Assembly: GCA_022820625.1 (NCBI GenBank)
Contig: JAJEFE010000004.1
Coordinates: 1-64,000 of the forward strand
DNA: 64,000 nucleotides
From: Gammaproteobacteria bacterium
Lineage (GTDB): Bacteria; Pseudomonadota; Gammaproteobacteria; Steroidobacterales; Rariloculaceae
Direction of reading: 5' to 3'
Numbering within the stretch: position 1 is the stretch's first letter; the number at the start of each line of letters is the position of its first letter. Positions 1 through 64,000 of this stretch are shown here, piece by piece. A program made the position numbers and the translations under genes. Below the pieces are notes generated by a model. The model ran no database searches, had not been told where the DNA came from, and worked only from the letters and a program-made list of their open reading frames with translations.

Positions 1-122
1 CCAGCCGCAAGACCGCCAGCTAGGCGCGCTGGCTGCGAGGCGCCAATAACGATTCCAGATTGCAGCCACGAAAACGCCCTCACGAAAAGCTACAACTTCA
101 AACTGGCGAAATTAGTGCAATT

Positions 123-581
123 TCACGCTGTTGCTAGCACGCCCAGGTGGATCTCCATTTCATCCTGGAACACCACATCCGGAACGGACGTATTTCGGCC
201 TTCCCGAACAATGTGCTCCCGGTTGCGCGCGTGCGAAACGGTCACCGCCGTGTCGTCGAATACCTGCAAGCCGCAGATGTGGTCCTCGTGGTCGTGGCTC
301 AGAATCACGTATTTCACGGGCACGTCGTAGAGTTGGTCCAGTTCCTGCTTCAGCCACGCCGGATTACCGTCGCCGCGACAGGTGCCGTCGACCACGACCA
401 GTCCCTCGTCGGTCACGATAACGTGGCTGTTCGCAGCGCCGGGCCGGTGGACAGTGCGAAATACACTATCTGAAACCTGGACAAGCCTGGGCGACTCGTC
501 ATTCGTATCCTGCGCCTGGGCCCCATGCAGTAAAACCACACCCAGGACCGACAAACCGACTTCCAGGCAACGCTGCTTCAT
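123..581 (-). pseudogene. Exported MBL-fold hydrolase, C-terminally truncated
   Basis: The 152-residue product has a signal peptide and the metallo-beta-lactamase-fold zinc motif H-D-H-E-D-H near residue 100. The ATG at 581 is preceded by GGAGAG at good spacing, which decides the start. Family members are usually about 300 residues, and the second half with the distal zinc-binding His and Asp residues is missing: translation runs into a stop right after the strand that normally leads to the next metal ligand. No continuation is visible in any frame between 1 and 122. It resembles the intact MBL lipoprotein at 42516-43535. Most likely a remnant; a short functional protein is less likely. Confidence 0.7.
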
Positions 582-912
582 AGTTCTCTCCAAGATTCTT
601 GAATGGTTCTTACCTTACGCCCTGCAGGGTAACCGTCAACTGATGGTGGCGGCCACCAGTGAACGACTTGCGAGTACGCCGGACTCGGCCGGGATGGAAT
701 GGATGCTTCAAGTAAAATGACCTGAATCGACGGCGTTACGATTACCGGTCGGAGGGACGCGAAATTGAGTGAGCCGAGGTAAAATGCGCATGGGGACGAG
801 CCCGAGCCTCGATGCGGGACGCCGGCGCCTACTTTTCTGTGACGCAGCAACACCTCCGTCACCTGCCCTTCTGGGCGGAGCGGGTGTTGGAAGCCCTCGG
901 TGCACAAACACC
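582..912. other. Intergenic region, no gene seen
   Basis: About 330 bases between the divergent MBL remnant and the DUF6152-type gene. It presumably holds both promoters. No convincing promoter hexamers, RNA gene or repeat was recognised. Confidence 0.5.
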
Positions 913-1908
913 GTGAGAGCGCAATTCGCAGTATTCCTCTTCCTGGTCGTCCCCGGGATAGTTTGCGCTCACCATTCCCGGGCCGACTACGACACGAGCA
1001 CGTTCGTCGAGATGGAGGGCGAACTTGCCTCAATGCGCTGGATCAAACCCCATCAAAGCTTCGAGTTTCTCGTAGAAGGCGCTGAGGGCGAAATCCAGAG
1101 CTGGGAACTTGAAGGCTCGGGTGTGTACAGCCTCGAGCGCAGCGGCATCACCAAGGACCTGTTTCCGATTGGCGAGCGGGTCCGAATCGCAGGCTGGCGG
1201 TCCAGGACACGGCCCAGGGGATTCTTCCTGACCCACATGCTGCTGCCCGACGGAGCCGAACTCGTGCTGCTCCCGACCGCGAATGTCGACCGCCGCTGGT
1301 CCGAAAACTATGCCGGCGGTCAGTGGATCAGCGAACCCGCGAATAGCCAGGACGGGAGCCTCTTCCGAACCTGGAGCACGGAGAGCCTCGACGTCTTCAT
1401 TCAGGCCGGTCTCGGCATCGAGGTAGAGCTGACGGAGGAAGCGATGGCCGCCAAAGCCCTCGCGTCGGAGTTCGATCCCTGCGTTGCGTCCGGCATGCCC
1501 TCCGCCATGGTAAACCCGCTGCCCGTTCAGCTCAGCGACCACGGGGATTTCATCGAGATTCGACTTGAGACATTCAGCGTGGTACGACGCGTCGACATGA
1601 CGATCAGCGTCGACGCTGAAACAGTACCGTTGAGCAAGTACGGCTACTCGACAGGCACTTGGGTCGGCGACGTTCTAGAGGTAAGGACGACACGGGTGAA
1701 CTGGCCCTGGTTCGACGACGCAGGGACGCCGCAGACCGACGGCGTCGAGATTCTTGAGCGCTTTTCCCTGGACGACGATGCCGCCCGCCTGAACTACACG
1801 ATGACAGTCAGCGACCCGGCCACATTCGTCGAGCCGGTGACCCTCGCCTGGCAGTGGATCGACATCGGCGAACAGTTCTCGCCGCACGATCTATGTCAGG
1901 CGGAGTGA
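913..1908 (+). CDS. Exported DUF6152-type protein
   Basis: The 331-residue protein of unknown function starts at a GTG chosen because it opens directly into a signal peptide (hydrophobic FAVFLFLVVPG, cleavage after VCA). The mature protein begins with the His-His-Ser motif of the DUF6152 family. The N-terminal ~100 residues form the beta-rich DUF6152 domain; the C-terminal half carries a block G-Y-S-T-G-T-W followed by TT..NWPW and G-T-P-Q, shared with the genes at 32139 and 24548. An in-frame ORF extends upstream to 769, but that extension is low-complexity and hides the signal peptide. It faces the PQQ dehydrogenase gene convergently. Periplasmic location is inferred from the signal peptide. 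Confidence 0.8.
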   Translation: MRAQFAVFLFLVVPGIVCAHHSRADYDTSTFVEMEGELASMRWIKPHQSFEFLVEGAEGEIQSWELEGSGVYSLERSGITKDLFPIGERVRIAGWRSRTRPRGFFLTHMLLPDGAELVLLPTANVDRRWSENYAGGQWISEPANSQDGSLFRTWSTESLDVFIQAGLGIEVELTEEAMAAKALASEFDPCVASGMPSAMVNPLPVQLSDHGDFIEIRLETFSVVRRVDMTISVDAETVPLSKYGYSTGTWVGDVLEVRTTRVNWPWFDDAGTPQTDGVEILERFSLDDDAARLNYTMTVSDPATFVEPVTLAWQWIDIGEQFSPHDLCQAE

Positions 1909-1979
1909 GCATCGACCAGAAACTTTGCCCGTCGATGGAAACAGTCTCGTTAGCGAACAAGTTCCATCGTGCGTAGTGC

Positions 1980-4067
1980 TCACGGCAGTGCCATCGCCGC
2001 CAGACCGTCCTGGAGCTGGACGATGACGTACTGCCTGCCTTCATGTATCCAACTCGACATGCCGTAACGCGAAACGCCGGGAATGGGCACCGCGCCAACT
2101 CTCTCCCCAGTCCTTTTGTCGATTGCGAACAGGTGAGGGGAGTCATCGCTCGTCTGCCCCGAGGCCAGGAGCAGCGTCGGCGTCGCCATCATGGCAGCCA
2201 GTCCGTACCGGCCCGGGTTGGCCGGGACACCCTCGACTCCCTGTAGCAACGGGTGATTCCGGATCATCTCCTGCTGCGCCGGCGGTGCGTCTCCGTGAGG
2301 GGCGGTCCAGAGATGCTCACCCGTATTCATGTCGATTGCGACGATCCGCCCGACCGGACCTTTCCAGATCGAGAGCCCATCGATGGCCTCGATGCCCGCG
2401 ACGGAACCTCCGTCGACGCTGCGGGAAAATTCGGAGTGTGTGGTGCCAGTCTGAGTATCGTCATCCAGCGGTGATGCCACCGCCGGAGCGAGGTGGGCGG
2501 TCGAGCACGCGCTTTGCGACGTGATGAAGATGACGCCCGCCACCGGATCCGCCACCGGTGCACCGGTGATGTTTGCGCCGCCGCCACCACCCGGGCAGAT
2601 TCGGGCGGGAACTACCAGCTCCGGATCGCCCTCGTAGGTTGGCGGGTTGAACAGGGGCACGAGCAGGTTGTTTCGTTGCGCCACCTCCAGCGCCGCCTGC
2701 CGGATCTCGGGCGTATAGTCTATGAGCTGCTCCTCGGCTCTGCCTTGAATGTCGAAGGCTGCCGGCTTTGTGGGAAACGGCTGCGTGGGCGAGAGCTGCT
2801 CGCCCGGCACCCGCGATTGCGGCACCGGGCGTTCCTCGATGGGCCAGATCGGCTCGCCGCTCCGCCGGTCGAACGAGTAGACGAAAGACTGCTTGGTAAC
2901 CTGGAAGACCCCGGGGATTTCCCGGCCGTCCACGGTGACATCCATCAGGATCGGCGCCGTTGGGGTATCGTAGTTCCAGATGTCGTGATGGACGAGCTGG
3001 AAATGCCATGCACGCTCTCCGGTCTCCACATCGAGGGCAAGGAGACTCGTGCCGAAGAGGTTGTCACCGGGATGGAATCCGCCGTAGTAATCGATCGTGG
3101 CTCCGTTCGTCGGAATGTAGACGAGCCCGAGTTCCGGATCGGCAGAAAGCGGCGCCCAGGAGGATACGTCGCCCGTCCACTGCCACGCGTCGTTTTCCCA
3201 GGTCTCGTGACCGAACTCACCCGGACGCGGAATGACGTGGAACTTCCACTTGAACTGCCCGGTCCTCGCGTCGAACGCGAGAATGTCGCCGGGGACGTTC
3301 TCGATCCGGGTCTGGTTGTAACCCTGCTCCGCCGAGTTGCTGACGACCACCGTCCCGTTCACGACGATGGGCGGGGACGACGAGGTGATGTAGCCCAGCT
3401 CCAGAGGAAGCCCATGGTACGCATCGTACCCATCGCTCCCGACATCGTACTCATGCCATGGTCCCCAATCCGCAACGAGAGGCAGCAGCAGATCGACCAC
3501 ACCGGTCTCCGGGAAGCCTGGAATCCGAACCGGTGTGCCCCAGTTCTCCAACGGCAATCCGGTCTCCGCGTCGAGGGCGTGGAGGAAAAATGCGGGAGTG
3601 GTGATGAATACCAAACCGCGTCCGTCGATTTCGGCATACGCGATGCCCTTGCCGTAGCCCTTGCGCATGGAGTAGTCGTACCGGGCCGTCTTCGGCTCGG
3701 AGTAACTCCAGAGCAATTCTCCGCTCACAGGGTCGAGGGCCACCACGTGGCGGCGTTCCCCGGTGACCGTGATCAGCTTCCCGTCGACATAGGTCGGCGT
3801 CGCGCGTGACGTGCTGGGGCCGAAGCTCGCCGCGTTCCACTGCCAGACGAGTTGCAGGTCCTCGAAGTTGGAGGCATCGATGTCCGTCGCCTGCGTGTAA
3901 CGCGTGTGCCAGGCATCGCCGCCCAGGTAGGTCCATTGCCCATTCTCGATCCCCGGTCCCTGCGCCGGCGCCGGCGCGGGTACGGAGCCGAACGCGCCCA
4001 GCGCAAGCATCAACCAAATCGAGAACAACGGCCGCCTCGGCTGTTGCCAATCGTTGTTCGTGATCAT
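1980..4067 (-). CDS. PQQ-dependent dehydrogenase (quinoprotein)
   Basis: The 695-residue periplasmic protein starts at an ATG preceded by GGGGAGAGG, followed by a signal peptide ending in APAQG. The body is the eight-bladed PQQ-binding propeller of the membrane-associated glucose/alcohol dehydrogenase family: W-x-Y-x-G-G-D in blade 1, repeated ALD..TG.LLW motifs, the glycine-rich CPGGGGG segment, and a closing ALP. Such enzymes oxidise alcohols or sugars and pass electrons to ubiquinone or a cytochrome. No cytochrome c domain or CxxCH is present, so a separate acceptor is needed. The substrate cannot be inferred. No pqq biosynthesis genes lie in the window. Confidence 0.88.
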
Positions 4068-4335
4068 TGTCCTCTCCCCGGTTCGACCGTGTAGTTCGGG
4101 ATTGTGCCGATTTCCAATGGGCTCGTCAGGTTTTCTCGACCAACCAATGCTCCCGTGCGTTTCCGCAAATATCATACCGGTCAATTCCAAAAAATCCGGC
4201 TTGCTGTCAACGGCAGTCTACATCCCTCTCAGGCCGCTTGTAGTCGCAAGCGCAGTGATCAAAGAAATCTCGATCACCGCTCCTGGCCGCTACAATGCAC
4301 CTTGCCACATTGATCAAGTACCCAGGAGTCCCCAG

Positions 4336-4818
4336 ATGGCCAGACAGCAATGGAATGCACCGCCGGAATTGCAGATCGACGTGTCGAGAAACCACGCCGT
4401 CTCGATCGAGACGAATCGCGGCAGCATCGAGCTCGAACTCTATCCGCAGCACGCCCCGCAGACCGTCAATAACTTTGTGTTCCTGGCGGGTCAGGGTTTC
4501 TACGATGGCGTTGTTTTTCATCGTGTCATCGCGAATTTCATGATTCAGAGCGGCGACCCAACGGGAACCGGCCGCGGTGGCCCGGGGTATCGATTTGCCG
4601 ATGAGTGCATCGGGAATCCGCTCAAGCACGAGCGTTGCGTCATATCAATGGCCAACGCCGGGCCGAATACGAATGGCAGTCAGTTCTTCATCACCCACCT
4701 GGCGACACCGCATCTGGATGGAAGGCACACGGTGTTCGGAAAGGTGACGAGCGGTGAGGACATTGTGGATGCCATTCAACAGGGCGACAGGATGATCAGC
4801 GTCACGGTCGCTGCCTGA
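4336..4818 (+). CDS. Cyclophilin-type peptidyl-prolyl isomerase
   Basis: The 160-residue protein catalyses cis-trans isomerisation of prolyl bonds. Cyclophilin signatures are present: FHRVI with the catalytic Arg, the IQSGDPTGTGRGG loop, NGSQFFIT, and LDGRHTVFG. The start is the ATG preceded by CCAGGAG; the longer ORF upstream has no supporting sequence. No signal peptide, so the enzyme is cytoplasmic, like PpiB. It is divergent from the PQQ dehydrogenase gene. Confidence 0.92.
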   Translation: MARQQWNAPPELQIDVSRNHAVSIETNRGSIELELYPQHAPQTVNNFVFLAGQGFYDGVVFHRVIANFMIQSGDPTGTGRGGPGYRFADECIGNPLKHERCVISMANAGPNTNGSQFFITHLATPHLDGRHTVFGKVTSGEDIVDAIQQGDRMISVTVAA

Positions 4819-4895
4819 GGCCTACGATTGACCGCGCCTGCCTCAATACCCATTACAAGAATGACGACATTGCGAACAGCAAGATCAGGATCCTG

Positions 4896-6536
4896 ATGAC
4901 CAAACGCATCCATATTAACCGGCGTAGATTCCTTGCCGGTTCCGCAGGCGCCATGGGGGCGGCGTATTTCGGCAGGTTGCCGCTGGAAGCCATGGCCCAG
5001 GAGCAAGCTCCGACCGATCAGGCATGGGACGCCGGTCTCGTGCGGCATATTATTCCCACGGTCAGCGATACGCGGATTCTGCTCAAGGTCTCGTTCGATC
5101 GGGCGTTGGCGGACGCGCCCGTCTTGCGACTCGAGAACTCCGCCATCGCCGGCAGGATGAGCGACACGGCCGGCGAATACTGGCAGTTCCATGCCGGCCA
5201 GTTGCAGCCGGGGCGTCGCTACACGCTTTCGTTGCAGGACACCAATGGCCAGTCCTTGTGCGAACCCTGGCCGCTCTCCACCTTCCCGTCGCCAACCGCA
5301 GACCCGGAGCGCCTCCGCGTGCTGTTCTATACCTGTGCCGGCGGAACCAGCGGCACCTACGAGGGGATCGGTCAGCGCGAAGGCTTCCTGCCGGCCGGCA
5401 TCCGCAACCGCCTGCTGCGCCGTGCGCTATCGTTTCAACCCGACGCCGCGGTGGCCATCGGCGACCACATGTATTGGGACCTCCACGCCTGGCAGGGCGA
5501 GTACGCCGGGCAATTGAGCGAAGCCGGCCGGATTTCGAACTTCGACTTTTCGGCCAGCGCGCTTGGGGCGAGCAACGAAACGGCGATAAAGGCGGCCGCT
5601 GGCCCGCAAATCGTCCCGATTTACGGGAGCGATTTCCGCTCCACGCCGGTTTTTTTCCTGCAGGACGATCACGACCACTGGGAAAACGACGCGGTCACGG
5701 ACGATTTCGCCAGCTATCCCATCGCCTGGTTCCAGCTTCAGCTTGCGCGGGCGACCCAGCAACTCTACTACCCGGAGTTCCTGCCGGACGCCGGGCGGCC
5801 CGCCGGCCTGCCCTGGTCCTCCGCGGGAGATCGCCGCGACGTGTCGGAGAGCTTCGGCACGCTTCGGTTTGGCCGGCTTGCGGAGATCCTGCTGTACGAC
5901 GTGCGCCGCACCATGAATCTCGCCGGACCGAACGCGCAGTTCGTCGGCCCGCAGGTCGAGCGGTGGTTGATCGACCGCACCCGCTCGTCGGAGGCACGCC
6001 ACCGCGTGCATGTGCCCTCGAATCCGTTCGGCTGGAGTGCCGGCAAATGGGGCGAGTGGTATCCGGACATTCTGGACCCGGAGAGCGGTACGCTGACGAC
6101 CGCCATCGACAAGCCCTATTGGCAGGAGGGCTGGTTGAGGCAGCACGATCGGCTGGCCGAGGCGATGGGTCAGCAGGAAGGCCGGATTCCGTTGCTGGTC
6201 AGCGGCGACCTGCACGCAATCGGCGCCGGGAGAATACACCGCTCCGGAGCCGTCGATCTGCGAGGGAATCCCATGACCGCAGTCCTGAGCGGTCCCATCG
6301 GCACTTCAATCCAGGGATTCCCCTCGGTGATCCGCGGCATCGGTGCGACGCCGCCGGCTCACCTGGACATGGAGGAAACAATGTCGCCCATCGAGGATCA
6401 CGGTTTCACCCTGATCGACTTCCTTCGCGACCGGATCGTGCTGCGGCAGTTTGCCTGGGACGTGGACCGGGAGTCCCTCGATGCCATCGACCGGCTGGAG
6501 CCGATACATACCACGGAACTGGCGCCGGCGGCGTAG
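4896..6536 (+). CDS. PhoD-like Tat-exported metallophosphatase
   Basis: The 546-residue protein begins with a twin-arginine signal (NRRRFLAG then a hydrophobic stretch and AMAQ cleavage), preceded by AGGA. Metal-binding motifs of the PhoD/calcineurin-like superfamily are visible: AIGDHMYWD, the DDHDHWEND block, and SGDLHAIG near the C-terminus. PhoD enzymes are secreted phosphodiesterases or alkaline phosphatases using Fe and Ca. The exact substrate is not readable. It is the last protein gene before the convergent tRNA array. Confidence 0.85.
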   Translation: MTKRIHINRRRFLAGSAGAMGAAYFGRLPLEAMAQEQAPTDQAWDAGLVRHIIPTVSDTRILLKVSFDRALADAPVLRLENSAIAGRMSDTAGEYWQFHAGQLQPGRRYTLSLQDTNGQSLCEPWPLSTFPSPTADPERLRVLFYTCAGGTSGTYEGIGQREGFLPAGIRNRLLRRALSFQPDAAVAIGDHMYWDLHAWQGEYAGQLSEAGRISNFDFSASALGASNETAIKAAAGPQIVPIYGSDFRSTPVFFLQDDHDHWENDAVTDDFASYPIAWFQLQLARATQQLYYPEFLPDAGRPAGLPWSSAGDRRDVSESFGTLRFGRLAEILLYDVRRTMNLAGPNAQFVGPQVERWLIDRTRSSEARHRVHVPSNPFGWSAGKWGEWYPDILDPESGTLTTAIDKPYWQEGWLRQHDRLAEAMGQQEGRIPLLVSGDLHAIGAGRIHRSGAVDLRGNPMTAVLSGPIGTSIQGFPSVIRGIGATPPAHLDMEETMSPIEDHGFTLIDFLRDRIVLRQFAWDVDRESLDAIDRLEPIHTTELAPAA

Positions 6537-6679
6537 CCGGTGTCCCACCGCACCGGCCCGCCGCCGCCCGCAACCGGGCCGCATATGCAGTTTCGCCGAA
6601 CCTGCTCATCGAAACCTTACCCCGGTTCATCATTTCTATGTCATTGACTCCGACAACGTGGATTGTGTTTGGCGGTGGA

Positions 6680-6757
6680 TGGTGCGCGGCCCCCGATTCG
6701 AACGGGGAAGCAGATCGTTTTGAGCGACCCAGGTATGCCAATTCCCGTCAGCCGCGC
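6680..6757 (-). tRNA. tRNA-Leu(CAA), short variable loop
   Basis: Last gene of the array in transcription order. The acceptor pairs over 7 bp, the T-loop is TTCGAAT, the anticodon loop CTCAAAA gives CAA, A73 and CCA are encoded. The D-arm is Leu-like, but the variable region is only 5 nt; bacterial Leu tRNAs normally have a long variable arm. Confidence 0.85.
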
Positions 6758-6765
6758 ACTTGAAA

Positions 6766-6843
6766 TGGTGGCCGCCCTCGGAGTCGAACCGAGAAGCGCC
6801 TGTTTCTAAGACAGGCAGGTATGCCAATTCCCTTCAGACGGCC
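6766..6843 (-). tRNA. tRNA-Leu(UAG), short variable loop
   Basis: Anticodon loop CTTAGAA with a perfect 5-bp stem, A73, CCA encoded. As in the neighbouring Leu(CAA), the D-arm is Leu-like while the variable region is 5 nt. The two Leu genes share D-arm and variable-region sequence and look like duplicates. Confidence 0.87.
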
Positions 6844-6847
6844 GTGA

Positions 6848-6926
6848 TGGCGTCCCCGGCAGGACTAGAACCTGCAACCCCCGGGGTAGAAGCCCGGTGC
6901 TCTGATTCCGATTGAGCTACGGAGAC
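6848..6926 (-). tRNA. tRNA-Arg(UCU)
   Basis: Anticodon loop CTTCTAC, G73, CCA encoded, canonical D-arm. The T-loop is TTCTAGT, so the usual purine at position 57 is U. One base separates it from the next tRNA. Confidence 0.82.
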
Positions 6927-6927
6927 G

Positions 6928-7022
6928 TGGTACCCCAGGCCGGATTCGAACCGGCGACCTGCCGCTTATCTGGCGCATCACGGGGTATAAACCCGCCGCT
7001 CTACCGACTGAGCTACTGGGGC
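6928..7022 (-). tRNA. tRNA-Ile(UAU), extended variable region
   Basis: Acceptor, D-arm (GCTCAGTCGGTAGAGC) and T-arm are canonical. The anticodon loop TTTATAC gives UAU for AUA codons. About 24 nt lie between anticodon stem and T-stem instead of about 5. Bacteria usually read AUA with lysidine-modified CAU, so UAU is unusual. A class II-like arm or an insertion are both possible. Confidence 0.7.
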
Positions 7023-7024
7023 CT

Positions 7025-7092
7025 GGGAGCCTGCGGCGCAGGAAATCGCGATAGCGAATTTGCAGCCGTGATCTCCTTCGGCGCAGGCTCCC
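7025..7092. repeat. 68-bp cruciform-forming spacer inside the array
   Basis: A perfect 11-bp inverted repeat (7025-7035 with 7082-7092) encloses a second hairpin (7043-7061). It is one of two ~70-nt spacers that interrupt otherwise tightly packed tRNAs. It could be an RNase processing hairpin, a REP-like element or a decayed tRNA; no tRNA fold is recoverable. Confidence 0.6.
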
Positions 7093-7095
7093 GTA

Positions 7096-7170
7096 TGGAC
7101 ACGCCGCCCGGATTCGAACCGGGACCTCGAGGGTTGCAACCTCGCGCCTTGCCCGTTTGGCTACGGCGTG
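7096..7170 (-). tRNA. tRNA-Cys(GCA)
   Basis: Anticodon loop TTGCAAC with a perfect stem, U73 (the Cys identity base), CCA encoded, canonical T-loop TTCGAAT. Confidence 0.93.
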
Positions 7171-7175
7171 TGTGT

Positions 7176-7249
7176 TGGCAGGCCGGCGACGATTCGAACG
7201 CCGATTGGCGGGTCTGGAATCCGCAGTCTTGCCATTAGACGACCGGCCT
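7176..7249 (-). tRNA. tRNA-Trp(CCA)
   Basis: Anticodon loop TTCCAGA. A1-U72 and G73, the Trp identity elements in E. coli, are both present. The anticodon stem has a C-A mismatch at the loop end. Confidence 0.82.
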
Positions 7250-7254
7250 GGGGG

Positions 7255-7329
7255 TGGCTCGGCGCCCTGGATTTGAACCAGGTCCCCAAGATTCAAAGTC
7301 TTGTGTCCTGCCGGTTAGACGAACGCCGA
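7255..7329 (-). tRNA. tRNA-Gln(UUG)
   Basis: Anticodon loop CTTTGAA with a perfect stem, U1-A72 and G73 as in E. coli tRNA-Gln, T-loop TTCAAAT, CCA encoded. Confidence 0.92.
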
Positions 7330-7334
7330 ATGGA

Positions 7335-7411
7335 TGGCACGGCTGGGGCGATTCGAACGCCCGTCCTCGACCGTCGCAGGGTCGCGCTCTCGTCCTCTGA
7401 GCTACAGCCGT
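7335..7411 (-). tRNA. tRNA-Arg(GCG)
   Basis: Anticodon loop CTGCGAC with perfect anticodon and acceptor stems, G73, CCA encoded. GCG is unusual because bacteria normally read CGN with an inosine-modified ACG tRNA. Confidence 0.87.
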
Positions 7412-7416
7412 ACGTG

Positions 7417-7492
7417 TGGTTGCCCGAGGCGGTTTCGAACCACCGACATCCGCTTTGTAAGAGCGGCGCTCTGCCATCTGAGCTATCGGGCA
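7417..7492 (-). tRNA. tRNA-Val(UAC)
   Basis: Anticodon loop CTTACAA with a perfect stem, T-loop TTCGAAA, A73, CCA encoded, canonical D-arm. Confidence 0.93.
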
Positions 7493-7496
7493 AACA

Positions 7497-7567
7497 TGGT
7501 AGCGGGGGCCGGATTCGAACCGGCGGAAGCGGGAATATGAACCCCGCGTGAGACCCCCTCCCCCGCA
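7497..7567 (-). tRNA. tRNA-Met(CAU), minimal D-arm
   Basis: Anticodon loop TTCATAT and a normal T-arm with TTCGAAT, A73 and CCA. Positions 8-25 amount to only about 14 nt, with a 3-bp D-stem and a loop of about 5 nt, so the usual GG of the D-loop is reduced. Positions 1 and 72 (U-U) are unpaired and the anticodon stem is G/C-rich, both reminiscent of initiator tRNA. It may be degenerate. Confidence 0.65.
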
Positions 7568-7579
7568 TCGGGACAAGTG

Positions 7580-7655
7580 TGGTGCGGCTGGCCGGTCTCG
7601 AACCGGCGGCCTCGACGTTGGCAACGTCGCGCTCTGCCCGCTGAGCTACAGCCGC
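7580..7655 (-). tRNA. tRNA-Gly(GCC)
   Basis: Anticodon loop TTGCCAA with perfect anticodon, acceptor and T-stems, CCA encoded. The discriminator is A73, where bacterial Gly tRNAs usually have U73. Confidence 0.9.
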
Positions 7656-7669
7656 ATTGCTTACCTGCG

Positions 7670-7743
7670 TGGTCCGCCCTGAGAGAATCGAACTCCCGTC
7701 GCCGGGTTAAAAGCCCGGTGCACGACCACTATGCCAAGAGCGG
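7670..7743 (-). tRNA. tRNA-Lys(UUU)
   Basis: Anticodon loop CTTTTAA with a perfect C/G stem, A73, CCA encoded. The variable region is one or two bases shorter than usual. Confidence 0.9.
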
Positions 7744-7748
7744 ATAAG

Positions 7749-7826
7749 TGGCCTGCCCGGGAAGACTCGAACTCCCGACCTGCTGGTTCGAAGCCAGCCG
7801 CTCTGCTCCTACTGAGCTACGGGCAG
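7749..7826 (-). tRNA. tRNA-Arg(UCG)
   Basis: Anticodon loop CTTCGAA with a perfect stem, perfect acceptor stem, G73, CCA encoded. Confidence 0.92.
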
Positions 7827-7898
7827 GGGCGTGGTGTTGCGGGCAACCGTAAGGCGCCCATTGTTGGCAAGCGAAAAGTGTGCAGTTGCCATTTACAG

Positions 7899-7987
7899 TG
7901 GCGGAGAAGCCTGGATTCGAACCAGGGCAGGACTTGCGCCCCGCTCGTTTAGCAAACGAGTGCCTTAGACCGCTCGGCCACTTCTCC
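7899..7987 (-). tRNA. tRNA-Ser(GCU)
   Basis: A proper class II tRNA with a long variable arm. Anticodon loop TTGCTAA, G1-C72 and G73, CCA encoded. The 72-nt spacer before it (7827-7898) contains a weak hairpin. Confidence 0.93.
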
Positions 7988-7993
7988 GGAAAA

Positions 7994-8070
7994 TGGGGCG
8001 AACCACCGGACTCGAACCGGCATCGGCCAGGGTCACGACCTGGAGCTTTACCAATTAAGCTAGGAACGCC
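7994..8070 (-). tRNA. tRNA-His(GUG), with C33 and acceptor mismatches
   Basis: Anticodon loop TCGTGAC gives GUG, but position 33 is C where U is nearly invariant. C73 and an encoded G at position -1, the His identity pair, are present. The acceptor stem has two adjacent U-U mismatches at pairs 4 and 5. Confidence 0.78.
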
Positions 8071-8076
8071 ATTGTG

Positions 8077-8164
8077 TGGCGGAGGCTGGAGGGATCGAAC
8101 CCCCACGCCCTTCCGGGCATCACGGTTTTCAAGACCGATAAGTACGCCAGCCTTGCGAGCCTCC
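8077..8164 (-). tRNA. tRNA-Ser(UGA)
   Basis: Class II tRNA with a paired long variable arm. Anticodon loop CTTGAAA, perfect acceptor stem, G73, CCA encoded. Confidence 0.92.
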
Positions 8165-8169
8165 GAAGT

Positions 8170-8246
8170 TGGTCTGGAAGGCAGGATTTGAACCTGCGGC
8201 CCCCTGCGTCCAAGGCAGGCGCTCTGCCAGGCTGAGCTACTCCCAG
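8170..8246 (-). tRNA. tRNA-Pro(UGG), copy 1
   Basis: Anticodon loop CTTGGAC with a perfect stem. C1-G72 and A73, typical of bacterial Pro tRNAs, are present. CCA encoded. Confidence 0.92.
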
Positions 8247-8250
8247 AGTG

Positions 8251-8326
8251 TGGTGGACCGGGACCGATTCGAATGGTCGACCGCGCGATTATCGATCGCG
8301 TGCTCTACCTGCTGAGCTACCGGTCC
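8251..8326 (-). tRNA. tRNA-Ile(GAU), with C33
   Basis: Anticodon loop TCGATAA with a perfect stem; position 33 is C, as in the His gene of this array. Acceptor stem perfect, A73, CCA encoded. The T-stem has one mismatch next to the loop. Confidence 0.85.
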
Positions 8327-8327
8327 G

Positions 8328-8403
8328 TGGGGATCCGGACGGGATTCGAACCCGCAATTACGAGGTTGAAAGCCTCGTGGCTTAACCATTCGCCCACCGG
8401 ATC
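8328..8403 (-). tRNA. tRNA-Glu(UUC)
   Basis: Anticodon loop CTTTCAA with perfect anticodon and acceptor stems, CCA encoded. The discriminator is C73 rather than the usual G73. Confidence 0.88.
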
Positions 8404-8410
8404 GTGAAGC

Positions 8411-8486
8411 TGGCGACGCGGACCGGGGTCGAACCGGCACCCTCTGGATCGACAGTCCAGGACTCTGCCTGTTGAGCTACCGCGCC
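8411..8486 (-). tRNA. tRNA-Asp(GUC)
   Basis: Anticodon loop CTGTCGA with a perfect stem, G73 as expected for Asp, CCA encoded. T-loop TTCGACC. It begins the downstream block of 20 tRNAs. Confidence 0.92.
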
Positions 8487-8835
8487 GGGAAATGAACGAC
8501 TGAGACTACATCGTTTCCAGCCACCCTTTGGCGGGAGTACCGGACGCCTTGCCTGGCGACCGTTGCCCGTCTGTCCACGATGGCCCGGCCGAAACCGGCG
8601 CCATCGTAAGCGGCCATGACTGCCTTTTTCAGAGTGTGGCGATTCACTCGTATTGCGCACCTGGTCGGCAGTTCACTTACCGTGAGCCTCGCGGGCTCCG
8701 AATGGGGGCTACCCAACCGTGCGGTGTTCCGCCAAGGTCCGTCCGCTTGCGGCTTCGGGACCGCCGAATTGCCCGGAGGCTTCGGCCTTAAGCCACTTCT
8801 CGGTACGCACCGGGACGCGTCTTTGCGTTTAGTCC
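8487..8835. other. Large spacer in the tRNA array, no gene recognised
   Basis: About 350 bases between tRNA-Asp and the second tRNA-Pro. Open frames here lack start signals and protein-like composition. No tRNA fold is visible on either strand. It could be the site of a decayed block of tRNAs or an insertion. Confidence 0.55.
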
Positions 8836-8907
8836 TGGTTGCCATTACCGGACTCGAACCGGCGCCATCGCTTCCAAGGCGACGCTCTACCACTGAGCTA
8901 AACAGCA
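8836..8907 (-). tRNA. tRNA-Pro(UGG)-like, copy 2, divergent
   Basis: Anticodon loop CTTGGAA gives UGG. T-loop TTCGAGT, canonical D-arm, A73 and CCA. The acceptor stem starts with U1-A72 and has wobble pairs, so it lacks the Pro identity pair seen in copy 1, and the variable region is only 3 nt. It stands alone between two large spacers. The amino acid it accepts is uncertain. Confidence 0.75.
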
Positions 8908-9384
8908 AGAACCCCATTTCGACGTGCGCGCCCCGGTCGCTTCGCCGCCTTTTGGGCCGCGAAATACGACACGCCGACTGTCGTTCCCCTACCGGGTACT
9001 TGACCGAGTGCCAGGACGCCGGCTGCGCACCGGAACCCCGAAACTCTGCGCGCTCGCGCTCGCTTGTAAGGCTCGCACTATCGCGCACTACCCGTTGCCC
9101 TTCACGGTTGACGATGTCGGTACCGCGGGTTGCACCACCACGTGTTCTTTCACGAGCCTGCATTCCCGGCAGAGCCGGTGCTTGAGCCACGCTACTTCCG
9201 CGCATCGCTTGGCCGCTATCCCCGCCGGTCTCCCGGCGAGGACAAGAGGGTCGGGCCTGCCTGGATTGACCGAACCCGAAAGTTCGGCGGGACGCCATGG
9301 GTCACGCCCCTTTCCCGCCGTTACCGACGGTTATCGGCGCCAGGCCGCAAGTCACCGCACCGGCCGAAGCCGGGGCCGTGAGGT
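8908..9384. other. Large spacer in the tRNA array, no gene recognised
   Basis: About 480 bases between the isolated Pro tRNA and tRNA-Ala. Several short G/C-rich inverted repeats occur, but nothing resembling a tRNA, protein gene or mobile element. Confidence 0.55.
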
Positions 9385-9460
9385 TGGTGGAGGACCGCGG
9401 ATTCAAACCGCGCACCTTCCGGTTGCAAACCGGATGTTCTGTCCACTGAACTAGTCCCCC
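9385..9460 (-). tRNA. tRNA-Ala(UGC)
   Basis: Anticodon loop TTTGCAA with a perfect stem, A73, CCA encoded. The acceptor stem carries the G3-U70 wobble pair, the main alanine identity element. Confidence 0.93.
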
Positions 9461-9466
9461 GCTGAC

Positions 9467-9541
9467 TGGCTGGCACGGCTGGATTCGAACCCGCATCGTC
9501 CCGGTTAACAGCCGGGCGCTCTACCGTTGAGCTACATGCCA
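9467..9541 (-). tRNA. tRNA-Asn(GUU)
   Basis: Anticodon loop CTGTTAA with a perfect stem, U1-A72 and G73 as in E. coli tRNA-Asn, CCA encoded. One mismatch in the T-stem. Confidence 0.9.
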
Positions 9542-9543
9542 CC

Positions 9544-9619
9544 TGGTGGATCGGGAAGGAGTCGAACCTCCGCTGCGCCGGGCTTCAACCGACCGCTCTG
9601 CCGTCTGAGCTACCGATCC
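9544..9619 (-). tRNA. tRNA-Phe(GAA)
   Basis: Anticodon loop TTGAAGC, perfect acceptor stem, A73, CCA encoded, T-loop TTCGACT. Confidence 0.92.
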
Positions 9620-9624
9620 GATTT

Positions 9625-9709
9625 TGGTGGAGGGAGCAGGAGTTGAACCTGCAAAGCCCGAAGGGCGCCTGGGTTACAACCAGGGTATCTCGCCAATGAA
9701 TGCCCCTCC
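9625..9709 (-). tRNA. tRNA-Tyr(GUA)
   Basis: Class II tRNA with a paired variable arm, as normal for bacterial Tyr. Anticodon loop TTGTAAC with a perfect stem, A73, CCA encoded. Confidence 0.93.
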
Positions 9710-9714
9710 GAATC

Positions 9715-9790
9715 TGGAGCTGACGACAGGCATCGAACCTGCAACCCACTGCTTACAAGACAGTTGCTCTGCCATTTGAGCTACGTCAGC
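9715..9790 (-). tRNA. tRNA-Thr(UGU)
   Basis: First tRNA of the array in transcription order. Anticodon loop CTTGTAA, perfect acceptor stem, U73, CCA encoded. The leader lies immediately upstream. Confidence 0.92.
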
Positions 9791-9885
9791 CAGGGTGTCG
9801 GAGCAGGCGCTTGGGCGCACCGCAGGGTCTGCGGCCGCTCCGCACCACGCGAAGCACTGCCCCGACACACTTCACACAATCCACG

Positions 9886-9897
9886 TTGTTAAAGATC
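9886..9897 (-). promoter_or_regulatory. rrn-type boxA antitermination element
   Basis: On the minus strand this reads GATCTTTAACAA, matching the core CTTTAACAA of rRNA-operon boxA, which recruits NusB/NusE and protects long untranslated transcripts from Rho. It sits about 95 nt before the first tRNA, where such an element is expected for a 3-kb untranslated RNA. Confidence 0.7.
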
Positions 9898-9911
9898 GTC
9901 CACCGGGGCAC

Positions 9912-9944
9912 AAAAAAACCCTGGTGGTTCCGAACCGACCAGGG
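9912..9944 (-). terminator. Intrinsic terminator in the tRNA-array leader (attenuator-like)
   Basis: Minus-strand stem CCCTGGT/ACCAGGG (9938-9944 with 9919-9925) with an additional GGTT/AACC inner pairing, followed by seven T. The 3' part of an upstream element (9954-9959, GACCAG) can pair with CTGGTC at 9937-9942, which would exclude the terminator stem. Its position between promoter and tRNAs suggests attenuation; it could instead end a separate short RNA. Confidence 0.75.
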
Positions 9945-10182
9945 CTTTGGTAGCTGGTCTGGAGGGTTCGTTTTGTCAGCCCTCCAGAACGGTTTTCCGG
10001 AGAGGCTTAACGCATGAGTCCACCATGATCAAACTCATACGAATCCACGCTAATGCGGGTTGTCGTCTGCCGATTCCTCGCACACGGGAGCCCGTCGCTG
10101 GCTATCGCCACGACCGCTTGCCCGGCCGATGAGGCGCCGGCGGCTTCAGACAATCTGAGTTGTATGGATTTCCAAATCATGG
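9912..10182 (-). ncRNA. Leader RNA of the tRNA array (or a separate small RNA)
   Basis: About 270 nt from the predicted start site to the terminator. It contains an 8-bp hairpin (9959-9966 with 9980-9987), the antiterminator/terminator pair, and a 20-codon ORF (9976-10038) whose stop lies inside the first hairpin. That ORF has no strong ribosome-binding site and no run of repeated codons. A 14-nt stretch at 10023-10036 equals the conserved start of 16S rRNA (GAGTTTGATCATGG). No known small RNA family was recognised. Confidence 0.5.
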
Positions 10183-10188
10183 GCGCGC

Positions 10189-10216
10189 AGTATACTCGCC
10201 TTTCTCCCCGTGTCAA
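10189..10216 (-). promoter_or_regulatory. Strong stable-RNA-type sigma-70 promoter for the tRNA array
   Basis: Minus strand: perfect -35 TTGACA (10211-10216), 16-nt spacer, -10 TATACT (10189-10194), followed by the G+C-rich discriminator GCGCGCCC. Such discriminators are typical of stringently controlled rRNA and tRNA promoters. It points at the leader and the 26 tRNA genes. Confidence 0.78.
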
Positions 10217-10351
10217 CACTTAATCGGAACATTCGGTTCACAAAATCGGAACTACCGATTGATGGTAGCCCGTGGCGCGAATCCCAGGGCGTGCCGAGGC
10301 CGGCGGGAGGTCAGGAAGGATGCCCGGCGGCGAGACCCGTGCAAATGGCCG

Positions 10352-10774
10352 CTACGGCTTTCGAACCGTTTCGGGCCGCGATTCACGCACCGACTTGAGC
10401 CAGGACGCCAGATTCCTCTCCTGCTCCGGGGTCAAGTCGAGCGCGCCAGCCATGAAGGCGATCGTGTCGATCACCCGCGCCCGAATCGCCGGGCCTATTT
10501 TTTCGTCGGGCCGCGGGCTGCCTTCTCCGAACAGCAGCCACTGCGGCGTCACGTGCGTTGCCTCCGCGATCGCGATCATGAGCTTGAGGTTCGGGTTGAC
10601 CGGTTCCGAGGTTTCCAGACGGTGCAATCCCGTCTTCGACAGGTTGATTCCCATTTGGGCGAGAATCTTCCTCAGTTCAGCCGGCGCAAGCCCCGAGCGG
10701 TCCCGGGCGTCGCGGATGCGGTTGGAAATGCTGTCGTTCGCGGGTCGAAGCCTGTCGTAGCTTTTTCTCGCCAT
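10352..10774 (-). CDS. XRE-family transcriptional regulator
   Basis: The 140-residue protein carries a helix-turn-helix of the Cro/CI type in its first half (SISNRIRDARDRSG, then the recognition region SKTGLHRLE), followed by a LxxMIAIAEATHVTPQWLLFGEG segment typical of XRE repressors. The C-terminal ~45 residues are a short alpha-helical tail without a recognised domain. The ATG at 10774 is chosen because it starts the conserved part; there is no good Shine-Dalgarno, and a GTG at 10813 is possible. It is the nearest protein gene upstream of the tRNA-array promoter and on the same strand, so it could regulate the array, but no operator was identified. Confidence 0.8.
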   Translation of the reverse strand: MARKSYDRLRPANDSISNRIRDARDRSGLAPAELRKILAQMGINLSKTGLHRLETSEPVNPNLKLMIAIAEATHVTPQWLLFGEGSPRPDEKIGPAIRARVIDTIAFMAGALDLTPEQERNLASWLKSVRESRPETVRKP

Positions 10775-11010
10775 GCACAGGAGGATATGACACGCAGGCG
10801 CCGAACAAAACACTTGCGGTAGCGCCTGGCTCGCCGCTGTCAGTACAGGCGATCAACCAACTCCATGAGCCCGACGCTTCGTCGCAATCATTGCGCCCAA
10901 CCGCCTGTCCATCTCTTGAACGCCGATAAACCTGCCCTTGCGTCGGCGCGACAACAATTCGCGCAACGCCGCCGATTCCTTCCCATCGGCCGGGACCGCG
11001 CCACGTTCTG

Positions 11011-11871
11011 TCAGCTCTGGTTCCATTCCACGGGTTCGGCATTCGGGTGCTCGGGTTCGTAGTACCAACGCAAACCCAGCGGTTCCTCGCTGAGGACGTT
11101 GGTCTTGAAGCTTCTCCAGGCCTGGATCTCGAAGTAGTCCAGGGGGCCATCCAGGGCGCGAAGGCGATGGGGTACGCCGGAGGGAAAATACACCAGCGTG
11201 CCTGGCTCGATTTCCTGCACATCGCCTTCCACCTCGACGACGCCGCGGCCCTTGAAGGTCATGTAGCAGTGCGCCGGGCCGTCGGGATTGGCATCGGTTC
11301 CCACGTGGGAATGGTAGGGTGACGACCCGCCGTCGATGTAGTGCATTTCACCCGCCTGTATGGCGTTGGTTGGCGTTAGGCGGCTGCCATCCAGCAGGCG
11401 CACGCTGGACTCGGCGCAGAACCGGCGTACCCGGCCGCCGCTGGCATCGCTGAGCACCCGAAGCGTCCCTCGATCGAAGAAGTATCCGGGGCCGCCGGGC
11501 AAGCCATCTTCAACCGCCGCGGGTGGCTCGGGAACTACCATGTGGAGTAGCTCCACACTGGTTCCCGATGCATCGAACCGAGCCGGTTCGTGAGGCGCCA
11601 GAAGGACGCCCGCGCCTTGCCCGGCGCGGTGAGTCTCGCCTCCGTAATCCACGAAACAACTGACCGGATCGTTCATGACGTACAGGACGTGATAGAAATC
11701 GCCTGCTTGAACGTCAAACTCTCGACCCGGCAGGACGGTTCGCCTGTAAACGGTCAGCGTTTGCGAACCGCAAATGCCGGGACTGCACAGTTTGCGCCGC
11801 ACTCCGGATGGGACGGACTCTGGCTTTGCCATATTCGAATCGATGATGTGAATGTCCTGGATGCTTGCCAT
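11011..11871 (-). CDS. Bicupin protein, possible dioxygenase-associated enzyme
   Basis: The 286-residue cytoplasmic protein has two cupin domains. The C-terminal one shows YHSHVG with two candidate metal-binding His, and a closing GVPHRL; the N-terminal one retains a cupin-like glycine pattern but fewer metal ligands. The ATG at 11871 is preceded by AGG and begins the conserved region. It is divergent from the LigAB-type dioxygenase genes at 12041, which suggests a role in the same aromatic or hydroxy-acid pathway. Exact reaction unknown. Confidence 0.75.
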   Translation of the reverse strand: MASIQDIHIIDSNMAKPESVPSGVRRKLCSPGICGSQTLTVYRRTVLPGREFDVQAGDFYHVLYVMNDPVSCFVDYGGETHRAGQGAGVLLAPHEPARFDASGTSVELLHMVVPEPPAAVEDGLPGGPGYFFDRGTLRVLSDASGGRVRRFCAESSVRLLDGSRLTPTNAIQAGEMHYIDGGSSPYHSHVGTDANPDGPAHCYMTFKGRGVVEVEGDVQEIEPGTLVYFPSGVPHRLRALDGPLDYFEIQAWRSFKTNVLSEEPLGLRWYYEPEHPNAEPVEWNQS

Positions 11872-12040
11872 TTTTGCCTGGACCTCGAACTTACTGGTGC
11901 GGGCTGTTGTCTCGGCTGTTCCTGCCGCGCCCCCATCAAGTCGTGATGGTACCAACCGCAAGGATTGGTGTCCCGCCGATTCACTCGCATATGATATCGA
12001 TGTGTCTTGGTACTCTCCCGGATTACGTTAGATTGGGCAA

Positions 12041-12295
12041 GTGAGCCTCTACCAAGTTCAAAAGCTGGTGCAGTCCGTCAACCGAGACCCGGAATCGCGG
12101 TCGAGGTTTCTGGAGTCACGCGAATCCTTCGCTCAGGAATTCGAATTGACCGACGAAGAACGTGACGCACTGGTGAACATGAATATGTACGATCTCTACG
12201 ACATGGGCGTGCACCCACTGCTGCTGCGCCCGTTCACGATCATTCACGGGGTTTCGGAGCCGGATTATCTGCAAGCCATCCGGGAGCGAGGCTGA
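12041..12295 (+). CDS. LigA-like small subunit of extradiol dioxygenase
   Basis: The 84-residue helical protein matches the small (alpha) subunit of protocatechuate 4,5-dioxygenase-type LigAB enzymes: short, rich in acidic residues, with the LTDEERDALVNMN...YDLYDMGVHPLLL pattern. The start is GTG. Four bases separate it from the catalytic-subunit gene, so the two are cotranscribed. Confidence 0.85.
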   Translation: MSLYQVQKLVQSVNRDPESRSRFLESRESFAQEFELTDEERDALVNMNMYDLYDMGVHPLLLRPFTIIHGVSEPDYLQAIRERG

Positions 12296-12299
12296 TTCC

Positions 12300-13109
12300 A
12301 TGCCCATGGTCTTCGCCTGTTCGGTCAGCCACACGCCCGGGATTCGCGCCTGGGCGGACGCGCCGCCTGCCGATCAGAAAGAGCGCTTCTATGCAGGCTA
12401 CGATTCCCTGCGGGAGCGATTGTGGGCAGCGGAGCCGGATACCATCCTCATCGTCAGCAGCGAGCACTTCGCGAATTTCTTCCTGGACAGCATGCCGGCC
12501 TTTGCGATCGGGCAGGCGGAACGCTATTTCGGGCCCATCGAACCGTGGGTGAAGATCGCGCAGGGATACACCCGCGGCGATCAGGAGCTGTCCGGGCAGG
12601 TACTGGATACCTGCTACGCGGAGGGCCTTGAACTCAACTACGCCAGCGAATTGAAGCTCGATCACGGCATCATGATTCCGCTGAGCTTCCTGGATCCGGG
12701 ACGAGAACTCCCGGTCGTGCCGCTGATCGTCAACTGCATGACGTACCCCATGCCGACGCAGGAACGATGCTACGAGCTGGGCCGAACCCTGGCGAAAGCG
12801 CTCCAGTCCCACGAGCGCCGCGTTGCGGTAGTGGCCGCAGGCGGGCTCAGTCACGCGCCGGGAGAGAGAATGCACGGGAAGATCGATTCCGAGTTCGACC
12901 GAGCGTTTCTCCGGCAACTGGAAGCCGGCGATGTCGAGGCTTTCACCGCCTACACCGATGACGAACTGGAGAAAAGGGGACTCGGGACGCATGAGATTCG
13001 CCCCTGGGTCGCGCTTGCCGGAGTCGCCAACGGCGCGCGGGCGCAGACGATCTTCTACGAACCGGTCGTCGAATGGGCCACCGGATGCGCCCTTCTCTAC
13101 TATGAATGA
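12300..13109 (+). CDS. LigB-like catalytic subunit of extradiol dioxygenase
   Basis: The 269-residue class III extradiol dioxygenase cleaves a catechol-type ring next to the hydroxyls using non-haem Fe(II). Visible candidate ligands and catalytic residues are SHTPG near the N-terminus, SSEHF, the KLDHGIMIPL motif and GLSHAPGE. The start ATG follows the stop of the small-subunit gene directly, with GGGAGCGAGG overlapping that stop. The physiological substrate (protocatechuate, gallate or another) is not readable. The adjacent bicupin gene and the decarboxylase-like gene at 51355 are compatible with aromatic catabolism. Confidence 0.88.
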   Translation: MPMVFACSVSHTPGIRAWADAPPADQKERFYAGYDSLRERLWAAEPDTILIVSSEHFANFFLDSMPAFAIGQAERYFGPIEPWVKIAQGYTRGDQELSGQVLDTCYAEGLELNYASELKLDHGIMIPLSFLDPGRELPVVPLIVNCMTYPMPTQERCYELGRTLAKALQSHERRVAVVAAGGLSHAPGERMHGKIDSEFDRAFLRQLEAGDVEAFTAYTDDELEKRGLGTHEIRPWVALAGVANGARAQTIFYEPVVEWATGCALLYYE

Positions 13110-13116
13110 CCGTGCC

Positions 13117-13212
13117 CGAATTCGGAACGGGTTGCGGATCCCGGCGCGAACCCAATCGCCGACCGGATTCGGAACCGGCTGCGGAATCCGGCATGAGCCC
13201 AATCACCGGCCG
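13117..13212. repeat. Imperfect ~48-bp tandem repeat
   Basis: Two diverged copies of a G/C-rich unit (first about 13118-13164, second about 13166-13212) fill the gap between the dioxygenase and the DUF3365 gene. Both contain GATTCGGAAC-like and CCCAATC-like segments. No function evident. Confidence 0.55.
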
Positions 13213-13238
13213 GATACGCGGCCAGACCAGGAACCGGC

Positions 13239-13820
13239 ATGGACGCGATCACCAGCATGAAACGAAACTTGCTGTTCCCGATGGGCCTCCTGGCGGCCCT
13301 CTCGGCTACCGCCCAGGAAGACGAGCGGCTGGCATTGTCCCGTGACGCCGCGGCGCAACTGGGCCAGGAACTGACCGCCACGCTGCTGACCTCGCTGGGG
13401 ACGGACGGACCCGTTGGAGCCATCGATGTCTGCAGCGTGGAAGCGTCTCCCATCGCGGAGCGGCTGTCCGACCAGTCCGGCGCCCGGGTGGGCCGTACCG
13501 CGCTGAGAATCCGCAATCCGGAGAATGCACCGGACGACGCGGCACGCGACGTGATGGCGGCGTTTGCCCGCGACCTGGCCGCGGGCGCCCCGGCGCCGCC
13601 CGAGCATTTCGAGACCAGGCCCGACGGCAGCGCCCGTTACATGAGCGCCATCGTCCTGCAACCCCTCTGCGTGACCTGTCACGGCTCGGAAATCGCCCTG
13701 GAACTTGCCACGGCCATCGCCGAGCACTATCCGGCGGATCAGGCGACCGGATTCGCGGTGGGAGACCTGCGCGGGGCCTTCATCGTCGAGTGGCCGGCTC
13801 CCGGGGCGCAAGTTCAGTAG
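13239..13820 (+). CDS. Exported DUF3365 haem-binding protein
   Basis: The 193-residue protein has a signal peptide (MKRNLLFPMGLLAAL, cleavage near TAQ) and a single CVTCHG motif (C144-x-x-C-H) for covalent c-type haem. The overall pattern, with the haem site followed by a DLRGAF segment near the C-terminus, matches DUF3365 (Tll0287-like), thought to serve in redox sensing or electron transfer. The start could also be the ATG at 13257. It stands alone between the dioxygenase genes and the DUF5916 barrel gene. Confidence 0.82.
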   Translation: MDAITSMKRNLLFPMGLLAALSATAQEDERLALSRDAAAQLGQELTATLLTSLGTDGPVGAIDVCSVEASPIAERLSDQSGARVGRTALRIRNPENAPDDAARDVMAAFARDLAAGAPAPPEHFETRPDGSARYMSAIVLQPLCVTCHGSEIALELATAIAEHYPADQATGFAVGDLRGAFIVEWPAPGAQVQ

Positions 13821-13946
13821 CGCCGCACATCACAAGCTGAACATTAGTTAAGTCAATTCGTCTGCCGGAAAGCGTATGCTTCGGGCGCGTTTCGCAGATC
13901 GTACCCCGGTTCGGGCGTAGCACGGGAATTAACCTCAGGAGTGTAC

Positions 13947-13982
13947 GGTTCGAGCGCAGGTTCGAGCGCAGGTTCAAGCGTT
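13947..13982. repeat. Three tandem copies of a 12-bp unit
   Basis: GGTTCGAGCGCA twice and a diverged third copy, immediately upstream of the DUF5916 gene start. Translated in frame it would give an SAGS-like extension of that protein, which is probably not real. Confidence 0.7.
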
Positions 13983-14009
13983 CGGGGCACCGGAGTGCAG
14001 GTTCGGAGA

Positions 14010-16235
14010 ATGGGGCCAGTGAGAACGACAACCTGGAGGGACTGGCCGCACCGCCTGTCCGGAATCTGCCTCGCCCTGTGGGCCGGCCTGGCTTGCGCAC
14101 AAGCGCAGGACGTTCGCGCTGGCGTCGAGCGCAAGGTCAGCGAAATCGCCCGAACCTCCACTCCCCCGACTCTCGACGGCAGGCTGGACGAAGCGGTCTG
14201 GTCGCAGGCCACGATCATCGAAGACCTGCACCAATACGATCCTGTCGAACACGGCGAGCCGACGGAAACGTCCCGGTTCTACGTGCTCTACGACGACGAC
14301 AACCTGTACGTGGGCGCACGGCTGCTGGACAGCAAACCGTCCGAAATCGATGCCCGTCAGCTCATCCAGGACCAGTCGGTGGAGGTCGACGACCGCATCG
14401 AGGTGGTCATCGACCCCTTCAACAACCTGCGAACCGGGTACAGGTTCCAGATCAACCCCAACGGTATACGCCGCGACGGCATCTACGAGGGGCCGACCGA
14501 GATCAACGAGGAATGGGACGGCATCTGGGCCGCCGAAGCCAGTATCGATGAGCAGGGTTGGACCGGCGAGATCGCGATTCCCTTCAAGACGCTCAACTTC
14601 GATCCGGACAACCCGGACTGGGGCTTTACCGTGGGCCGGGTGATCCCGCGGAGGAACGAGAAAATCGCCTGGACCTCCTTCGACCGGGAAATCAATCCGG
14701 CCGCCGCCGGTGTCCTCACCGGCTTCTCAGGACTCCAGCAGGGCAAGGGCCTCGATATCGTTCCGTCGGTCAACCTGGGCGGCCGCAAGGATCACATGAC
14801 GGCGGCCGAGAGCACCCACGCGGATCCGTCCCTGGACCTGTTCTACAACATCACCCCCTCGCTGACCGGCGTGCTGACGCTCAACACGGATTTCTCGGAT
14901 ACCGAAGTGGATGACCGGCAGGTCAACCTGACCCGATTCTCAACCTTCTTTCCGGAGAAACGGGATTTCTTCCTGCAGGATGCCGACATCTTCGCATTCG
15001 GCCTCAAGGGCACCGACAGCAACAACCGCAACGGCATTCCCTTCTTCTCCCGGCGCATCGGCCTGAGCGATGCCGGCCGGCCCGTGGACCTGGACCTCGG
15101 TACCAAGCTTACGGGGCGCGCCGGGCGCTTCAACATCGGCGCACTGGGCGTCACCCAGGCCGGTTACCGGGGCCGCAACGGCTACGTCGAAGAAGACGAA
15201 CTGTTTGTCGGGCGCGTGGCAGCCAATGTGCTTGAGGAATCCAGCCTGGGGATGATCTTCACCCAGGGCGACCCCCGATCGAACCTGGACAATTCGCTGA
15301 TGGGCGCGGACTTCCGTTACCGCAACACCCGCCTGCCCGCCGGGCGGGCCCTGGAAGGCGCCGCCTGGTATCAGCAGACCGACACCGAGGGCATGGATAC
15401 GGATCAGTCGGCGTGGGGATTCCGCGCCTCACTGCCATCCAGCGAAGGCATCAACGTTTCAATGGAGCACGAAGTCTTCCAGGCCAATTTCAATCCGGCG
15501 CTGGGATTCCTCAATCGCAGGAACATCGGGCGCACCAGGATCTGGGGCGGATATCGGCACCGGCCCGACGGCCACGATTGGATGCGCTATATTCAGGTTT
15601 TCCTGTCCTGGCAGGAGTTCTGGAACGCCTCTACCGGTGAGCTGGAGACCCGAAACGTCTGGGTAAGGCCGTTTCGCCTGGAAAACCACCGCGGCGACCG
15701 GTTCGGCTTTATTCTGCGCGGCACCCGCGAGGTGCTCACGGAGCCCTTTGAAATTGCCGACGGCATCATCATCCCGCCCGGCGATTACGACTTCGATGCG
15801 TACCGCCTCGAACTGCAATTGGCGGGCGAGCGAACCCTGGCGCCCAGGGCCGATATCAACAAGGGCGATTTCTACGACGGAACCTGGCTGCAGGTGGACA
15901 CCGCCGTCGAGTGGCGGCCGAGCAGCCGCTGGTTCGTCAGCACGGGATACCAGTACACGGAAGTCGACCTGCCGGCGGGCAGCTTCACCACCCGGCTCAT
16001 CCAGTTGCGCGCCAACCTGGCCTTCAACGCCCAGTGGTCATGGGTGAACCTGATCCAGTACGACAACGTTCTGGACACCGTCGGCATCAACGGCCGCCTG
16101 CGCTGGAATCCCCGCGCCGGCGAGGATCTCTACCTGGTGCTCAACCACGAGTCCGAAGCCATGGCGGCGTTCTCGGGCCTCCGGGCGCGCGCCTCCGAAT
16201 TAACGGTAAAGTACAGCCGTACGTTCCGGTTTTAG
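14010..16235 (+). CDS. DUF5916 outer-membrane barrel with CBM9-like domain (paralog 1)
   Basis: The 741-residue exported protein has a signal peptide ending in ACAQAQ, a carbohydrate-binding family 9-like domain (about residues 40-220; TPPTLDGRLDEAVW, then FNNLRTGYRFQINP), and a long DUF5916 region of repeated beta-strands ending in K-Y-S-R-T-F-R-F. A terminal Phe is the usual signature of outer-membrane barrels. Family members are thought to bind or transport oligosaccharides, but the role is not established. Start: ATG at 14010 has GGAG only one base away; GTG at 14019 has better spacing and is equally likely. A second copy is at 26929-28992. Confidence 0.82.
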   Translation: MGPVRTTTWRDWPHRLSGICLALWAGLACAQAQDVRAGVERKVSEIARTSTPPTLDGRLDEAVWSQATIIEDLHQYDPVEHGEPTETSRFYVLYDDDNLYVGARLLDSKPSEIDARQLIQDQSVEVDDRIEVVIDPFNNLRTGYRFQINPNGIRRDGIYEGPTEINEEWDGIWAAEASIDEQGWTGEIAIPFKTLNFDPDNPDWGFTVGRVIPRRNEKIAWTSFDREINPAAAGVLTGFSGLQQGKGLDIVPSVNLGGRKDHMTAAESTHADPSLDLFYNITPSLTGVLTLNTDFSDTEVDDRQVNLTRFSTFFPEKRDFFLQDADIFAFGLKGTDSNNRNGIPFFSRRIGLSDAGRPVDLDLGTKLTGRAGRFNIGALGVTQAGYRGRNGYVEEDELFVGRVAANVLEESSLGMIFTQGDPRSNLDNSLMGADFRYRNTRLPAGRALEGAAWYQQTDTEGMDTDQSAWGFRASLPSSEGINVSMEHEVFQANFNPALGFLNRRNIGRTRIWGGYRHRPDGHDWMRYIQVFLSWQEFWNASTGELETRNVWVRPFRLENHRGDRFGFILRGTREVLTEPFEIADGIIIPPGDYDFDAYRLELQLAGERTLAPRADINKGDFYDGTWLQVDTAVEWRPSSRWFVSTGYQYTEVDLPAGSFTTRLIQLRANLAFNAQWSWVNLIQYDNVLDTVGINGRLRWNPRAGEDLYLVLNHESEAMAAFSGLRARASELTVKYSRTFRF

Positions 16236-16352
16236 GAGCCTGTGCCGCCGCCGGGAATCCGTGCGGCCAATATGCATTCTGCCTCGGCCGGGAATCAAAG
16301 GCCATACGTCGGGCGCGTGGTCGACAATGTCAGGCTCGTACATTCGAGCGAT

Positions 16353-17333
16353 CTACCGCTGGACGTATTTTCTTACCGTGGCCGCGCCCACTTCCGCGCC
16401 GAAGATCTCCCCTGAACCGTAAGCCGCAAGCCCATGAGCACCAGTAGCGGCCTCGTTCTCCGGGTCGAATTCAGGATCCGGAATGAACGCGGCCACCGAG
16501 CCGTCGAGTGCACTACCCACACGAATACCACGCTCCCACCCGGGATTCCGTGCGGTATTGGACTGGTTGTCCGACACGTATAACGTGTCGTTGGGCGCGA
16601 TGAAGAGCCCGCTGGCTCTGCCGAACTGATGCCATTGATCCAGGAACGCACCATCCTGGTCGAAGATCTGGACCCGGTTGTTGTCCCTGTCGGCAACGAA
16701 GAGCCGGCCAAGGGAATCCATGGCGATGTCATGGGGCACGAGGAACTGGCCCGGCTCGGAGCCGGTTCCACCGAAACTCGCCAGGAACTCTCCGTCCGCG
16801 GAAAACTTCTGAACGCGGTTGTTGGAGTCCGGGTTGTGTCCTTCCGTAACGAAGATATCCCCGTTGGGCGCAACGACAACCCCGGTTGGACCGTTGAATT
16901 GTCCGGGGGCCGCGCCGGCCACCCCGGCCTCGCCCAACGTCATCAGGATGTCCCCGTCCGGGCTGAACTTGAAGACCTGGTGCCCACGTGGGCCTTCGCC
17001 GTCCGCATCCGTGACCCAGATGTTTCCATCCGCGTCGACGTAGATCCCGTGAGGCCAAACGAACAGGCCCTCGCCGAATCCCCGAACCCACCGGCCCGCA
17101 GGATCGTACATATGGACGGGTGCAAGGCTGTCCCGACCGACGCAACTGTTCTGGCCGCACCGCTCGGCGATCCAGAGATTGTTTTCGCCATCAGGGTAAA
17201 CGGAGCTGACGGAACCCAAAGCTCTGGCGTTCGGCGGCTGAATCCATCCGGAAACTTCTCTATACGAAATATCCTGCGCGTTGGCCATTCCAACCGAGCT
17301 GATCAGTACAAGTCGAGTGGCAAATCGCAACAT
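16353..17333 (-). CDS. Exported NHL-repeat beta-propeller protein
   Basis: The 326-residue protein has a signal peptide (ATRLVLISSVGMANAQ) and a run of about six NHL repeats: VWPHGIYVDADGNIWVTD, NGPTGVVVAPNGDIFVTE, VPHDIAMDSLGRLFVAD and others. This arrangement resembles peptidyl-alpha-hydroxyglycine amidating lyase-like and Vgb-like propellers, without a clear catalytic assignment. The ATG at 17333 is preceded by AGGAGG with normal spacing. It is convergent with the DUF5916 gene and divergent from DUF3500. Confidence 0.85.
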   Translation of the reverse strand: MLRFATRLVLISSVGMANAQDISYREVSGWIQPPNARALGSVSSVYPDGENNLWIAERCGQNSCVGRDSLAPVHMYDPAGRWVRGFGEGLFVWPHGIYVDADGNIWVTDADGEGPRGHQVFKFSPDGDILMTLGEAGVAGAAPGQFNGPTGVVVAPNGDIFVTEGHNPDSNNRVQKFSADGEFLASFGGTGSEPGQFLVPHDIAMDSLGRLFVADRDNNRVQIFDQDGAFLDQWHQFGRASGLFIAPNDTLYVSDNQSNTARNPGWERGIRVGSALDGSVAAFIPDPEFDPENEAATGAHGLAAYGSGEIFGAEVGAATVRKYVQR

Positions 17334-17500
17334 CTTGCAAGCCCTCCTGGCCTGTATCGTGTGCCTTGTAAGCAAATCTGTAAGCCGGTAGTTTATCCGC
17401 CTCGTCCTGAACGGAACATCGCGCCGTTTGCCCTGATCCTGCATGGGTATGGAGAACGCTTGCATGCGCGCCAAAGCCAGTCCGCGCTACTACCACGACA

Positions 17501-18757
17501 ATGAGTTACGCTGACTACCGACCCTTCGTACCCACCCCCGAGCAATCACGCATAGCGGGCGAGACGGCAGAGGAGCACACCGCTGGCCGTTTGCCCACAA
17601 GGCGTGCGCGGACCGTTTTCGATGAGTGGAGGGCCCTTTACGACACCCCGTTCCTGGGTATCACCGCTGACGGAACCGTCAAGGATGGCCTTTTCACCCT
17701 GAAGGACAGCGGTGCTCCCGTGGAACGGATGACCAGCACGGCGTCGGCAGTACTCGACATCCTGACGCCCGCAGAACGCAAAGCCTGTCAACACCCGATT
17801 GGCTCGCGTCTATGGCGCAAGTGGCAGAACACGGAGATGTTCGTCGAGGACTACGGTCTGCGCCTGGAACATGCCACGACCACGGTGCGCGAGCAGGTTC
17901 TTCAAGTCCTGCGGGAAAGTTTGAGCACCAGTGGATACGAAAGCACCCTCGGCGTCATGAGGTTGAACGAGTTTCTCGGCGAGGTGATGAATGCAACCGG
18001 TGTGCTGAACCGGTGGAGCTACAACTTCTGCATCTTCGGCGCGCCATCAACCACCGAACCATGGGGTTGGCAACTTTTCGGCCATCACCTTGTTCTCAAC
18101 TGTTTCTGCCTGGGTGGGCAGATGGTATTGACGCCATTCTTTCAGGGCGCAGAAATCGTCTACGCCGATACCGGGCCGCACAAGGGTCTGACGCTATTCA
18201 GGGACCACGAGCGAAAGGGTCTGCAACTCATGAATGCGCTGCCCGAAAAGTTGCAGCGGCGGGCCATCGTCGGCCATTCGATCATGGGCGAGGATCTGCC
18301 CGAAGGCCGCAGGCACTTTGCGGACTACATGCATCTGGGTGGCGCGTATCAGGACAATCGAATCGTGCGCTACGAAGGCGTCGATACAACGCTATTCGAT
18401 ACCGGGCACAAGAACCGCCTGATGGACCTCGTCGCCGAATACATCCGGCCGCTGCCTCACGGGCCGCGCCAGGCCAAGCTGGAAGAGTTCGAACGACACT
18501 TGGGCGACACGCATTTCTGCTGGATCGGCGGTCACGGACCCAATGACGCGTTCTACTACCGGATTCAAAGCCCCGTCGTATTCGTCGAATTCGACCATCA
18601 TCCAGGCTTGTTCCTGACCAACGAGATACCGCTCAAGTTTCACATTCACACCATCGTGCGCACACCGAATGGAAACGACTACGGTATAGACTTGTTGCGT
18701 CAGCACTATCGGCAGTCGCACAAGCATGGGCATGGACACTCGCACGATCACGACTAG
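17501..18757 (+). CDS. DUF3500 family protein
   Basis: The 418-residue cytoplasmic protein matches DUF3500, whose function is unknown. Supporting signs are the conserved LxxxQWALFDTPFLGI-like N-terminal pattern (here RALYDTPFLGI), the PWGWQLFGHHLVLNC motif, and FVEFDHHPG near the C-terminus. The last 12 residues are His/Asp-rich (HKHGHGHSHDHD), which could bind metal. The SDR gene follows after 11 nt, so the two probably form one operon. Confidence 0.85.
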   Translation: MSYADYRPFVPTPEQSRIAGETAEEHTAGRLPTRRARTVFDEWRALYDTPFLGITADGTVKDGLFTLKDSGAPVERMTSTASAVLDILTPAERKACQHPIGSRLWRKWQNTEMFVEDYGLRLEHATTTVREQVLQVLRESLSTSGYESTLGVMRLNEFLGEVMNATGVLNRWSYNFCIFGAPSTTEPWGWQLFGHHLVLNCFCLGGQMVLTPFFQGAEIVYADTGPHKGLTLFRDHERKGLQLMNALPEKLQRRAIVGHSIMGEDLPEGRRHFADYMHLGGAYQDNRIVRYEGVDTTLFDTGHKNRLMDLVAEYIRPLPHGPRQAKLEEFERHLGDTHFCWIGGHGPNDAFYYRIQSPVVFVEFDHHPGLFLTNEIPLKFHIHTIVRTPNGNDYGIDLLRQHYRQSHKHGHGHSHDHD

Positions 18758-18768
18758 GCGTTGATTTC

Positions 18769-19548
18769 ATGGATCTCGGTATCGCCGGCAGGACGGCGCT
18801 GTTGTGCGCATCAAGTCAGGGCCTCGGCTACGCCTGCGCCCAGGCGCTGGCCCAGGAGGGAGTTAACGTCACGATAAACGGTCGCGACGAAAACAAGCTC
18901 AGGAAGGCCGCCAACGCGCTGTCGGAAGTCGGCGAGCACGACGTGCACTACGTAGCAGGCGACGTCACGACCGATGCGGGCCGTGCCGCGCTTCTTGAGG
19001 CATGCCCGGCGCCGGACATTCTGCTGAACAACAACGCCGGACCCAGCGCAATACAATTTCCCGACACGAAACCGTCAGACTGGCGTGCAACGCTCGACGG
19101 CAACATGATTGCGCCGATCCTCCTGATACACGCCGTACTGCCGGGGATGATCGAGCGAAAATTCGGGCGAATCGTCAACATCACATCTGCAATGGTGACG
19201 GCTCCCAAGCCTCACCACACGCTCTCCGCCGGCGCGCGCGCGGGACTTACAGCTTCCCTGAAGGCATTGTCTCTGGATGTCGCCAGACACAATGTGACGA
19301 TCAACAACATGCTGCCCGAGCGTTTCGACACTCAGCGCCAGGAGCAGATGGCGAGAGCGTGGATGAAACGCGAGGGCATTACCTACGAACAGGCACGGGC
19401 GCTGCAGGTGAAGGCCATCGCCGCCGATCGACTCGGCCGGCCGGAAGAATTCGGTGCGGCGTTCGCGTTCCTGTGCAGCGCGCACGCCGGCTACATTTCC
19501 GGCCAGAACCTGCACCTCGACGGTGGTTCCTACCCGGCACTGCTGTAG
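18769..19548 (+). CDS. Short-chain dehydrogenase-like protein with altered active site
   Basis: The 259-residue protein has the SDR Rossmann fold: the nucleotide motif CASSQGLGYA, the NNAG motif (NNNAGPSA), the catalytic-Ser region NITSAMV, and a C-terminal GQNLHLDGG. Where classical SDRs have Tyr-x-x-x-Lys it has Leu-Ser-Ala-Gly-Ala-Arg, so both Tyr and Lys are replaced. Related SDR subfamilies with this variation exist; whether it still reduces a ketone is uncertain. It follows the DUF3500 gene closely. Confidence 0.82.
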   Translation: MDLGIAGRTALLCASSQGLGYACAQALAQEGVNVTINGRDENKLRKAANALSEVGEHDVHYVAGDVTTDAGRAALLEACPAPDILLNNNAGPSAIQFPDTKPSDWRATLDGNMIAPILLIHAVLPGMIERKFGRIVNITSAMVTAPKPHHTLSAGARAGLTASLKALSLDVARHNVTINNMLPERFDTQRQEQMARAWMKREGITYEQARALQVKAIAADRLGRPEEFGAAFAFLCSAHAGYISGQNLHLDGGSYPALL

Positions 19549-19632
19549 TTCGGTTTACTTTCGTTTGCTCCATTTCGCATCAGCAAACCAAACGAACCGC
19601 GAGTGGTGTGGGCGTGATCCCGACTTACACGT

Positions 19633-20220
19633 CTATGGTCGTACGTAGCCCATCAGCCCCGGGAACTCCTCCTCAAGCCTGACGGCCGCCTCTGCATCAA
19701 TGAGGAAGCATTCAGTTCTGTCGAATCCCGGTTCGATGAGTCCGCACACCGGGAGCCGCTCCCTCAGTCGGCGCATGACGGGTGTGTCTCCGCGAATACC
19801 GTAAGTGACGAGGAGTTGTGCAGGCTCGCCCTCGGAGTCGCCGGGGATCAACAGCGCTCTCAAGCGGGCGCGATTCGGCGTGACGGCAGGAAAAATCGAA
19901 ACGGTCACAGCGTCTCCCGGGCTAACGAGCTCTTCGTGCCAACCCTCCCGCGCAAGCTGCGACGCGGGACTCAGTTCAAGCAGCCAGCCTTCGGAGTTTC
20001 CCGCCTCGTCGATCGAGTCGATGATCAGGGCACCGTGGGGATTCAGGATCCGAAAAGCCCGGACCGTGCCATCGAACGCGTAAACGGCGTCCTCGCCTTC
20101 GGGTGTCTGCAACGCGCTGAATGAATGGTGTGAAGCGGCGGACTGAGGCCAAACCAAAATTGCGGCAAACGCCGCGATCGCTTCAGATAACCGGCCGAAA
20201 AGAAATCGCTGAACCTTCAT
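19633..20220 (-). CDS. Exported DUF6152-type protein (single-domain)
   Basis: The 195-residue protein has a signal peptide and the S-H-H-S motif at its mature N-terminus, followed by the beta-rich domain (FDGTVRAFRILNPHGALII, WLLELSPASQL, SPGDAVTVSIFPA). The C-terminal G-Y-S-x-G-R-W block of longer family members is absent; the tail has two Cys that may pair. The ATG at 20220 has GGGGAG upstream. Function unknown. Confidence 0.75.
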   Translation of the reverse strand: MKVQRFLFGRLSEAIAAFAAILVWPQSAASHHSFSALQTPEGEDAVYAFDGTVRAFRILNPHGALIIDSIDEAGNSEGWLLELSPASQLAREGWHEELVSPGDAVTVSIFPAVTPNRARLRALLIPGDSEGEPAQLLVTYGIRGDTPVMRRLRERLPVCGLIEPGFDRTECFLIDAEAAVRLEEEFPGLMGYVRP

Positions 20221-20372
20221 GACTCCCCTTGTTCTTTGTGGTTCCTCAGATTCTACTCCCGCAAATTTGAATTGTCGCTGCATCGGTCAATTCACCTGCC
20301 TCTCGACGTCGCAGGCACCGATGGCGGCGCAGCGACTGTGGCCGTCACCCGGCGAACATCGGCACCGGCAGG

Positions 20373-21647
20373 CTACAGCATCGTGCGCACGGCGAGTGAC
20401 GAGAAAAACAGCAGCACGACGAGCAGAGCCGCCGATCCCCAGGGGCTGTTCTTCAGCCGCTCACCGACCCAGTCCGAGCGACCGTTAAGCAGTAGCAGGG
20501 CCAGAGTAACGAATGGCAGAAACAGGGCTCCGGTCACCGTGTACAGTCGCTGGACGTCCTGAAATCCCCTGAAGAGCCCGACCATCGGCACGGTTGCGAT
20601 GAGCAGCAGGTAGGCGCGATAGGGCCACGCCGAGGTATCCACCGTCACTTGCGCACCGCGCTCGTGGCGCTCGCGCACGAGTCCCCAGCAGTCGGCAAAG
20701 ATATAGGGTATTGACTGCCAGACCCCGAGGAGGCTGCTGAAGACGGCTCCGAACGCGCCGATCAGAAACAGCCACCGGCCCCAGGGTCCGAGCGGGCCCT
20801 CGAGCCGATCCGCCAGACCGACCAGCAGCGTGGTGCCCTGCCCCTCGATCTCGATCGTGCTCCCGATGATCACCATGGCGATCCCGAATAGCGCGGTCAT
20901 GAGGTAGCCGGCACCCAGATCAACGCGACAGACCCAGAGCTCGCCGGGGTCGGTACGTCCTTCCTCACGCATCCAGTATCCATAGCAAAGCATCGTGACC
21001 GTGCCCCCGATGCCGCCGATCAGCGCAACCGTCCACGTCAGACCGAGTCCGCTGAAGTCCGGAATCGTCGGCACCAGAAGACCCCGGAGCACCACACCCG
21101 TCCCCGGCCACAGCAACACCGCGGTGAGCACCACCGTGACAAACATCACGCCGATACAGACTCGCATGACCTGTTCGAACAACCGGTAGCCACCGATCAA
21201 TACCATCGCAACGCCGACCGCGCTGGATGCGATACCGAAAACGGCTTTGCCATTGTCGGGATTTTCAAATACGGGAAACAACGCAACGAGCGCCACGCCG
21301 CAGGCACTCATTTGAGCACCGCCGACGAAGAATGTGAACAACAGCAAATAGGGCAGGAACGCCCAGATGACGATCGGCCCACCCTTGTGAAACACCCCTT
21401 CGAGAAACGTGTTGCCGGTGGCCAGTTGCCAACGGGCCACGCCCTCGGTGATCACGTATTTCATGAAGGCGCCAACGACGACCGCCCACAGGAGGCCCGT
21501 GCCCAGGAGACTGCCAACGAAGGTGCCGGTGGCAAGGTCGCCGCCACCCACTCCCGTCGCCGCCAGTAGCAGCCCGGGCCCGATCGCGGCCAGCATGGGA
21601 AACTTCCTGGCGCCCTTGTCCGGGTCCCTGGCCGACGAGGTGGTCAC
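20373..21647 (-). CDS. NRAMP-like membrane transporter
   Basis: The 424-residue integral membrane protein has about eleven hydrophobic segments in NRAMP order (GPGLLLAATGVGGGDLATGT in TM1). Canonical manganese/iron NRAMPs have DPGN in TM1 and MPH in TM6; here these positions read GVGGGD and TMLCYGYW, so transition-metal selectivity may be lost, as in the NRAMP-related magnesium group. Start GTG at 21647. The YVTN propeller gene ends 32 nt before this start. Confidence 0.8.
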   Translation of the reverse strand: MTTSSARDPDKGARKFPMLAAIGPGLLLAATGVGGGDLATGTFVGSLLGTGLLWAVVVGAFMKYVITEGVARWQLATGNTFLEGVFHKGGPIVIWAFLPYLLLFTFFVGGAQMSACGVALVALFPVFENPDNGKAVFGIASSAVGVAMVLIGGYRLFEQVMRVCIGVMFVTVVLTAVLLWPGTGVVLRGLLVPTIPDFSGLGLTWTVALIGGIGGTVTMLCYGYWMREEGRTDPGELWVCRVDLGAGYLMTALFGIAMVIIGSTIEIEGQGTTLLVGLADRLEGPLGPWGRWLFLIGAFGAVFSSLLGVWQSIPYIFADCWGLVRERHERGAQVTVDTSAWPYRAYLLLIATVPMVGLFRGFQDVQRLYTVTGALFLPFVTLALLLLNGRSDWVGERLKNSPWGSAALLVVLLFFSSLAVRTML

Positions 21648-21679
21648 TTGGCCGCTCTGCGATTCACAAGCTCACGCTG

Positions 21680-22771
21680 TCAATTCCCGTCCATTACACC
21701 GACACGGATCGGCGTCCACGCCATGCCGTCCGGCGAATCGTGATGGTCGATCAACACGCGGTGAGAACCCAACCCGTCCAGGTCGAATACATTGATCAGC
21801 CCTTCGCCGGGATCTGCAACAAAGGCCATGCCGTCGTGGATTAACGCCCCAAAGTTGCCCTCGAAAGGTTCACCGGGCAGCGGTACCTCGGTGATCAGTG
21901 TCCGGGTGTTCACATCCCAGAGGCGCACAAACCTGGGTACCGGCGCGGCCCGCCCACCGCCGTTCGGAATGATTGCAAAGCCATCGGGCCCCATTTCGAT
22001 TCGCCCCGAATACGGTCGGGAGTCCAGTGTCGCGACGACCTCCAGCGACGCCGCGTCGATTACGGATATGGTTTCCTCGTGCCGGTTCGCGACCCAGATT
22101 TCGCTGCCGTCGGCGCTGACGTCGAGACCTTCCGCCCCAAGGCCTGTGTGGATCACCACCGGCGCCCGGTCCTCGCTCAGGAATATCACCGATAACGTGC
22201 CCTCGGCGCCCCGGCTTGTGACATACGCCCGTGAACCGTCGGGGCTCAGCCGAACCATGTGACCGTCACGGCCGCCGGTCGGATACGTACGCACCACGGT
22301 GCGCGCCTCCAGATCCACCAGCGCCAGTTGATCCGACTCCTGCATGGTGGCCACGGCATGCCGTCCATCGGGCATGAACAGCGGCGTATGAGGACGAGAA
22401 TCCGGTCCCAGGTCGATACGTGCATCGATAGTGGCGGTAACGATATCGATCAGGACGATGTGAGTGCCGTGATTATCCTCGGGGCCGTACTCGCCCGTGA
22501 GCGCCTTGGTTCCGTCCGGCGAAACCGCAACCTCGTGGGGGATGATCGGACCGATGGGGACCCGGGCGACCTCCACACGGCTCGGCAGGTCGATAAACGT
22601 AATGCTGCCTCCCGTGCGATTGGCGACAACCAGCGTGCCCTCCTGCGGCGCGGCGGCCAGGCTCCAGAACCACAACGTTAGCACCGCCCATGAGACTCGG
22701 GGGACCCTGCCTCCGTGATTGCGTCTACCTCCAAAGAGCGGGAGACAGAGCGAATTCGGCAAAACTGTCAT
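21680..22771 (-). CDS. Exported YVTN-type beta-propeller protein
   Basis: The 363-residue protein has an N-terminal hydrophobic segment (WAVLTLWFWSLAAA) and repeated propeller motifs: HEVAVSPDGTKALTGE, VRLSPDGSRAYVTS, LDVSADGSEIWVANR, typical of YncE/YVTN repeats. No haem or catalytic motif. Such proteins bind ligands or other proteins in the periplasm. Start ATG at 22771; a GTG is one codon upstream. It lies between the ThDP enzyme gene and the transporter on the same strand, and may be cotranscribed with both. Confidence 0.8.
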   Translation of the reverse strand: MTVLPNSLCLPLFGGRRNHGGRVPRVSWAVLTLWFWSLAAAPQEGTLVVANRTGGSITFIDLPSRVEVARVPIGPIIPHEVAVSPDGTKALTGEYGPEDNHGTHIVLIDIVTATIDARIDLGPDSRPHTPLFMPDGRHAVATMQESDQLALVDLEARTVVRTYPTGGRDGHMVRLSPDGSRAYVTSRGAEGTLSVIFLSEDRAPVVIHTGLGAEGLDVSADGSEIWVANRHEETISVIDAASLEVVATLDSRPYSGRIEMGPDGFAIIPNGGGRAAPVPRFVRLWDVNTRTLITEVPLPGEPFEGNFGALIHDGMAFVADPGEGLINVFDLDGLGSHRVLIDHHDSPDGMAWTPIRVGVMDGN

Positions 22772-22787
22772 CACGACCCAAATGACG

Positions 22788-24470
22788 CTAGACCGGGGAC
22801 GGCGGATTCACGAACGGCCAGGGCGAGGATTCGGTCCGGGCGTCGACGGGCACCACGATAATCACCGGCCCCTGTTCCCGGAAGCCTTCCGCTATCGCCT
22901 GCGCCAGAGCGTCCGGCCCTGTCACGCGTACCCCTTTAGCGCCAAAACTTTCGGCCAGCTTCACGAAGTCCGGATTGACCAGGTCAGCCCCGAAGTCCCG
23001 CCCACCGAATCGCTCCGATTGGTCCCGACGGACATTTTCGAAGCCGCCATTATCGAATATCACCGACACGAGGTTGATATTGAATTGAACCGCAGTCGCT
23101 AGTTCCTGGACGCCGAACATGAAGCCACCGTCGCCGCAAGCGACGACGACGGCCTTGTCGGGATTCGCCACCTTGACACCCAGGGCGGTGTTGAATCCGT
23201 AACCCAGATTGTCCTGATAGCCACAGGTCACGTATCGACGTGGCCCGTAGACGGGGAATGCCAAGCGTGCCGCAAAACCTGTTTGCGTGATCTCTTCCAC
23301 GAAGAAGCCATCGTCCGGCAGCGCACGCCGAATCGCTTTCAGATACTGAACCTGCGGTTGCAGGGCTTCGAGTGACGCTTCGGCAGTCGCCTTGAAACCG
23401 GCATATTCGCTCGTTCGGTCACCGCGCTTGCCGATCGTCGTCTCCAGCGCGTCCAGCAGTGCCAGTGTACCGTCACGGGAGTCGGCAACTACGCCGACGT
23501 CGGGCGGCAGGCGGCCGAATTCCGTCGGGTCGATATCCACGCGGACGGTCTTGAGGCCTTCAGGTAGCCACCGCCAGCGAAAATACGCCAGTTCAAGGCG
23601 GCTGCCGATACCGATGAGCAGATCGCACCTGGGCCAGTACTCGAACGCGGCCGTGGACAACAGCCCGTAAGGGCTTCTGTCGCTGACGATACCCTTGCCG
23701 CTGCGATGGGCAGTCACCGGCGCCTGGATCAGCTTTGCCAGCGCTTCGATCTCGTCGCCCGCATGATATGCACCCGCGCCGACCACGATCAGCGGGTTTC
23801 TGGCCTGCCGGATAAGCTTGGCGGCTTCGGATATCTTGTCCTGATCCGGCGGCGGTGGCGGTGGAATGTGACGATCGACATCCAGTATCACATCCCCGGA
23901 AGTTTCGAAAACATCCCACGGCGCCTCGATGGCCACGGGCCGGATGCGGCCTGTGTGCATCCGGCGAAACGCTTCGGCCACCACGCCCGGCGCCTGGCCG
24001 GGTTGGTCGATACGCGCGGCCCAACCCGTGAACCCACGCATCGTGGCCAATTGATCGGGCAATTCGTGCAGCTGTCCCCGGCCCTTCCCGATCAGGTGGG
24101 ACATGATGTTCCCGGTCACGCAGAGCACCGGGGTGTTCGCGCCGTAGGCCGTGCACAGCGCTGCGGAGGAATTGAGCATTCCGGGACCAGGCACGACCGC
24201 GCAGACGCCCGTCCTGCCGCTGGACTTGGCATAGCCAAATGCCATGTAGCCTGCGCCTTGCTCGTGGCGGGTAGTGATGAAATTGATCGGCTCCCGCGCG
24301 ACTGCATCGTTGAATCCGTAGATATGGATGCCGGGGATCCCGAAGAGCGTGTCCACACCATGCGCAACAAGAGACTTCGCGACCGCCTCGCCGGTCGTCA
24401 TGCGAACCGGCGCCTTCGCGACAGCCGATGCCTCCGGCGAGCCCATAGCTGGTAGGGATGCTGCGGTCAT
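22788..24470 (-). CDS. Thiamine diphosphate enzyme, acetolactate synthase-like
   Basis: The 560-residue cytoplasmic protein has the three ThDP-enzyme domains: N-terminal PYR domain with the catalytic Glu (TTRHEQGAG), a central FAD/TPP-M domain (NPLIVVGAGA), and the C-terminal PP domain with the ThDP motif starting GDGGFMFG and ending IFDNGG. Family members include acetolactate synthase, benzoylformate decarboxylase and sulfoacetaldehyde acetyltransferase; the substrate is not resolved. The start ATG at 24470 lacks a strong ribosome-binding site. It heads a minus-strand group with the YVTN and NRAMP-like genes. Confidence 0.87.
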   Translation of the reverse strand: MTAASLPAMGSPEASAVAKAPVRMTTGEAVAKSLVAHGVDTLFGIPGIHIYGFNDAVAREPINFITTRHEQGAGYMAFGYAKSSGRTGVCAVVPGPGMLNSSAALCTAYGANTPVLCVTGNIMSHLIGKGRGQLHELPDQLATMRGFTGWAARIDQPGQAPGVVAEAFRRMHTGRIRPVAIEAPWDVFETSGDVILDVDRHIPPPPPPDQDKISEAAKLIRQARNPLIVVGAGAYHAGDEIEALAKLIQAPVTAHRSGKGIVSDRSPYGLLSTAAFEYWPRCDLLIGIGSRLELAYFRWRWLPEGLKTVRVDIDPTEFGRLPPDVGVVADSRDGTLALLDALETTIGKRGDRTSEYAGFKATAEASLEALQPQVQYLKAIRRALPDDGFFVEEITQTGFAARLAFPVYGPRRYVTCGYQDNLGYGFNTALGVKVANPDKAVVVACGDGGFMFGVQELATAVQFNINLVSVIFDNGGFENVRRDQSERFGGRDFGADLVNPDFVKLAESFGAKGVRVTGPDALAQAIAEGFREQGPVIIVVPVDARTESSPWPFVNPPSPV

Positions 24471-24547
24471 GCGGTTTCTAGATCGCTACGGTACAGGTCG
24501 ACGATTTTTGTCAATGCCGTGGCAAGCGAGAGTCGCATCGGGGCCGC

Positions 24548-26449
24548 CTATCGATCTGCGCTACGGATGACGTTGATGGTCACTGTGGCCGGCTGTCCGT
24601 CGTCCCTCAACCCGTAATATTCAACTTGATAGCGGTCGCTGGTGTAGGCGTCGCCACGCGCGGTTCCGCCGAAGAACGGCCGGTTGATGCCAAGGTTGCC
24701 CAACGAGAGCAGTTGTCCCGGCGCCAGGTCCTTGCCGAAAGACTGCAAGTGGTCCCTGAGCCATCGAACCGCGTCGATGGGCCGATACCAATCGGCCATG
24801 GTCGCTCGCTGGATCACGGTGCCGTCCTCATCGAGCACCGCGTACTCCATGGCGTTCAGGCGGTCCAGCCACTCCTGTGTCCCCTCGATGGGCACCGGTT
24901 CGCCCGCGAGCGCTATTCGGCTCGACATGTTTCCGACCACGCCCCGGATCATGCCATTGTCGTCCGGTTCGGCCGTTGGGTCCGGAATCTCGGCGAACGG
25001 CACGACGGCGTCAAGGCCGGCAAGAATCGCTAGGTCCGTCTCAGCGTCATTGATGCCGGCGCTGCCCACGCGAAACGCGAAGTCAGCCTCCAAAAAGCTG
25101 TCCGCGCCCATGTCCTCGAGACGGACGGCGGCGCCATCCGCCAGGAACATACCGGACAGCAAATGAGCCCTGATACCGCCGGCGGGGAAGTTGGGATTGG
25201 CCGGTCCGGGATTGTGGCCGCCGGTCTTGTAGCCCACCACCTCGCCCATGGCGGGGCCCAGCATTTCAACCATTTCGTCTTGCCAGCGATACGCCTCCTC
25301 CAACGTCAATTCGGGCGCAAAGGGTCGGACCATTCTGCCATTCAGAAAATCGTCCGCCATCGCGGCCACGGCGGCACGTATTTCGGACTCGTCAGCCGGC
25401 GCCTCGGACTGGGCAAAATCTTCCCACTCGGCGGTGCAGTCGTAAGGCCTGAATTCGTACCCGGGCAGCGGTGTCCGGGTTGACTCGAAATACAAGGGCT
25501 CCGGAAACACGACCGGATCGGTGATCGTGATCGCGTAATGCAATACCGGCTCGCCATCCTCCTCGACCACACGGAAAGTTTCTTCGTATCGAGCCTGATC
25601 CGACTGTGGCGTGCCGTAGTCCGAGTAATAGGGCCAGTCGACGTGCGTCGTGGTGACCAACAGCGTATCGCCGTCCCATCTTCCCACCGAGTAGCCCACG
25701 TTGGAGGACTCGGGGTTCGGATCCGGTTCGCCCATGTGGACAAACCGCTGTATGTCGTACTGAACTAGTTGTATACGGATATCTTCCCCTTCCCGGAAGA
25801 TGCCCATCGGCCTCGGATCGAACATGGCGTCCGGCATCCCGTGCTCGCAATGCAGCTGGCGATTGTCCGTCATCGGCTCGTAGGCAGCGTTGAGTTCGGC
25901 GCCGCGTTGCGTGTAGTCGATCTCCTGTAACGCGCCCGCGAACCAGGGACCGGAATGCGTGTCCCAGGATCGAAATATGCCGTCTGCCTCCAGCGATTCG
26001 GCCGCCGCCCTCTCAGGGGCGATGCGTTCGGGCTGCTCGAACAAACGATCGTCGGACCACCGCGTCTCCCGGCCAGCCCCTTGAACGAATTCCCTGCCGT
26101 CCGGCATCAGGATATGAAGCAGACCGAGGGACTGCGGGTTGATTCTTGAAACGTGCCCTGCCACGCGAACGGTTCCAAGCAGGTGGTGAGCCGCCAGACC
26201 CATGTTCTCCAGACGGCGGGGATTCGGTCCGAACTCGAGTTCCCAGTCGGACTCGGCGCCGGACTCATCGACCACCCTGAGTTTCGCCCGTGCATGGGGA
26301 TTGCGCCAGAAGACTTCGACAATCTCGCCCTCAAGTTCAAGGAATTCCGACTGGTACAGGAGCGGATTGGTCACGCTTCCGTGGTGGGCGTGCAGTGTGT
26401 GCGAGAAAATCGCGACTAACGGAATCGAAAGAAGTTTCAAAGACCTCAT
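24548..26449 (-). CDS. Exported fusion: DUF6152-type protein and 2-keto-4-pentenoate hydratase-like domain
   Basis: The 633-residue protein starts at an ATG with GGAGG at ideal spacing. Residues 1-20 are a signal peptide ending in HAHHG, residues 20-120 the DUF6152 domain (EIVEVFWRNPHARAKL), and about 120-345 the C-terminal family block with GYSVGRWDGD and TPQSD. From about 350 to the end the sequence switches to the MhpD/hydratase fold: ADDFLNGRMV, VGYKTGG, a metal-site-like SFLEADFAFRV, then SLGNLG near the end. Hydratases of this type act in aromatic meta-cleavage and are normally cytoplasmic; here the domain would be exported. No stop or frameshift separates the two parts. Confidence 0.82.
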   Translation of the reverse strand: MRSLKLLSIPLVAIFSHTLHAHHGSVTNPLLYQSEFLELEGEIVEVFWRNPHARAKLRVVDESGAESDWELEFGPNPRRLENMGLAAHHLLGTVRVAGHVSRINPQSLGLLHILMPDGREFVQGAGRETRWSDDRLFEQPERIAPERAAAESLEADGIFRSWDTHSGPWFAGALQEIDYTQRGAELNAAYEPMTDNRQLHCEHGMPDAMFDPRPMGIFREGEDIRIQLVQYDIQRFVHMGEPDPNPESSNVGYSVGRWDGDTLLVTTTHVDWPYYSDYGTPQSDQARYEETFRVVEEDGEPVLHYAITITDPVVFPEPLYFESTRTPLPGYEFRPYDCTAEWEDFAQSEAPADESEIRAAVAAMADDFLNGRMVRPFAPELTLEEAYRWQDEMVEMLGPAMGEVVGYKTGGHNPGPANPNFPAGGIRAHLLSGMFLADGAAVRLEDMGADSFLEADFAFRVGSAGINDAETDLAILAGLDAVVPFAEIPDPTAEPDDNGMIRGVVGNMSSRIALAGEPVPIEGTQEWLDRLNAMEYAVLDEDGTVIQRATMADWYRPIDAVRWLRDHLQSFGKDLAPGQLLSLGNLGINRPFFGGTARGDAYTSDRYQVEYYGLRDDGQPATVTINVIRSADR

Positions 26450-26793
26450 GGCAACCTCCGCAAAACGGCCGGAATTCCCCGGTTGGCAATTACCGCATCG
26501 CCGACCTGTTGCCACAAATTATGGCATCCCCACCCCGGCGAAACGACCGCCAGTGATTGATAGAGAGTATCAGTATTCCTTGTACGACCGGGCTGACGCC
26601 TGACGAGACTCATGAGCATTTGCGCATGTCGCAGACCGATTGTCGCATTTCTGAATTGTCTGCCGCGCAGATCTCGTAAGAAATCTTCAGACAATGTTGC
26701 CTGCTGCGAACGCCGATTGTGTCAGAATGATCCTCGTCAACGGAGTATCGTTCCATCCGGCTTGCTGACATCTCCGGAATCGACGCCGCTGAA
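26450..26793. other. Intergenic region, divergent promoters likely
   Basis: About 340 bases between the DUF6152-hydratase gene and the second DUF5916 gene, somewhat AT-richer than its surroundings. No RNA gene or clear promoter was recognised. Confidence 0.4.
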
Positions 26794-26928
26794 AAGGAAG
26801 ATCCCCAAATTTCAAGTCTTCGTGATTCGCCTCGAATAATTCTCTGCGCAGCCGTACCGCTGGCGGCCGTACCCGTCACGGCGCAGGAAAGCCCGGTCGG
26901 GACCGCGCCGCCAAGTGCGGAAAAAGTC

Positions 26929-28992
26929 GTGCAAATCATGCGCACGACCACACCGCCCACCATCGACGGCGTCCTTAACGATCCCGTCTGGCAGGACGCG
27001 CCGTTCATCGACGACATGCACCAGTTCCGGCCCGCGGATCACGTCGAGCCGACCCAGAAGACGACGGTGTACCTGCTCTACGACGACGACTACTTCTACG
27101 TGGCGGGCCGGATGTGGGATACCGAGCCGGACGAGATCCTGGCCCGCAGTCTTGCGCAGGGACAGGACGTGCGCTGGGATGACGCGTTCAACATCATTAT
27201 CGACCCGTTCAACAACAACCGAACCGGATACCAGTTCCAGGTCAACGCCAACGGTGTCCGCACGGATGCGGTCTTCGAAACGGCCACGCGGGTCAACCGG
27301 GACTGGGAGGGCATCTGGCATGCGGCGTCCAGCATCGATTCGGAGGGTTGGGCGACGGAAATGGCAATCCCTTTCAAGACGTTGAACTTCGATCCGAACA
27401 ATCCGGACTGGGGCTTCACCATAGAGCGAAGCATCCAGCGCAATCAGGAGGATATCGCCTGGGTATCCTACAACCGACAGGTCAACCCCGGCGTCACCGG
27501 AACCGTCTCCGGTTTCACGGGCCTGCAGCAGGGCCGGGGGCTCGACGTCGTCCCGACGGTCGTGGCGTCGGGGTCAAGGGACTTCGAGACGGACGCTGCC
27601 GACTCCAGCATGGAACCTTCCCTCGATGTCTTCTACAACTTCACCCCGTCGCTCACCGGTGTCCTTACGCTGAATACCGACTTTTCGGCCACCGAGGTGG
27701 ACGACCGCCAGATCAATCTCACCCGATTCAACCTGTTCTTTCCCGAGAAACGGGACTTCTTCCTGCAGGACGTGGATATATTCTCCTTCGGCGGCCTGCG
27801 CAGAAACGGCATTCCGTTCTTTTCCCGACGGATCGGCCTGAGCCGCCGCGGCCAGCCCGTGGACCTGGATGTGGGCGCGAAGCTCACCGGCCGCGCCGGC
27901 CGCTGGAACGTCGGCCTGCTGGGCGTCGCCCTGGACGAATTTCAAGACGTCGACAGCTCCAATGTCTTCGTCGGAAGGGTCGCGGCCAACGTTCTGGAAG
28001 AATCCAGCGTCGGCCTGATGGTCACCGGTGGCGACCCGCGTTCCAACCTCGACAACTCCCTGATGGGCGCCGACTTTCGGTATCGCAATACCCGTTTGCC
28101 CGGCGGGCGCACGCTGGCAGGGGAGGCCTGGTACCAGAAATCGGATACCGAGGGCGTGGAGGGCGATGAGACCGCCTGGGGGGTCCGCATGGCCGCGCCC
28201 AACAACACCGGGCTCAGGGGCGAGGTCGGCTTCGAAACGTTTCACGATGACTTCAACCCCGCGCTGGGATTCGTGAATCGCCGGGGAATCGAACGCTCCG
28301 AGGCAAGCGTCGCCTACACGTCCCGGCCCGCGCACCGATGGCTCCGCGAACTCGGCCACGGCGTGAACTACGAGCGCTTCGACCTGATCGCCGGGGGCGT
28401 CGAGAGCGAGAGTTGGTACCTGGAACTGGTGGAACTGGAAACCAACTCCGGCGACCAGGGCGGAATTGCCTTTGAGCGGGAGCGCGAGGTACTGCTCGAG
28501 GAATTCGATATCTTCGACGACGTGATCATTCCGCCGGGGGACTACGAATTCGATCAGTACTCGTTCGAAGTATCGGGCGCCAATGACCGGGCTCTTGCCC
28601 CGTCATTCGAATACGGCAAGGGGGACTTTTTCGGTGGCGACCGCACGGAAATCGGCGTCGGCCTGGATTGGAGGCCGAACAGCCGTTTCTTCCTGGGCGT
28701 CGAGTACGAGCACAACGACATCGAGCTTGCGGACGGCGACTTCACGGCAGAACTCATCGCCGTAAGGACCGAAGTCGCGTTCGATGTCCGCTGGTCCTGG
28801 CTGAACCTCGTCCAGTACGACAACGAGTCCGAATCGGTCGGCGTCAACAGCCGCCTGCGCTGGACGCCCCGGGCAGGTCAGGACCTCTTCGTCGTCCTGA
28901 ACCACGGTTTCGAGGCCATCGGCTCCTTCTCGGCGCTGCGATCCCTCGAGTCACAGCTTTCCGTCAAGTACACGCATACGTTTCGGTTCTAG
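26929..28992 (+). CDS. DUF5916 outer-membrane barrel with CBM9-like domain (paralog 2), start uncertain
   Basis: The 687-residue (from GTG 26929) protein is a paralog of 14010-16235, with the same TPPTIDG start of the CBM9-like domain, FNNNRTGYQFQVN, and a C-terminal K-Y-T-H-T-F-R-F ending typical of outer-membrane barrels. In the same frame upstream, about 37 codons encode what looks like the missing signal peptide (hydrophobic ILCAAVPLAAVPV then TAQ), but no ATG, GTG or TTG precedes it before the stop at 26791. Either a rare start codon (ATT or ATA) is used, or a frameshift has damaged the 5' end. Its stop overlaps that of the convergent gene at 28989. Confidence 0.75.
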   Translation: MQIMRTTTPPTIDGVLNDPVWQDAPFIDDMHQFRPADHVEPTQKTTVYLLYDDDYFYVAGRMWDTEPDEILARSLAQGQDVRWDDAFNIIIDPFNNNRTGYQFQVNANGVRTDAVFETATRVNRDWEGIWHAASSIDSEGWATEMAIPFKTLNFDPNNPDWGFTIERSIQRNQEDIAWVSYNRQVNPGVTGTVSGFTGLQQGRGLDVVPTVVASGSRDFETDAADSSMEPSLDVFYNFTPSLTGVLTLNTDFSATEVDDRQINLTRFNLFFPEKRDFFLQDVDIFSFGGLRRNGIPFFSRRIGLSRRGQPVDLDVGAKLTGRAGRWNVGLLGVALDEFQDVDSSNVFVGRVAANVLEESSVGLMVTGGDPRSNLDNSLMGADFRYRNTRLPGGRTLAGEAWYQKSDTEGVEGDETAWGVRMAAPNNTGLRGEVGFETFHDDFNPALGFVNRRGIERSEASVAYTSRPAHRWLRELGHGVNYERFDLIAGGVESESWYLELVELETNSGDQGGIAFEREREVLLEEFDIFDDVIIPPGDYEFDQYSFEVSGANDRALAPSFEYGKGDFFGGDRTEIGVGLDWRPNSRFFLGVEYEHNDIELADGDFTAELIAVRTEVAFDVRWSWLNLVQYDNESESVGVNSRLRWTPRAGQDLFVVLNHGFEAIGSFSALRSLESQLSVKYTHTFRF

Positions 28993-29711
28993 AGTTCCTC
29001 CAGCATGCGGATCATTTCGTCGATGTCCGGCGGTGCGGTGCTGTCCCCGAAATCGACGCAGACCCAATCTCTTATTTCCTCTTCGGGCGCCCAGATGTAC
29101 TCGCGCCCCATTGTGAACACCTCCGTGTAGAACAAAGGATCATCGATATCCAGTTCGAGCTGGAGATCCATGGAACCCGGCTCGCGCCAGTATCGTTCCG
29201 TCACGCGGGCCTCCAGACTCAGTGGCTCCGTGCCGCCGGACAGGTGCAATCCGAGCATATGGGTCGTATCGATCATGAGGACATCGCCCTCCCAGCGTCC
29301 GACCGAGTATCCGAGATGGGAGTTTGGCTGGTCCCCGGGAGCAGCCGCGCCATTCATGTAGACGGTGCGAACCGTGTTCCCGCGTTCGTAGTGGATGATC
29401 AGCGTTTCCCCTTCTCCCTGGCGCAACGCCATCGGGTTACCCGTCCACAGGAGTCTCGGCATGCTTTCCAGCGCGCAATCGTCCTGAATCCTCGGGTTAT
29501 CGAGTATCGGATCGTAGTCCGCCACGGCCTGGCGGCCGGCATCGGAGAGCGGAAGCGTATCGGGTCGGCGGCGTGGTGGACCGCCGCCGTCGAAGATCGG
29601 AGGCGCGTAAATTCCGAGGAAGTCCACGCCGGATTCCGAGCCCTGCTGGGCGTCGGACGGAATCGCAACGAAAGCGCAGATTGCCAACGCCGCACACGAC
29701 AACACCTTCAT
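28989..29711 (-). CDS. Exported protein related to the C-terminal part of DUF6152-type proteins
   Basis: The 240-residue protein has a signal peptide (CAALAICAFVAIPSDAQ) but lacks the His-His motif and DUF6152 domain. It does carry the C-terminal family block (LGYSVGRWEGDVLMIDTTHM). It therefore looks like the second module of the larger proteins existing alone, suggesting the two modules are separable. Its stop overlaps the stop of the convergent DUF5916 gene by four bases. Confidence 0.75.
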   Translation of the reverse strand: MKVLSCAALAICAFVAIPSDAQQGSESGVDFLGIYAPPIFDGGGPPRRRPDTLPLSDAGRQAVADYDPILDNPRIQDDCALESMPRLLWTGNPMALRQGEGETLIIHYERGNTVRTVYMNGAAAPGDQPNSHLGYSVGRWEGDVLMIDTTHMLGLHLSGGTEPLSLEARVTERYWREPGSMDLQLELDIDDPLFYTEVFTMGREYIWAPEEEIRDWVCVDFGDSTAPPDIDEMIRMLEEL

Positions 29712-29806
29712 ATCATCACCTCGCTAACACTGGCTGTGCAGGCAGCCGGCCTTTCGCGCCCCGGCTCGAACGCAGCATGCGATTCGCAGCGTGGCACTTC
29801 ATCGCG

Positions 29807-31348
29807 TCAGGCGCCGGCGCGAATGGCGTCGACCGCCATTTGCGAGCGCGTCTTGTTGACGGCGCGTTCCAGGGTCATGTTGTAGTAGCGGACGGCTTCC
29901 GTGGTATCGCCCATCGCCCGCAGGGCATCTCCGGCCGCCTCACCGGCTGGCTGCACGATAACCGGCGGACCGATGAAGGGAGGCAGCGAGTGCTCCAGTT
30001 CGGCTGCCGCCTTCAGCAGTCCGATGCCTTCGTCGGCATTGCCCTGGGCAATCAGCAACTGTCCCTGGCCGATATCCTTCAGGACCCGCGGGACCGCATT
30101 TCGGGCCCCCGGCCCGGAGTTCTCCGGGACGACGATTTCGTTCACGTGCCGTTCCATGGACGCAAGGTCACTCTGCTCCAGGGCGCGGCGGGCGCGGATG
30201 TAGTGCTCCGTGGCCTGGTGCATGGGACTCGCCTGGGTGAGATCGATCTCCACATCCAGCATTGGATCGTCCCAATCGCCAGTCTCAAGCGCGAAGAACG
30301 CCCGGCCCATGATGAGCTGCCCATGCGCCATGTCGTCGCCTGCGGCAACCTGGCTCTCCAGGTAGTCGAGCATTCCCCGGGCCTCTTCGAATTCGTGCAA
30401 CTGGATATGTGCATACAGCAGCCAGCCATGGGCGTGGTAAGACTCGTTGCGGAACAACACACCGTCGTGGGTCGCGCTGCGAGCCACCGAGGCGTCGTAG
30501 GAGCGCCGATTGAGGTCTCGCGTGCCCTCGAAATCGCCCAGCGCGAGGAAAATGTGAGACGGCATGTGCAGGGCATGCACGGCATCGGGCGCCACGTCGG
30601 AGTAGACACGCGCCGACCGGAGCCCGAGCGGCGCATGGATCGGGTCGTCGTAGGCGTGGATGTTGTAGTGCAGTGCGCCTGGATGGAGCGGATTGCGGTC
30701 GAGAATTTCCTCGGTAATCGCCCCTGCCCGCATGTACTTGTCGAACTCGCGTCCGTTGTGGCTGGTCGTCAGGATCGCCAGTGCATACAGCGCGCCGGCA
30801 TCGAGATCGTCCGGCCAGCGTTCGTAGATGTCGCCGAGCATCTCGGCGTAGTCCGTCTCGATCTCAAGCTCCGTGCCCTCTTCCGAGAAGAGCCGGTTGG
30901 CCGCAGCCATGTAGGCGCGCTCCCGCTCGGTTGGAGCAAGCTCGAGCCGTGCCTCGGGCGTGGGAGCCAGTTTCGCCAACGCCGCCCGACCCGCCGGAAG
31001 ATCTTCCCGGTTCCAGAGCGGCTGCTTGTGAGACAGCGCCTCGCCCCAGTACGCCATGTAGAAATCCGGGTCTAATGCCTGCGCTTCAATGAAGCTGTCG
31101 CGCGCATCCTCGAATTCGAAGTTATGCAATTGCAGGAGCCCACGGAGAAACATCGGGTACGCCTCGGCAGAACCGGTCGCTTCAAAGTCGGTGACTCCGT
31201 AGGTCGTCAGAGCTTCGGAAGATGCTGCTGCTCCGGCGGCGGGCAGGGCCTGGACCTCCGACACGACGTCGGATGTGCTGTCGGAATTCGAGCAAGCCGA
31301 TCCAAGCACGAGCGCGATTGCGCAAATCAATAGTCTCCACATGGTCAT
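29807..31348 (-). CDS. TPR-containing lipoprotein
   Basis: The 513-residue protein has a lipoprotein signal peptide with lipobox LGSAC, followed by helical repeats of the TPR type (FLRGLLQLHNFEFEDARDSFIEAQALDPDFYMAYWGEAL near residue 70, and more towards the C-terminus). Such proteins are adaptor scaffolds on the inner face of the outer membrane or in the periplasm; no catalytic motif is present. The ATG at 31348 has GGAGGTGC upstream. Confidence 0.82.
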   Translation of the reverse strand: MTMWRLLICAIALVLGSACSNSDSTSDVVSEVQALPAAGAAASSEALTTYGVTDFEATGSAEAYPMFLRGLLQLHNFEFEDARDSFIEAQALDPDFYMAYWGEALSHKQPLWNREDLPAGRAALAKLAPTPEARLELAPTERERAYMAAANRLFSEEGTELEIETDYAEMLGDIYERWPDDLDAGALYALAILTTSHNGREFDKYMRAGAITEEILDRNPLHPGALHYNIHAYDDPIHAPLGLRSARVYSDVAPDAVHALHMPSHIFLALGDFEGTRDLNRRSYDASVARSATHDGVLFRNESYHAHGWLLYAHIQLHEFEEARGMLDYLESQVAAGDDMAHGQLIMGRAFFALETGDWDDPMLDVEIDLTQASPMHQATEHYIRARRALEQSDLASMERHVNEIVVPENSGPGARNAVPRVLKDIGQGQLLIAQGNADEGIGLLKAAAELEHSLPPFIGPPVIVQPAGEAAGDALRAMGDTTEAVRYYNMTLERAVNKTRSQMAVDAIRAGA

Positions 31349-31480
31349 GCACCTCCACACCGGTGTGATTCTGGATATTTGGTTGCCTATGGCCCCACAG
31401 TCCCACCAAACCGGAATATTCATCGATGTTCGGCAACATACCACACGACAATGAACCGAATTTACCTGGCGCTACCGCGA

Positions 31481-31792
31481 TCACCGGGATTCGGCCGGCG
31501 GTAGCCGTAGCAATCTTTCGCTTCGCCATACGCGAACAAGCTGCACGCCGGCTATCTCGCGGCGGTACACGATCCGAAAAGGCGGATGAATCAGCTCCCT
31601 GATCGCCGGTTGGTTGAACTCGGGTACGATTCGACCCATCTCCGGGTGTTCACGCAATAGCTCGAAGCGTTCCAGGATCTCGCTCACAAGGCGCTCCCCG
31701 ATTTCGGGAACATCTTGTTGCGCGTACCAATGCCGAAGGCGTTCGAGATCCGTCAGCGCGGATGCGGAGATCCGCAAAACGGTCCGTGGCAT
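31481..31792 (-). CDS. ParE/RelE-family toxin
   Basis: The 103-residue basic protein has the ParE pattern: ALTDLERLRHWY at the N-terminus, EHPEMGRIVPEF, and the final strand with RIVYRREIAGVQLVRVWRSERLLRLP. ParE toxins inhibit DNA gyrase; RelE-type members cleave mRNA on the ribosome. It starts three bases after the stop of the antitoxin gene, as in a classical type II toxin-antitoxin operon. Confidence 0.85.
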   Translation of the reverse strand: MPRTVLRISASALTDLERLRHWYAQQDVPEIGERLVSEILERFELLREHPEMGRIVPEFNQPAIRELIHPPFRIVYRREIAGVQLVRVWRSERLLRLPPAESR

Positions 31793-31795
31793 CGG

Positions 31796-32065
31796 TTACG
31801 TCAAGCCGAGGCGTTTTCGCGCTTCGGTCAGGCTCAGATCCCGGCCGGACTCCAGGTCCCCGATGCCTTCGAGGACGGCGCGCATGAACTCGCGTTCCTC
31901 TTGCGCATTCTCGTACTCCGCAACGGACTGAACGACAGCGACGCCACGTCCTCTACTCGTCAGCAATACGGGACGGCCAGCTTCCGCAGCGTGCTTGACC
32001 ACACGGCCGGGGTTTTTCTTCAAGTCACCCAGGGGCACGATATCCGTGGAGAAACGAATCGACAT
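31796..32065 (-). CDS. Phd/YefM-family antitoxin
   Basis: The 89-residue protein shows the Phd/YefM DNA-binding fold (SIRFSTDIVPLGDLKKNPGRVV, then GRPVLLTSRGRGVAVVQSV) and a helical acidic C-terminus for neutralising the toxin encoded directly downstream. The ATG at 32065 is chosen over an upstream in-frame codon because the conserved domain begins there. Antitoxins of this family usually autorepress their own operon. Confidence 0.85.
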   Translation of the reverse strand: MSIRFSTDIVPLGDLKKNPGRVVKHAAEAGRPVLLTSRGRGVAVVQSVAEYENAQEEREFMRAVLEGIGDLESGRDLSLTEARKRLGLT

Positions 32066-32138
32066 GATTAATTTCAAGAGGTGACGATAAGAGGTGCTGA
32101 TTATAGCACCTGTAAACCGCACCGAGTTGGCGCCGGCC

Positions 32139-33194
32139 TCATTCCGCGCAATGCGTCGGCTCGGCGAGAGACTCCCCGAGCGCGAGCCAGTAGGTTTCGA
32201 CGGCAGTGACAGGCTCGGTAAAGGTCTCCGGATCGGTAACGATCATCCGGTAGTCCAGACGCTGTTGCTCGTCGCTCAACGTAAAGATCTCAAAGGTCTC
32301 GATGCGATCGCCCTGGGGTATCCCCAGGCTATCGTCGAAATACGGCCAGTCAATTTGGGTCGTCGTCACTTCAAGCCGGTTCTCACCTGCCCAGCGGCCC
32401 ATCGAATATCCAAACCGGCCCGGGTCAGGCGCCCGCGATCCGGAAGCGTCCTCCATATGGATGGTGCGATCGATCAGCGCGTTGTTGGAAAACCCGATCA
32501 ACCGGATCCAGGCGCCGTGGTCGCGGAACTCGAACGGATACGGGGTTGCCATCACCCCGGGCATCCCCACCGATTCGCAGCGGGCGGCCAACTCGTCCAT
32601 TCGCGCGAGCCACTGTGCGCCACCGGAAGGAGCTTCGTGCCGGTATGGCAGTTCCTCGCTGAAGGCGATCGGCCGCAGCACCGGCCGGCTCCAAACCCGG
32701 AACAGGCCGAGATCCTGGGCGGCCGCATCCGCCACCGGAACGCCGCTGCCGTCCCCGCCCAGAGCGACCTCGTTCCACCGGGGTTCGACACCGGCGATCA
32801 TCAGCAGTTCCTGCCCGTCGCCGAGCATCAGATTGTGCAGCCAGAGCTGTGCGCCCTGCGCCCGATGAACCCGGCCGGCCGCCCGGATCCGGTCGCCAGG
32901 GCGGAACAGTTCTCGCGGCAGCCCCCTGCGCTGCAAAACGTACGGATTGCCGGTCTCCAGCGTCCAATCCGCCTCCTGGCCCGCTTCTTCAACGCGAACC
33001 GACAGCAGGACGTGGGGATTGCCCCAGTGAATGCCGGTCAGTTCACCCTCGATTTCGGTGATCTGGTCCGTGTAGATGGCGAAGGAGTGATGGGCGTCGG
33101 CAATTGAGGCGACCAGAACGAGAGACAGCACGCCCGGAACGCATGCCGCAACGAATCCCGCACCTCTCACGAGATCAACCAGTCCACGAAACAT
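32139..33194 (-). CDS. Exported DUF6152-type protein
   Basis: The 351-residue protein has a signal peptide ending ADA followed by the His-His-Ser motif, the N-terminal DUF6152 domain (EGELTGIHWGNPHVLL) and the C-terminal block FGYSMGRWAGENRLEVTTTQIDWPYFDD and GIPQGD. It is most similar to the proteins at 913 and 24548. It sits downstream of another family member (33286) on the same strand with a 91-base gap, suggesting coexpression. Function unknown. Confidence 0.82.
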   Translation of the reverse strand: MFRGLVDLVRGAGFVAACVPGVLSLVLVASIADAHHSFAIYTDQITEIEGELTGIHWGNPHVLLSVRVEEAGQEADWTLETGNPYVLQRRGLPRELFRPGDRIRAAGRVHRAQGAQLWLHNLMLGDGQELLMIAGVEPRWNEVALGGDGSGVPVADAAAQDLGLFRVWSRPVLRPIAFSEELPYRHEAPSGGAQWLARMDELAARCESVGMPGVMATPYPFEFRDHGAWIRLIGFSNNALIDRTIHMEDASGSRAPDPGRFGYSMGRWAGENRLEVTTTQIDWPYFDDSLGIPQGDRIETFEIFTLSDEQQRLDYRMIVTDPETFTEPVTAVETYWLALGESLAEPTHCAE

Positions 33195-33285
33195 CCGTTA
33201 TCGCGCGGGCGGGTTATCCTCGCGGCGCGCTTTCGTCTCGCGTCGGGTCAGGCGCCGGCGCCATCGGCTACTCCATCGCCTGCAA

Positions 33286-34437
33286 CTACTCCGGCGCCGG
33301 CCGGCGGTTGTTGTCGCCGCTCAGCTCCGTGCAGTTGTAAGGTCTGTAGGGCTCGCTGGTGCGCTGAAAGACGCTCTCTCCAACCCAGTCGGTCTGCAGG
33401 AAAGCCGGATCGTGAGCGACGTAGGCGCGCGCCAGGGTCTGGCCGTCGTCCCTGACCTCGAACCGCTCGGTCACCTGCATGTCAGCGCTGTGCATGAGTC
33501 CGTCGCCGAGCGGAAACACGATGCCCTGCTCGAACCCAACGGTATCGACCACCAGCACGTCGCCGTCCCATCTCCCGATGGAGTGACCTCCGACGCTCGG
33601 TACGATGTCGTCCGGGTGCTCCGTCCGGTTCAGGTGAACCGTTCTGACCAGATCCATGTAGCCGTACTGGATCGTGACGGTATCGTCTGTCTGATAGATG
33701 TCGTTCACATGACTGTCGTGGGTGAAGCCGAAGATGATGTTGGCCGGATGACAGTGTATTGCAGGATCGTCGAACGGCTGCTCGTAGTCCGCGGCCGCGG
33801 CCAGGCCGGCCTCGGTAGGCGCCGGGAACCCGCCGCCCATACCGCCTCCCGGCGGACCGCCCGCCATGCCGCCTTGAGCGGCGGCGCCCGGGCCAGCCCC
33901 GCCCGGAGGCGCGCCCATTCCCCCAGGAGGGGCCCCCATGCCGCCGCCCATCCCCTGCCGGACCCATGGGCCGCCGAGGTTGGGTTGACCGTTGGGCAGA
34001 TAGGCTGTCCACTCTTCCGGCACAACCGGCGTATCTCCTGCCGCAGCGGCCGCCTCGAGGCCCGGCGGAGGATCGTTCCGCGCGATGCGGGCGCCGTCCT
34101 CGAACTCCATGAAGTTCGTATAGCAGACGCGCTCCTCGCGGCGGGCGGGCGCACCGGTCATGGTAATCGCCTGGCCCGGCACCAGCGAATCGTCGGTCCA
34201 GCCGCGACGCCTCATGCCCGTTCCCCCGGCCAGTTCGCAACGCCAGTTGGCAACCTCCCCGGTGTCATCGGTCACGTCGAAATACACATAGGCGTGCGGA
34301 TTCACCAGCCTGAGCTCGGTGATGACGCCTTCGACCGTGATGGGATTGTCCATGTCGAAATGCGGCGCGGCGGAATGATGCGCGTAAGCGCCCGCTGCGA
34401 CTGCGAACAATAGGATAGTGAAACCAATTCGATTCAT
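33286..34437 (-). CDS. Exported DUF6152-type protein with Gly/Pro-rich linker
   Basis: The 383-residue protein has a signal peptide ending YAHHS, the DUF6152 domain (GVITELRLVNPHAYVYF, two Cys in a possible disulphide), then an unusual low-complexity Gly/Met/Pro-rich stretch at about residues 165-210, and the C-terminal GHSIGRWDGDVLVVDT block. The start ATG at 34437 opens the signal peptide. The linker probably separates two folded domains. Confidence 0.82.
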   Translation of the reverse strand: MNRIGFTILLFAVAAGAYAHHSAAPHFDMDNPITVEGVITELRLVNPHAYVYFDVTDDTGEVANWRCELAGGTGMRRRGWTDDSLVPGQAITMTGAPARREERVCYTNFMEFEDGARIARNDPPPGLEAAAAAGDTPVVPEEWTAYLPNGQPNLGGPWVRQGMGGGMGAPPGGMGAPPGGAGPGAAAQGGMAGGPPGGGMGGGFPAPTEAGLAAAADYEQPFDDPAIHCHPANIIFGFTHDSHVNDIYQTDDTVTIQYGYMDLVRTVHLNRTEHPDDIVPSVGGHSIGRWDGDVLVVDTVGFEQGIVFPLGDGLMHSADMQVTERFEVRDDGQTLARAYVAHDPAFLQTDWVGESVFQRTSEPYRPYNCTELSGDNNRRPAPE

Positions 34438-34596
34438 GATCTGCTCTGAGCGCACTCAGCCTCCCGGATTCCAGTTACCACTAGCTTACAGATTGCATGT
34501 GGAGGAAATGTGGAGTGGTTGAGTTGATCGCACCGGAGGGTCACACCAACGTGCTGCACTGAATGGTTATGACGGCGGCAGCAGTATCGAGGCAGT

Positions 34597-35796
34597 TCAA
34601 GCCGGTGTATCGGCTGTTCTCTGCTGCAGGAGGACGAGCCGGTACCACGCGATAGTCGCGAGTGCAACCAGCACGCTGGGTACGACGGCCAGTTGCACCG
34701 CCGACCAGCCAAAAGCGTTCAGCAATGCGCCTGAACCGAAGGAGGCGAATGCCACCAGACCGAACACCAGGAAGTCGTTGAGGCCCTGGACCTTGGCCTG
34801 TTCTTCGGGGGAATGCGCCGTGGCGAGCAGGCTGGTGGCGCCGACGAAGCCGAAATTCCAGCCGACGCCGAGCGCCACGAGCGCGAAATAGAAGTGGTGC
34901 AGGTCCACGCCGGTCAGTGCGATCGCCGAGCAGACGCCGAGCAGCAGCAGCCCCGTTCCGATGACCGGCAGATGGCCGACGCGGGCGATGATGTGGCCGG
35001 TGACGAAGCTCGGCGCGAACATCGCGACCACGTGCCAACGAACGACGTCAGCGGCCTGGTTTGTCGTGAATCCATAGCCGACAAGGGACAACGGTGTCGA
35101 GGTCATGACCAGGTTCATCACCGCGTAACTCACCATGGCGCAGAGCACGGCCGCAATGACCCTGGGTTGCCTGAAGATGACGCCAAGCGGGCGCGCCAGA
35201 CCGCCCGACTCGGCTTGCCGCGGGGGCCTCGGTATACGCAGGAACATGACAATGCAGGCGCCGATGAAGTTAAGCCCGATGACGCCCGCATAGGCGCCCG
35301 CGTAGGGCACCGGATTCAGCGCATCGCCCAGCAGGCGAACGACTTCTCCGGCCAGGATCGCGTTGATCAAGCCCGCGCCCAACACCAGGGAAATCGCCTT
35401 GGGCTTGAATTCCTCCGACGCCGCATCGGCCGCCGCGAATCGGAAGAACTGCTGAAACGCCTGGAAAACTCCGGTAAACGCCGCGCCCAGCAACAGCAAA
35501 TCGAACCGCCCTTCAAATAGCGCGAGAACGGCCAGAACACCGCCGGCAGCACCCGAGGCCGCTCCCAGCAGGAAGCCCGCCCGCCGCCCGAAGCGGCCCA
35601 TCAACATCGACGCGCCCGGAGCGACGAACATCGCAACCAGCACGATAATGGAGATCGGCAGCGTCGCGAACGCACGATTCTCTGCCAGCAGGGCGCCCGC
35701 CAGTCCGCCAAGAATGAAATTGACGGGTATCTGTGCGCCAAGCACGCCCTGCGAGAAAAAGAGAATCGCAAGGTTTCGTTTTTCGTTTGCCGGCAT
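34597..35796 (-). CDS. Major facilitator superfamily transporter
   Basis: The 399-residue membrane protein has 12 predicted membrane segments in MFS arrangement, including the loop 2-3 motif GRFGRRAGF. The substrate is unknown. The ATG at 35796 is preferred over a TTG at 35814; neither has a convincing ribosome-binding site. It is divergent from pyruvate carboxylase. Confidence 0.82.
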   Translation of the reverse strand: MPANEKRNLAILFFSQGVLGAQIPVNFILGGLAGALLAENRAFATLPISIIVLVAMFVAPGASMLMGRFGRRAGFLLGAASGAAGGVLAVLALFEGRFDLLLLGAAFTGVFQAFQQFFRFAAADAASEEFKPKAISLVLGAGLINAILAGEVVRLLGDALNPVPYAGAYAGVIGLNFIGACIVMFLRIPRPPRQAESGGLARPLGVIFRQPRVIAAVLCAMVSYAVMNLVMTSTPLSLVGYGFTTNQAADVVRWHVVAMFAPSFVTGHIIARVGHLPVIGTGLLLLGVCSAIALTGVDLHHFYFALVALGVGWNFGFVGATSLLATAHSPEEQAKVQGLNDFLVFGLVAFASFGSGALLNAFGWSAVQLAVVPSVLVALATIAWYRLVLLQQRTADTPA

Positions 35797-36016
35797 CAGG
35801 TGTTCGACGAGCAATTGAAACGTGCAGTCATCCGGTTTCTGACCAGGTAGCCGCCCCGACCGCGAATTCTGACGGCGTCACTCGGTGCCGCGCAACAGTT
35901 TCCTCGCGCAGGCCCACTTCGTCATCGTCGCAATTGAGCCAAACCGGGGGCCTGCCAAGTCGGATTCACCAGCCAATGCACTATACTGCGCCACGGCCCA
36001 CGCACGACTGAAGTCA

Positions 36017-39000
36017 ATGCCCCGGAAAATCAAGAAATTGCTCGTTGCCAACCGCAGCGAGATCGCCATCCGCGTAATGCGCGCGGCCAACGAACTCGGC
36101 ATGGGAACGGTCGCCATCTACGCGGACGAGGACCGCTTCGCGCTGCACCGGTTCAAGGCCGACGAGAGCTATCCGGTAGGTGAGTCGGGCCAGGCGCTGG
36201 GCGCCTACCTGGATATCCAGTCCATCCTGCGTATCGCCCGGGAGGCCAGGGTCGACGCGGTGCACCCGGGCTACGGATTTCTCTCCGAGAACCCCGAATT
36301 CGCCGACGCCTGCAGCGAGGCCGGGCTGATTTTCATCGGCCCCCCGGCCGACGTGATGCGCAAGGTCGGCAACAAGGTGAGCGCTCGGGAGTTGGCGAAG
36401 TCCGCGGGAGTACCGGTGATGCCGGCCACGGACCCGCTGCCCGACGATCCGGACGCCGCGTTCGGGTTGGCCGAAGCCGTGGGCTATCCGCTGATGCTCA
36501 AGGCCAGTTGGGGCGGCGGCGGCCGGGGCATGCGGGTGATCCGCGATCCCTCGAGCCTGCGCGAGGAAATCGCCGTGGCGCGGCGCGAGGCGCTGGCGGC
36601 CTTTGGCAACGACGAGGTCTACCTGGAAAAACTGGTGGAACGCGCCCGTCACGTCGAGGTGCAAGTCCTCGGCGACGCCCACGGCAACCTGGTACACCTC
36701 TTCGAACGCGACTGCACGGTGCAGCGGCGCAACCAGAAGGTCGTGGAGCGCGCCCCGGCGCCCTACCTGGACGACGAGCAGCGCGACGAACTCTGCGGCC
36801 ATGCCCTCAAGTTGGCGGCTGCGGCCGGTTACCGCAACGCCGGCACGGTGGAATTTCTCATGGACGCCGACACAGGGGCGTTCTACTTCATCGAGGTCAA
36901 TCCGCGCGTTCAGGTGGAACACACGGTGACCGAGGAAGTGACCGGCATCGACATCGTCAAGGCACAGATATGCCTGGCCCGGGGCGCGCGCATCGGCGAC
37001 GCGGACAGCGGCGTACTGACCCAGAAGAACATCCGCCTGAACGGCCACGCGCTGCAGTGCCGGGTGACCACCGAGGATCCGGAGAACCAGTTCATCCCCG
37101 ACTACGGACGCATCCGCACCTACCGCAGCGCGTCGGGGTTCGGCATAAGGCTTGACGGGGGAACCGCCTACGCCGGCGCCCTGATCACGCCCTACTACGA
37201 TTCCCTGCTGGTCAAGGTCACCGCGTGGGCGCCCAGGCCCGGGGAAGCCGTCAGCCGCATGGTTCGAGCGCTGCGCGAGTTCCGTATACGGGGCGTGGCC
37301 AGCAACCTGGCCTTTCTCGAACAGGTGATCCGCCATCCGAAGTTCCTCAATGCCGACTACACCACACGGTTCATCGACCGGACTCCGGAACTGTTCGAGT
37401 TCCGCAAACCACGGGATCGCGCCAGCCGACTGCTGAAATTTCTTGCTGAAATCATCGTCAACGGTAATCCGGAGGTTACCGGGCGCATTGAGTCCGACGC
37501 TCGAACGCTGGCGCCGATTCCGGAGTACTCCGGTGCCTGTCCGGATGGCAGCGTGCAGCGTCTGGCCAGGCTGGGTCCCGAAGGATTCGCGCGCTGGATG
37601 CTTGAGCAGAAGGCCGTACTGCTGACGGACACCACCATGCGCGACGCCCACCAGTCGCTGCTGGCGACCCGAATGCGCAGTTACGACCTGCTGCGGATCG
37701 CTCCGGCCTACGCCGAACGCCTGCCGCAACTGCTTTCGCTCGAATGCTGGGGTGGCGCCACGTTCGACGTGGCCATGCGATTCCTCAGGGAAGATCCGTG
37801 GGAACGGCTCGCGGCGCTGAAGGAGCGCGCCCCCAACATTCTCCTGCAAATGCTGCTTCGCTCGGCGAACGCGGTCGGCTACAAGAACTACCCCGACAAC
37901 GTGGTCCGGCACTTCGTCGAGCAGGCCGCGGACTGTGGCGTGGATCTGTTCAGGGTCTTCGACTCGCTGAACTGGGTCGAGAACATGCGTGTCGCCATGG
38001 ACGCGGTGCTCGAATCCGGAAAGCTCTGCGAGGCCGCCATCTGCTACTCCGGCAACATGCTGGGGCCGGACCCGAACAAGTACGACCTGGCTTACTACGT
38101 GGAGATGGCGCGGGCCCTGGAGAAGGCGGGAGCCCACATCCTGGGCATCAAGGACATGGCGGGCGTTTGCAAGCCGGCCGCCGCCCACCGCCTGGTCAGT
38201 GCGCTCAAGCAGGAGGTGGGCATTCCGATCCACTTCCACACCCATGACACCAGCGGGATCGGTGCTGCCGCGGTGCTGGCGGCCGTGGACGCCGGCGTGG
38301 ACGCGGTCGACGGCGCCATGGACGCCATGAGCGGCCTGACCTCGCAACCCAACCTGGGCTCCATAGTCGATGCCCTGCACGGCCATGAACGCGACCCCGG
38401 GCTGGACCGGGCCGCGATTCGACGTATTTCACGCTATTGGGAACTGGTGCGGGAGCACTATGAAGGCTTCGAGAGCGAGATACGCTCGGGCACCGCCGAC
38501 GTCTACCGTCACGCCATGCCCGGCGGCCAGTACACAAACCTGCGCGAGCAGGCGCGCTCCCTGGGCATCGCCCATCGCTGGCCGGAAGTGGCGAACCGAT
38601 ACGCGGAAGTCAACGAGATGTTCGGCGACGTGATCAAGGTGACGCCAACCTCCAAGGTTGTTGGCGACATGGCCCTGGCCATGGTCTCGGGCGGGTTGAG
38701 TGCAGAAGACGTGCTCGATCCGGACAAGGAAGTCGCCTTCCCCGAGTCGGTCGTGTCGTTATTCCGGGGCGATGTGGGTCAGCCCATAGGCGGATTTCCC
38801 GAGGCGCTGCAGCGCAAGATACTCCAGGGACGCGAACCCTTGACCGAAAGGCCCGGAGCGACCCTGCCGCCCGTCGATCTTGACGCCGAACGGAAGCGGG
38901 CGGAGAAGCGTGTCCGCCGTCGTATCAGCGAGCGGGAATTCTCATCCTGGCTGCTCTATCCGCAGGTCTTTGAGGAGTACGCGGAACATTTCAGGACGTA

Positions 39001-39457
39001 TTCCGACGTCAGTACGCTGCCGACACCCATCTTCTTCCACGGCCTGAAGAATCAGGAAGAGATCGCCGTGGAAATCGAGCGTGGCAAGACCCTGGTCATC
39101 CGGCTGCTGGCCGTAAGCGACGTTGATCAGCGCGGCGAACAGCGCGTGTTTTTCGAACTGAATGGCCAGCCACGGACGGTCGAGCTTGCGAATCGCCTGG
39201 CCACGGCCAGCGTCACGGCACACCCCAAGGCCGATCCGTCCAATCCCAACCACGTCGCCGCACCCATGCCCGGCAAGGTGGTGGAAATCAGCGTCAAACC
39301 CGGCGATACCGTCGAGAAGGGCACAGCGCTGCTCACCATCGAAGCGATGAAGATGCAGATGCTGCTGCGCGCCGAAGGACCCGGATCGGTGGCCTCCATT
39401 CCCGCGACTGTCGGCTTGCAGATCGAAACGCAGGATCTGCTGCTGGAACTTCAATAG
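36017..39457 (+). CDS. pyc: Pyruvate carboxylase
   Basis: The 1146-residue enzyme carboxylates pyruvate to oxaloacetate, feeding the TCA cycle. Domains in order are biotin carboxylase (about 1-450, with KKLLVANRSEIAIRV, the ATP-grasp GGGGRGMR loop and EVNPRVQVEH), carboxyltransferase (about 530-830, with LTDTTMRDAHQSLLATR), the conserved C-terminal domain, and the biotin carboxyl carrier with EAMKMQ; the biotinylated Lys is K1112. The length matches single-chain enzymes of this type. A -10 like TATACT lies at 35982-35987. The start is the ATG opening the conserved N-terminus. Confidence 0.95.
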   Translation: MPRKIKKLLVANRSEIAIRVMRAANELGMGTVAIYADEDRFALHRFKADESYPVGESGQALGAYLDIQSILRIAREARVDAVHPGYGFLSENPEFADACSEAGLIFIGPPADVMRKVGNKVSARELAKSAGVPVMPATDPLPDDPDAAFGLAEAVGYPLMLKASWGGGGRGMRVIRDPSSLREEIAVARREALAAFGNDEVYLEKLVERARHVEVQVLGDAHGNLVHLFERDCTVQRRNQKVVERAPAPYLDDEQRDELCGHALKLAAAAGYRNAGTVEFLMDADTGAFYFIEVNPRVQVEHTVTEEVTGIDIVKAQICLARGARIGDADSGVLTQKNIRLNGHALQCRVTTEDPENQFIPDYGRIRTYRSASGFGIRLDGGTAYAGALITPYYDSLLVKVTAWAPRPGEAVSRMVRALREFRIRGVASNLAFLEQVIRHPKFLNADYTTRFIDRTPELFEFRKPRDRASRLLKFLAEIIVNGNPEVTGRIESDARTLAPIPEYSGACPDGSVQRLARLGPEGFARWMLEQKAVLLTDTTMRDAHQSLLATRMRSYDLLRIAPAYAERLPQLLSLECWGGATFDVAMRFLREDPWERLAALKERAPNILLQMLLRSANAVGYKNYPDNVVRHFVEQAADCGVDLFRVFDSLNWVENMRVAMDAVLESGKLCEAAICYSGNMLGPDPNKYDLAYYVEMARALEKAGAHILGIKDMAGVCKPAAAHRLVSALKQEVGIPIHFHTHDTSGIGAAAVLAAVDAGVDAVDGAMDAMSGLTSQPNLGSIVDALHGHERDPGLDRAAIRRISRYWELVREHYEGFESEIRSGTADVYRHAMPGGQYTNLREQARSLGIAHRWPEVANRYAEVNEMFGDVIKVTPTSKVVGDMALAMVSGGLSAEDVLDPDKEVAFPESVVSLFRGDVGQPIGGFPEALQRKILQGREPLTERPGATLPPVDLDAERKRAEKRVRRRISEREFSSWLLYPQVFEEYAEHFRTYSDVSTLPTPIFFHGLKNQEEIAVEIERGKTLVIRLLAVSDVDQRGEQRVFFELNGQPRTVELANRLATASVTAHPKADPSNPNHVAAPMPGKVVEISVKPGDTVEKGTALLTIEAMKMQMLLRAEGPGSVASIPATVGLQIETQDLLLELQ

Positions 39458-39576
39458 GCTTGCGGCTGATCGCCGTCAAGCCGATCCCCGCCAAAGTTGC
39501 GTCGCGCCGGGTTTTAGTCCATAAATGTATATGGAAAGATAGATTGCATCGCACACCCTCCGGGAAGGAAGCAGAA

Positions 39577-39939
39577 ATGTCCAGATACCTTGCACTAGCA
39601 GCGATTCTATTCGGCCTGTTGACCGGCAGCGCACTCGCGCACCACGGCTGGGGCGGCTACACCTCGGCGGATTTCTCGCTCACCGGAACCGTCGTGGACG
39701 CGCACCTCGGCAACCCGCACGATCGCCTGACCGTTGAAGTGGATGGCGAGATGTGGAACGTGGTCCTGAGCCCGCCGGATCGCAGTCGCAGAGCCGGTTT
39801 CGCGGACGGCATCGTCAAGGTTGGCGATACGGTCACCATGCTCGGCAACCGTCACGCAAATCCCGGTACGCTGGAGATGAAGACCCGGCGGATCACGGTC
39901 CAGGACAGCAACTACGACCTGTACCCCAACCGGTTATAG
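39577..39939 (+). CDS. Small exported DUF6152-type protein
   Basis: The 120-residue protein has a signal peptide ending ALAHHG and only the N-terminal DUF6152 domain, with FSLTGTVVDAHLGNPHDRLTV. The C-terminal block is absent. The ATG has AAGGAAG upstream. It sits downstream of pyc on the same strand. Confidence 0.8.
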   Translation: MSRYLALAAILFGLLTGSALAHHGWGGYTSADFSLTGTVVDAHLGNPHDRLTVEVDGEMWNVVLSPPDRSRRAGFADGIVKVGDTVTMLGNRHANPGTLEMKTRRITVQDSNYDLYPNRL

Positions 39940-39960
39940 GGGCGTCCGCCCAACACGCCC

Positions 39961-39987
39961 GCGGACTCCCTTGACGGGGGAGTCCGC
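39961..39987. terminator. Hairpin between convergent genes, terminator-like
   Basis: A perfect 10-bp stem (39961-39970 with 39978-39987) with a 7-nt loop lies between the DUF6152 gene and the convergent Lrp gene. No long U-run follows on either side, so intrinsic termination is likely weak or Rho-assisted. Confidence 0.5.
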
Positions 39988-39988
39988 C

Positions 39989-40450
39989 CTACCCGATCGG
40001 CAGGCTTGACTCCTTCTTGACCGCCCGCAGGGCGAAGCTGGTCTGCACGCGCGACACACCGGGAAGACTGGTAATGGCTTCCCGGTGAATGCGCTCGAAA
40101 TCCTCGAGATTCCTCACCACGACCCGCAGCAGGTAGTCGTATTGCCCGGTCACCAGGTAACACTCCATGACTTCGGGCACCCGTGCCACGGCGACTTCGA
40201 AGGCCTGCAAGTCTCGCTGCTGCTCCTGGTGCAGCGTGATCTCCACGAAGACATTGCTCCCCAATCCCAGTTTCGATGCATTGACCCGTGCTGCGTAGCC
40301 GGTGATGTAACCGGCTTTCTCCAGCGCGCGCACACGACGCAGACAAGCCGCTTCGGACAATCCCACGGTCTCGGCCAGACTGACGTTGCTGATGCGTCCG
40401 TCTTTCTGAAGCATATTGAGGATAATTGTGTCTTTTCGATCAATATTCAA
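39989..40450 (-). CDS. Lrp/AsnC-family transcriptional regulator
   Basis: The 153-residue protein has the N-terminal winged HTH (IDRKDTIILNMLQKDGRISNVSLAETVGLSEAACLRRVRALE) and the C-terminal RAM sensing domain (VTGQYDYLLRVVVRNLEDF). Proteins of this group sense amino acids. It is divergent from alanine dehydrogenase, an arrangement in which such regulators usually control the neighbouring gene, so it may respond to alanine or a related amino acid. Confidence 0.9.
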   Translation of the reverse strand: MNIDRKDTIILNMLQKDGRISNVSLAETVGLSEAACLRRVRALEKAGYITGYAARVNASKLGLGSNVFVEITLHQEQQRDLQAFEVAVARVPEVMECYLVTGQYDYLLRVVVRNLEDFERIHREAITSLPGVSRVQTSFALRAVKKESSLPIG

Positions 40451-40486
40451 AATAATCTTTCAATTAAACGGAAATATATGAACTAA

Positions 40487-40508
40487 TATTGCCAATTGTG
40501 AGGCAATA
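40487..40508. promoter_or_regulatory. Inverted repeat in the lrp-ald intergenic region, operator candidate
   Basis: TATTGCC and GGCAATA are separated by 8 bp in an AT-rich 130-bp region between the divergent genes. Size and position fit an Lrp-type operator; binding is inferred only. Confidence 0.45.
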
Positions 40509-40581
40509 AGCGCTGAATTTGCAAGCGGCTTGATCTCCGATACGGGTAAGCTTTTTGTATAACCTGACGGGGAGAACAGAA

Positions 40582-41712
40582 ATGCGAATCGGCGTTCCGA
40601 AGGAAATCAAGAATCACGAGTACCGGGTTGGCCTCACGCCGGATGCCACGACCCGGCTCACCCGGGCAGGGCACCGCGTGCTGGTTGAGACCGGCGCCGG
40701 TGTGGGCGCCGGGTTTGACGACGCAGAGTACACGGCTGCGGGCGTCGAGATCGTCGCTGACGCGGACTCGGTTTTCAGCGCTGCGGAGATGATCGTCAAG
40801 GTCAAGGAACCGCAACTGGAAGAATGCGCAAGGCTCTCGCCCGGACAGATTCTGTTTACCTACCTGCATCTCGCAGCGGATCCCGAGCAGGCGCGCGCCC
40901 TGATGCGTTCAGGCGCCACCGCCATCGCCTACGAGACCGTCACCGACGCGCAGGGGACGCTGCCGTTACTGAAGCCCATGAGCTGCATCGCCGGTCGAAT
41001 GGCGACTCAGGTCGGCGCCCATTACCTGGAGATGCCGACCGGCCGGGGCATGTTGCTCGGCGGCGTGCCTGGAGTGGCGCCGGGGCGAGTCGTGGTGGTG
41101 GGCGCCGGTGTAGCCGGCACGAACGCTCTGGAAATGGCGGTGGGCCTGCAGGCCGACGTCACCGTGCTCGACATCGACCTGGCGCGACTCGAGGAACTGT
41201 CGACCCGGTTCGGGAACCGAATCCGCACGCTGTACTCCACGCCCGAAGTCATCGCCAGAGAAGTGCGGACCGCCGATCTCGTCATCGGCTCGGTACTGAT
41301 TCCGGGGGCCTCGGCGCCCAGGCTGGTCACCCGCGATATGGTCCGGTCCATGCGTCCGGGCTCGGTGCTGGTGGACATCGCCATCGACCAGGGCGGCTGC
41401 TTCGAGACGAGTCGGCCCACCTCCCACGCCGATCCCGTCTACGTCGACGGCCGTGTCGTTCATTACGCCGTGACCAACATGCCCGGAGCCGTTCCCCGAA
41501 CCGCGACGCTGGCATTGACCAACGCCACGTTGCCCCATGTTATCTCGCTGGCGCGCCTGGGATGGCGCCAGGCCGTTCAGCGCGACCCCCACCTGCGCAA
41601 CGGAGTCAATGTCAGCGCGGGGGAGATCAAGCACCGGGCCGTCGCCGAAGCCCTGGCCCCGGCCAACAGCGGCGACCGTCATCGCGGGATCGAGACGGCC
41701 ACCGCAGCGTAG
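40582..41712 (+). CDS. ald: Alanine dehydrogenase
   Basis: The 376-residue enzyme interconverts L-alanine and pyruvate with NAD+. Signatures are the N-terminal MRIGVPKEIKNHEYRVGLTP, the substrate region KVKEPQ, and the Rossmann motif GRVVVVGAGVAGTNA. The start ATG has GGGGAGAAC upstream. The length matches the family. It is divergent from an Lrp-type regulator that probably controls it. Confidence 0.95.
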   Translation: MRIGVPKEIKNHEYRVGLTPDATTRLTRAGHRVLVETGAGVGAGFDDAEYTAAGVEIVADADSVFSAAEMIVKVKEPQLEECARLSPGQILFTYLHLAADPEQARALMRSGATAIAYETVTDAQGTLPLLKPMSCIAGRMATQVGAHYLEMPTGRGMLLGGVPGVAPGRVVVVGAGVAGTNALEMAVGLQADVTVLDIDLARLEELSTRFGNRIRTLYSTPEVIAREVRTADLVIGSVLIPGASAPRLVTRDMVRSMRPGSVLVDIAIDQGGCFETSRPTSHADPVYVDGRVVHYAVTNMPGAVPRTATLALTNATLPHVISLARLGWRQAVQRDPHLRNGVNVSAGEIKHRAVAEALAPANSGDRHRGIETATAA

Positions 41713-41813
41713 CATCCTGTCGTTCCGGCCGGCCGGGGTGGGTCGGCAGTTGGGGTCCCCGGCGCCAGCAGGTAGAATCGACCCAACGATCGCAACTATC
41801 TCAGGCCGAGCCC

Positions 41814-42446
41814 ATGCGCACGCTGCTTTTGGCCGCACTGGCCCTCGTTCCGGCAGGAACGCTCCTGGCCCAGAACTGGGTCAACTACAGGAACACGACC
41901 GATTTCTTCTCCATCAACCTTCCGGAGTCGGTAGAACCCGAAGTACGGGATATCACCTGGCCGTCCGAGTATGGCGCGGAATTTCCCGGACGGGTCCACA
42001 CGGTCCGGGAAGGTCCGGCCACCTATACGGTGACGGTGATCGACTATTCGGACTCGCACAATATCCACCTGGCGCGGACCAACTCGACGGAAGCCGATTC
42101 GCCCGTCAATTACTCGTACTGGCGAATCGACGTGCTTGCATCGGTCGCCTACGCCGCAACGCAGTTTCGCAGGCGGGGCGGCGAAGTGACGTACGACGCC
42201 TGGCATCACGTGGACCGCGTCGCCGGACACCAGCTCAACATCACCAACGCCGATGAATCGCGCAGCTACGTCGGCATCTACCTGCACGACGCCCGTCTGT
42301 ACATCGTTGAGGCGACGGTGCCGAAGGGCTATCCGCCCCAGGTCCAGTTCCAGCAGTCCCTCGGGTTCATCGACGAGGAAGGCAGGAATATCCGCTACGA
42401 CTGGGCCGAAGACGGCTCGCTGATCCGCGGTACACGCTCCCGGTGA
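41814..42446 (+). CDS. Exported protein of unknown function
   Basis: The 210-residue protein has a signal peptide (LLLAALALVPAGTLLAQ). The mature part has alternating hydrophobic and charged segments with WRIDVLASVAYAATQFRRRG and an aromatic-rich C-terminus, and looks beta/alpha mixed. It is not recognised. It lies between ald and the MBL lipoprotein on the same strand. The start has no strong ribosome-binding site. Confidence 0.7.
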   Translation: MRTLLLAALALVPAGTLLAQNWVNYRNTTDFFSINLPESVEPEVRDITWPSEYGAEFPGRVHTVREGPATYTVTVIDYSDSHNIHLARTNSTEADSPVNYSYWRIDVLASVAYAATQFRRRGGEVTYDAWHHVDRVAGHQLNITNADESRSYVGIYLHDARLYIVEATVPKGYPPQVQFQQSLGFIDEEGRNIRYDWAEDGSLIRGTRSR

Positions 42447-42515
42447 AGCGGCAGCCACCGTCCCGGCGCCGGTAATTGCGCCAGGTACAGCCGTACAACC
42501 AATGGAAGAAGAATC

Positions 42516-43535
42516 ATGGCAACAAGACACCGATTGACCGCGCAGGGAGCATGGCTCACGGCCACCTGTCTCCCTCTCGCCCTGGCCGGGTGCGGGATCC
42601 AGGAGGATTCGCAGACCGACGGGTCAGCCGACCCTCCGTTCACCATCCGCAACGTCACGGGCAACCTCTACGAGGCTCGCACGGCTTCCCATAACGCGGT
42701 TTTCCTGGCAACGACCGATGGCATCATCGTCGTCGATCCCCTGCGGGCGGATTTTGCGGAGTGGCTGGAGGGCGAACTGGCGGCCCGCTTCGATTCCGAA
42801 GTGGAGTACGTGATCTACAGTCACCACCATCCCGACCACGCGGCCGGGGGACAGGTCTTTGCCGACACGGCCATCTTCGTAGGTCATGAGAATACGGCCG
42901 CGAGGTTGGAGAGCGGGCTGCCGAGCAATGCGGCGCGTTCCGACGCCGACGGCAACGGCACTCTGGAACGGAGCGAGGCGGCCGGCGGCTACCTGGCCAG
43001 CTTCGACAGCACGGACACCGACGGGGACGGTAGCCTGAGCGGCTCGGAGATCAACGCCGGCACCCAGCCGCTGGACGTCACCTACACCGAGCAGATGATG
43101 CTGACCCTGGGTGACAGCACCGTGGAGTTGCATCATCCCAGTGCGGCGCATTCCGGCGACACAACCGTCGTGCTGTTCCCGAATGAGCGGGCAGCGTTTA
43201 CGGTGGATTTCCTCCACGCCCGACGTTTTCCGGGGACGCTCAGCGGCTATACGGTGGATGAGTACGAAGCGGCGCTCGCAACCGTTGATGCGCTGGACTT
43301 CGACATCCTGGTCACCGGGCACGGCAATGCGGGCACGAAAGCCGACGTCAGCGGCTTTCTCACATTGCTGCGCGACCTGGAGGCCGATGTCATGGCGGGG
43401 ATCGCCGCGGGCCTTGACCGGGAAACGCTTCAGGAGACGATCCTGCTGGCGGACTACAGCGACTGGCTGCTCTACGAGCAGCGCCGCGCCAACATCGTCG
43501 GCGAGATGTACGATACGCTCAGCGCCTCAGAGTAA
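42516..43535 (+). CDS. MBL-fold lipoprotein with two EF-hand loops
   Basis: The 339-residue protein has a lipoprotein signal with LALAGC. The MBL-fold core shows VVDPLRADF, the zinc motif SHHHPDHAAG and later HPSAAHSGDTTVV and VTGHGN. Between the first zinc motif and the second half an inserted segment (about 140-180) has two consecutive 12-residue EF-hand loops starting at D143 (D-A-D-G-N-G-T-L-E-R-S-E) and D167 (D-T-D-G-D-G-S-L-S-G-S-E), 24 residues apart as in a paired EF-hand. Such an insertion would add calcium binding to a metallohydrolase. The function is unknown. Confidence 0.85.
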   Translation: MATRHRLTAQGAWLTATCLPLALAGCGIQEDSQTDGSADPPFTIRNVTGNLYEARTASHNAVFLATTDGIIVVDPLRADFAEWLEGELAARFDSEVEYVIYSHHHPDHAAGGQVFADTAIFVGHENTAARLESGLPSNAARSDADGNGTLERSEAAGGYLASFDSTDTDGDGSLSGSEINAGTQPLDVTYTEQMMLTLGDSTVELHHPSAAHSGDTTVVLFPNERAAFTVDFLHARRFPGTLSGYTVDEYEAALATVDALDFDILVTGHGNAGTKADVSGFLTLLRDLEADVMAGIAAGLDRETLQETILLADYSDWLLYEQRRANIVGEMYDTLSASE

Positions 43536-43542
43536 TCCGCCC

Positions 43543-43839
43543 ATGTCCACCCTGGTACTGATCGTCAAGGTCACTGTCGATCCCGACTGCGTGGACCGGC
43601 TGAAACCCGCCATGCTCGAGAACGCCGCGCAATCCCGGCTTGAAAAAGACTGCTACGGATTCGATGTGAACGTATCCCAGGACGATCCGAATACTTTTCT
43701 CTTCTACGAGGTCTACAAGGATGCGGACGCCCTGGCGCGGCACCGCCAGACCCCGCACTTCCTGAACTACTGGAACCTGTTGCAGGAACTGGGCGACAAG
43801 GTCGAGCGCACGGCCCAGCTATACGACAAGCTGAACTGA
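43543..43839 (+). CDS. Antibiotic biosynthesis monooxygenase-type small protein
   Basis: The 98-residue protein matches the ABM/YgiN fold: STLVLIVKVTVDPDCVDRLKP, NTFLFYEVYKDADALARHRQTPHF and a closing LYDKL segment. Members act on quinones or as dimeric small monooxygenases. The start ATG lies eight bases after the stop of the MBL lipoprotein gene, so the two are cotranscribed. Confidence 0.85.
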   Translation: MSTLVLIVKVTVDPDCVDRLKPAMLENAAQSRLEKDCYGFDVNVSQDDPNTFLFYEVYKDADALARHRQTPHFLNYWNLLQELGDKVERTAQLYDKLN

Positions 43840-43905
43840 CGCCATCGCGGCGTGCAGCAGTACGCCCGAATTCCCCCGTGGCGGAAGCGGGAGCGAAGCC
43901 CCCTG

Positions 43906-44799
43906 TTACTCCACCAGTTCCCGGTCGATTCCCACCGCGGTCTCGATTGCCTTGCACACGGCTGACGTGTCCAGGTGATTGAGGCCCAGCGCGATGGCGG
44001 AATTGAACTTCTGCCGGGATGAAACGTAGAGGTCGATGGGTGACCTCATGCTGGCGGCAAATTCCGTGATGATCGCCGCGTCCTTTTCGTACACGTCGAA
44101 CATGGTGCCGCCGCCCTCGCGGTAGTCAGAAGCGGCCATCATCGCGCCGCGAATATCGAGCATTTTCGAGCCCCCGGCGCCTTTCGTGAGCACCCGGTGG
44201 ATCATCTGCGGATCGAGTCCCGCCTTCTGGCCCAAAACCATGCACTCGGCAGCGGCCGTCGTGTGAACATGGACCAGGTAGTTGGCCAGGAATTTCATGC
44301 GGCTGGCGTTGCCCACCTCGCCGACATAGAAGTTTGTCGCGGTGAAGCCCTCAAGGACGGGTACGGATTCCTCGTAGGCATCCTCGTCGCCGCTGACATA
44401 GATGGACGCCATCATCTTTGCCAGCATTGAAGGCGTCCCGCTGATGGGGGAATCCAGAAAGCGCATCCCGGCGGTCTCCAACCGGCCGTGGGCGAATACT
44501 TTCTGCTCGACGGTCAACGTACTGCACTCGATAAGGATCTGTCCCGACCCTGGTTGCTGGAGCACGCCGTCCATAACGTCCTCGAGGGCCTCGATATTCG
44601 GTAGCGACGTCGCCAGAATGTCGGCCCGCTGAGCCACCTCCGCCGATGATCCGGCCGCCATGAGCCCAGCATCCGCCAACGCTTCCATGCGCTCAGGCCT
44701 GATATCGAAGCCCGCGACCGCAAAGCCGTTTCCGAGCAGATTCCCTGCGATGTTTCCGCCCATGGGGCCCAGGCCAATGACGCCAACCGTTGGACTCAT
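43906..44799 (-). CDS. 3-hydroxyisobutyrate dehydrogenase-like oxidoreductase
   Basis: The 297-residue NAD(P)-dependent enzyme of the beta-hydroxyacid dehydrogenase family has the Rossmann motif GVIGLGPMGGNIA, the DSPISGTPSM substrate motif, and the GNASRMKFLANYLV segment with the catalytic Lys. Substrates in this family include hydroxyisobutyrate, tartronate semialdehyde and glyoxylate; which applies is unclear. It is divergent from the NCS2 permease gene. Confidence 0.88.
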   Translation of the reverse strand: MSPTVGVIGLGPMGGNIAGNLLGNGFAVAGFDIRPERMEALADAGLMAAGSSAEVAQRADILATSLPNIEALEDVMDGVLQQPGSGQILIECSTLTVEQKVFAHGRLETAGMRFLDSPISGTPSMLAKMMASIYVSGDEDAYEESVPVLEGFTATNFYVGEVGNASRMKFLANYLVHVHTTAAAECMVLGQKAGLDPQMIHRVLTKGAGGSKMLDIRGAMMAASDYREGGGTMFDVYEKDAAIITEFAASMRSPIDLYVSSRQKFNSAIALGLNHLDTSAVCKAIETAVGIDRELVE

Positions 44800-45030
44800 G
44801 TCCGATACTCCCGATCAACAAGATTCCTGCTTGTGCCGCGCGGCGAACCGCCGCGCCCGTTTTGCGCCGCGAAGTGTAGCGCGAATGGCCTGACTTTGTT
44901 ATTTGCAGGAATCACCGGCCGGGCGATGAAGCGGCGCCCCTTCCAGTATGATATGCGCGCTCTTGACGCTCGCGGCCAGACAGCAGGCGTGTCTGGATCA
45001 AGGCCGTCATAACGACAGAGGGTAAACGCA

Positions 45031-46791
45031 ATGGCAGTTGAGACAGGCGAACGCACTTCACCCATCCGCTACGAGGCCGACGAGACTCCGCCTCCCGCAC
45101 TCAGTTTCGGGCTGGGACTGCAGCTTGCCATTCTCTGCATTGCCGGCATCGTACTGACGCCGGCCATAGTGATCCGCGCCGCGGGCGGCTCCGAAGCGTA
45201 CCTCTCATGGGCGCTGTTCGCCGCCGTCGCCGTCAGCGGCGTGACCACGATACTCCAGGCGGTCAGGGTGGGCCGAATCGGGGCGGGTTATGTCCTCATG
45301 ATGGGCACGTCCGGCGCCTTCATCGCCATCTGCGTGACGGCGCTCGCCCAGGGCGGCCCGGCGATGCTGGCCACGCTGGTGGTGATCTCCTCGCTCTTTC
45401 AGTTCGCGCTGTCAAACCGCCTCTCGCTGTTGCGGCGCATCCTGACGCCGACGGTGGCCGGAACGGTGATCATGCTGATTGCCGTCACGGTGATGCCCAT
45501 CGTTTTCGACATGCTCACGGAGGTGCCGGAAGGCGGCCCGATATCGGGCGCCGCATTGAGCGCACTGGCAACCATCGTCGTGATCGTCGCAATCGGTTTG
45601 AAGGCGACGGGTGCGCTGCGCCTGTGGGCGCCGGTTATCGGCATCGTGGCGGGAACGGTCGTTGCGGCGTTTTTCGGGTTGTACGACACGGACATCATCG
45701 CCGAGGCCGCGTGGTTCGGCGTTCCGGCGGGCGCGTGGCCCGGCTTCGACCTGAGCTTCGGGCCGACCTTCTGGGCGCTGCTGCCGGCGTTCGTTTTCGT
45801 GACGCTGGTCGGCGCCATCGAAACGATCGGGGATTCGGTCGCCATCCAGCGCGTCTCCTGGCGGCGCGACCGGGCAGTTGACTTTCGTACCGTACAGGGC
45901 GCCGTGGCCGCCGACGGGGTGGGCAACCTGCTTTCCGGGCTCGCCGGCACCGTACCGAATACGACGTACTCCAGCAGCGTTTCGGTGACCGAACTGACGG
46001 GCGTGGCTGCCCGCAGTGTCGGCGTCGCCGCGGGCGCGGTGTTCATCGTGATGGCATTCCTGCCGAAGGTGCTCGCGACCATCCTGGCGATACCCGGGCC
46101 GGTGGCCGCCGCCTATATCACCGTGCTGATCTCGATGCTGTTCGTGGTCGGCATGAGAATCGTCATCCAGGACGGCATCGACCATCGCAACAGCCTGATC
46201 GCCGGTGTGTCGTTCTGGATAGGCGCCGGACTGCAAAGCGGCGTGATCTTTCCGGAGTACTTCTCCGAATTTGCCGGCGGCCTGCTCCAGAACGGCATGA
46301 CCGGCGGCGGCCTGATCGCGATCCTGCTGACCCTGTTCATCGAATTGACCGAACCGCGGCGGCGGCGCATCGAGGTGGCATTCGATACCTCCGCGCTGCC
46401 GACCATCAGGGAGTTTCTGGCCGATTTCGCCTCGGCCAGCGGTTGGGACGCGGCCATGGCGTACCGCCTCGATGCCGCCAGCGAGGAGACGCTGCTGACC
46501 TTGCTCGCCCAGGATGAATCCAGCGGAGAGTCGCTCAAGCGGCGGCTCCTGGTCGTCGCCCACAAGCACGCCGGCGAAGCGATACTGGACTTCGTCGCGG
46601 CCCCCGGCACGGCCAACCTGGAGGATCGCATCGCGCTGCTGGGCGAGCAGGCCGCGGCGACGTCCATCGAGCGGGAAGTCTCACTTCGGCTGTTGCGGCA
46701 CCTGGCCTCGTCGGTACGTCACCAGCAGTATCACGACACCGACATCGTGACGATCCGGGTGACGCCGCCCGAAGCAGTCCCAGCCGGCTAG
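45031..46791 (+). CDS. NCS2-type permease fused to an ATPase-like C-terminal domain
   Basis: The 586-residue protein has about 14 membrane segments over residues 25-440 with NCS2 features, including the central motif VGAIETIGDS and PNTTYSSSVSV. NCS2 permeases import uracil, xanthine or related bases. Residues about 448-586 are an additional soluble domain with a pattern (VAFDTSALPTIREFLADFA, then RRLLVVAHKHAGEAILDFV) resembling RsbW-type histidine-kinase-like ATPase domains, which is unusual for this family. The assignment of that domain is tentative. Its 3' end has a duplicated copy just downstream. Confidence 0.82.
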   Translation: MAVETGERTSPIRYEADETPPPALSFGLGLQLAILCIAGIVLTPAIVIRAAGGSEAYLSWALFAAVAVSGVTTILQAVRVGRIGAGYVLMMGTSGAFIAICVTALAQGGPAMLATLVVISSLFQFALSNRLSLLRRILTPTVAGTVIMLIAVTVMPIVFDMLTEVPEGGPISGAALSALATIVVIVAIGLKATGALRLWAPVIGIVAGTVVAAFFGLYDTDIIAEAAWFGVPAGAWPGFDLSFGPTFWALLPAFVFVTLVGAIETIGDSVAIQRVSWRRDRAVDFRTVQGAVAADGVGNLLSGLAGTVPNTTYSSSVSVTELTGVAARSVGVAAGAVFIVMAFLPKVLATILAIPGPVAAAYITVLISMLFVVGMRIVIQDGIDHRNSLIAGVSFWIGAGLQSGVIFPEYFSEFAGGLLQNGMTGGGLIAILLTLFIELTEPRRRRIEVAFDTSALPTIREFLADFASASGWDAAMAYRLDAASEETLLTLLAQDESSGESLKRRLLVVAHKHAGEAILDFVAAPGTANLEDRIALLGEQAAATSIEREVSLRLLRHLASSVRHQQYHDTDIVTIRVTPPEAVPAG

Positions 46792-46881
46792 CAGTACATA
46801 ACCGCGGCGTCCGGGATTGTGGAGTAACGCCTTCGGAGGCTGTACCGGGTGACGCCGCCCAAGGTAGTCCGGTCGGCTAGC
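46755..46881. repeat. Partial duplication of the permease 3' end
   Basis: A segment beginning CCGGGTGACGCCGCCC at 46755 and including the stop region recurs at 46845, period 90 bp, reaching about 46881 with a few substitutions. The second copy lies outside the gene. Confidence 0.7.
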
Positions 46882-48106
46882 CGACCCTGCGGAACCCATC
46901 TCCGGTACGGCGGGTTCTCAATTCTCGAAACGCCCTCGCCACCGTTCGCGCGTCGCTCGACTTCATGGCGGCCACGTTCACCCTGGCGTTCGGCAACATG
47001 TAGATATGAAACAGCTTTTCCATGAGCCGTTGCTCGTCCGCGCTGATCGGCAAACACGAAAACATCCCGAGCTGGCGTTCGATGAACGAAGCGTCATATC
47101 CATCTATCTCGGCTTCCAGCACTTCCCGCAGCATTGCGCGCTTCCTGACTATTTCGAGCCGCATTGCATCGAGTTCGGATCGCCACAGGTCCTCAAGATC
47201 ACGCGAAGAAAGGATTTCCAGAACGATGGCCGCTCCGTGATCCGGCGGCATGAAGTAGAGTTGCCGCGCCAGGTCCCTGAGCCGCCGCCTCAGACCGGCA
47301 GCGTCCCCTGTTCCGGGCGATACCACGACGGTCAGCATGCCGGCCCGCTCCCTGTAGATGCCGAAGGTCTTCGATGAAGACACCGCAAGCAGCATCTGAG
47401 GCACCTGGCCCGCCATCAGCCTGACCCCGGCGACATCTTCCTCGATACCCTGACCAAACCCCTGGTAGGCCACGTCGACAAAGGGTATGGCACGCTTTTC
47501 AGCAACCAGTTCGGAAACGACCTGCCACTGGTCCTGATCGAGGTCCTGTCCGGTAGGATTGTGGCAGCACCCGTGTAGCAGAAGCAGATCGTCGCGGCGC
47601 AAGCCATTCAGATCATCGAGCATTTCGTCGAACTGCGGGACCGATCCGTAGTGATCGTAGTAGCGGTAGGTCATGATCTGCATGCCCGCCTGTTCGAAGA
47701 ACTCGAGCTGGTGCGGCCACACGGGGTCCGATACCCACACTCTGGATCGGCGCGACAGGGTACGAACCAATTCGGCGCCCAGTCGCAACGCACTGCCGGC
47801 CCCGCCGGTTTGCGTCGAGATCACATGGCCATTCCCGGGCTCAGCGTGTTCCGGACCCAGTACCAGCCGTTCCACAACCCTGCAGTAGTCGAGGTTTCCC
47901 AGCGGGCCAATGTAGGATTTCGATCCCTCCCGCCTGACGACCCGCAGTTCCGCATCACGTACGGCCCTGAAAACGGGCACTTCACCCGAGTCGTCCCGAT
48001 ACACCCCTATGCCGAGGTCCATCCTGTCGGGGCTGCGGTCCGCGGCGAGACGGACAAACATGCTCTCAATGGGATCATCCTCGTAGAGGGACAATTCACG
48101 AAACAT
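46877..48106 (-). CDS. Aromatic/aspartate aminotransferase (class I)
   Basis: The 409-residue PLP enzyme has IGVYRDDSGEVPVF near the N-terminus, GCCHNPTGQDL, the PLP-Lys region SSSKTFGIYRERAG, and a C-terminal Arg-containing segment. This pattern matches TyrB/AspC transaminases of tyrosine, phenylalanine or aspartate. Start ATG 48106 has GGAGGAAACGG upstream. It is divergent from the TRAP transporter genes. Confidence 0.9.
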   Translation of the reverse strand: MFRELSLYEDDPIESMFVRLAADRSPDRMDLGIGVYRDDSGEVPVFRAVRDAELRVVRREGSKSYIGPLGNLDYCRVVERLVLGPEHAEPGNGHVISTQTGGAGSALRLGAELVRTLSRRSRVWVSDPVWPHQLEFFEQAGMQIMTYRYYDHYGSVPQFDEMLDDLNGLRRDDLLLLHGCCHNPTGQDLDQDQWQVVSELVAEKRAIPFVDVAYQGFGQGIEEDVAGVRLMAGQVPQMLLAVSSSKTFGIYRERAGMLTVVVSPGTGDAAGLRRRLRDLARQLYFMPPDHGAAIVLEILSSRDLEDLWRSELDAMRLEIVRKRAMLREVLEAEIDGYDASFIERQLGMFSCLPISADEQRLMEKLFHIYMLPNARVNVAAMKSSDARTVARAFRELRTRRTGDGFRRVG

Positions 48107-48218
48107 CCGTTTCCTCCGATTCCCGCCGGGGCTCAGGCAGCTTCACCTTTGCAAGCGGTCCTGACAAGTTCAATAATAATCGTTTCCGACCAGATCGATT
48201 CTTCCCCGGGGTATTCTC

Positions 48219-49319
48219 ATGAAATTGTCTGCAAGCAAGCGATTGGGGTTTGCGGCCCGCGTGGGGTTCGTGACTCGCGGCTTCGTTGTCATGTCTCTGC
48301 TGTTCGCCGGCAACTCTGCGCAGGCCGACAGGATCACTCTCCGGATCGCCACCGGGCATCCGCCGGGCGTCGTCTACGCGGGCCTGATGCAGACCTACTT
48401 CCAGGCCGAACTCAAGCGCCGGGTGGAGGAACGCACCGACCACACGATCAACTTCATCGAGGGTTACAGCGGCTCCATCGTCAGAACGTCCGAAACACTT
48501 GAAGGCGTGCAGAACGGCATCGTCGACATCGGCGGCTTCTGTTACTGCTTCGAACCCTCCAACCTGCCGCTGCACGCGTTCCAGGTGATGCTGCCGTTCG
48601 GGACAATGGACCCCACGGTCAGCCTGAAGATCGCCCAGGACGTCTACCGGGAGGTCCCCTACCTGACCGAGGTGTTCGAGGAAGAGTTCAACCAGAAACT
48701 GCTGGCGCGGATCGCCGATGCCGGCTACAACCTCGGCACGTCTTTCGACTGGAATACGGTCGAGGACCTGCGGGGCATCAAGATCGCCGGCGCCGGGCTG
48801 AACCTGAACTGGCTGCGCTACGCGGGCGCCACCCCCGTCCAGGGCGCCCTGCCCGAGGCCTATACGGGCCTGCGGACCAACGTATATGAAGGCTGGATCA
48901 TGTTTCCCAGCGCCTGGGTGCAGCTCAAGCTCTACGAGCCGGCGCCCTACTACACCATGATCGGCTTCGGCTCCATCACCTGGCACGGCTTGACCATCAA
49001 TCTCAATACCTGGAACCGGCTCCCCGTGGAAGTTCAGGAAATCCTCCTTGAAGTGTCTGCCGACTACGAGGAGCAGACCGGCTCCAACAACCTCGAGCGG
49101 TACGCGACCGACGTCGCGGCCTTGCAGGAACTGATCACCGTGAAGGAGTTGGGTCCCGAGGTGCGGGAGGAATGGGCGCAGTCGCTGGCCGACTGGCCCA
49201 GGCAGATGGCCGCGGAACTCGATGCCCAGGGCCTGCCGGGCACGCAGGTGCTTGAGACCACGCTGGAGGCGGCAGAAAGCTACGGGCATGTCTGGCCGGT
49301 CCGATATGAAATTCGATAG
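48219..49319 (+). CDS. dctP: TRAP transporter solute-binding protein (DctP family)
   Basis: The 366-residue periplasmic protein has a signal peptide and the TRAP SBP pattern (RITLRIATGHPPG, the LRGIKIAGAG segment). It captures a small carboxylate-type ligand and delivers it to the DctQM membrane parts encoded downstream. The ligand is not readable from sequence. Confidence 0.9.
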   Translation: MKLSASKRLGFAARVGFVTRGFVVMSLLFAGNSAQADRITLRIATGHPPGVVYAGLMQTYFQAELKRRVEERTDHTINFIEGYSGSIVRTSETLEGVQNGIVDIGGFCYCFEPSNLPLHAFQVMLPFGTMDPTVSLKIAQDVYREVPYLTEVFEEEFNQKLLARIADAGYNLGTSFDWNTVEDLRGIKIAGAGLNLNWLRYAGATPVQGALPEAYTGLRTNVYEGWIMFPSAWVQLKLYEPAPYYTMIGFGSITWHGLTINLNTWNRLPVEVQEILLEVSADYEEQTGSNNLERYATDVAALQELITVKELGPEVREEWAQSLADWPRQMAAELDAQGLPGTQVLETTLEAAESYGHVWPVRYEIR

Positions 49320-49414
49320 CGGCGCGAATCGCAGTATCCGATAGCCTGGCAACCTGTGCTAGCGCTTTATTCAACCGATCATTGCGCATCGGCGCCCGCC
49401 TTACAGGAACAGCT

Positions 49415-49954
49415 GTGTCGATCGTCAAGCTGAGCGACCGCCTGACCCGCGCCCTGCTGGTCCTCGCCGCGATCTGGGCTTTTGTCCTGACGTTCTTCAT
49501 CATCGCCGACATCGTCGGGCGCAGCGTCTTCAACTCGCCGGTATACGGCGTGCCCGAGATCGTCATGAACTCCATCGTGATGATTGTATTCCTGCAGGCC
49601 GGCTACGCCATTCGCAGCGGCGCCATGCTGCGGGCCGACTTCCTGGCACAGCGATTCCCACCGCTGTTCGGGCGGATCGCCCTGGCGGTGGGCTATCTCC
49701 TGGGGGCGGTGTTCTTCGCGATGATCCTGCTCGGCGGTTGGGAGGCGGCGATCCGATCCTGGGTTGCCGGGGAGTACGAGGGCGAAGGCGCGCTGCGCGT
49801 CCCGGCCTGGCCGACCCGGTGGACGATCCTGGTCGGCAGCGCCCTGGCCTGCTTCAACTACCTGCTGATGGCGTATCTCGACATCTTTCGTCCGGAGGCG
49901 CTGCGTTCAGCCACGCAGCAGGTCGCCTCCGATACGAAAGGCGAGAATCCGTAG
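49415..49954 (+). CDS. dctQ: TRAP transporter small membrane subunit (DctQ)
   Basis: The 179-residue protein has four membrane segments (LVLAAIWAFVLTFFIIADIVG, then IVMNSIVMIVFLQAGYAI and two more). GTG at 49415 is chosen because AGGAAC lies just upstream; the ORF extends to a TTG at 49382. It is placed between the binding-protein and DctM genes as usual. Confidence 0.88.
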   Translation: MSIVKLSDRLTRALLVLAAIWAFVLTFFIIADIVGRSVFNSPVYGVPEIVMNSIVMIVFLQAGYAIRSGAMLRADFLAQRFPPLFGRIALAVGYLLGAVFFAMILLGGWEAAIRSWVAGEYEGEGALRVPAWPTRWTILVGSALACFNYLLMAYLDIFRPEALRSATQQVASDTKGENP

Positions 49955-49968
49955 GCGAGGCCGGGAGC

Positions 49969-51315
49969 ATGTTCGACGTCAACATCGCCACCGTCCTCGT
50001 CGTCAGTCTGCTGGTCATGGTGGCATTGGGCGTGCACATCGCCATTGCCCTCGGCATGGCCAGCGCGCTCGGCATCTTTCTCGTCACCGGCGGCAGCTTC
50101 GACGTGGTGCTGGCCATGCTCGGCAGCACGGCCTACGAGGCCTTGCGCGCCTACGAATTCGCTGTGATCCCCCTGTTCATGCTGATGGGCGAGTTCGTCA
50201 GCCGTTCGGGCGCGGTCACCGATGTCTACCGGGCCATCCACCGCGGGCTGCAGCGCCTGCCCGGGCGACTGGCTGTTGCGACCCTGCTCGGCAACGCGAT
50301 CTTCTCCTTCGTCACTGGCGTGAGCATCGCATCGGCCGCCGCATTCTCCCGCATCGCCTATCCGGAAATGAAGCGCTTCGGATACCACCGCGGTTTCGCC
50401 CTGGGCGCGGTGGCCGGCTCCAGTTGCCTGGGGATGCTGATACCGCCCAGCGTACTGATGATCGTGTGGGGCCTGCTGACCGAGCGCTCCATCGGCCAGA
50501 TCTTCCTGGCCGGCGTGCTGCCGGGATTGCTGCTGGTCAGCCTGTTCGTCTGCTACGTGCTGGTGTCGGCGGTGGCGCGTCCGGCGCTGGTGGGTGGAGG
50601 CAGGGAGACGGCCGCGGGCGCCACACCGGAAGATGACATCCCCCAGGCTGGCCGATGGCAAACCTGGAGTAGCGGCATTGGAATCCTGTTGGTTGTCGTC
50701 GCTGTTCTTGGTGGCATCTGGTTCGGCGTCTTTACGCCCACGGAGGGCGCGGGCGCCGGCGCCTTCATCGGGCTCATATTGGCCATCGTCAAGGGGATGC
50801 GGCTCCGCGGCGCCATAGACGCGATCCTCTCCGTAGGTCGTACGTCGGCCCCGATCCTGCTATTGCTGGTTTCCGCCGCGCTCTACTCCCGCACGCTCGC
50901 CATGACCGGCGTATCCAGCGGAATACAGGGCGCCTTCCTGGGGACGGATCTGCTGCCGTGGATGCTGCTGGCGCTCATGATCGGCATCTGGTTCATCCTC
51001 GGGATGGTCATCGACTCCATCTCCATCATGCTGCTGACGCTGACCATCTTCGAGCCCATCGCGGTGAGCCTGGGATACGACCCCATCGCATTCGCGATCA
51101 TCGGCATCCTCGCCATTGAAGCGGGCCTGCTCACGCCACCGTTCGGACTGCTGGTCTATACCGTCAAGGCCGCGATCCGCGACGAGGACGAGAGCATCTC
51201 GATCATGGAAATCTTCAGGAGTTCCACGCCGTACTGGATCATCATGCTGGTAGGCCTGATCGCGATCGTCAATTTCCCGCAGATAGCAACGTATCTGCCG
51301 AGCCTGGTGTTCTAG
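49969..51315 (+). CDS. dctM: TRAP transporter large membrane subunit (DctM)
   Basis: The 448-residue protein has about 12 membrane segments and DctM signatures: LGVHIAIALGMASALG, AVIPLFMLMGEFVSRSG, and IPPSVLMIVWG. It is the Na+-dependent translocation unit of the TRAP system. Stop and start of neighbouring genes are closely spaced, so dctPQM is an operon. Confidence 0.9.
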   Translation: MFDVNIATVLVVSLLVMVALGVHIAIALGMASALGIFLVTGGSFDVVLAMLGSTAYEALRAYEFAVIPLFMLMGEFVSRSGAVTDVYRAIHRGLQRLPGRLAVATLLGNAIFSFVTGVSIASAAAFSRIAYPEMKRFGYHRGFALGAVAGSSCLGMLIPPSVLMIVWGLLTERSIGQIFLAGVLPGLLLVSLFVCYVLVSAVARPALVGGGRETAAGATPEDDIPQAGRWQTWSSGIGILLVVVAVLGGIWFGVFTPTEGAGAGAFIGLILAIVKGMRLRGAIDAILSVGRTSAPILLLLVSAALYSRTLAMTGVSSGIQGAFLGTDLLPWMLLALMIGIWFILGMVIDSISIMLLTLTIFEPIAVSLGYDPIAFAIIGILAIEAGLLTPPFGLLVYTVKAAIRDEDESISIMEIFRSSTPYWIIMLVGLIAIVNFPQIATYLPSLVF

Positions 51316-51354
51316 AAGAATACGCAGGTTTACGGCTGCCGAGGGGACTGACTG

Positions 51355-52338
51355 TTACTCCAGATCGAGGCCGAACAGTTCGATGGCGTTGGTGCGGCCG
51401 ATCCTGACGCGTTCCTCTTCGGAAATTTCCGTCGTGGCGTCGTACCAGTTCGCGGCATCCTGCATGCTCTCGAAGGGGTAGTCGGCGCAGAAGAGCACCT
51501 TGTCGGTTCCCATCACGTCGAGGGTGTTGCGGAAGGCCGGATCGTTGAAGAAGCCGCTGGTGGTTACTACGAAGTGGTCGAGGAAGTATTCGCCAAGGGG
51601 CCGCTTGCCGCGGTAGTCGCGCCGGGAGAAGCGCATCCGCGCGTCGATTCGCCACAACCCGTGGGGAATGAACTCGCCCAGGTGGCCGATGACGATCTTC
51701 AGGTTGGGATAGTCGTCGAAGAGCCCCGAGCCGCACAGCCGCAGGGAGTGGATAGAGGTCTCGACCGCGAAGCCCCACGGCGCGCTCATGAGCCAGGGGT
51801 GGCCCTCGTAATTCTGTGCCCGCGACGGAATCTGCATCCGCGGGTGCAGGTAGAACGGCACGTCGAGTTCCGACACCGTGGCCCAGAACGGCCGGTATTC
51901 GGGGATGTCGTAGTAGATGGCGGAATCGGGCACGTCCTTCTGGGTGAAGCCGTTGACGATGGCGCCCTTGAAGCCAAGCTCGCTGATGCAGCGAGTCAGT
52001 TCGGCCGAGGCCGCGTCCGGGTCCTGCATGGGCAGCGCGGCGAGGCCTCCGTAGCGATCGGGATGCCGCGCCATGGCCTCGGCGATGGCGTCGTTGCCCT
52101 TTCGCGCCACCCGGATTGCCTCGTCGGTGTCGAGAATCCTCTGAATCCCGGGAGCGTTAAGGGACAGCAGGGCGAACTCGATGCCGGTATCGTCCATGTT
52201 GCCGAGCCGGCGGGCGCCGACATCCAGGAGCTGTAGCGTGAAGTCGTCCCAGCGTCCGGAATCTCCGGCGAAACTGCGTGTCTCCGACACTGTCTCCGGA
52301 ATTGCCATGTGCTCTTCGAATGCGATTTTTCCTTGCAT
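51355..52338 (-). CDS. Resorcylate decarboxylase-like amidohydrolase
   Basis: The 327-residue protein is an amidohydrolase-2 family member closely patterned on gamma-resorcylate decarboxylase: start IAFEEHMAIPET, SLNAPGIQ, DPDAASAEL, FKGAIVNGFTQKD, FYLHPRMQIP, IGHLGE and CADYPFE. Candidate metal ligands are the Glu and His in EEH, the His of FYLHPR, and the Asp of CADYP. Such enzymes reversibly decarboxylate 2,6-dihydroxybenzoate or related acids. The start ATG has AGGAGGAGC upstream. It is the most specific hint of aromatic acid metabolism in the window. Confidence 0.85.
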   Translation of the reverse strand: MQGKIAFEEHMAIPETVSETRSFAGDSGRWDDFTLQLLDVGARRLGNMDDTGIEFALLSLNAPGIQRILDTDEAIRVARKGNDAIAEAMARHPDRYGGLAALPMQDPDAASAELTRCISELGFKGAIVNGFTQKDVPDSAIYYDIPEYRPFWATVSELDVPFYLHPRMQIPSRAQNYEGHPWLMSAPWGFAVETSIHSLRLCGSGLFDDYPNLKIVIGHLGEFIPHGLWRIDARMRFSRRDYRGKRPLGEYFLDHFVVTTSGFFNDPAFRNTLDVMGTDKVLFCADYPFESMQDAANWYDATTEISEEERVRIGRTNAIELFGLDLE

Positions 52339-52538
52339 GCCCGAGGCTCCTCCTGTCCTGTAACGACGCGCGTTCCCCTGCTTGAGCGGCGCTGAATTAT
52401 ACCCGTGGGCCCGGAACCGGCGACAGACTGCAACGTTGAGAAAAGTTGACATTTTTATAGGAGATTCGCGGTCTGGAGCGGCTGGTTCCTGTGGTATTGT
52501 CATCAACAGGCAGCGGCAACGAGACGTGAGGAGCACAC

Positions 52539-52946
52539 ATGGGACGACCAGTTCTAATGATCCTGGCCGGCAGTCTGGCCGGCTTCGCGGTGACGGCGCA
52601 GGCCCATCACTCCTGGGGTGCGGTCTACAATGGCGGCCAATCCGTCGACGGTCTCGCCGCGACCATCGCGGGCGAGCACACGCGGCGCCCGCATGACGCC
52701 ATCGAGGTCACCATCACGAACAGCCTCGGCGAGCCCGAGACCTGGACCGTGCAGTGGCGCGGCAACCGTGGCGGCGGCGGCATGGGCCGCAATGACGCGC
52801 AGTACGATTTCAACATCGGCGATGAGGTCGTCATCGACGGGCGCATGGCCCGCGACGAGTCCCAGAAGCTGATCCAGATGAGCAGCCTGCTTCGTCCCTC
52901 CGACGGCTGGACCGTCACCGCAAGCCTGGGACGCGGCGGCCGATAA
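52539..52946 (+). CDS. Small exported DUF6152-type protein
   Basis: The 135-residue protein has a signal peptide ending AQAHHS and the DUF6152 domain (LAATIAGEHTRRPHDAIEV), with a Gly-rich insertion RGGGGMG. The C-terminal GRW block is absent. The start ATG has TGAGGAG upstream. Divergent from the decarboxylase-like gene. Confidence 0.8.
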   Translation: MGRPVLMILAGSLAGFAVTAQAHHSWGAVYNGGQSVDGLAATIAGEHTRRPHDAIEVTITNSLGEPETWTVQWRGNRGGGGMGRNDAQYDFNIGDEVVIDGRMARDESQKLIQMSSLLRPSDGWTVTASLGRGGR

Positions 52947-53160
52947 CCGGCGGCCCGATAACCGGCCGGTCGATACCCCGGAAATCGCGCAGGCTTTCCC
53001 GCCCCCCCGTCAACGAAGCGGAGCACCAGTGCTCCATCGGGCGCCTACCCGCGCACGGTGACAGCGCACGGGTAGTTGAGAGGATCGGCGGCCGCGGGTT
53101 GACACAAGGGCGGCAATTCACGGAAATTGCCGCTTCGATCAGCCAAACCGGGGAACGCCC

Positions 53161-54129
53161 ATGCCAAGACGCTACGACGAAGGCAACGTCACCATGCAGA
53201 CCATTCGCGAGACCGCCGAGCGGTGCAAGAACTGGGGGCGATGGGGGCCGGACGACGAGATCGGCACGCTGAACTTCATTACCGCGGCGGATATCGTTGC
53301 CGCGGCCCGTCTGATCCGCAAGGGCAAGGTCTTCTCGCTGGCCCTGAATTTCGATAACAAGGGACCCCAAAGCGGGCTTTGGGGCAACCGCTTCAACCCC
53401 ATCCACACCATGACGGCAACAGGCACCGACGCGGTCGCCGGCAATCAGGACGCGGGCAAGTTCCGCTACGCCGACGACATGATCTTCCTGCCGCTACAGT
53501 GCGGCACCCAGTGGGATGCGCTGGGACACATCTTCTACGGCGACAAGATGTGGAACGGCTACGACGCCCGCCTGGTGGACAGCAACGGCGCCCGGAAGAA
53601 CGCCATCGACAAGATCAAGGACCGTGCCGTGGGCCGTGGAGTGCTGCTGGACGTGGCGCGCTACGCGGGCGTGGAGTCCCTGGACGAGGGCATGGCCATC
53701 ACCAATGCCGATCTGGACGGCGCCGCCAAAGCCCAGGGGGTGGAAATCAGGCGCGGCGATTTCGTCATCGTGCGCACCGGCATGATGGGCCAGCGGCAAC
53801 GGGCAGGCGACTGGGGCGGCTACGCGGGAGGCGACGCGCCGGGGATGGCCTTCGAGACCGCCGACTGGATTTACGAGAACGAAATCGCGGCGATCTGCGC
53901 GGATACATGGGGTTGCGAAGTGCGCCCCAACGAAACCACCGAGGCCCAGCAGCCCTGGCATTGGGTCGTCATCCCCATGATCGGCATCACAATGGGCGAA
54001 ATCTTCGTGGTCGACGAACTCGCCGACGACTGCGCCGAGGACGGCGTCTACGAGTTCTTCTTCTGCGCGCCGCCGTTACCGATCACCGGGGGCTGCGGCT
54101 CGCCGCTGAACCCGATCGCGATCAAGTGA
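53161..54129 (+). CDS. Cyclase family protein (kynurenine formamidase-like)
   Basis: The 322-residue protein belongs to the cyclase/kynurenine formamidase superfamily. The metal-binding motif is in the LQCGTQWDALGH segment, close to the usual H-x-G-T-H-x-D; the first His is replaced by Gln-Cys context, so the site may deviate. GDFVIVRTGMM and the WHWVVIPMIG pattern follow. The start has GGGGAACG upstream. Family members hydrolyse amides or lactones; the substrate is unknown. Confidence 0.82.
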   Translation: MPRRYDEGNVTMQTIRETAERCKNWGRWGPDDEIGTLNFITAADIVAAARLIRKGKVFSLALNFDNKGPQSGLWGNRFNPIHTMTATGTDAVAGNQDAGKFRYADDMIFLPLQCGTQWDALGHIFYGDKMWNGYDARLVDSNGARKNAIDKIKDRAVGRGVLLDVARYAGVESLDEGMAITNADLDGAAKAQGVEIRRGDFVIVRTGMMGQRQRAGDWGGYAGGDAPGMAFETADWIYENEIAAICADTWGCEVRPNETTEAQQPWHWVVIPMIGITMGEIFVVDELADDCAEDGVYEFFFCAPPLPITGGCGSPLNPIAIK

Positions 54130-54152
54130 TCGTACCCTCACAGGAGACGCCC

Positions 54153-54389
54153 ATGCCCATTACACGAATGCTGAAAACAGCCACTTTATCCGCGCTTGCA
54201 AGTCTCGCGGCGTCATCGCTCGCGCACCACGGCGCCGTCACGCAACCGTCACTCTACCTGACCGACGACTTCGTCGAGCTGCGCGGCGAGATCGTCGACG
54301 TGTTCTGGCGCAATCCGCATACGCGCGCGCGCATGCTCGTGACCGGCGATGACGGCGAGGAGCAGCTGTGGGAGGGCGAAGCGGAGTAG
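54153..54389 (+). pseudogene. Truncated DUF6152-type gene
   Basis: The 78-codon ORF encodes a signal peptide ending LAHHG and the first part of the DUF6152 domain (VELRGEIVDVFWRNPHTRARM), clearly similar to the N-terminus of the fusion protein at 24548. It stops at TAG 54387-54389, where the family continues; the bases after the stop still translate to a family-like A-R-R-V-N-I-F-G. The remaining two thirds are missing, replaced by the convergent RES toxin gene. Probably a pseudogene damaged together with the nearby toxin-antitoxin insertion. Confidence 0.75.
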
Positions 54390-54436
54390 GCTCGCCGGGT
54401 CAACATCTTCGGCGTTGCCATGGCACGGACGGGGCT

Positions 54437-54943
54437 TTACCGATTGAGGCCCAACCGATCATCCTCGTCGATCAACGCGACACGGGCAGGCAGTCGATCG
54501 CCCCAACGCCAGAGAACCAGGTTGACGTCACGCTCGTCCGCGCCAGCGGCGTAGCTACCGACGCGCATGCCCACAAAGCCGGCGGCCATCAAGCGATCGG
54601 CGAGAGCCTGCGATGTGGGCGTTCGCCCGGAAAACATGTCATGTCGCCACGTCGGGCAGTCGATCTCGGCCTGCCGGACGGACAGGGCGGCCCTTGCCGA
54701 CGGGTCGAGCGCATCGAATACCGGGTCCACATCTACCTCATATGCGCACAGGACAAGCGGCTGCATGCGCCGCCCGATCGGGCTCGCCTCGCGGACGGCG
54801 GCCGAAAACGAAAATGACAGGTACAGTGCGGGCAACCCCTGACGGTTGAACCGTCCACCGCGGCGGCGGGCGCCCTCGCCTGACAGGGGCGTCCATGCCC
54901 ATCGCGGGTCATGAGCCCGGTAAACAACGGCTCGAATGCGCAT
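54437..54943 (-). CDS. RES-domain toxin
   Basis: The 168-residue protein has the RES (Arg-Glu-Ser) pattern: VVYRAHDPRWAWTPLSGEGARRRGGRFN at the N-terminus, then ALYLSFSFSAAVREA. RES toxins deplete cellular NAD+. The Xre-type antitoxin gene ends 15 bases upstream, as in known RES-Xre modules. Confidence 0.85.
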   Translation of the reverse strand: MRIRAVVYRAHDPRWAWTPLSGEGARRRGGRFNRQGLPALYLSFSFSAAVREASPIGRRMQPLVLCAYEVDVDPVFDALDPSARAALSVRQAEIDCPTWRHDMFSGRTPTSQALADRLMAAGFVGMRVGSYAAGADERDVNLVLWRWGDRLPARVALIDEDDRLGLNR

Positions 54944-54958
54944 TCGCCGCGAACGAGG

Positions 54959-55309
54959 TCAGGCGTAGCCGCCGTCCAGCACCTGATCGAGGTAGGCATG
55001 AACCATCTCGGCTTTCCCGTCCCGCAGCAGTTGGCAGGGGGTCATGCCGGCAAAGCCCGGCAGGGGTTCGGACCGGAACCAGGCGTAGGCGACCAGCAGA
55101 GAGCCCAGTTCCGCCTCCACGCGATTGAGTATCTCCAGCATCTGCCGCAACCGCATCTGCGTCTTGGGCGCGACGACGCGGGAGGCGCGCGTCAGGGCGT
55201 CGCGGCTCAGCCCCAGGGTGCCAGCGATTTCGGCCCGGGTCGTCTTCAGTTCAGTGGCCACCGCGCCAGGGGAGAAGCCTTCGTCCGTGGCAAAATTCTG
55301 GAGTTGCAT
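54959..55309 (-). CDS. Xre/MbcA-type antitoxin of the RES pair
   Basis: The 116-residue protein has an N-terminal HTH-like region (LKTTRAEIAGTLGLSRDALTRASRV) and the C-terminal toxin-binding part with ELGSLLVAYAWFRSEPLPGFAGMTPCQLL, typical of ParS/MbcA/Xre antitoxins of RES toxins. It is expressed together with the downstream toxin and is expected to autorepress the operon. Confidence 0.85.
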   Translation of the reverse strand: MQLQNFATDEGFSPGAVATELKTTRAEIAGTLGLSRDALTRASRVVAPKTQMRLRQMLEILNRVEAELGSLLVAYAWFRSEPLPGFAGMTPCQLLRDGKAEMVHAYLDQVLDGGYA

Positions 55310-55363
55310 GAAAATATCGCATGAATTAACGGATATTCCGTAATAATATGCGTCAATTACATG

Positions 55364-55394
55364 TTGTCAACTCCAATGTTGAAATATATATACT
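55364..55394 (+). promoter_or_regulatory. Candidate promoter for the SEC-C gene in the AT-rich divergent region
   Basis: TTGTCA (55364-55369) and TATACT (55389-55394) are separated by 19 bp, a bit longer than ideal. A small inverted repeat TCAAC/GTTGA overlaps the -35 and could be an operator for the divergent Xre antitoxin. Confidence 0.4.
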
Positions 55395-55427
55395 CTGCAA
55401 TCGATTCCGTCCGCCGAACCGGGAAGC

Positions 55428-57473
55428 ATGTCGATGCGCGAGGGATTTCTGCCGCACGATTCGTTTCGAGAACTTATCGAGTCCGCCGTCGAGAGAATTG
55501 TCGCGACGGACGATCTTGACGATTTTCTCGGTTGGTTCAGCGGCGAGGTGTATCGGCGATACCTGTTGGCCCGCGCACCGCTGGATGCCAGCGAGACGAA
55601 GGTTGTCGCCGCGCAGCTCGGCCGTTCGATCTGGGGAGCAACCCCCGCGCCGCATAACGATTTCAGGCCGCAAACGTTGCCGAAGCCCGGCCGTAACGCA
55701 CCGTGCTACTGCGGCTCGGGGGTGAAATACAAACGTTGCTGCGCTCGCTTTCCGGCGCCGCCGGCCATGGCTTCGGCCGACCTCTGGCCGGCCGTGCTCG
55801 CTGCGCTGCCACAGCGAGATTGCAGGCAAGTCGTCGCGGCCGGGCGCGTGCCCGTCGAGAGCCTGATCGATGCGGCCGAGGAATCCAGGGACATGGGCCG
55901 CTCCGCGCGGGCCATCGGTTTCCTGGAGCCGCTCTTCGGCGTCAGGCTTGCCGGCACGGGACACCAATACGACTATGCACTGTCGCTGCTCTGCGACCTG
56001 TACGACGATACGGGCCGGACGCGGAAAAAGGCGAGGTTGCTCGATAGGATCGTCAGGGAAGCGCCTCGCTCCGAGTTGCGGTCCGGAGCCTTTCAACGCA
56101 TCGCCACGATCCGGATGGACCGCGGCGACCGTACCGGCGCCTGGGAGGCCTTCCGCCGGGCGCAGCGCGACACGCCCGGCGATTCGGCGATCGGCATGCT
56201 GGAAGTCCATCTCCTCATGGCAGAGAACCGGCCCGAGCAGGCGCGCGAGAGCGCACGAGTATGGCGCGGGCGCCTGATGAAGCTGAACGCCGGGGAATTC
56301 GAAGGCGCGATCGCTTTCCTGACGGCGGTTGCCAAGGATCCGTACCGAGCCTTGGCGCAAACGATGATCGATGCGACCGGCGGTGCGGGCCAACGACTGT
56401 TCGAGGCGCTGCCCGGTCTCGACGAGCGCCCGCTGCCGCGGTACGAAGTCGTCGCCGTGCCGGCCCTCGATCCGAGCGGCGACCCCGGGGCGGATATCGA
56501 AACGCAATTGCGAGGGATGGGCGTGCCTGGGGAGGATGTCCGCGCGGTGGCGTCGGATCTGCTTGAACAGTTCCGGAACTTCGAACCTGGCGACGATCCA
56601 ATTGACGAGGCGCCCGACGAGCACTTCACGATCGAGGCGCCGCAGCGGCTGCGGGCCCTGGAAGCGGACTGGAACGCCATCTACTCGCCGGACAAACCGT
56701 TCTCCATTTACGATGCGCCGCGCCAGGCCGCGTTTCCCTGGGACCTCGGGGTCGAGGATGTCTGGATGGGCTTCCTGGACCGTCATCCTGAAGCGTTCGA
56801 CAGTGTCGATGTCCTGGACGATCTCGCCACAGCCGTGGAACTCCATCCGATGAGCGATTCGATGGGTCTCCGCGAAGCAATGGAGGCGCCTCTGGTCGAA
56901 CGCGGCGCCCGCATCCTGCGGCAGGCGGCCGGAGAAGCCGGCCGGCCCGGCGACCGGCGCCTGAGTTGGGCCGACGCCCGGAACCGCCCCGGGCTGCGCT
57001 GCCTGGCGCGCGCCCAGTCCCTGGCGATGGAACGGGGCGACATCGAACGGGCGCGGGCGCACGCGGAGCTGCTGCTCGCGCTCAACCCCGGCGACAACCA
57101 CGGGATACGGACCTCGCTGATGAACATCTACCTGAGAACGGGCCAAGACGAGGCGGCGGTAAAACTGGCATCGCGCTACGAGGGCGACATGTTTGCGGAA
57201 CTGCCCTACGGCCGGGTCCTTGCACTGGTTCGAATGGGACGGATGGACGCAGCATCCGAAGCCGCCCGGCGCGCAATCAACGCATTGCCCGAAGTGCGCC
57301 GCTATCTGATGCGCGAGCGGGCGCGTCAGCCCCGCATCGATCCACACGGCGTCGTGCTGGGAAGCAAGGAGCAGGCCTGGATCTATCGCGACGAGATGCG
57401 CGAGGTCTGGGTGAACGAACCCGAAGCGATGGCGCTGATCAGGCGGATCCGGCCATCAACCCGTACTGCTTGA
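55428..57473 (+). CDS. SEC-C motif protein with TPR-like repeats
   Basis: The 681-residue protein has a SEC-C zinc-binding motif near residues 88-106 (GRNAPCYCGSGVKYKRCC), the same motif found at the end of SecA and in stand-alone proteins. It is followed by a long helical region with TPR-like repeats (FQRIATIRMDRGDRTGAWEAFRRAQ and more towards the C-terminus). Possible roles include protein-translocation or stress partners. It is divergent from the RES-Xre pair and may be unrelated to it. Confidence 0.82.
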   Translation: MSMREGFLPHDSFRELIESAVERIVATDDLDDFLGWFSGEVYRRYLLARAPLDASETKVVAAQLGRSIWGATPAPHNDFRPQTLPKPGRNAPCYCGSGVKYKRCCARFPAPPAMASADLWPAVLAALPQRDCRQVVAAGRVPVESLIDAAEESRDMGRSARAIGFLEPLFGVRLAGTGHQYDYALSLLCDLYDDTGRTRKKARLLDRIVREAPRSELRSGAFQRIATIRMDRGDRTGAWEAFRRAQRDTPGDSAIGMLEVHLLMAENRPEQARESARVWRGRLMKLNAGEFEGAIAFLTAVAKDPYRALAQTMIDATGGAGQRLFEALPGLDERPLPRYEVVAVPALDPSGDPGADIETQLRGMGVPGEDVRAVASDLLEQFRNFEPGDDPIDEAPDEHFTIEAPQRLRALEADWNAIYSPDKPFSIYDAPRQAAFPWDLGVEDVWMGFLDRHPEAFDSVDVLDDLATAVELHPMSDSMGLREAMEAPLVERGARILRQAAGEAGRPGDRRLSWADARNRPGLRCLARAQSLAMERGDIERARAHAELLLALNPGDNHGIRTSLMNIYLRTGQDEAAVKLASRYEGDMFAELPYGRVLALVRMGRMDAASEAARRAINALPEVRRYLMRERARQPRIDPHGVVLGSKEQAWIYRDEMREVWVNEPEAMALIRRIRPSTRTA

Positions 57474-57559
57474 ATCGCTCCGAGTAAACCGCCCAGAGGG
57501 CCAGCCTGCTTTTGACGGCACCGGGCACAAAGGCTCCGTCATCCAGTTGGGCAGAAAAG

Positions 57560-57961
57560 TCACGTGGCCCCCAGGACCCGGCGAATCATCCTCCCCACGC
57601 ACAGCAATGCCAACGCCAGCCAGGCAAGCGCCGCGCCGAACAGGGTGTTCAGGAAGCTCGGCAGCGGCACGCTGAGCAAATAGGCGTACACCGAGATCGG
57701 CGCCGCGATCGCCGCCACCGCGAAAGCCATTATCCCGGACCGGGGGCTTGCGCCCGATATGCGGTAGATCAACTGCACGGCGATTGTCAGCGGCATTCCC
57801 AGAACCCACATCAGCGGCAACCAGTAAACGATTGTCGTCAGGAAAAGTACCAGCGGTCGATCATCGTAGATGCCGTAAGAGAAATTCCCTATAGCAAAAA
57901 CGACCGCAATACTGAAGGGCAGCCATAACGACCACAGAGCGGTTCGGGCGATCAACCGCAT
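57560..57961 (-). CDS. Small membrane protein of unknown function
   Basis: The 133-residue protein consists mainly of four hydrophobic segments (WSLWLPFSIAVVFAIGNFSYG, LVLFLTTIVYWLPLMWVLGMPL, and two more). The start ATG at 57961 opens the first one. It follows the lipoprotein gene at 57990 by 28 bases on the same strand. Not recognised. Confidence 0.65.
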   Translation of the reverse strand: MRLIARTALWSLWLPFSIAVVFAIGNFSYGIYDDRPLVLFLTTIVYWLPLMWVLGMPLTIAVQLIYRISGASPRSGIMAFAVAAIAAPISVYAYLLSVPLPSFLNTLFGAALAWLALALLCVGRMIRRVLGAT

Positions 57962-57989
57962 GCCCGCACCGTCCCGAGCGTGGTCGCAA

Positions 57990-58631
57990 TCAGCGCTGTT
58001 CCCGGGGCGGTCCACGCCGTTCTCCGAAGCGGGGTGGGAGCGATGTCTGGAAAGTGTACACAAGGTCCGTGGGGCTACCGGACGGATCCGGCCCCAGCAG
58101 ACGCATTCGGATGACGCCTTCGCTGCGTCCGTAAACCTGCCGGTAGTGCATTCCGATGGGCGCAAGGTCGAATTCGTACGTTTCTGTCAGGTAAGCCTCG
58201 CACCTGTCGTCATTCGCCTCATGCGCCAATGACACGTCGATCTGCACGGGATCGGATACCGTGAACCGCCTGTTCGCGACGAGCGTGAAGCGGTGCCGTG
58301 CGCAACCGCCGCTGAACGACACGGTGGCGGTCAACGTGCTGTCCGTGATCCCCGGCGCGTTGTCGTCCGTGTGCAGCTCGAACGGGTCGTTTCCCCAGTG
58401 ACCGATCGGCAGGTCCGTTTCGTTGATGACGACCGCGCCCTGGTTGGGTATCGTCGAGTGGTCCGCGTTTCCCCGGGTGACAGCCACGCCCCCGTCTCGA
58501 ACGGCATCCGGTTCCTGGGCGCCGCAGGCTGCAACCAGGACGACGATGCAAGGCGCCAGCGAGCGCGTTCCCCGCCAGTCGAAGTACGGCCACGTGGCTG
58601 CGCCAGGACGGTCAGTCGCCTTGTAGCTCAT
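57990..58631 (-). CDS. Lipoprotein of unknown function
   Basis: The 213-residue protein has a lipoprotein signal (IVVLVAAC) and a mature part with a beta-rich segment (TLTATVSFSGGCARHRFTLVANRRFTVSDPVQIDVSL) that resembles stress or inhibitor-type lipoproteins. The fold cannot be named. It is probably cotranscribed with the small membrane protein gene downstream. Confidence 0.7.
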   Translation of the reverse strand: MSYKATDRPGAATWPYFDWRGTRSLAPCIVVLVAACGAQEPDAVRDGGVAVTRGNADHSTIPNQGAVVINETDLPIGHWGNDPFELHTDDNAPGITDSTLTATVSFSGGCARHRFTLVANRRFTVSDPVQIDVSLAHEANDDRCEAYLTETYEFDLAPIGMHYRQVYGRSEGVIRMRLLGPDPSGSPTDLVYTFQTSLPPRFGERRGPPREQR

Positions 58632-58857
58632 GACCGGTCTCGATCGGCTTGTTCGCCAACTTGGTAGCCTCGTTCGCTCATTCCAGGAGAAGTTCGATGA
58701 TAAACCCGAGGTCGAGTTTCATGGCAAATCTCCCGTTGGAGGCGATCCAGGTCAAATTACTCGACGCAACACCCAGAAACAACGTTTGACCGAGAAATTT
58801 ACCGCCGATACTGTGTGAGCGTAATCGAAAGCACTTCGCATACGGGAATACCAACAG

Positions 58858-59142
58858 ATGTCGCGACCTGACACACACCGGGCCGATCCGAACACGCCCG
58901 GCCCAAACAGGGATACGGATTCCCTACCGTCCGATTCGGCGTCACCGCCAGATTCCGCCGTCGGATGGATTCAACTTGGATTTCAGCAGGTCAACGGCCG
59001 GATCGATCACCTGGACCGCAGACTCCGCCGAATCGAAACTACGGTTTGGGTCGCCACCGGTTGCGTCATCGCCACGATGGCGATCGTGGGCTATGCCGCA
59101 TCGCTGGCGCACGAACTGCTATTGCTGTGGATGCAACCGTAG
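58858..59142 (+). CDS. Small single-spanning membrane protein
   Basis: The 94-residue protein has a hydrophilic, Pro/Asp-rich N-terminal half, a short coiled-coil-like stretch (NGRIDHLDRRLRRIETT), and one membrane helix (VATGCVIATMAIVGYAASLA). Such proteins occur widely near the envelope; function unknown. Confidence 0.6.
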   Translation: MSRPDTHRADPNTPGPNRDTDSLPSDSASPPDSAVGWIQLGFQQVNGRIDHLDRRLRRIETTVWVATGCVIATMAIVGYAASLAHELLLLWMQP

Positions 59143-59310
59143 CCAGTACTTGAAATTGCCGCCGTTTCGAGTCGTTGCGTAAACGGTTGCGGTGGATGCG
59201 GGAATGACGGACGGCGTCGGCCTCTCATGGAACCTCGTGCAGTCTTGACTCGGCCGGATTTCTAGTCTTATTGTTAGCTAAGTCAACCCCGATCCAGGTC
59301 GAACGATATC

Positions 59311-59592
59311 GTGGTCAGCGCGGCGTCGGCCTGGGAAATCGCCACCAAATTCCGGATCGGCAAACTGCCGGGTTGCGAGGCCGTGGCGACGGATGTTGCC
59401 GGCCACATCCGCAGGCAGGGATTCGAGGAATTGGCGATAGGCGTCGCCGATGCCGGACGGGCCGGGCGCCTGCCCGGTCCTTATCGCGACCCGTTCGACC
59501 GGATGCTCGCCGCACAGTCCCTGGCGCGCGATCTTGTCTTGATCTCAGCAGACCGCGTGTTCGACCATTACAACGTGGACCGGCTGTGGTGA
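59311..59592 (+). pseudogene. VapC-type PIN-domain toxin, N-terminally truncated
   Basis: The 93 codons encode the C-terminal two thirds of a VapC toxin: SAASAWEIATKFRIGKLP, LPGPYRDPFDRMLAAQSLA, and SADRVFDHYNVDRLW. The N-terminal part with the first catalytic Asp (LLLDTH in homologues) is absent and no in-frame upstream start supplies it. No antitoxin gene lies beside it. Most likely inactive. Confidence 0.75.
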
Positions 59593-59775
59593 ACGGAGCG
59601 TCGTTGAAACGGTGGTTGGAAGGGAGACTGGGGGTTCAGGCGAACAGTGCGACGCCTTCCGCGGATGCGGCCGTTCGTGCAGATTCAGATCGCCAAAACG
59701 CCGTTCTTCAAGCCGGACGAGCCGATTCTCCGACACGTTTACCTTAAACATACGCGAGCCTTAGTTCTCGACCGA

Positions 59776-60816
59776 TCACGGATCGCGAGAAAACCGCTCC
59801 GCGCTCTCCACCTCACAAACATAGTCATACCACGGCGTATCCTCCGACACGCGGCTGTATTCGATGCGGGCAGAATACGGTTCGAGCATGTATACAGGAT
59901 CTTCGTGAGAAACCTCCACCACGAGCCTGGTGTCGTCCTCACCGATAGAGTAACGCTCGACCACCCTCTTCTGTTCGCTGGACGGCACGTCGGCTCCACT
60001 GCCGTTGGGATGGACTGCGATTCCCAGCCCCCACGCCGACGGGGGATACCCGCTGCTTTCGACTATGAGCGTGTCGCCTTCGACCCTCCCGCTCACGGTT
60101 CCCAGCACGCCGGTCGGCTCCGCCTGCCTGGATTCGCCGTTCAGGGGAACCGTTCGGGTGATGTCGTACGCCTCATGATGGAAGAAGACCTCGCTTTCGC
60201 GAAACTCGATGGAGCTGAGATACGGCGCATAGAGGAGGTCGGGAATGCTGATGGGCTCGCACGTATTGGCGGGCGAAAGCTGGGGATCGTAGTTTCGCCA
60301 AGCGTCCCACCCGGCGTCGGTCAGCGGCAACGGCGATTCGGGGTGCGTGACCGGCGGCGGCGCCAGCCAGCGGCCTGCCATGCGCTCGATGCCGGCCGTC
60401 GATTGGGTCCCGGGGTCGGCGCGGTCGGCCGTGGGCGGCCCGCCGTACCGGGTTCCGTCCGCCGCGGTAAACGCCTGGCCCCAGATGAGCGGGTTGTTGG
60501 GAACAAGGTTCGGCCACGCATCGACGGTGATGGAGTCCCCCGGCTGAAACGTGTCGGGGTGGATGCCCAGGCGCCTGAGATGCACGATCGAGGCAGCCTC
60601 GACTTCCCACCGCTGCATGACGCCGCCCTCACCCGGGGCATCGACGAAAAAGAACGAGTGGGGGCTCCGCAGATCGACCTCGGCCACCACGCCCTGAAGC
60701 TCGATGGAGCTGTCCGGATCGTAGTGCATCCGGAATGAGTGGTGGGCGTCGGCACTGCCGAGGAAAGCGCTCGGCAGGAGGACGACACCGGAAGAGAATA
60801 TCCTTGCTGCGTTCAC
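59776..60816 (-). CDS. Exported DUF6152-type protein
   Basis: The 346-residue protein starts at GTG with GGAGGGACC upstream, which decides the start. Signal peptide ending ADAHHS, DUF6152 domain (QGVVAEVDLRSPHSFFFVD), and a C-terminal block TVSGRVEGDTLIVESSGYPP, a diverged version of the family block. It begins 13 bases after the stop of the related gene at 60830. Confidence 0.82.
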   Translation of the reverse strand: MNAARIFSSGVVLLPSAFLGSADAHHSFRMHYDPDSSIELQGVVAEVDLRSPHSFFFVDAPGEGGVMQRWEVEAASIVHLRRLGIHPDTFQPGDSITVDAWPNLVPNNPLIWGQAFTAADGTRYGGPPTADRADPGTQSTAGIERMAGRWLAPPPVTHPESPLPLTDAGWDAWRNYDPQLSPANTCEPISIPDLLYAPYLSSIEFRESEVFFHHEAYDITRTVPLNGESRQAEPTGVLGTVSGRVEGDTLIVESSGYPPSAWGLGIAVHPNGSGADVPSSEQKRVVERYSIGEDDTRLVVEVSHEDPVYMLEPYSARIEYSRVSEDTPWYDYVCEVESAERFSRDP

Positions 60817-60829
60817 GGTCCCTCCAAAA

Positions 60830-61840
60830 TCAATCCACAACTTCAGGTACGCAATCGTATGGCCCGACCGGTGAGGTCGTGCGCGCCATGACGCGCTGAC
60901 CGGTGACCGGGCCGGTGAAATGGACCGGGTCTTCTGCCGTCCAGTCGACCAGCAGGTCGCCTTCTTCATTCACGGACAGGCGCTCGGTGAACACGAGTTC
61001 CGCAGAATTCAGGATGCCGGCGCCGTTTGGAAGCAGGACTCCTGGCTCGAACCGCGCCGTTTCGATGACCAGGGATTCGCCCTCCCAACGGCCGATGGAG
61101 TGTCCCAGCGTGCTGGGCGCGGCCTCGTCGGGATGCTCCGTCGCACCCATGTCTACCCTGCGGACCGAATCCATGAATTCGGCCTGGATCACCAGGTCCT
61201 CTCCCTCGGCGCGGATCTCCACGGTATGTCCAGGCTGATCCCACAGCTTTAGCGGGCTGCTGGGGCTGCAGCGCAATACCGGGCTGTCGAAAACCTCGTT
61301 GTAGTCGGCGTGGACGCGGGCGCCCTCGGGTGTGAACAGGTGATCGTAGGGATCCAGCCGCCCGCCGCCGGGGAAGCGTTTTCGAATCCAGTTCCCGGTC
61401 ACGGTGCCCGGGTTCTCGCCGGCAAAGTGCAGGTTGAACTGGGTCTGTCGGTTATCGAGTGTGCGGCCGACGAAAACGCGGCCGTCGGCGTGGGTGCTGG
61501 CGCCGAACTCGCAGCCCAGAGGATCGCGCCGGGCTGCGACGCCCTCGACGATGATCGCCTCGCCCGGTTGAAAACTGTCCTCGGTCACGCCTCTGCGCGA
61601 TAACTGGCCTCGGCTCGCCATTTCGCAGGTCCACAGCACTGTGGTGCCCGCCTCGTCCCGCGCTTCGATAGTCAGCGACGAATGGGGGTTGCGGAAGTCG
61701 AAACTCACCACGGTGCCTTCGATGCGGACCGGTGCGCTTGGATCGTAATGGACCGCAAATCCGTGGTGGGCGCCGGCGGGCGCCGCGAGTACCACGAGCA
61801 CCGCCGCAACTGCCATCAAACGCAAGTATGAATGATTCAC
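60830..61840 (-). CDS. Exported DUF6152-type protein
   Basis: The 336-residue protein starts at GTG preceded by GAGGGGG; the ATG at 61867 has no such signal. The signal peptide ends GAHHG. The DUF6152 domain (GTVVSFDFRNPHSSLTIEA) and C-terminal block LGHSIGRWEGESLVIETARF are clear. It lies between the Gfo/Idh gene and the related gene at 59776 on the same strand and is likely cotranscribed with both. Confidence 0.82.
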   Translation of the reverse strand: MNHSYLRLMAVAAVLVVLAAPAGAHHGFAVHYDPSAPVRIEGTVVSFDFRNPHSSLTIEARDEAGTTVLWTCEMASRGQLSRRGVTEDSFQPGEAIIVEGVAARRDPLGCEFGASTHADGRVFVGRTLDNRQTQFNLHFAGENPGTVTGNWIRKRFPGGGRLDPYDHLFTPEGARVHADYNEVFDSPVLRCSPSSPLKLWDQPGHTVEIRAEGEDLVIQAEFMDSVRRVDMGATEHPDEAAPSTLGHSIGRWEGESLVIETARFEPGVLLPNGAGILNSAELVFTERLSVNEEGDLLVDWTAEDPVHFTGPVTGQRVMARTTSPVGPYDCVPEVVD

Positions 61841-61906
61841 TGGACCCCCTCTCAGATCGGTCTTCATGCAACGGCACGTCCCGCGAATGGGGCGCCACTT
61901 CGCAAA

Positions 61907-63028
61907 TCAGTCGTCATAGAATGCCTCTGGTTCGATGGGCAGCGGGACCTCCGTCCCGAGCCGCGCCGAGCGGTCCATGGCCATGGTCAGCATCAAGTTC
62001 CTGTGGCCGTCCGCGGCGCTGGCGTGGGACGTTTCCAAGCCCATCATGATACGGCTGAACCACGACATGGTCTCCTCGCGCATCGGGCCCCAGAATTGCT
62101 TGTTCCAGATGTCGCCGGGGGGATAGCTGGTCAGGAAGTCCACGTGGCGTTCCATCGGCGGCTCGAATTCCCGGGTGGTGTAGCCCGCCGGCAAGGGTTC
62201 TTCCGTCGCCAGCACCAGGTCCCGATGAGTGTCCTCCACATCGATCACGCCCTTGGTCCCGACGATGCCGATCTCGATGCCGTAGACGGCCCCCGGCCAG
62301 ACCACCGGCAGCGCCCAGCTTATGTTCATGGAGAAAATCGTACCGTCGTCCATGGTGAACAGGCCGAAGGTCGAGTCCTTGGTGCCCAGTCCGGCCAGGA
62401 CCTTGTCTGTCGAACGCGCGTAGACGCTGACCGGGGTCTTGCCTTCCATCAACCACATGGACATGTCCAGGCTGTGGGTGCCGGAGACCACCATCGGGGT
62501 GAGGTTGCGGCGGTCGCGGGTCTTCTCGATGGTGGCGATGGGCACCATGCGGTTCATCAGCGCGCGGGTGATCACCGAATGCACCTCGCCGATCTGCCCC
62601 GCGGTCAGACGTTCCTTGATGGTCAGGAAGCGGCGGCGAAATCGCTGCGTGTAGCACAAGCAGGCATCGACGCCCGCAGCTTCGATCGCCGCGAGGACTT
62701 GTGCCGACTCGCGGGCGTCGGTGGCCAGGGGCTTCTCGATGAGGAGCTTGAGCCCGCGGTCCACAGCAGCCAGCGTCGGGGCCGTGTGGTTGTTCTCGTC
62801 CGTGAGAATCATCGCGGCGTTCACTTCCGGGCGGCTGAGCAACTCTTCGAAGGACGTGGTGAAGAAGTCAGCGCGGGTGTCTTCGGCCAGTTGCCGGCCT
62901 GCCTCTTCCCGCACGTCGCAAAGGCCGAGCCACTCGACACCGGGGAACTGACGCGCACACTGGGCCCGGATGCGGCCGATGGTGCCGCAGCCGACGATGG
63001 CCAGACCGATTGGATTGTGACCGCTCAT
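61907..63028 (-). CDS. Gfo/Idh/MocA-family oxidoreductase
   Basis: The 373-residue NAD(P)-dependent dehydrogenase has the Rossmann motif GLAIVGCGTIGRI and the GLKLLIEKPLA motif with the catalytic Lys-containing EKP. Members oxidise sugars, inositols or related substrates. It heads a minus-strand group followed by two DUF6152-type genes. Confidence 0.9.
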   Translation of the reverse strand: MSGHNPIGLAIVGCGTIGRIRAQCARQFPGVEWLGLCDVREEAGRQLAEDTRADFFTTSFEELLSRPEVNAAMILTDENNHTAPTLAAVDRGLKLLIEKPLATDARESAQVLAAIEAAGVDACLCYTQRFRRRFLTIKERLTAGQIGEVHSVITRALMNRMVPIATIEKTRDRRNLTPMVVSGTHSLDMSMWLMEGKTPVSVYARSTDKVLAGLGTKDSTFGLFTMDDGTIFSMNISWALPVVWPGAVYGIEIGIVGTKGVIDVEDTHRDLVLATEEPLPAGYTTREFEPPMERHVDFLTSYPPGDIWNKQFWGPMREETMSWFSRIMMGLETSHASAADGHRNLMLTMAMDRSARLGTEVPLPIEPEAFYDD

Positions 63029-63321
63029 TCAGTTCGGTTCCCTGCCCGCGTTACGGTAAGCGTTGGCGACTATACATCAGGTCGCCTTTGACAAGGCATG
63101 ACGGCGGCGGCGCCAGCGGGGATACGTCGTCGTTCGCGTCGGCCCTGGCTCAACAGGAAAGCGAATGTTCGCAACTTCCGAATCCGTGCGAATTCACCAG
63201 ATTTGCCTGAAGACAAAGTGCGTCCGCCGCGCAAACAATGTCGGCGTCGATCAAACGGACAAGAGCATGGCAAATGGCAACGGAACTTGACCCCCAGCAA
63301 GGCCGGACGCATAGTCCCCGC

Positions 63322-63780
63322 ATGCCCGCACCATTCGACACGCTGGCCGCATCGGAGGCGCTGCAGGCCGTAGGCGTCGAGTCCGGTCAAGCGCGCGCCA
63401 TCGCCAATCAGTTGCGTCTCGCCGCCGGCGCGGGGCAGGGTGTCACCCACCCCGAACTCGAGGCCGCGCTCGCGAGGCTTGAGACGAAATTGCTTGATCG
63501 AATCGCCGAGAGCGAGCGAGCGCTTCTCGAACTCACTGCGGAGACCAATGCCAAGATCGCGTCGCTCAGGACGGAGTTGCTCGATCGAATCGCCGAGAGC
63601 GAGCGAGGGCTTCTCGGACTCAATGCGGAGACCAATGGCAAGATCGCGTCGCTCAGGACGGAGTTGCTTGATCGAATCGCCGAGAGCGAGCGCCGAACCA
63701 CGGCGCAGCTATGGCGCCTGTTCGGCGGTATTGTCGCAGTCGCTGGCGTTGTGGTGGCGCTGATCAAGTATCTGCCCTGA
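63322..63780 (+). CDS. DUF1640-type coiled-coil membrane protein
   Basis: The 152-residue protein starts at the ATG opening the conserved FDTLAASEALQAVGVESGQARAIA region. It continues as a coiled coil built of 29-residue repeats (RIAESERALLELTAETNAKIAS) and ends in one membrane helix (LFGGIVAVAGVVVALIKYL). DUF1640 relatives are phage- or plasmid-associated or mitochondrial CCDC90-like proteins. The repeat is encoded by an 87-bp DNA tandem repeat. Confidence 0.8.
   Translation: MPAPFDTLAASEALQAVGVESGQARAIANQLRLAAGAGQGVTHPELEAALARLETKLLDRIAESERALLELTAETNAKIASLRTELLDRIAESERGLLGLNAETNGKIASLRTELLDRIAESERRTTAQLWRLFGGIVAVAGVVVALIKYLP
63490..63692 (+). repeat. 87-bp tandem repeat within the DUF1640 gene
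   Basis: Two full copies (63490-63576, 63577-63663) and a partial third (63664-63692) with few differences. The repeat number could vary between strains. Confidence 0.85.
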
Positions 63781-63782
63781 GG

Positions 63783-64000
63783 TCACACCTTAGATTCACC
63801 ACGCCTGAAAATGCCGTCGTAGAACGTGTAAAGCACCACCAGCAGCAGGACCGTGCCCAGTTTCCGATCCCAGAGGACGGAGAGGATGCCCGTATCCTCA
63901 AACACGAGCAAGGCGCGGCGCAGGTTTTCGTCGGCCAGCGGACCCAGGATCACCGCCAGCACCATGGGCGCCAGCGGAAAGCCGAACCGGTGCAGAACGA
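63783..64000 (-). CDS. tctA: TctA-type tripartite tricarboxylate transporter permease, C-terminal part
   Basis: Only the last ~72 residues are in the window; the gene continues beyond 64000. The sequence RFGFPLAPMVLAVILGPLADENLRRAL and the hydrophobic end LGTVLLLVVLYTFYDGI match the C-terminus of TctA, the large membrane subunit of citrate-type secondary transporters. Confidence 0.82.
   Translation of the reverse strand, partial: VLHRFGFPLAPMVLAVILGPLADENLRRALLVFEDTGILSVLWDRKLGTVLLLVVLYTFYDGIFRRGESKV

Follow-up and report, generated by a model that had tools for sequence, protein, structure and literature searches.

The window (the entire 64,000-nucleotide stretch of DNA analysed here) carries at positions 6680–9790 a run of 26 tRNA genes, as identified by ARAGORN, which lie throughout on the minus strand and represent all 20 amino acids. 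With 26 genes in 3.1 kb (~8 per kb), the locus falls within the published definition of a tRNA array unit, given as at least 20 tRNA genes at a density of at least 2 per kb (PMC5966550). The initial annotation had described such a one-strand array with the same count and isotypes, and the 3′ CCA that it reported is indeed encoded in 26/26 genes. Its spacers of 1–14 nt hold for the majority of intervals, with three exceptions of 73, 72 and 898 nt. It overlooked the GOLLD RNA within the array, to which the second tRNA-Pro probably belongs, as well as the predicted translation-gated leader and the paired regulator with its likely operator. The array is laid out as follows.

6680–8486, minus strand: 20 tRNA genes, listed as Asp, Glu, Ile, Pro, Ser, His, Ser, Arg, Lys, Gly, Met, Val, Arg, Gln, Trp, Cys, Ile(UAU), Arg, Leu, Leu
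7023–7095, no strand assigned: 73-nt spacer between tRNA-Cys and tRNA-Ile(UAU), a palindromic repeat with other copies dispersed in the same genome and in relatives
7827–7898: 72-nt spacer
8487–9384, minus strand: 898-nt spacer occupied by GOLLD RNA (whole element ~898 nt; Rfam model match 8497–8977) and containing the second tRNA-Pro
8836–8907, minus strand: tRNA-like domain within GOLLD, read as tRNA-Pro(UGG) by ARAGORN and Rfam
9385–9790, minus strand: tRNA genes Thr, Tyr, Phe, Asn, Ala (ARAGORN)

Covariance-model thresholds, which might have disqualified most of these loci, are passed by 24 of the 26 (Rfam tRNA cut-off, 29 bits). Ser(UGA) is claimed by the related tRNA-Sec model instead of the tRNA model, and Leu(CAA) is missed by Rfam, unlike ARAGORN; Leu(CAA) and Leu(UAG) are both 78 nt long, without the usual long variable arm. 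Because 15–17 of 17 stem pairs form in each gene, and because compensatory changes outnumber broken pairs in comparisons with genomes G014 (16 versus 2) and G025 (33 versus 8), we conclude that the array genes are real folded tRNAs under selection. Rfam also returned weak matches to YrlA, plastid-ycf2 and P6, mostly overlapping tRNAs.

About 40 distinct tRNAs are encoded elsewhere in the same genome, so the array is redundant and is not the genome's sole tRNA set. Where a chromosomal tRNA with the same anticodon exists, its identity to the array tRNA is 52–79%; the stems are nevertheless kept. Dedicated array tRNAs are absent for Gly GGA/GGG and Leu UUA. The earlier proposal of a parallel tRNA pool fits an array that is redundant, is chromosomal and covers 20 amino acids, and the ordinary chromosomal flanks claimed for it are present:

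4896–6536, plus strand: PhoD-like phosphatase gene, chromosomal
11011–11871, minus strand: cupin-domain protein gene, chromosomal

This PhoD–cupin location is kept in three congeners, and between genera the location of the array varies. Slipin genes lie within or adjoin the arrays of nine relatives, and RtcB adjoins that of one (G025). Array-type slipin and RtcB are both absent from the window's genome, which rules them out as parts of the present system; because RtcB is missing, the locus does not belong to the RtcR/RtcB RNA-repair operons. A 75-aa protein encoded in the arrays of two relatives has matches in jumbo phages; of three phage records inspected, one is unannotated, and in the two annotated ones no tRNA gene is annotated next to the match.

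The RNA in the 898-nt spacer matches the Rfam GOLLD model (RF02032) over its full length (1–416; 113.4 bits, E = 4.1e-30) and, like that family, adjoins and contains tRNA. It departs from RF02032 in two respects. All members here, at 99–146 bits, score below the curated gathering score of 150 bits, and the tRNA slot switches anticodon or disappears, being Ser, Gly or Lys in relatives, or missing. Judged by its sequence, the 8487–9384 element is a divergent GOLLD-type RNA and not a curated match, and the second tRNA-Pro is probably the tRNA-like domain of this RNA. The array GOLLD is conserved in 7 genomes. A class-wide Rfam search under strict filters returned this genome alone, a count that is too low because related GOLLDs score under the cut-off.

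Between the cupin-domain gene and the first tRNA lie a regulator gene and an elaborate leader:

10352–10774, minus strand: Cro/CI-type helix-turn-helix (HTH) regulator, 140 aa, directly upstream of the array (HTH_3 match weak)
10227–10252, minus strand: putative operator GTTC-N9-GAAC-N5-GTTC, with 10 bp between its end and the −35 box
10189–10216, minus strand: sigma70 promoter TTGACA-16-TATACT, with a 16-bp spacer in 11/11 leaders
10007–10180, minus strand: leader ORF of 57 codons, with its ATG 8 nt past the −10 box and its stop TAA overlapping strand 1
9959–10007, minus strand: alternative hairpin strands 1 (10007–9999), 2 (9989–9979) and 3 (9970–9959)
9912–9944, minus strand: intrinsic terminator of strands 4 and 5, then 7 T; strand 3 is the alternative partner of strand 4
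9872–9897, minus strand: boxA-like GATCTTTAACAACG and boxC-like GATTGTGTGA of the rRNA-leader type, core kept in 11/11
9795–9868, minus strand: long stem GTGTCGGGGCAG...CTGCTCCGACAC ahead of the first tRNA, a possible processing stem

The same design recurs in 17 leaders, comprising a first set of 11 (from 11 genomes) and 6 later ones found with a covariance model that was built without the ORF. They conserve the sigma70 promoter, short ORF, alternative hairpins and terminator, mostly followed by the rrn-type boxA. The later leaders precede tRNA arrays in genomes G573, G565, G470, G461 (a second copy) and G149; that of G681 has an HTH-like gene upstream of it and lies close to a contig end. 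The leader itself corresponds to no Rfam family. While the array and GOLLD are of a known kind, the leader appears to be new. A pattern scan of viral contigs for one terminator form found no such leader; the lone exact match (L116) was discounted, as it falls inside apparent coding DNA and comes with neither a tRNA nor an Rfam match.

Orthologs of the regulator lie upstream of the arrays in 9 relatives. Wherever the HTH gene is present the putative operator is found too (11/11 loci), and in loci lacking the gene it is absent (0/10); the HTH protein probably modulates the leader promoter.

Comparison of the leaders provides evidence for the folded elements. Hairpin 2:3 together with the terminator shows 98.5% pairing; in 5 of the pairs both partners have changed, and alignment cells with such double changes number 17, versus 6.6 in shuffles (0/500). 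Hairpin 1:2 was assessed from folding. In transcripts ending before the terminator 3′ half, the probability of the 3:4 antiterminator is 0.95–1.00 when strand 1 is free and 0–0.05 when it is masked, in 11/11 leaders. For the window's full-length leader, the terminator has a folding probability of 0.56 with strand 1 free and 1.00 with it masked. On a broader measure, counting any upstream pairing of the terminator 5′ half, this leader does no better than shuffles (difference 0.08, 17/60). At equilibrium the terminator forms either way in 10/11 full-length leaders; hence, the switch must be kinetic. By the predicted folds, termination is favoured when a ribosome sits at the stop codon, and read-through becomes possible when the ribosome has stalled or is missing.

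The leader ORF begins at the predicted transcription start, and in the window its 57 codons encode all 20 amino acids. The ORF stays open from the same start to the same stop in 11/11 first leaders and in the six later ones, where its stop again overlaps strand 1; the G149 frame was confirmed. Chance alone, however, would leave a frame open with a probability of 0.13–0.36 per leader. The six later ORFs contain a larger number of different amino acids than either genome protein windows (P = 2.3e-4) or composition shuffles (P = 0.0023). The richness is modest in any single leader, it was noticed after the fact in the first set, and the six later leaders are partly related to one another. Leaders of the same design that precede an ABC transporter gene have no such excess (P = 0.98, 0.89). 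The amino-acid sequence is not conserved, nor is there an excess of synonymous change; only the frame and its ends are kept.

With its leader ORF, mutually exclusive hairpins and intrinsic terminator, the leader resembles ribosome-mediated attenuators of the trp, his and ilv class. Unlike these, it has no single-codon run and would control tRNAs rather than biosynthesis, and since the ORF stop overlaps strand 1, finished translation would end transcription. As modelled, then, the leader is attenuator-like in its working and not a member of the trp/his type. The trn operon of Anabaena PCC 7120 is likewise a redundant array of 26 tRNAs, with housekeeping tRNAs scattered elsewhere; it is repressed together with a slipin and rtcB, and translation inhibitors induce it (PMC10272220). 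Slipin and rtcB are linked to it there by co-regulation (the TrcR regulon), and to the arrays here by neighbourhood in relatives. The Anabaena operon is carried by a megaplasmid and controlled by the RHH repressor TrcR, whereas the present one is chromosomal, with a helix-turn-helix gene, a predicted translation-gated attenuator and GOLLD; a leader ORF, present here, is not among the features described in the parts of that account available to us. Mycobacterium tRNA array units share the at least 20 tRNAs, the co-located GOLLD and an XRE regulator, but they belong mostly to phages, plasmids and acquired islands, and a leader of the present type is not among their features in the sections available.

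We consider it fairly probable that the locus serves as a backup tRNA operon on the chromosome, whose expression is released by faltering translation. Established here are the anatomy and conservation of the leader, its pair covariation, its predicted alternative folds and the selection on tRNA stems; the events in the cell are our inference. RNA polymerase would initiate at the strong sigma70 promoter and transcribe the short, codon-diverse ORF, which we suppose is translated. A ribosome reaching the ORF stop would cover strand 1, leaving 2:3 to pair and the terminator to form, and the array would stay off; this direction of switching is the predicted one. If the ribosome stalled at any codon or were absent, 1:2 would pair, and the freed strand 3 would pair with the terminator 5′ half, so that polymerase reads through. 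The rrn-like boxA may then recruit a Nus-type complex that carries polymerase over ~3 kb of structured RNA, yielding a near-complete tRNA set, presumably chargeable and unlike the housekeeping tRNAs, plus GOLLD RNA. More tentatively, and with rather less than even confidence, we suggest that the ORF is a general sensor that samples all amino acids: any shortage of charged tRNA would stall the ribosome, open the terminator and release the complete divergent tRNA set with GOLLD and its non-decoding tRNA-like domain.

The array might instead be former cargo of a phage or mobile element, its divergent tRNAs resisting tRNA-cutting defence or toxin enzymes, its leader inherited phage regulation and any host benefit incidental. 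In the accounts available, the typical setting of GOLLD and of tRNA arrays is phages, prophages, plasmids and mycobacterial XRE/HNH arrays (PMC12286853, PMC5966550, PMC9569102), and phage tRNAs can evade anticodon nucleases (PMC10264068). The regulator looks like a phage repressor (PHROG transcriptional repressor, E = 1.3e-9), the tRNAs of the array are foreign to their host genome, and location differs among genera. Against this, no integrase, relaxase or phage structural gene was recognised among 10 Pfam-scanned window proteins or, read by eye, the other genes near the array, and the PhoD–cupin position is shared with congeners. Moreover, the regulator was not found among IMG/VR viral contigs, and the phage collection holds no whole GOLLD, its sole match being a short stretch like the P1 tRNA-Thr gene. 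We judge a cargo origin unlikely, though far from negligible.

Two further readings concern what the operon is for. GOLLD could be the main product, with the tRNAs serving to process the transcript and the operon making an RNA cage, as GOLLD env-38 assembles into a 14-mer cage (PMC12286853). In G014 and G017, both of which lack the five upstream tRNAs, leader and GOLLD are the pair that varies least, yet no Rfam GOLLD match lies beside the same-leader arrays of G573, G565, G470 and G149 in the parts scanned, and the array tRNA stems are under selection; we find this account improbable. A promoter near consensus and an rrn-type boxA could also supply extra tRNAs for fast growth, but a strong terminator stands between the two, and the tRNAs are not copies of the major housekeeping set but divergent from it, which makes this the least credible reading, and a very doubtful one. 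Of the roles first proposed for the array, supply under stress is favoured by the conserved leader and rapid growth is not.

Catalogues of tRNA arrays and GOLLD RNAs go back years, and little is known of what triggers them or what they do. A conserved, compact switch linking expression of the array and GOLLD to the success of translation would give them a testable function, within reach of a simple reporter. If the proposal is true, the leader would be a general sensor of tRNA shortage built from RNA and the ribosome only, and it would account for such arrays spanning all 20 amino acids.

The initial annotation placed 26 tRNA genes for all 20 amino acids, with encoded CCA ends, on one strand at 6680-9790. 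ARAGORN gives the same count and the same 20 amino acids, all on the minus strand, and CCA is present at all 26 genes. The main features are as follows:

6680-9790, minus strand: array of 26 tRNA genes
8487-9384, gap of 898 nt within the array: GOLLD-type RNA
10352-10774, minus strand: gene for a 140-aa Cro/CI-type helix-turn-helix regulator

As had also been supposed, the array is not the sole tRNA set. The host genome (a 4.56-Mb draft of 169 contigs, the window being the first 64 kb of contig 166) holds ∼40 further distinct tRNAs, which makes the array a second set. Where a chromosomal counterpart with the same anticodon was found, identity to it is 52-79%, and no array tRNA exceeds 82% identity to any chromosomal tRNA; the array genes are therefore not recent copies. 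Stem changes between relatives are mostly compensatory, indicating that these RNAs are maintained as folded tRNAs. Two Leu tRNAs are unusual in lacking the long variable arm, and one Ile(UAU) tRNA in having it. A palindromic repeat that interrupts the array at 7023-7095 looks REP-like, with 83-91% similar copies elsewhere in the host genome and in relatives. Inside two relatives' arrays lies a 75-aa protein (phrog_20427; L074 8563-8790, also within L058 15118-15534) homologous to proteins of the jumbo phages XacN1, GAP32 and CBB.

Over its full length, the Rfam GOLLD model aligns to the gap with 113.4 bits (E = 4.1e-30), short of the gathering threshold of 150 bits. The corresponding elements of relatives reach 99-146 bits, and the element aligned across seven genomes spans ∼900 nt. 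The array's second tRNA-Pro sits within it. tRNAs embedded in GOLLD are already known (PMC12286853). In relatives this slot holds Ser, Ser, Ser, Gly or Lys, the Ser versions lack the long arm that a Ser tRNA requires, relative G014 lacks both the tRNA and the sequence directly around it, and the CCA end is missing in several relatives, as read from the alignment. Given these sequence features, we regard the second tRNA-Pro as a tRNA-like domain of GOLLD, which may or may not decode. As a combination, array and GOLLD are a new example of an already known type.

The unit of array, GOLLD and leader recurs in a minority of the order, the named relatives being Woeseiaceae and other gammaproteobacterial metagenome assemblies. 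The leader model matches in 19 of 396 genomes, four or five of which carry an ABC-transporter version only, and the regulator is found in 11 of 296, one match being weak. In three congeners the array has kept these neighbours, with a PhoD gene at one end and, at the other, the regulator together with a cupin gene (in one, G001, the array is divided between two contigs); in other genera the location differs. The four congeners without the array are uninformative as empty sites, since their genomes are small and the flanking gene, too, is missing from them. Elsewhere on the contig are a RES-Xre toxin-antitoxin pair (54437-55309) and a metallo-hydrolase-like ORF (123-581), whose C-terminus is unlike that of relatives (L052 7271-8230) and which is perhaps frameshifted or disturbed close to the contig end.

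We compared the leader, which precedes either the first tRNA or GOLLD, in 11 genomes. Each has a sigma70 promoter (16-bp spacer) and, 8-10 nt past the -10 box, the ATG of an ORF that is 41-63 codons long and whose stop falls at the same aligned position. Hairpins that compete with one another, a strong terminator and boxA are likewise common to all, and most have a long stem ahead of the first tRNA. The ORF frame is open in 11/11, with stops in the other frames in 10/11. The three codon positions have diverged to the same degree, meaning that there is no conservation of the peptide as such. Covariation of hairpin 2:3 and of the terminator exceeds shuffles and slid controls. When the transcript is folded only as far as strand 4 (the terminator's 5' half), the prediction is that 1:2 pairs in 10/11 and 3:4 in 11/11 when strand 1 is free, and 2:3 pairs in 11/11 when it is masked; six later-found leaders are predicted to fold alike. 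A broader folding metric is weaker: the window's own leader is not above shuffles, and most of the distant relatives are. A ribosome at the ORF stop, which overlaps strand 1, would promote termination, and a stalled or absent one read-through into the array. Such a switch would have to be kinetic, since at equilibrium the full-length RNA favours the terminator in most leaders.

The window's 57-codon ORF contains all 20 amino acids; of the first 11 ORFs, five do. Because this richness was spotted after the fact, it was tested on the later leaders, found with a covariance model built without the ORF. In six of these, 40-56 codons encode 18-20 different residues (P = 2.3e-4 versus genome protein windows, 0.0023 versus composition shuffles); kinship among leaders inflates such values, and we take a role for the ORF as amino-acid sensor to be suggestive. 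Paralogous leaders of the same design (L132, L133, L134, L135, L137), with an ORF ending in VFVH or similar, hairpins and a terminator, precede an ABC_membrane_3 gene rather than tRNAs; same-design leaders in this setting use 15-16 distinct residues in 41-44 codons (P = 0.98, 0.89). An ABC_membrane_3-like gene also lies within the tRNA array of G565 (L141 3248-4021). In G269, from another family, a divergent regulator and leader (L147 1830-2474 with L140) stand without a detected tRNA downstream and are perhaps what is left of a decayed unit. We found no description of this putative translation-gated leader in Rfam or the searched open-licence literature and, as far as these show, it is an undescribed part.

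The regulator, encoded directly upstream of the array, is strongly conserved. A tripartite GTTC/GAAC site, a putative operator, is located 9-10 bp upstream of the -35 box in 11/11 loci that have the regulator gene and in 0/10 that lack it. Upstream stretches were examined in nine of those ten, the other, G450, having no promoter match; in G681 the regulator gene was recognised by the C-terminal end of its product, found on reading the sequence ahead of the leader.

Nine arrays of relatives contain or adjoin slipin genes, one adjoins RtcB and one includes an ABC_membrane_3 type gene; Pfam was applied to one protein of each kind (a slipin, an RtcB and an ABC protein associated with a leader), the other neighbours being assigned by sequence likeness. 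Anabaena has a repressed 26-tRNA operon that is induced by translation inhibitors and whose repressor, TrcR, also acts on slipin and rtcB genes (PMC10272220). The array studied here is parallel in context, but its regulator is different. The function of array and leader is one we infer, and this parallel supports a role in translation stress.

Follow-up and report, generated by a model that had tools for sequence, protein, structure and literature searches.

Attenuators of the his and trp type are off when translation of their leader is absent. In the PA5471.1-armZ leader of Pseudomonas aeruginosa, full translation of the leader leads to termination, and expression is turned on when the leader is deleted or carries an early amber codon, when ribosomes are inhibited, or when the CCA-adding enzyme is lost; ArmZ itself is RtcB-like (PMC12057347, PMC13041342). 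Anabaena carries an extra operon of 26 tRNAs, the trn operon, which stays silent until translational stress and belongs to the TrcR regulon, together with rtcB, slipin and HNH genes (PMC10272220).

The window analysed here, a stretch of 64,000 nucleotides from a 4.56-Mb draft genome (95% complete), carries on its minus strand a tRNA array behind a leader of its own. A literature search yielded no description of such a leader, or of a combination of attenuator and boxA for tRNA arrays, and no family in Rfam 15 matches the leader. The leader is real and more than a chance arrangement, because it is conserved in relatives (covariance model R1 detects it in 21 of the 396 genomes sampled from the order) and its helices covary. 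We consider it likely to be a ribosome-controlled attenuator that fails in the ON state when translation fails. A first-pass annotation had already proposed an attenuator that decides whether polymerase enters the array, followed by a boxA; this outline stands, while the mechanism given was wrong or incomplete, lacking the competition of hairpin 1:2 with 2:3 and of 3:4a with the terminator. The 57-codon ORF, the competing hairpin 1:2 at its stop, the 16-bp leader-trailer helix and the GOLLD RNA had escaped that annotation. The features, all on the minus strand, are as follows.

10352..10813 (-), gene for a small HTH regulator, 153 aa in the ORF call, just upstream; DicA/phage-repressor-like HTH
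10236..10252 (-), palindrome GTTCCGATTTTGTGAAC ahead of the -35 box (read directly)
10216-10211 and 10194-10189 (-), -35 and -10 boxes of a sigma-70-type promoter, TTGACA-16-TATACT, matching the consensus at 11 of 12 positions
10007..10180 (-), leader ORF of 57 codons plus TAA (MIWKSIQLRLSEAAGASSAGQAVVAIASDGLPCARNRQTTTRISVDSYEFDHGGLMR), with all 20 amino acids present
9975..10011 (-), hairpin 1:2, its 5' strand beginning within the stop codon; -18.5 kcal/mol, z -3.5
9958..9988 (-), hairpin 2:3 (TCTGGAGGG / CCCTCCAGA), exclusive with 1:2
9931..9970 (-), antiterminator 3:4a (CGAACC..CCAG with CTGG..GGTTCG), incompatible with both 2:3 and the terminator
9912..9944 (-), intrinsic terminator 4a:4b (CCCTGGT C GGTT CGG AACC ACCAGGG T7), -18.9 kcal/mol; stem 9944-9919, T7 9918-9912
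9886..9897 (-), boxA GATCTTTAACAA, 20 nt past the terminator (read directly)
9874..9889 (-), leader strand of a leader-trailer helix (ACAACGTGGATTGTGT, boxC-like end); 16-bp perfect complement
9793..9873 (-), branched hairpin domain (GTGTCGGGGC..GCTCCGACAC) separating boxA from the first tRNA (from folding)
6680..9790 (-), tRNA array, its 26 genes together serving all 20 amino acids; one gene lies inside GOLLD (ARAGORN, Rfam)
8497..9384 (-), GOLLD RNA within the array, made up of a conserved 3' domain, 8497-8977 (Rfam RF02032), and a probable 5' domain, 8978-9384, whose extent is taken from position
6653..6668 (-), trailer-side partner (ACACAATCCACGTTGT) of 9874..9889 in the leader-trailer helix, past the last tRNA

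The promoter, with a G+C discriminator GCGCGCCC directly 3' of the -10 box and the ATG thereafter, had been recognised in the first-pass annotation, and the promoter scan bears it out as the only minus-strand promoter-like site in 6000-12000. Most homologous leaders have an exact TTGACA and a spacer of 16 nt. The upstream HTH regulator matches PHROG repressor families (E 1e-9) and, weakly, the NCBIfam DicA subfamily, and G025 carries a 58% identical homologue at the equivalent position. The palindrome GTTCCGATTTTGTGAAC is possibly the operator of this regulator, and GTTC..GAAC elements stand at the corresponding place in relatives having the HTH gene. Control might thus be exerted mainly at the promoter, by the HTH protein acting on the palindrome, with the leader setting a constant ratio, and the conservation of gene and palindrome upstream in several families, as well as the repressor control of the Anabaena tRNA operon (PMC10272220), speak for such an arrangement; yet G097, G201, G209, G106 and others keep the attenuator where no palindrome is seen by eye, and we regard this explanation as most unlikely. 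Control in two layers, by HTH protein at the promoter and by the attenuator behind it, is possible.

The leader had at first been taken for an untranslated one of the stable-RNA type, a view that has to be abandoned, as most of the region is a short, apparently leaderless ORF whose stop is fixed at a hairpin in about 30 loci. In the window, the ATG at 10180 lies 8 nt past the -10 box and the TAA at 10009-10007 lies inside the first hairpin. About 24 of the 29 leaders in the promoter table, all of them from the order of the window or from G487/G607, likewise have the ATG 7-10 nt past the -10 box, as does G632 on reading; therefore the mRNA would be leaderless, with transcription starting 0-3 nt before the ATG. 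Leaderless initiation is not universal, because longer 5' UTRs precede the ORF in the f17 and f79 genomes and in G591. All 30 tabulated leaders have their stop codon at the base of the first hairpin, and in G591, on reading, the segment 1 strand lies just ahead of the stop codon. For ten lineages, treated as independent, a first in-frame stop at the hairpin base would arise by chance with a probability of about 10^-17. From this fixed position at about 30 loci it follows that the switch is most likely operated by ribosomes. Distant pairs of the home family give dN/dS values of 0.4-0.8. From one family to another the leader peptides bear no relation, yet the hairpins and the place of the stop are retained; the reading frame is preserved more strictly than the peptide. 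A leaderless ORF serving as the sensor would be an unusual feature. Within the ORF, at 10033-10046 (-), the sequence GAGTTTGATCATGG resembles the 5' start of 16S rRNA; an origin from 16S was considered and set aside, as relatives alter this sequence freely, and the likeness, which is not conserved among them, was treated as chance.

Behind the promoter and the ORF follow four mutually exclusive segments: segment 1 at the stop codon, segments 2 and 3, and segment 4a/4b, which makes up the terminator. They are so arranged that the stop overlaps the first strand, that 2 can pair with either 1 or 3, and that 4a can pair either with 3 or, as terminator, with 4b. The terminator had been noted earlier from its CCCTGGT/ACCAGGG arms with seven T, and both its stability and its covariation uphold it; a strict terminator scan of the window missed it at 9944-9912, presumably due to the bulged C in its stem. 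The earlier proposal of GACCAG:CTGGTC as the antiterminator fared less well: the pairing can form, but only the home family and G056 show it clearly, and there we retain it solely as an addition, whereas all families conserve CGAACC..CCAG with CTGG..GGTTCG. All four helices covary, the terminator included, and their observed scores were reached by 0/500 shuffles. Only 2:3 and the terminator served to fit the alignment, so that 1:2 and 3:4a are independent of the fit. For 2:3, to which the alignment was thus fitted, 97.6% of cells are paired and 8 of 9 pairs show two-sided changes; 7 of the 8 pairs of 1:2 covary; and 3:4a, left out of the fitting, has two-sided changes in 7 pairs (0/500 shuffles). 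Cells changed on both sides number 18 for 1:2 and 15 for 3:4a, the covariation scores of both helices being reached by 0/500 shuffles.

The folding of both leader states, suggested in the first-pass annotation as a check, agrees with this arrangement. When the transcript is folded before 4b exists, a free segment 1 gives 1:2 with 3:4a at nearly all loci and a masked segment 1 favours 2:3 at nearly all loci; in the window, the unconstrained computed fold is the ON state and the masked fold the OFF state. Exceptions are G097 and G086, predicted to form 2:3 even without a ribosome, and some loci, e.g. G487 and G607, at which masking is incomplete. At equilibrium 1:2 with the terminator is usually favoured over the antiterminated fold, by 1-6 kcal/mol, and the antiterminator must therefore act kinetically. 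Formation of the terminator upon full translation of the leader is predicted by these folds.

The following course of events would accommodate the ORF, the helices and their covariation, the reuse of the module and the boxA contrast described below, all of them read from sequence. With transcription beginning 0-3 nt before the ATG, a ribosome could load at once; having finished the 57 codons and parked at the stop, it would cover segment 1, whereupon 2:3 would pair and the terminator form ahead of boxA (OFF). Should translation not start, or stall within the ORF for want of intact, charged tRNAs or through inhibition of the ribosome, 1:2 would form and segment 3 would capture 4a as antiterminator, letting polymerase pass (ON). 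We infer that polymerase past the terminator would then pick up Nus factors at boxA and transcribe the untranslated tRNA/GOLLD operon. The two ends of this transcript would pair as a leader-trailer helix of the rrn kind, and the operon would yield a spare set of tRNAs for all 20 amino acids.

The boxA had been described as of rrn type, and it is indeed present at 9897-9886. Past the terminator, a boxA is found in 19 of the 23 leaders before tRNA genes (18 by script, that of G001 by eye) and in 0 before protein genes. The gap of 20 nt between terminator and boxA leaves no room for a promoter. The boxA lies in the transcribed leader and a leader-trailer helix embraces the operon, as in rrn-type antitermination; equivalent compensated helices of 21-26 nt, with strands 4.9-6.1 kb apart, exist in G097, G126 and G025, whereas a search for the helix in G014/G017 did not find it. 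The branched domain has similar counterparts in several relatives. No 16S rRNA was found in the home genome (95%-complete draft), and the comparison of boxA with an rrn leader was made by eye in G056, which alone has a 16S gene beside its array. In that genome (L021 1-4300) about 2.3 kb separate the array from the 16S rRNA gene downstream, and a tyrS-like gene occupies part of this interval.

An ORF with its own promoter and terminator could also be an ordinary small-protein gene or a small RNA, the array then being transcribed from elsewhere or by leaky read-through, and dN/dS values below 1 in distant f1 pairs would suit a protein. We consider this quite unlikely: peptides unrelated between families go with a kept stop and kept hairpins, boxA follows the T-run by 20 nt while no second minus-strand promoter-like site was found in 6000-12000, the module is reused ahead of a coherent set of genes, and a covarying competition of 1:2 with 2:3 is nothing a plain terminator needs. 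In PHROGs the leader had no family match and no residues are conserved between families, so that its listing as a small-protein gene was dropped.

The operon behind the presumed attenuator looks like an extra tRNA set, because the genome has 63 tRNA matches in all. Its GOLLD part scores 113.4 bits (E 3e-30) over the full length of the RF02032 model, short of the gathering cut-off of 150, and we take it for a divergent GOLLD-like RNA; such RNAs are found in nine genomes of the order, including that of the window. The tRNA-like gene inside GOLLD switches identity among relatives (Pro, Ser, Gly), which would suit a structural element better than a tRNA used in decoding. In G014, G017, G001 and G056 the leader runs straight into a GOLLD-like RNA and not into tRNAs; a GOLLD-specific role of the leader was considered and discarded, as many homologous leaders occur without GOLLD. 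Phage and plasmid collections gave tRNA matches only, and viral contigs searched for the terminator pattern gave no match.

A look for the same leader before arrays in related genomes, likewise suggested at the outset, was successful. Exact pattern matches among relatives fall on gammaproteobacterial MAG contigs. Leader DNA with 76-92% identity over 229-465 bp occurs in five relatives, and the same plan with diverged sequence stands ahead of arrays in G126, G097 and G025. In the class sample, model R1 found the module in 7 of 369 genomes, other orders included, and a second covariance model, R2, added a few loci; R2 matches weaker than about E 1e-6 resemble general hairpin-terminators, several of them matching both strands, and were not used. 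The module also stands before protein genes, namely RtcB (G591), slipin (G110, after a tRNA, and G396c), HNH (G396 and G553b), EF-G (G632) and, in five genomes, ABC_membrane_3 or similar genes. Slipin genes lie within the arrays of G025, G097, G126, G209, G106 and others, some of which also hold HNH or RtcB. RtcB was looked for and not found in the 95%-complete home draft, so that the link to repair operons holds via the relatives. Further observations concern the neighbourhood of these modules: G396 has tandem attenuator copies before one operon (L088 1524-1660 and 1862-2000; L084 2113-2530); a protein of about 310 aa without Pfam/NCBIfam match recurs beside RtcB or arrays (L037:871-1812, L069:2707-3639, L085:2877-3824), with N-termini similar by eye; and EF-G paralogues lie near or directly under the attenuator (L085, L153), after RtcB in G591 and as the first gene in G632.

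R2 also matches the his attenuator of G1088 (L154 1084-1182), where the leader MILTNLKAVHHHHHIA stands before hisG, and therefore some resemblance may reflect shared topology, not descent. This related topology speaks for an attenuator of the opposite sense, or for one answering a single amino acid as the trp and his leaders do. The leader ORFs, however, contain no codon runs for one amino acid such as mark his and trp attenuators, folding assigns the terminator to the state with the ribosome at the stop, and the genes downstream are tRNAs and translation or repair genes, not biosynthetic ones; we thus hold this explanation to be very unlikely, and a general response to failing translation remains the preferred reading.

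Peptides with all 20 amino acids are encoded in the leaders of the window, G001, G005, G025, G097 (44 residues), G126, G317, G396, G553b and G693a; most leader peptides of tRNA operons use 18-20 amino acids and some leaders only 16-17. Compared with random ORFs, tRNA and related leaders hold 1.2-1.6 more amino acids on average (14 clusters, z 3.7-4.8) and leaders before other protein genes show no clear excess (three clusters, z 1.0-1.7), in a test devised post hoc, after the sequences had been seen, with clusters of our own grouping. The leader peptide might be a roll-call of the genetic code: with nearly every amino acid present at least once, the ribosome would stall whenever almost any tRNA is scarce or damaged, and the replacement operon of GOLLD and tRNAs for all 20 amino acids would be released. 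We put this forward tentatively and with less than even confidence, because the idea is post hoc, the clusters are self-grouped and some leaders use only 16-17 amino acids.

Large extra tRNA arrays with GOLLD, an RNA of unknown function, would on the preferred reading be made upon translation failure, a concrete and testable answer to the question of when they are expressed. One cis-acting switch would tie together tRNA arrays and RtcB, slipin, HNH and EF-G genes of Gammaproteobacteria, in parallel to the repressor regulon of cyanobacteria, and the P. aeruginosa armZ leader, through which a drug efflux pump is controlled, may belong to a wider class of such leaders.

Among the known systems, the Anabaena TrcR regulon matches the module in its gene set of tRNA arrays, RtcB, slipin and HNH, but is controlled by a ribbon-helix-helix repressor, and the words attenuation and leader are absent from the main text of its description (PMC10272220). 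Mycobacterial arrays similarly hold GOLLD and a tRNA-like gene within a tRNA cluster having an HNH gene, and the part of the text available to us mentions no comparable leader (PMC6582537). According to the available part of another text, the whiB7 and toiL uORFs are likewise short ORFs that sense general translation stress, toiL acting, unlike the leader described here, via the ribosome-binding site and Rho; that part mentions control of tRNAs for neither (PMC12121999). The frame of the operon is like that of an rrn leader, in which boxA is followed by the strand closing a long helix around a stable-RNA insert, except that the insert here consists of tRNAs and GOLLD and an ORF-bearing attenuator precedes boxA (PMC10250234). 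As in the his and trp attenuators, the position of the ribosome would pick among alternating hairpins and a terminator, while a run of control codons is absent here and absent translation would lead to ON. Closest in mechanism appears to be PA5471.1-armZ, to which we liken the leader for its ORF, competing segments, terminator and polarity; the window-type ORF, in contrast, is usually and apparently leaderless and 36-63 codons long, what it would control is a tRNA/GOLLD array provided with a boxA and a leader-trailer helix, and the module stands before several types of gene. Ribosome-mediated attenuation of this polarity is thus already known, and the new points are the tRNA array as its target, the apparently leaderless sensor and the rrn-like frame.
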